This document shows, piece after piece, positions 1 to 12,583 of a DNA stretch of 12,583 bases. Both the position numbers and the translations under genes were made by a program. The first letter of the stretch is position 1. The number at the start of each line of letters is the position of its first letter. This DNA is from Thermococcus sp. (lineage in GTDB: Archaea > Methanobacteriota_B > Thermococci > Thermococcales > Thermococcaceae). The notes under the pieces are model-generated. The model was given only the letters and a program-made list of their open reading frames with translations, had not been told where the DNA came from and ran no database searches. The stretch spans positions 1 through 12,583 of the forward strand of contig JALTMZ010000165.1 in NCBI GenBank assembly GCA_027001105.1. The letters run 5' to 3'.

Positions 1-165
1 CCATCATGAAATATGTAAAACTTGTTTATGAGGATTTTCTGATAAAAAAGTTTTGCACCTTTGGTTGCTTTTCTTTTGCCTAATTAAGATTTCAGAATAT
101 AACAATATCCAATTAATCTGAGAATAGACGAAAATCTTTCAATAAAAAGGAGTATAAGGTAAAAA
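1..165. other. Intergenic flank with T-tract terminator signals
   Basis: I see no gene in this stretch. Read on the minus strand, the stop codon of the proline dehydrogenase beta gene is followed at once by a T5 run (complement of 161-165), another T5 run (144-148) and a later T6 run (about 44-49). Oligo-T tracts are the usual intrinsic termination signal in Thermococcales, so the operon probably ends here. No convincing tRNA, C/D-box sRNA or hairpin is visible. The termination call is inferred from base composition only. Confidence 0.4.
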
Positions 166-1305
166 TCATCCCATCTGGAGTGCGGTTTCCCTTAACTCTC
201 CACGCTCAAAGCGATATGGATCATACCATTCAACTGGCAAATCAGTTCTTCCTTTTGTTATCAAATCTGCAAGCATCTCAGCAACAGCTGGAGCCATCAT
301 AAAGCCATGTCCACTAAAGCCGGCAGCAATGTAGAATTCATCAATCTCTTCTATCCTGCCAATTGCTGGGTTTTTATCAGGTGTTTTTGCATAGAACCCC
401 GCCCATGTTCTAAGGATTAAAAGCTCACCAAGAACTGGGATTATCTTTGTAAATGCTTTACCAACTTCTCTTATAAACTCATAAGTAGGTGTTAAATCGT
501 AGGTAGGGCCGTATTCAACCCCTACTCCCCCAATAATACCACCATGTTCTGTTTGGGTTAAATACGCATCGTTATACTTCAATGATATCACCATTGGGTT
601 GATCTGTCCTCCCTTAAGTGGCTGTGTAATAACTCCTTGATGCTTATATGGTTCAATTGGGATTTTAATTGGGATTTTAGCCATTGTGTTAATCAGCTTA
701 GCCCATGCATTTGCGGCATTTACAATAATCCCTGTTTCAATCATGCCTTTATTTGTTTTAACTCCTTTTATCTCACCTTTCTCAACTATTATGTCCTTGG
801 CTTCGGTATATTCAAAAATTTTAGCACCAAGTTTTTCTGCTTCCCTTGCAAACGCAGTTGTGGCAAAGAAGGGGTCAGCTTTTCCATCAGTTGGATTCCA
901 TGATGCTGCAATAACTTCACTCGTGTCCAAAACAGGGACAATCTCTTTAGCCTCTTCTGGAGTTATCAGCCTTGTAGGAACTCCAAATTCGTTCTGGAGC
1001 TTTATATTTTTCTTAAACTCCTTCACTTCCTCATCGTCATAGAGAAGAAATAGATATCCCGTTTGCTTAAATGGAAAACCAAATTCTTCACTGTATTTCT
1101 TCCACAGCTCAACTGAACGCTTCATAACCTTAATGTTGGCTTCATCAGTAAACTGCTGTCTTATTCCAGTTCCGCACCTAAAAGTTGAGCCTGAGCCAAT
1201 GTACTTCTTTTCCAATACTGTAACCTGCTCTCCTCTTTTCGCAAGCTCATAGGCAAGTGTAACTCCAATAATCCCCCCACCAATGATAACAATCTCACTC
1301 CTCAT
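166..1305 (-). CDS. pdhB: Dye-linked L-proline dehydrogenase, beta (catalytic) subunit; DAO-family FAD oxidoreductase
   Basis: This 379-residue protein belongs to the D-amino-acid oxidase/sarcosine oxidase beta family. It opens with a Rossmann ADP-binding motif GGGIIG (residues 9-14) followed by the acidic end of the second strand (VLEKK). The C-terminus carries the family signature GFSGHGFMMAPA before a helix that packs on FAD. In Thermococcales proline dehydrogenase complexes the beta subunit binds FAD and oxidises L-proline to pyrroline-5-carboxylate, passing electrons to the alpha side. Length fits that subunit. The start ATG at 1305 is preceded by GGTGAT with five bases spacing, and the gene overlaps the end of the BFD-like gene by 11 bp, so translation is probably coupled. 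Proline is inferred as substrate from the alpha subunit and the neighbouring symporter; sarcosine, hydroxyproline or another secondary amine is possible. Confidence 0.82.
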   Translation of the reverse strand: MRSEIVIIGGGIIGVTLAYELAKRGEQVTVLEKKYIGSGSTFRCGTGIRQQFTDEANIKVMKRSVELWKKYSEEFGFPFKQTGYLFLLYDDEEVKEFKKNIKLQNEFGVPTRLITPEEAKEIVPVLDTSEVIAASWNPTDGKADPFFATTAFAREAEKLGAKIFEYTEAKDIIVEKGEIKGVKTNKGMIETGIIVNAANAWAKLINTMAKIPIKIPIEPYKHQGVITQPLKGGQINPMVISLKYNDAYLTQTEHGGIIGGVGVEYGPTYDLTPTYEFIREVGKAFTKIIPVLGELLILRTWAGFYAKTPDKNPAIGRIEEIDEFYIAAGFSGHGFMMAPAVAEMLADLITKGRTDLPVEWYDPYRFERGELRETALQMG

Positions 1306-1591
1306 TTGCCATCACCTTCATTTTCACTGGTCTGACTGGCATTCTGGCAGCCGGCAGCTTTATCTCCTTCAAATCCTTCCCTGTCTTCCATGCAATTATC
1401 TGAGCCACTGTGTCAATGCAGTATCTCCCCTGGCAGAAACCCATACCAACATGGGTCAACCTTTTAATTAATTGGATGTCTGTAATCCCTTGGTCAATTA
1501 AGTCAAGAATGTCTTTCAGCGTAACATCACATCCGCAGATAAAAACTTCTTCTGGATTGATCTTTTCCAGATCAATGTTGAGCTTAATCAT
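1295..1591 (-). CDS. BFD-like [2Fe-2S] protein of the proline dehydrogenase complex
   Basis: This 98-residue protein carries a bacterioferritin-associated-ferredoxin-like [2Fe-2S] site: Cys19-x-Cys21 (ICGCD) and Cys53-x4-Cys58 (FCQGRYC), with a short helix between. The CQGRxC form is typical of the C-terminal domain of HcnB/SoxA-type alpha subunits, so this looks like that domain encoded as a separate chain. It probably relays electrons between flavins or out of the complex. The start codon overlaps the alpha stop as ATGA and has its own perfect GGAGGTGAT site, so it is translated independently and is not the product of a recent frameshift. It may correspond to the small PdhX-type subunit of Thermococcus proline dehydrogenases, but I cannot verify that by alignment. 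No ferredoxin-type PdhF gene is present in the cluster. Confidence 0.8.
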   Translation of the reverse strand: MIKLNIDLEKINPEEVFICGCDVTLKDILDLIDQGITDIQLIKRLTHVGMGFCQGRYCIDTVAQIIAWKTGKDLKEIKLPAARMPVRPVKMKVMANEE

Positions 1592-2802
1592 AAAATCACC
1601 TCCTCAAGAAGAGATGCCTTATCCCCAATTTTCTTGAGAAACTCTTCTTTTATTTGATCAACATTGCTTTTGAATCCAAATTCCTTAAGGATATAAGCTC
1701 CAACTAATCTGCCCTCGAGATAGTTCTCGTAACTTCCTTTAATCCAGGAAGCATTTCCAGCTATATAAACTCCGTCAACAATCTCATTTCTTTTGTTCCT
1801 AAGAGGAAGATAACCACCCAGATCTTCCACATATGTTACCTCAGCCCCCACTTGCTGTGCTAAATGAATATCTGGTCTGTATCCTTCAGCGATTACCAAA
1901 GCATCTGTCTCATAGATATTTCCTTCTACATCTACAACCCTCTCAACCTCATTCTCACCTTCTGCTCTTACTATCGGATTTTCAATGAGGGTATAATTTA
2001 AACCATGATTCTCAAATTCCCTGGCAATGTTTTGAGAATTGCCCCCATAGAGTGTTATCTTGTTCCCAGGTTTGACGCCCCAGATGTTTAACAATTCAAG
2101 AACAAAATCCTCTCTAAATACGCCAGGCATCTCGTTGTTCTCAAAGAGAGCGAATTTTGCTATTCCTCCTGTTGAAACGACAACCATCTTAGCTGTAACC
2201 TCTATTAGATCATTTTCCTTATTTGCAACTACAACAAAATAATCTCCGTCACGAAAGACACCAAGAACAGGTGTTCTTGTAAAGGTTTTAACCCTGAGCC
2301 GTTCAACAAGTTCCTTTCTAAATTCCTTTGGTTTTTTGCCATTACTAAGAGGCACGCTCCTCTTCAATAATCCCCATCCTAATTTCCCCTTCTCTTCAAA
2401 AATAACGACATCCAGATCATTCTGAATTTCCAAAGCAGCCCCTAATCCCGCAGCACCGCTGCCAACAATCACAACATCAGTATAATACCTTTCCACTTTA
2501 CCCTTTTCTCCCAAATGTTCCGGCAGAGGCTCCATATAGCTCTGCATTTCAATTTTCATCCCATCCCAAACCTTAATCTTTCTGCCATCATAGTTCCTGA
2601 CACCATTAACAGTTACGAGAACTGGGCCGAAAGTGAATGCCCCCCTTTTTCGCCCATGTCCGCTCAGTGTAATCCATTTTATACCATTTGCAAGCAGTGC
2701 AACGTGAATCGGCTCTCCTTCGTATGCTTCAAGAGACTTCCCCTCAAAATAAATTGTAACTTTCTTAGAAGAATCCTTCTCATACAGATCCAAAGGGCGC
2801 AT
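1588..2802 (-). CDS. pdhA: Dye-linked L-proline dehydrogenase, alpha subunit (FAD/NAD-fold, cysteine-free)
   Basis: This 404-residue protein has two parts. Residues about 14-95 resemble the 2Fe-2S ferredoxin-like domain at the start of SoxA/HcnA-type subunits (GEPIHVALLANGI, RKRGAFTFGP, VTVNG). Residues about 107-375 form a pyridine-nucleotide-disulphide-oxidoreductase fold with GSGAAG at 114-119 and a late FAD motif (VDGVYIAGNAS). The whole chain contains no cysteine, so the N-terminal domain cannot hold an iron-sulphur cluster. Together with the next gene it adds up to about 500 residues, the size I recall for single-chain alpha subunits. The start at 2802 follows GGTGAT by three bases. The gene has its own TATA box and follows the symporter by 109 bp. 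The role is inferred to be electron transfer and assembly with the beta subunit. Confidence 0.8.
   Translation of the reverse strand: MRPLDLYEKDSSKKVTIYFEGKSLEAYEGEPIHVALLANGIKWITLSGHGRKRGAFTFGPVLVTVNGVRNYDGRKIKVWDGMKIEMQSYMEPLPEHLGEKGKVERYYTDVVIVGSGAAGLGAALEIQNDLDVVIFEEKGKLGWGLLKRSVPLSNGKKPKEFRKELVERLRVKTFTRTPVLGVFRDGDYFVVVANKENDLIEVTAKMVVVSTGGIAKFALFENNEMPGVFREDFVLELLNIWGVKPGNKITLYGGNSQNIAREFENHGLNYTLIENPIVRAEGENEVERVVDVEGNIYETDALVIAEGYRPDIHLAQQVGAEVTYVEDLGGYLPLRNKRNEIVDGVYIAGNASWIKGSYENYLEGRLVGAYILKEFGFKSNVDQIKEEFLKKIGDKASLLEEVIL
1595..1603 (-). promoter_or_regulatory. Strong ribosome binding site of the BFD-like gene
   Basis: Minus-strand GGAGGTGAT lies three bases before the ATG at 1591, inside the alpha-subunit coding sequence. 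A full-strength site here shows that the BFD-like domain is a separately initiated protein. Confidence 0.8.
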
Positions 2803-2850
2803 GATATCACCTTCTTTAGCTTAATCCCATATTGTAGAACTCTCTGAGAC

Positions 2851-2859
2851 TTATAAACC
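2851..2859 (-). promoter_or_regulatory. TATA box for the pdhA operon
   Basis: Minus-strand GGTTTATAA is centred about 52 bp before the alpha-subunit ATG. A start site about 25 bp downstream would give a leader of about 27 nt that includes the GGTGAT ribosome site. The dehydrogenase genes can therefore be transcribed separately from the symporter upstream. No operator was recognised. Confidence 0.6.
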
Positions 2860-2886
2860 TTAATGTTGAAACTAAAGGTTTTAAAC

Positions 2887-2899
2887 AAAAAGTTAAAAA
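2887..2899 (-). terminator. Double T5 tract downstream of the symporter
   Basis: On the minus strand, two T5 runs (complement of 2895-2899 and 2887-2891) follow the symporter stop codon by 12-25 bp, just before the pdhA promoter. This fits the oligo-T termination seen in Thermococcales. Some read-through into the dehydrogenase genes is possible. Confidence 0.5.
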
Positions 2900-2911
2900 C
2901 AGAATGAAGAA

Positions 2912-4519
2912 TCAAGCAAACCCTCTGGCTTTGATAAACTCTGCAACATTTTCAATTTGGCTCTTTGCCCTCGCCTCCATGACCTTCCTGCCACCTTCTT
3001 GCACTGGAACCTTCTTGAAAATCTGCTCATGAAGCTTAACAACATCTTCTGGTGGCTTCGTTAATAGGCTGATAATGATTATTATAAACAGTGTGACAAA
3101 GAAGTTTATGAAGAACACTGGAACGCCATTGAAGATTGATCCAAGGGTTCCAAAGAATCCCGGGGCATTTGGATTGAATGCCCAGCCATAAATCTTTGAC
3201 TCAAGGATGACCTCAGAGATTAAACCGTATGCCATCCCTATAATTCCAGCCTCTTTTGTAACCCTCTTCCACCAAAGACTTAGGGTTAATATTGGACCAA
3301 ATCCAACAGCCAAGCCGCCCCATGCAGTCGCAACCATACCGTAGATGAACTTGCTTCCCGTTAATGCTCCATAGAGAGCAAAGATTGCAACGCCTAAGAC
3401 AACTATTCTACCAATGTTGACTATCTGCTTCTTCCCAAGCTCCTTTCCAAGAACTTTGTGATACAGATCTCTCGTAACCGCTGAAGAAGCAACCAGCAAT
3501 TGAGAGTCAGCAGTACTCATTATTGCTGAAATTATACCTGCAATTACAAATCCAGCTAGCCAGGAGGGCATGAGCTCAACAGCCATTGCAGGAATGACTC
3601 TCTCTGGATCACTGACTTGTAAAATACCTGCCTTCACCATAGCATATCCGAGGAATCCAGCAAAGAATGCACCCCAAAGCACGATAATTGTCCATATGCC
3701 GCTGATGAATATACCAGGCCTCCTGAGCTTCCTTGGATCTTCAACACTCATGTATCTTGTGACTATGTGAGGCTGACCAAGATAACCCACGATCCATGAA
3801 GCATAACCGATGGCAAAAATCAATGCAGCAAACCCGACAGCGCCTCCGAATGGATGCAGCTTTGCAGGCTCCATGTATTGGGTTGCCTTTTCAAGCCCGC
3901 CAATCTTTGCAAGGGCCAAAATAGGCACTATGATAAGTGTCAGCAGCATAAACAGCGCCTGCACTACATCTGTCCAGACAACTGCAAAGAATCCTCCCGT
4001 AATAACATAGGCGGTCAGTATAATCACAGTTATTAAGATACCGGTGTTTACACTGATGTCAAACGCCTGGGCTAAGGCTTTTCCACCAGCTGCAAATTGT
4101 GCTGCTACATAAGCTGTCATGAAAACCAATATAATCGCAGCACCAAGGATTCTAATCAGCTTTGTATCATCCTTAAGCCTCGCCTCCAAGTAGTCTGGGA
4201 CTGTAATTGCCCTGAATTTACCTGCATAAATTCTCAATCTTGGCCCAATCAGTACATAGTCTGCCAAGGTTCCAAAGAGACATCCAATTGCCGCCCAAAA
4301 TGCACCCAAACCCGCTTTAAATGCACTTCCTGGATAACCAAGCATCAGCCAGCCAGAGAAGTCACTTGCTTTATCACTGAGAGCAGCAGCAAGAATGTGG
4401 ACTTTTCTCCCACCAACGAAATACTGATCTTCGGTTTTTGTAAATCTGTTTGCCCACCAGCCGATATATGCCAAAAGGGCCAAGTATGCCAAGAAACCAA
4501 TCAGTATGCCAGCGTTCAT
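2912..4519 (-). CDS. putP: Sodium/proline symporter, SSS family (PutP-like)
   Basis: This 535-residue integral membrane protein is a sodium:solute symporter that most resembles PutP. The first helices carry FVGGRKVHILAAALSDKASDFSGWLMLGYPG (split here as FVGGRKVHI at 34-42 and DFSGWLMLG at 53-61), matching the PutP ASDMSGWLLMGLPG segment whose Asp and Ser residues act in Na+ coupling and proline binding. The Na2-site serine/threonine pair of PutP is present as Ser335-Thr336 in IMSTADSQLL. About 12-13 hydrophobic segments are visible, with a charged cytosolic C-terminal tail after residue 487. The start has a purine-rich GGGGGGTAAGAG leader and overlaps the stop of the upstream small gene as ATGA. 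Position next to a proline dehydrogenase supports L-proline import, but specificity is inferred. Confidence 0.88.
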   Translation of the reverse strand: MNAGILIGFLAYLALLAYIGWWANRFTKTEDQYFVGGRKVHILAAALSDKASDFSGWLMLGYPGSAFKAGLGAFWAAIGCLFGTLADYVLIGPRLRIYAGKFRAITVPDYLEARLKDDTKLIRILGAAIILVFMTAYVAAQFAAGGKALAQAFDISVNTGILITVIILTAYVITGGFFAVVWTDVVQALFMLLTLIIVPILALAKIGGLEKATQYMEPAKLHPFGGAVGFAALIFAIGYASWIVGYLGQPHIVTRYMSVEDPRKLRRPGIFISGIWTIIVLWGAFFAGFLGYAMVKAGILQVSDPERVIPAMAVELMPSWLAGFVIAGIISAIMSTADSQLLVASSAVTRDLYHKVLGKELGKKQIVNIGRIVVLGVAIFALYGALTGSKFIYGMVATAWGGLAVGFGPILTLSLWWKRVTKEAGIIGMAYGLISEVILESKIYGWAFNPNAPGFFGTLGSIFNGVPVFFINFFVTLFIIIIISLLTKPPEDVVKLHEQIFKKVPVQEGGRKVMEARAKSQIENVAEFIKARGFA

Positions 4520-4692
4520 CTCTTACCCCCCTCAAGCTCTTTTAGCAGCTCCTCGTCGTATGCCAGTATTTCATCGTCTACATAGTATTCTTTGCCTGTT
4601 ATTTTGTCCCAAAAGCCATACAGCACCATCACTAAAATCCCTAAAAGAGTGGGTACAATCAATGTTGCCCAAGCAGCGCCACTAAGGCCCAT
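4516..4692 (-). CDS. Small single-helix accessory protein of the symporter
   Basis: This 58-residue protein has one hydrophobic segment (residues about 8-27) followed by an acidic, charged cytosolic tail (ITGKEYYVDDEILAYDEELLKELEGGKR would be residues 31-58, rich in Glu and Asp). Small proteins of this layout occur immediately upstream of SSS-family transporters in archaea and bacteria and are annotated as symporter small accessory proteins. I chose the ATG at 4692 because GGAGGTGA sits six bases before it; the longer reading frame from 4743 lacks a ribosome site and starts with an unlikely Cys-rich peptide. The stop overlaps the symporter start (ATGA), so the two are probably made in a fixed ratio. 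Its role in stability or gating is inferred. Confidence 0.75.
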   Translation of the reverse strand: MGLSGAAWATLIVPTLLGILVMVLYGFWDKITGKEYYVDDEILAYDEELLKELEGGKR

Positions 4693-4757
4693 TTTTTTCA
4701 CCTCCAATAACTTGATGCAGCAACAATGTACTGCAATTTTCATTTATACACTTTACG

Positions 4758-4767
4758 TATATAAAAC
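4758..4767 (-). promoter_or_regulatory. TATA box for the symporter operon
   Basis: Minus-strand TTTTATATAC is centred about 70 bp before the small accessory gene start, giving an expected transcription start near 4737 and a leader of about 45 nt containing GGAGGTGA. The promoter diverges from that of the gene starting at 4847. Confidence 0.6.
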
Positions 4768-4846
4768 TAACGCCGCACAAAATTTGGATATGTGCAACAG
4801 ATTTTTATGAATTATACTTCATCAATTAGTGTTATAAGCAAGGAGT

Positions 4847-5329
4847 ATGTTAAACTGTTATGGGGATGGTCAAATGGGAATCGCAACGGTTAAAGTCATG
4901 AAGCCAGTATTTAAACCAAAAGATAAAAGGAATGCAAAATTTGTTCTCTACCCTTACAGAATATACCACATAAAACTCTTTTACAAACGTCTAAAAATGT
5001 CCGATAGAGTCATGGACTATTTTGCATATGTTGACTGCTACCGTTTTGGAGTTGAAAGAGGAGACGGTATTATAGACATCCAAGAGTGGAAAGTCTCAGA
5101 AGATGCAATTATGCCATCGAATATAACAGAGGAGGAAGCAAAACAAAAAGCAGTAGAGAGTGCATTTAATTGGGGAAACCTGATGGTCATAAGCTGGTGG
5201 ACGCCAAAAGTGGAGGTAGTAAAAGAAGTGAAAGCATACAAAGTATTCTGGATATTTAAAGAAGATGAAGAAGTCTATGTGATGGATAGTCTAACCGGAG
5301 ACAAGTTTAAATTCAAAGACTTAATGTAA
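4847..5329 (+). CDS. Uncharacterised protein with weak PepSY-like C-terminus
   Basis: I do not recognise this protein of up to 160 residues. No signal peptide or membrane helix is evident. The middle is rich in aromatic residues (FVLYPYRIYHIKLFYKRL, then YFAYVDCYRFGVERGDG). The last 60 residues read like a PepSY-type module: a helix ITEEEAKQKAVESA followed by strands VEVVKEVKAYKVFWIF and a final VYVMDSLTGDKFKF, resembling the usual '..Y.V.....G..YVDA.TGK.' ending. That comparison is by eye and weak. The start is uncertain: the ATG at 4847 has AAGGAGT directly touching it, which is too close for a normal ribosome site, while ATG 4874 (nine residues in) has GGGATGGT at a better distance. It ends 5 bp from the convergent GTPase gene. 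Confidence 0.65.
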   Translation: MLNCYGDGQMGIATVKVMKPVFKPKDKRNAKFVLYPYRIYHIKLFYKRLKMSDRVMDYFAYVDCYRFGVERGDGIIDIQEWKVSEDAIMPSNITEEEAKQKAVESAFNWGNLMVISWWTPKVEVVKEVKAYKVFWIFKEDEEVYVMDSLTGDKFKFKDLM

Positions 5330-5334
5330 CGATA

Positions 5335-6498
5335 TCACCGTGCATGAATCTCAACTATATCGCCATCCTCTAATACATGGTCAGCTCCAACCCTCTGCCC
5401 TGGGAATTTCACACTTTTACCCCATACCCTTGCATATTTGAATTTCTTGGCAAAATCCTTGTGAATTCTCTTTGCAACATCCAAAACAGTTGCACCTTTC
5501 TTAAGAGCAATTGGAGGATAAGCCGGTTCCTCTCCTGGAGATTTTGTGAAAACTCTAATTATATCAGCCAGCTCATAGAGAGCATCCTTAACTGCGTCAA
5601 TGTTTATCCCCTTCTTTGCCGAAACGGGAACTATTTTAAAGCGATCCCCATATTCTCTAACCAATTTTTCGTAGTTTTCTCTGCTTCCAGGGGCATCTCC
5701 CTTATTTGCAATAATTATTGCTCTCCTCCATACTAAACTCTCATCCAGAGCATCAGCGAACTCTTCAAGCGTTACCGGTTCTTTAACTGTTATCTCAGCA
5801 GAGTGAATTTTCTCCTCGCGGAGCATTTTCATGACTTCTTCGATATCACCTTTAATGTTCTCCTGCCCGTTAATTACAATTCCCCCATAGGGCATCTTCT
5901 TGATCTCAATTCTGGGTCTCCTCTTGTTGATTTTAATTCCTGCTCTTTCAAACTCTTTTAGAATTATCTCCATCTGTCTGATGGGGTCTTGAGAGAGATC
6001 AATAACAATAGCAATTGCATCAGCATTTCTAATCACAGCCAAAAGCTGAGTTCCCATGCCTTTTCCCAATGACGCACCTTCAACTAAACCGGGAACTTCA
6101 ACCAGCTGGATTTGAACATCTTTGTGTTTCATCATTCCTGGAATTGGCTCAACAGTTGTGAATGGATAATCAGCAACATCAGTATCTACTCCAGTAAGTT
6201 GCCTTAGAAGAGATGATTTACCTACATTCGGCAGACCAGCAAGGACTATTTGGGCTGCACCTTCTTTTTTAACACTGAAAGAATACCCACCTCCCTTTCT
6301 CTGAGCTTGTTGCTTTTCAAGCTCCTTTCTAAGCTCTGCTAATCTTCGCTTTATTTGGAGTCTGAGCTTTTCTGTTCCTTTATGCTTTGGAACAGTTGCA
6401 TACATTTTTTCAAGTGCTTTGATTTTTTCTGCGATTGTTTTTGCATTCCTATATTCCTCTTCTGCCGCAAGATACTCTGCTGTAACGTTGGTCGGCAT
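5335..6498 (-). CDS. DRG-type OBG-family GTPase with C-terminal TGS domain
   Basis: This 387-residue GTP-binding protein matches the archaeal DRG (developmentally regulated GTP-binding) group. It has an N-terminal helical region (residues 1-70, basic and Glu-rich), then a GTPase domain with G1 GLPNVGKSS (88-96), G2-region YPFTTVEP, G3 as EVPGL (134-138), G4 NKGD (265-268) and G5 SAKKG (293-297), and a TGS domain from about 315 to the end (VLDVAKRIHKDF, VGADHVLEDGDIVEI). Family members bind ribosomes or RNA and act in translation-related control; the exact archaeal role is not settled. G3 has Glu where DxPG is usual. I chose ATG 6498 because GAGGTGA lies four bases before it; the GTG at 6507 is part of that ribosome site and is not a start. 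Confidence 0.9.
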   Translation of the reverse strand: MPTNVTAEYLAAEEEYRNAKTIAEKIKALEKMYATVPKHKGTEKLRLQIKRRLAELRKELEKQQAQRKGGGYSFSVKKEGAAQIVLAGLPNVGKSSLLRQLTGVDTDVADYPFTTVEPIPGMMKHKDVQIQLVEVPGLVEGASLGKGMGTQLLAVIRNADAIAIVIDLSQDPIRQMEIILKEFERAGIKINKRRPRIEIKKMPYGGIVINGQENIKGDIEEVMKMLREEKIHSAEITVKEPVTLEEFADALDESLVWRRAIIIANKGDAPGSRENYEKLVREYGDRFKIVPVSAKKGINIDAVKDALYELADIIRVFTKSPGEEPAYPPIALKKGATVLDVAKRIHKDFAKKFKYARVWGKSVKFPGQRVGADHVLEDGDIVEIHAR

Positions 6499-6550
6499 AA
6501 AAGTCACCTCTTTAAAAACGCTACTCTCGCCATTAGATGTTAATGGAGTG

Positions 6551-6561
6551 ATTTTATAAAG
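6551..6561 (-). promoter_or_regulatory. TATA box for the DRG GTPase gene
   Basis: Minus-strand CTTTATAAAAT is centred about 58 bp before the GTPase ATG, predicting a leader of about 33 nt. It lies about 47 bp from the TATA box of the divergent lrp-type gene, so the two promoters share one short intergenic region. Confidence 0.55.
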
Positions 6562-6598
6562 ATATGGTTCTCATGTACCTCGTTCAAATATCATCAAA

Positions 6599-6606
6599 TT
6601 TATATA
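6599..6606 (+). promoter_or_regulatory. TATA box for the Lrp-type regulator gene
   Basis: TTTATATA is centred 34 bp before the ATG at 6637. The predicted transcription start (about 6626-6630) leaves a very short leader, which may contain only part of the GGGGTGG ribosome-site-like sequence. Confidence 0.65.
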
Positions 6607-6612
6607 CTTTGC

Positions 6613-6625
6613 CGAAAAATTTTAG
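6613..6625 (+). promoter_or_regulatory. Candidate autoregulatory Lrp/FL11 operator
   Basis: CGAAAAATTTTAG is a 13-bp near-palindrome between the TATA box and the start codon. From memory, Pyrococcus FL11 prefers TGAAA-N3-TTTCA; this site matches the inner seven of those ten specified positions. Binding here would block RNA polymerase, as reported for P. furiosus LrpA at its own promoter. The call is an inference from one site. Confidence 0.3.
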
Positions 6626-6636
6626 AGGGGTGGAAG

Positions 6637-7092
6637 ATGGTGAGGGCTACTCTTGATGATACTGACAAAAAAATTTTGGGAATACTTCAGAAGAACAGCC
6701 GAACTCCCCTGAGGGAAATTTCTAAAGCAGTTGGTCTGGCTGAATCGACGATTTACGAAAGGATAAAGAAGCTTAAAGAAAATGGCGTGATCAAAAAGTT
6801 TACTGTAATTCTTGACCCCGAGGCACTTGGATTCACAATGCTGTCGTTTGTCCTAATTAAAGCAAAAGCTGGAAAATACGCTTATGTTGCCAAAGAACTC
6901 GTCAAATACCCTGAAATTGTGGAAATTTATGAGACTACTGGGGACTATGATATGATAGTTAAAATTAGAACAAGAGGAAGTGAAGAGCTTAATGAGTTCC
7001 TTGACAAAATTGGAGAGATTGATGGCGTTGAGGCGACGCACACAATGGTAGTTCTGAAGGTACATAAAGAAACTACGGAGCTTCCCCTCTAA
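6637..7092 (+). CDS. Lrp/AsnC-family feast/famine transcription regulator, FL11-like
   Basis: This 151-residue protein has the two domains of the Lrp/AsnC family. Residues 5-55 form the helix-turn-helix (LDDTDKKILGILQKN, then GLAESTIYERIKKLKENGVIKKFT with the recognition helix at STIYERIKKL). Residues 65-145 form the RAM ligand-binding domain (VLIKAKAG, YETTGDYDMIVKIRT, THTMVVLKVHKETTELPL). The sequence closely resembles P. horikoshii FL11, a regulator reported to respond to lysine and to switch between octamer and dimer assemblies. The GDYD turn that contributes to ligand binding is intact. The ATG at 6637 follows GGGGTGG. It is divergent from the GTPase gene and has its own promoter. Control of the proline locus is conceivable but nothing in the sequence demonstrates it. 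Confidence 0.9.
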   Translation: MVRATLDDTDKKILGILQKNSRTPLREISKAVGLAESTIYERIKKLKENGVIKKFTVILDPEALGFTMLSFVLIKAKAGKYAYVAKELVKYPEIVEIYETTGDYDMIVKIRTRGSEELNEFLDKIGEIDGVEATHTMVVLKVHKETTELPL

Positions 7093-7110
7093 TTTAAGTT
7101 CTTTACCCAT

Positions 7111-7124
7111 TTTTGTCCATTTTT
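7111..7124 (+). terminator. T-tract terminator after the Lrp-type gene
   Basis: Two T5 runs (7111-7115 and about 7120-7124) follow the stop codon and precede the pfpI promoter, as expected for intrinsic termination in Thermococcales. No hairpin is needed or seen. Confidence 0.5.
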
Positions 7125-7135
7125 AAGTGAAAATG

Positions 7136-7143
7136 TTTATAAA
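7136..7143 (+). promoter_or_regulatory. TATA box for pfpI
   Basis: TTTATAAA with an A-rich BRE-like element directly upstream (GTGAAAATG) is centred about 50 bp before the pfpI ATG. The predicted leader is about 25 nt and includes GGAGGTG. Confidence 0.65.
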
Positions 7144-7189
7144 GATGCAGTTCTAATCTTATCTGAACGTTATTATGGAGGTGTCAAAA

Positions 7190-7690
7190 ATGAAAGTGCT
7201 GTTTCTGAGTGCAGATGACTTTGAGGATATTGAGCTAATTTACCCCCTTCACCGCATAAGGGAAGAAGGGCACGAAGTGACTATAGCAAGCAACAAGAAG
7301 GATTATATAACCGGGAAGCATGGATACAGGGTTAAGGTTGATTTAACTTTCGATGAAGTTGATCCAGATGAGTTCGATGCCCTTGTTCTACCGGGAGGAA
7401 AAGCACCGGAGAGAGTAAGGATCAATGAAAAGGCTGTGGCAATAGCGAGGAAGATGTTCAACGATGGAAAACCAGTGGCAACAATCTGCCATGGGCCTCA
7501 AATTCTGATATCAGCTGGAGTCCTAAAGGGAAGAAAAGGAACATGTGTAATAACAATTAAAGATGATCTTATTAACGCTGGAGCGGAGTTCATAGACAAA
7601 GAAGTTGTAGTCGATGGAAATTGGGTAAGCTCAAGACATCCCAGCGATTTATATGCTTGGATGAGAGAGTTTGTTAAGCTGTTAAAGTGA
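7190..7690 (+). CDS. pfpI: PfpI intracellular protease / DJ-1 superfamily (peptidase C56)
   Basis: This 166-residue protein has exactly the length of Pyrococcus PfpI and matches it almost throughout. The nucleophile elbow is ICHGP with Cys100 and His101, and Glu74 (KAPERVR), supplied across the subunit interface in the hexamer, is present. LVLPGG (65-70) and DGNWVSSR are conserved. PfpI-family proteins form hexameric rings and have been assigned protease and glyoxalase/deglycase-type activities. One stretch differs: where Pyrococcus proteins read GTSYPGIKDD, this one reads GTCVITIKDD, so Ser119 is Cys and Tyr120 is Val. The ATG at 7190 is chosen because GGAGGTG precedes it by six bases; the ATG at 7175 is upstream of that ribosome site. 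It is probably transcribed alone. Confidence 0.95.
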   Translation: MKVLFLSADDFEDIELIYPLHRIREEGHEVTIASNKKDYITGKHGYRVKVDLTFDEVDPDEFDALVLPGGKAPERVRINEKAVAIARKMFNDGKPVATICHGPQILISAGVLKGRKGTCVITIKDDLINAGAEFIDKEVVVDGNWVSSRHPSDLYAWMREFVKLLK

Positions 7691-7709
7691 TTCTTCCCCT
7701 GTTTCTTAG

Positions 7710-7715
7710 TTTTTT
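7710..7715 (+). terminator. T6 terminator after pfpI
   Basis: A T6 run begins 20 bp after the pfpI stop codon and just before the promoter of the next operon. Confidence 0.45.
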
Positions 7716-7724
7716 GGAGGATAA

Positions 7725-7736
7725 TTTTTATATATC
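7725..7736 (+). promoter_or_regulatory. TATA box for the PspC/toastrack operon
   Basis: TTTTTATATATC is centred about 71 bp before the PspC ATG, predicting a start near 7756 and a leader of about 45 nt, unusually long for this window. An inverted repeat spans the predicted start site. Confidence 0.6.
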
Positions 7737-7748
7737 TCTTCTTTGGAC

Positions 7749-7782
7749 TTTAGTAACAGAAACACCATATGTGAGTACTAAA
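7749..7782 (+). repeat. Inverted repeat over the transcription start of the PspC operon
   Basis: TTTAGTA (7749-7755) and its exact reverse complement TACTAAA (7776-7782) are separated by 20 bp, with a palindromic CATATG (7766-7771) between them. The arms start about 13 bp after the TATA box. This could be an operator for a dimeric repressor or a weak hairpin in the leader. A 7-bp repeat in AT-rich DNA could also arise by chance. Confidence 0.4.
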
Positions 7783-7801
7783 TTTACATGAGGGGGTAGG
7801 A

Positions 7802-8263
7802 ATGGAAAAGAGAAGGCTTTATCGTTCAAAGGATGAGAAAATATTTTTGGGAGTTTTGGGAGGGATAGCAAAATACCTTGATGTTGATCCTACACTTGTG
7901 AGGATAATCTATGTTATCCTGCTTTTTTTGGCTCCTGTAACAGCGATACTGATGTATTTCGCCTTGGCCCTCATAATGCCGGAAGAGCCTGAGGAGGAGA
8001 TATCCCTTGATAAGCTTCCTGAAAAAGCAGAAAAAATTGCAAAAGAGATTGATAAAACACTGACACAAGCATTTAGCTCTAAAAAGCCAACTCCAACGGT
8101 TAAAGATCACAACAATGAGAAACTCCTTGCATTAATTTTAATAATTCTCGGTGGAGTTCTGATTTTAAGAAAGATAGCTCCCTTCATGTGGTATCTTCAA
8201 GGTGATATTCTCTTAGCAGTCTTGCTGCTCCTATTTGGAATATACTTGCTGATCAGGGGGTGA
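7802..8263 (+). CDS. PspC-domain membrane protein
   Basis: This 153-residue protein begins with a canonical PspC domain (residues 4-62): a basic N-terminus RRLYRSKDEKIFLGVLGGIAKYLDVDPTLVR (motif GVLGGIAKYLDVDP at 17-30), then a membrane helix (about 34-58) ending in MPEEPEEE. A charged helical linker (65-105) leads to two more hydrophobic segments (about 106-123 and 134-151), similar to the small membrane domain found in LiaF-like proteins. PspC proteins sense or transmit envelope stress; no PspA or LiaR homologue is in this window. GGGGGTAGG lies just before the ATG. Four base pairs separate it from the next gene, with which it likely forms one sensor unit. Confidence 0.88.
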   Translation: MEKRRLYRSKDEKIFLGVLGGIAKYLDVDPTLVRIIYVILLFLAPVTAILMYFALALIMPEEPEEEISLDKLPEKAEKIAKEIDKTLTQAFSSKKPTPTVKDHNNEKLLALILIILGGVLILRKIAPFMWYLQGDILLAVLLLLFGIYLLIRG

Positions 8264-8267
8264 AAAC

Positions 8268-9137
8268 ATGGGGAGAACACTTGGACTTTTCCTTTTGTTC
8301 CTTGGAGCATTAATACTCCTCAAAAAGTTCTACCCTGAGACGCTAACATATTTAGCCCCCTATGCTCATTACATAAAGGCATCATTTTGGGGTGTTGCTC
8401 TTATCTGCTTTGGTTTATACCTGCTCTCAAAGAACAAAGCTTGGAGAACTACAATTAGTGCAATCTTTATTCTCTATGTTGCCCTTTACTTAGTAGTTCC
8501 TGATGTCGGCACCACCTCTTGGTACTCGATAGGAGATTGGTTTGGGGAGAAAATTGAGGGAGAGATGCATACCGTTGGAGAATTCCAAGCCTCTGAGCTG
8601 ATTATTCAAGACATTGTAGCTGAAGCTAAAATAATAAGCACTGATGGAAACTCAATAAAAGTCACATCAAATCTTCCTGTTCAGGCAGAAATAAGCGGAG
8701 ATGCCCTTATTCTGAAATGCACTGAGGTATGCAACAGATATAAAAACGGCAAGCTGATCGTGGAGGTAGGCAAAGGACTCTTAAAAAGCCTTGAAATAAG
8801 CGACACTGTTGGGGATTATTACATAAATCTCGAAGACAGCCTAAGCCAAATCACGATAAAAAACACCGTTGGAAGATTCAGCATCTCACAAATGAGAAGT
8901 GAGGAACTCTATCTGAGCGACTTCGTTGGGGATTTCAACATAGAGATTGAGGATTGCTCTCAGGTTACCATAGAAGATGGAATCGGCGATGTAACAATTG
9001 ATGTACCATCAGAATATAAAGTTGTACCTATCATAAGGGACTCCGCAACAAAACTTGAGATTAACTCCAATGAAAGCGGCACAAAAACATTAAAGCTGAT
9101 AGTTGACAGCGTAATAGGAAGAATAAAAGTGAGCTGA
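8268..9137 (+). CDS. Membrane protein with repeated beta 'toastrack'-like domain
   Basis: This 289-residue protein has three membrane segments (residues about 4-20, 36-54 and 61-78) and then a beta-rich domain from about 105 to the end. The domain contains a periodic motif of strand, (D/N)-x-(V/I)-G, strand: LEISDTVGDYYINLE (175-189), ITIKNTVGRFSISQM (195-209), LYLSDFVGDFNIEIE (214-228), VTIEDGIGDVTIDVP (233-247) and a terminal LIVDSVIGRIKVS (277-289), with an earlier degenerate copy at 111-125. Spacing is 19-20 residues. This resembles the toastrack/LiaF C-terminal (DUF4097-type) beta domains that accompany PspC. The start follows GGGGTGA and lies 4 bp after the PspC gene. Two Cys (151, 155) lie in the beta domain. 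Which side of the membrane the domain faces is not certain. Confidence 0.8.
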   Translation: MGRTLGLFLLFLGALILLKKFYPETLTYLAPYAHYIKASFWGVALICFGLYLLSKNKAWRTTISAIFILYVALYLVVPDVGTTSWYSIGDWFGEKIEGEMHTVGEFQASELIIQDIVAEAKIISTDGNSIKVTSNLPVQAEISGDALILKCTEVCNRYKNGKLIVEVGKGLLKSLEISDTVGDYYINLEDSLSQITIKNTVGRFSISQMRSEELYLSDFVGDFNIEIEDCSQVTIEDGIGDVTIDVPSEYKVVPIIRDSATKLEINSNESGTKTLKLIVDSVIGRIKVS

Positions 9138-9142
9138 GAGAA

Positions 9143-10033
9143 ATGGAGAGGTGGAAGATAATAAAAGCCTTCACACTTGGACCTTTGCTTGAGGTTACGA
9201 TTCCAAAACCTGGCAATGTAAACCGCTTTAGAGATTTCGGGGATTTAACTCTCTATCATTTTCTCTTTGGAAACGTCGCCATTATCGATATCCTTTACGA
9301 GGCAACGGAGGTTGGCAGATTAATTAAGAAGGGAGATTATCAGCTAAGTGAGGCCAATATCGGAGAAATGATCAAAAGAGCAGTCCAAAATGCAAAAGCT
9401 GCACAAGATGCAAATCCCAATTTTGGCATAATAACACTGGAGATTCCTCTTGTAATTGCTTTAACCATCTCAAAAAACCTTTATGATGCCAGAGAACTTG
9501 TAAAAAGGTTAATTGAACGTTCAACAGTTAGAGACACAATGGAGTTCTACAAGGCAATAAGAATCGCCAATCCCAAAGGAATAAAGAGTGGGGTTAAATA
9601 TGATGTTTATGATGAGAATGTTTTTGATGAGCTTTTCAGAGACAGAATCAATCTCAAACGCTTAGCTGAAATAAGCTGTGAAAGAGAGCTTATTTTTTGT
9701 GAATGGTTAAGTGGGTATGAACTCAGTTACAAGACATTCCTGAGGCTCAAAGAATTAACCAAGGAATTCAGCCTTGAAGAAGCTGTTTTAAATGCGTTTA
9801 TTGAACTCTTAGCATCAACCCCAGACACCCTTATTATCAGAAAAGCTGGAAAGACTGAGGCCGAACTTATAATGAGGAAGGCAAGAGAAACACTGGATGG
9901 AACTCTCAGTATCGATGAACTGGATAAATTCCTAAGGGAAAAAGGGGATTTAAGGAATCCCGGGAGTTTGGCGGATATAACGGCAATTGCTTTGAGTCTG
10001 CTGATTCTTGATGGCTACAAACTTAATCTTTAA
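9143..10033 (+). CDS. CitG/MdcB-family triphosphoribosyl-dephospho-CoA synthase homologue
   Basis: This 296-residue protein shows the COG1767 (CitG) family motifs: KPGNV (22-26), NPNFGI (91-96), the [12 protein letters not shown] segment (225-236) and [10 protein letters not shown] (272-281). Characterised members use ATP and dephospho-CoA to make the triphosphoribosyl precursor of the citrate or malonate lyase acyl-carrier prosthetic group. No lyase gene is in this window, and archaeal members are generally found without one, so the substrate here is probably a different nucleotide or ribosyl acceptor; members in C1-metabolising organisms have been linked to methanopterin-type cofactors. It starts 5 bp after the toastrack gene (weak GAGAG ribosome site) and is probably in the same operon. 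Its 3' end overlaps the convergent DUF1884 gene by 11 bp. Confidence 0.82.
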
Positions 10034-10307
10034 TTACCCTTATCCTCTTTGCTCCACCCAATCCAATTCCAAGCATCTTGGAATCTATAACGACAGCGTC
10101 CCTACCAAGCTCTTCAAGGACTCTTACTTTTAAGCCTGAAACCTCTGTAATTCTCTCATCCCCACCAAATTCCTCATCCACCTGAGCCTTTAAGAACTCA
10201 TAGGCTTCCTTTCCAAAGAGAACAATATCAGGTTCAAAACCGTCCATTTTGAGCTCATTGGCTTTTTCCTCAACTGCACTTAGGATTCTAATTAAATCTC
10301 CCCTCAT
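10023..10307 (-). CDS. DUF1884 protein, A-domain (Family 4) encapsulin-like
   Basis: This 94-residue protein matches, from memory, the Thermococcales DUF1884 family and P. furiosus PF0899 (structure 2PK8): RGDLIRIL near the N-terminus, [22 protein letters not shown] (parts at 18-39), then a strand/turn region [18 protein letters not shown] and the C-terminal [10 protein letters not shown]. That structure was recognised as an isolated A-domain of the HK97 capsid fold, and the family was proposed as Family 4 encapsulins associated with enzymes such as GAPDH, DeoC or sulfhydrogenase. Whether any of these assembles into a shell is not established to my knowledge. The ATG at 10307 follows GGTGA by five bases. 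The gene lies 63 bp downstream of an OsmC gene on the same strand but also has a plausible promoter of its own. Confidence 0.82.
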
Positions 10308-10341
10308 TCAGTTCACCTTGGAATGAACTATGATGCTAATA

Positions 10342-10350
10342 CATTTAAAG
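10342..10350 (-). promoter_or_regulatory. TATA box for the DUF1884 gene
   Basis: Minus-strand CTTTAAATG with an A-rich BRE-like GAAAAA just upstream is centred 38-39 bp before the DUF1884 ATG, the same spacing seen for the OsmC and C26 genes here. The gene can therefore be expressed apart from OsmC, though read-through is not excluded because no T-tract separates the two. Confidence 0.5.
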
Positions 10351-10370
10351 TTTTTCATACTTGTAAAACT

Positions 10371-10766
10371 TCATTCATTGATAATTTCAAACGTGTATGA
10401 AACTTCAGTTCCGCTGAGCTTCAAATGTGCCGAAGCTGAGCAATATTTGCTTTGGCTAAGTTCTATTGCTCGTTTAGCCTTTTCTGGCTTTACATCTCCA
10501 TAGATCTTATAGTGGATGTGAACCTTTTTGTAAATCCTCGGATGTTCTTCCCTCCTTTCCCCGCTTATCTCAATTTCGAGGTCTTTGATTGGTTCTCTCA
10601 TTTTCTGCAGGATCATGACAACATCAATGGCTGTACATCCAGCAACAGCTAAGAGAAGGGTTCTCATTGGAGAGATGCCCTTTTCTCCAAAGATTATTTT
10701 TCCTCCTTCTTCAACACTTGCCTCAAATTTTTCATTCCCAAGCCATCTAACTTTCCCTGTTATCAT
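10371..10766 (-). CDS. OsmC/Ohr-family thiol peroxidase-like protein
   Basis: This 131-residue protein has the OsmC-family layout of YhfA-type members: SPMRTLLLAVAGCTAIDVVMIL (Cys44 within 32-53) and SQSKYCSASAHL (Cys109). The two cysteines form the redox pair that reduces organic hydroperoxides in characterised OsmC/Ohr enzymes, and both are present. The conserved Glu/Arg near the active site may be Glu28 and Arg35, judged by position only. A KMREPIKDLEIEISGERREEHP segment is typical of the family. The start at 10766 follows GGGTGGT. It shares a divergent promoter region with the radical SAM gene and lies directly upstream of the DUF1884 gene on the same strand, making it a candidate partner or cargo of that protein; this is inference from position only. 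Confidence 0.87.
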   Translation of the reverse strand: MITGKVRWLGNEKFEASVEEGGKIIFGEKGISPMRTLLLAVAGCTAIDVVMILQKMREPIKDLEIEISGERREEHPRIYKKVHIHYKIYGDVKPEKAKRAIELSQSKYCSASAHLKLSGTEVSYTFEIINE

Positions 10767-10798
10767 TTTACCACCCGGATATCAATTAGAGAAAATTC

Positions 10799-10808
10799 TT
10801 TTTAAATA
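10799..10808. promoter_or_regulatory. Shared bidirectional TATA element (OsmC / radical SAM)
   Basis: TTTTTAAATA reads as TATTTAAAAA on the other strand. It is centred 38 bp from the OsmC ATG on the minus strand and 24-25 bp from the radical SAM ATG on the plus strand. A-rich flanks that could serve as BRE lie on both sides. The only good TATA candidate in the 61-bp gap appears to serve both genes. Confidence 0.5.
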
Positions 10809-10827
10809 GCTTTGTAAACTTTATCTC

Positions 10828-11670
10828 ATGTATATACGACCCTTCGATCCATGGAAATCAAAGCTCTGCACATGTCCCTTTAAATATACACTAAACGTTT
10901 ATACAGGTTGCGATCATGCTTGTATTTACTGCTACATAACAGCTTACATTCCCAAAGCTTTTAAGGTTAGAATTAAAGAGAACCTCCTTCTTAATCTTGA
11001 GAAAGAGCTTAGAAAATTTGATAAGAGGTTCATAGTCTCACTCTCCTATTCCTCCGATCCCTATCCAACAATTGAGAGGCAGTTAGGCATTACACGAAAA
11101 GTTCTCCAGCTCTTCAAAAGATACAACATAAGGTGCATGATCTTAACAAAATCAGATATTTTTGAGCGTGATTTGGACATTCTAAAAGAACTCAAATGCG
11201 CCGTAGGGATAACGGTGACAACAATAGATGAAGAAAAGGCTAAGGCATTGGAACCAAATGCTCCCTCACCTAAAGACAGAATAAAAGCTCTAAGAAAAGC
11301 AAAAAAGAGCGGAATTCCAGTCTATGCAAGGATAGACCCGATAATACCATTTTACACATGGGAAGATTTTGAGGAAACTGTCAGTGCACTGAGCTTTGTT
11401 TCACATATAACAGTTTCTACTCTGAAGCTCAGACCAGATTCATGGAAAAGAATGAAAGCAAAATTCCCAGAGCTCATGAAAAAGCTTGAGCCATTATATA
11501 GGAGGGGAGAAAGAATTGGTGGATACTATTACCTCCCCAAAGACTTCAGAATGAAAATCTTAGAGGAGGCAAGGAAGATCATTGAAGAGAAAGGGATTAC
11601 ATTCGGCTCATGTAGAGAGGGGTATTATTCTTACCCTACCTGTGATGGCTCTCACTTAGTTCCTCTATAA
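10828..11670 (+). CDS. Radical SAM protein, SplB-like (COG1533)
   Basis: This 280-residue protein has the radical SAM [4Fe-4S] motif CDHACIYC (Cys28, Cys32, Cys35) preceded by NVYTG, followed by SLSYSSDPYP (71-80), GITVTTIDE and a PVYARIDPIIP strand, as in the group related to spore photoproduct lyase and annotated as SplB/COG1533. The function of such archaeal members is unknown; the relationship to DNA photoproduct repair is distant. Additional cysteines occur as C14-T-C16 near the N-terminus and at 262 and 272 near the C-terminus, which could bind a second metal centre. No ribosome site precedes the ATG, and the TATA box lies 24-25 bp before it, so the mRNA is probably leaderless. The 3' end overlaps the convergent C26-like gene by 35 bp. 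Confidence 0.87.
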   Translation: MYIRPFDPWKSKLCTCPFKYTLNVYTGCDHACIYCYITAYIPKAFKVRIKENLLLNLEKELRKFDKRFIVSLSYSSDPYPTIERQLGITRKVLQLFKRYNIRCMILTKSDIFERDLDILKELKCAVGITVTTIDEEKAKALEPNAPSPKDRIKALRKAKKSGIPVYARIDPIIPFYTWEDFEETVSALSFVSHITVSTLKLRPDSWKRMKAKFPELMKKLEPLYRRGERIGGYYYLPKDFRMKILEEARKIIEEKGITFGSCREGYYSYPTCDGSHLVPL

Positions 11671-12487
11671 TTTCTTCAACTATTTCTTCTGCCATTTTTC
11701 CTGTTTCACTTTCTTGTCTTATAATTTCCTCCTTTATTTCTTCCCTGATTTTGCATTTCTTATACTCAAGAGCTTTTTCGACTAAGGCATCAAAGAGGGG
11801 CTGCATTTCATCCATGTATTCTGCAAGCCACTGAACACCAATGGCAAACTTCTCCGGAATCTCAATACCCTCAATTATACCGTCATCAGCATAGGCAACT
11901 GGTTTAATGCCATCTCCAAGCTTTCTAATAGCCTGATGATGGAAGCTGTTAACGCCGATAAAAACTTCATTTGTCCCTTCAATGTTCAGCTTTTCCTTTA
12001 GAATTTCAAACAGCATTGAATTGGTTTTTATCCTGACTTCATGAACTTTACAGCTGGGATGAACTAAGAATCTCCCCCCACTTGTCCAGTCATGCTTTAT
12101 AGCCTTTGGAATTTCACTAACGACATCTTGATAGAGGGTACCTCCAAGGGCAACGTTTAGGGCTTGGGCACCTCTCCCAATTCCCAAGATGGGGAGGTTC
12201 TTTTCAAGAGCTGCTCTAATTAAAGTAAGCTCAAATTCATCCCTCTGAACATCTAAATTCCTTATTTTTGTCGTCAGCTCTCCCCCATAATATTTAGGAT
12301 GAATGTCTGGTCCTTCTGGAAAAATCAAACCATCCATTGCCTCAAGGACATCTGTTATTCCAACGAGGGGAGGAATTGCTACGGGTATTCCCCCAGCTTT
12401 TTTAATTCTTTTAACATACATATCATTTATTGTCAGAGCACCCGTTTCCCAGTCGAATTGTGCCACAATGCCTATAATGGGTTTCAT
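11636..12487 (-). CDS. Class I amidotransferase-like (peptidase C26/PuuD family) protein lacking catalytic Cys and His
   Basis: This 283-residue protein follows the gamma-glutamyl-GABA hydrolase (PuuD) family from end to end: MKPIIGI start, AGGIPVAIPP, DGLIFPEGPDIHPKYYGG, PILGIGRGAQALNVALGGTLYQD (parts at 99-121), VNSFHHQA (179-186), DGIIEGIE and GVQW (217-220). The nucleophile elbow normally reads GICRG; here it is GIGRG, with Gly104 encoded by GGG. The HPE motif after GVQW is LAE, so His is Leu221 while Glu223 remains. The usual PGGGD is PEGPD. The protein therefore cannot use the family's hydrolytic mechanism and is likely a binding or regulatory protein. A charged, Glu-rich helical tail (243-283) follows the domain. 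The ATG follows GGTGGTGT, and the reading frame is intact, arguing against a pseudogene. Confidence 0.85.
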   Translation of the reverse strand: MKPIIGIVAQFDWETGALTINDMYVKRIKKAGGIPVAIPPLVGITDVLEAMDGLIFPEGPDIHPKYYGGELTTKIRNLDVQRDEFELTLIRAALEKNLPILGIGRGAQALNVALGGTLYQDVVSEIPKAIKHDWTSGGRFLVHPSCKVHEVRIKTNSMLFEILKEKLNIEGTNEVFIGVNSFHHQAIRKLGDGIKPVAYADDGIIEGIEIPEKFAIGVQWLAEYMDEMQPLFDALVEKALEYKKCKIREEIKEEIIRQESETGKMAEEIVEEIIEELSESHHR

Positions 12488-12520
12488 AGCTACACCACCA
12501 AGATAATAGTTATGGGGAAA

Positions 12521-12530
12521 GTATAAAAAT
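12521..12530 (-). promoter_or_regulatory. TATA box for the C26-like gene
   Basis: Minus-strand ATTTTTATAC is centred 38-39 bp before the ATG at 12487, predicting a leader of about 13 nt that retains the GGTGGTGT ribosome site. The remaining bases to the window end show no recognisable gene. Confidence 0.6.
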
Positions 12531-12583
12531 TCAACTGAAGTGTCAGGGGGTATTTAACAGAATTATTTGCACAACTTATCCTG

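Follow-up and report, generated by a model that had tools for sequence, protein, structure and literature searches.

Does an OsmC-family gene directly upstream of a gene for a capsid-like A-domain protein mark a dedicated enzyme-shell operon, or are the two genes neighbours by inherited gene order? The locus lies in a window, i.e. the whole analysed stretch of 12,583 nt, which is one contig (C165) of a Thermococcus sp. draft genome of 1.52 Mb with 80.1% completeness. We favour, with a probability of about 0.6, the reading that the A-domain protein is an ordinary Thermococcaceae Family 4A protein, probably with its own promoter, which stands beside OsmC mostly by inherited gene order and not as part of an obligate enzyme-shell operon.

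The pairing itself is already known. Andreas and Giessen (2021) defined Family 4 by PF08967, divided it into 4A, 4B, and 4C, and described four enzyme partners, i.e. NiFe sulfhydrogenase and OsmC for 4A as well as GAPDH and DeoC for 4B (PMC8346489); in the OsmC types, MarC is often found 5′ of the A-domain gene. The first-pass annotation had raised the OsmC association as a possible addition to those described, a view that was rejected because OsmC is one of these four partners. The same paper presents the two A-domain helices as the main subunit contact in a facet, treats self-assembly into facets or larger bodies as a hypothesis for Family 4, states that 2PK8 crystallised as a dimer, and cites a proteomics study of Pyrococcus furiosus for a stable complex of GAPDH and an A-domain protein. 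In the open-licence literature, we found neither interaction data for OsmC and 4A nor a functional or later experimental study of Family 4; the portion of PMC12542729 considered here concerns another lineage.

The two proteins and their locus

The 94-residue protein (hereafter 4A) is a member of Family 4A. It scores 162.8 bits against the NCBIfam model NF041190 (encap_f4a, cut-off 90) and 111.5 bits against PF08967 (ENCP4, cut-off 31.4), and it stays under the cut-off of 90 for the NCBIfam models of 4B (43.7 bits) and 4C (20.7 bits). A sequence search of the PDB retrieved 2pk8 (PF0899) with an E-value of 3.9e-31 over residues 2-93, so that the likeness to DUF1884/PF0899 seen at first inspection was confirmed. 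It is 97% identical with an entry from Thermococcus barophilus and 89% identical with one from T. paralvinellae. Among the 94 genomes of the order, 88 have a single match over the cut-off, and the 14 control genomes have none; therefore, the match is not due to chance.

The fold was predicted with AF2 for the monomer only (pLDDT 91.9). Residues 1-93 of the model align to 2pk8, and residues 2-93 align to residues 250-383 of HK97 gp5 (1ohg). Together with the NF041190 score, this structure prediction, which the first-pass annotation had proposed as a check, upholds the assignment to Family 4 and to the HK97 A-domain fold. In length and by the alignment of the predicted model, 4A corresponds to the Family 4A type of about 100 residues that consists of the A-domain alone with the remaining HK97 fold absent; compared with HK97 gp5 and the Family 1 encapsulins, it equals their A-domain without every other capsid domain. 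In the strict sense, an encapsulin is a closed icosahedral shell that takes up its cargo by a dedicated mechanism. We regard it as very improbable that the likeness reflects a common alpha/beta arrangement only and that the protein is unrelated to HK97 capsids.

Searches of PHROGs and of phage records revealed no clear relative of 4A. In BFVD, stand-alone short phage proteins annotated as “uncharacterized” have a predicted fold like the isolated HK97 A-domain (E 0.0013 to 0.27), i.e. A0A068EMQ5 (82 aa, Bacillus phage CP-51), A0A127AW84 (128 aa, Bacillus phage SP-15), S5M4U9 (111 aa, Bacillus phage JL), and A0A6J7VQR9 (95 aa). Judging from these predicted folds, they may represent a counterpart of Family 4 in viruses.

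The neighbouring 131-residue protein belongs to the OsmC family: it matches PF02566 with 61.7 bits (cut-off 27.5) and contains the two active-site cysteines, within an AGC and a KYC motif, so that an adjacent OsmC-family gene on the same strand with both cysteines was correctly recognised. The closest NCBIfam family is PRK10738, under its cut-off, and the relatives in the PDB are 2e8c, 1vla, and 1ml8. Among the orthologues, the motif of the second cysteine is found in 82 of 83 and that of the first in 79 of 83 sequences. In canonical Ohr/OsmC peroxidases, a Glu is located ten residues before the first cysteine. This position is occupied by Met in all 79 orthologues with the first motif, with Lys or Arg adjoining, so that the Glu of the canonical peroxidase subfamily is lacking. 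Inspection by eye of 79 sequences (the alignment excludes four of the 83, whose extracted frames contain stops) revealed no C-terminal tail that would mark 4A-linked OsmC; the copies with the longest tails are unlinked ones.

The best match to the window's OsmC in T. kodakarensis is the orthologue TK0189 (70% identity), for which the calculated mass of 15.34 and pI of 5.85 equal the values printed in PMC4473059. Unlike the adjoining pair of the window, TK0189 is situated 35 kb from 4A in KOD1, on the opposite strand. In T. gammatolerans, tg1059 is presumably the OsmC gene of the surveyed locus. This gene has been reported to be cadmium-induced; no sign of co-regulation of OsmC and 4A was found there, tg1060-tg1064 being absent from the main text that reports tg1059.

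Table 1. Features of the locus (positions are those of the window)
Feature	Position	Strand	Basis
CitG-family protein, convergent with 4A, 11 bp overlap	9143..10033	+	PF01874
Family 4A A-domain encapsulin-like protein, 94 aa, ATG start	10023..10307	-	NF041190, PF08967, 2pk8, AF2 model
Ribosome-binding-like AAGGTGA, 6-12 nt 5′ of the 4A start codon	10313..10319	-	read from sequence
BRE/TATA-like element AAAAACTTTAAAT, starts 48 nt 5′ of the 4A ATG	10343..10355	-	matched to consensus RAAANNTTTAWAW
OsmC-family protein, 131 aa, ATG start, TK0189 orthologue, next gene 5′ of 4A	10371..10766	-	PF02566
Radical SAM protein, divergent from OsmC, 61 bp start-to-start	10828..11670	+	PF04055
Peptidase C26/glutamine amidotransferase-like gene, outer edge of the shared block	11636..12487	-	PF07722

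The features are collected in Table 1. The locus resembles the published OsmC operon type in its family, by the NCBIfam cut-off, and in the position of OsmC directly 5′ on the same strand, at 63 bp from 4A according to the ORF list of the window. It differs in two respects: there is no MarC between the two genes, the listed ORFs leaving no space for one, and a promoter-like element is present between them (PMC8346489). The A-domain protein of known structure, PF0899 (2PK8) of P. furiosus, belongs to the NiFe sulfhydrogenase type and not, as in the window, to the OsmC type (PMC8346489). In the stretches fetched around 4A, the C26 gene is present in 67 of 88 genomes. At 7802-9137, the window also contains a PspC-domain gene and, after it, a gene of 289 aa that matches no Pfam family; PspC homologues were found in 63 of the 88 fetched stretches. 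The divergent arrangement of OsmC and radical SAM (10371-11670) recurs in 83/83 genomes and is stabler than that of OsmC with 4A.

Neighbours of 4A and the stability of the gene joints

The gene neighbourhoods were surveyed in the 94 genomes of the order by a genome-wide search, a contig scan with one protein having yielded only seven loci. The surroundings of 88 4A genes were fetched, six genomes without 4A over the cut-off being left out, and neighbours were marked by tblastn. The window's OsmC was matched in 88 genomes at E ≤0.001, some of these matches being to a distant paralogue only. On the 5′ side of the 88 4A genes, OsmC and MarC are found in 38 cases, OsmC without MarC in 21, MarC without OsmC in 12, hydrogenase in eight, and none of these in nine; the contig reaches less than 800 bp 5′ of 4A in G010 and G066, and 1197 bp in G050.

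Sorted by genus code, OsmC is at the 4A locus in 6/6 genomes of the window's genus (g1), 10/10 of g5, 1/1 of g6, and 42/59 of g4. It was not found there in 3/3 genomes of g2, 9/9 of g3 (the Pyrococcus group), and 17/59 of g4, including T. kodakarensis KOD1. MarC is located 5′ of 4A in 3/3 genomes of g2, and hydrogenase in 8/9 of g3, a count that includes G008 (several ORFs between) and G010 (only a piece on the contig). The neighbourhood survey suggested at first inspection thus gave a divided answer: OsmC is frequent, but it was not found at this locus in g2, g3, and part of g4.

To compare the joints, OsmC was counted as linked within 5 kb (observed gaps 42-3090 bp) and CitG within 2.5 kb (it is about 1.9 kb away in G037). 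Changes were counted on a tree of 88 genomes from a quick search on OsmC, radical SAM, 4A, and CitG of the same loci; this tree has 26 weak branches among its 85 inner ones, does not recover g4 or g2 as single clades, and places G046 on a long branch. Of the 83 genomes with both genes (G003, G010, G011, G046, and G066 have 4A without an OsmC orthologue), 59 have OsmC linked to 4A and 24 do not, which requires at least eight changes on the tree. Eight changes were also obtained on a tree without the 4A columns, on which five independent genome pairs differ in the link when only well-supported branches are considered.

The flanking joints behave differently. OsmC adjoins radical SAM in 83/83 genomes, with no change, and OsmC copies separated from 4A remain beside it. 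4A adjoins CitG in 78 of 87 genomes (G065 left out), with one change; the exceptions are the nine Pyrococcus-group genomes, and outside this group CitG still adjoins 4A wherever the contig reaches. Thus, OsmC-4A, the joint expected to be that of the operon, is among those that break, while the divergent OsmC|radical SAM and the convergent 4A|CitG joints hold. Because a shared promoter region may hold OsmC and radical SAM together, comparison with this joint is stricter than with a neighbour chosen arbitrarily. The frequency of the neighbour as such was rejected as support for an OsmC partnership, since the convergent CitG is more frequent.

MarC and 4A are linked in 50 of 85 genomes (three with less than 1100 bp 5′ of 4A left out), with eight changes; this joint is as unstable as OsmC-4A, and therefore the instability is not peculiar to OsmC. 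That MarC, a membrane protein, is the real partner of 4A and OsmC a bystander is an idea to which we give hardly any weight. The 12 genomes with MarC and without the OsmC link, including 3/3 of g2, have it within 3.5 kb 5′ of 4A, which speaks in its favour, but the number of changes, the lack of space for MarC between OsmC and 4A in the window, and the loci of g1, g3, g5, and g6, at which MarC was not found, speak against it.

For comparison, we used the Family 4B gene, which the window's genome also contains (G000:C87:15272-15541(-); L126:3270-3551). The 4B protein shares PF08967 with 4A and is 35% identical over 86 aligned positions. Its GTG start and the DeoC stop overlap by 4 bp, whereas 4A instead has the 63-bp gap with the promoter-like element. 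In the control, which comprised 71 of the 83 genomes with 4B over the cut-off, DeoC adjoins 4B in 63 of 71 loci, 61 by ORF (estimated gaps of -29 to +7 bp) and two by tblastn. A GAPDH-like gene lies 77-106 bp from 4B in seven loci, all of the Pyrococcus group, and one locus has neither; the GAPDH call is based on a 79-residue piece from one genome, which scores slightly under the cut-off for Pfam GAPDH (29.6 versus 31.7) and over it for DapB_N (28.7 versus 25.6), and on the GAPDH type of PMC8346489. 4B-DeoC has the look of a held enzyme link, and 4A-OsmC is unlike it.

A probable promoter of 4A and sequence variation in the protein

The archaeal BRE/TATA consensus RAAANNTTTAWAW has 11 specified positions. 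The element upstream of 4A, AAAAACTTTAAAT, matches 11/11 of these in the window and in 6/6 surveyed genomes of its genus. At least nine matches are found in 56 of 88 4A upstream regions (g1 6/6, g2 0/3, g3 8/9, g4 31/59, g5 10/10, g6 1/1), compared with 5.9% of places drawn at random from these loci, a background that is mostly coding. The other 32 regions match seven or eight positions. In the 41 regions for which the best position was printed, the element begins 41-48 nt 5′ of the coding start, and it does so in 4A copies next to OsmC, MarC, or hydrogenase as well as in copies without any of the three. GGTG recurs near the place of the ribosome-binding-like AAGGTGA in most printed regions outside g3. 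As far as promoter-like sequence can indicate, the element bears out the earlier suggestion that 4A could have a promoter of its own, and the gene is probably transcribed from it; such a promoter would still allow read-through from OsmC, which, like the 32 regions with fewer matches, counts against a wholly separate 4A gene.

These results bear on the published reading, i.e. that 4A has in OsmC a dedicated partner enzyme, and that the peroxidase is protected, or its reaction confined, within a complex or small shell of the two. The reading was proposed for Family 4 operons including the OsmC type, and the GAPDH/A-domain complex of P. furiosus cited in the same paper (PMC8346489) lends it weight, as does the position of OsmC 5′ of 4A on the same strand in the 59 linked genomes, directly so in the window, which counts against inherited order. 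A loop of 4A, treated below, tracks the linkage in raw counts. However, we consider it unlikely, in view of a link that was made or broken at least eight times while the flanking links held, the promoter-like element before 4A, and the lack of a tail on OsmC as judged by eye. In addition, the Pyrococcus-group 4A is near hydrogenase in most genomes, and OsmC, where found in this group, lies by radical SAM elsewhere. Family 4A is described by an enzyme gene 5′ in a conserved two-component operon; OsmC has the position and the strand, with the inconstant link and the intervening element reported above.

Within 4A, helix 1 is the least variable part in OsmC-linked and unlinked copies alike, with mean entropies of 0.33 and 0.40 bits, respectively. 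The corresponding values are 0.71 and 1.23 bits for helix 2 and 0.74 and 1.01 bits for the rest of the protein. The loop at residues 81-85 is of the GG type in 55 of 59 linked and in 6 of 28 unlinked copies (22/28 are without it), as raw counts over L031-L118 with G065, whose contig ends inside 4A, left out. In a phylogenetically controlled test, the independent changes were too few. This association is the only result that leans towards adaptation to a partner, and it may be due entirely to shared ancestry.

A further reading builds on this loop: 4A could be a partner-switching A-domain adaptor, i.e. a vertically inherited capsid-derived domain in which loop 81-85 varies with the enzyme served. 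We give this only a slim chance, and the same applies to its second part, according to which the GG loop would occur where OsmC adjoins and other loop types with hydrogenase or after the departure of OsmC.

Consequences for Family 4 in Thermococcales

Returning to the preferred reading of inherited gene order, 4A would be an A-domain of the HK97 capsid fold that stands alone and most likely works by self-association, as a ring or a dimer, via its two helices, and it would have the same job wherever its gene is located. The low variability of helix 1 in linked and unlinked copies and the helix contact described in PMC8346489 point in this direction. An inherited local order C26-radical SAM-OsmC-[MarC]-4A-CitG would mostly account for OsmC beside 4A, transcription of 4A would start from the BRE/TATA-like element, and OsmC would not be its fixed partner. 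Any client of 4A is likely the same, or belongs to a shared pathway, across species in which OsmC, MarC, or NiFe sulfhydrogenase adjoins. We propose this functional reading of 4A tentatively.

The published case for enzyme partners of Family 4 is in good part one of gene position, to which the comparison of joint stabilities and the 4B control add modest new points. Position is good evidence for 4B and DeoC and poor evidence for 4A and OsmC, and therefore a search for loaded assemblies would be better aimed first at 4B-DeoC.
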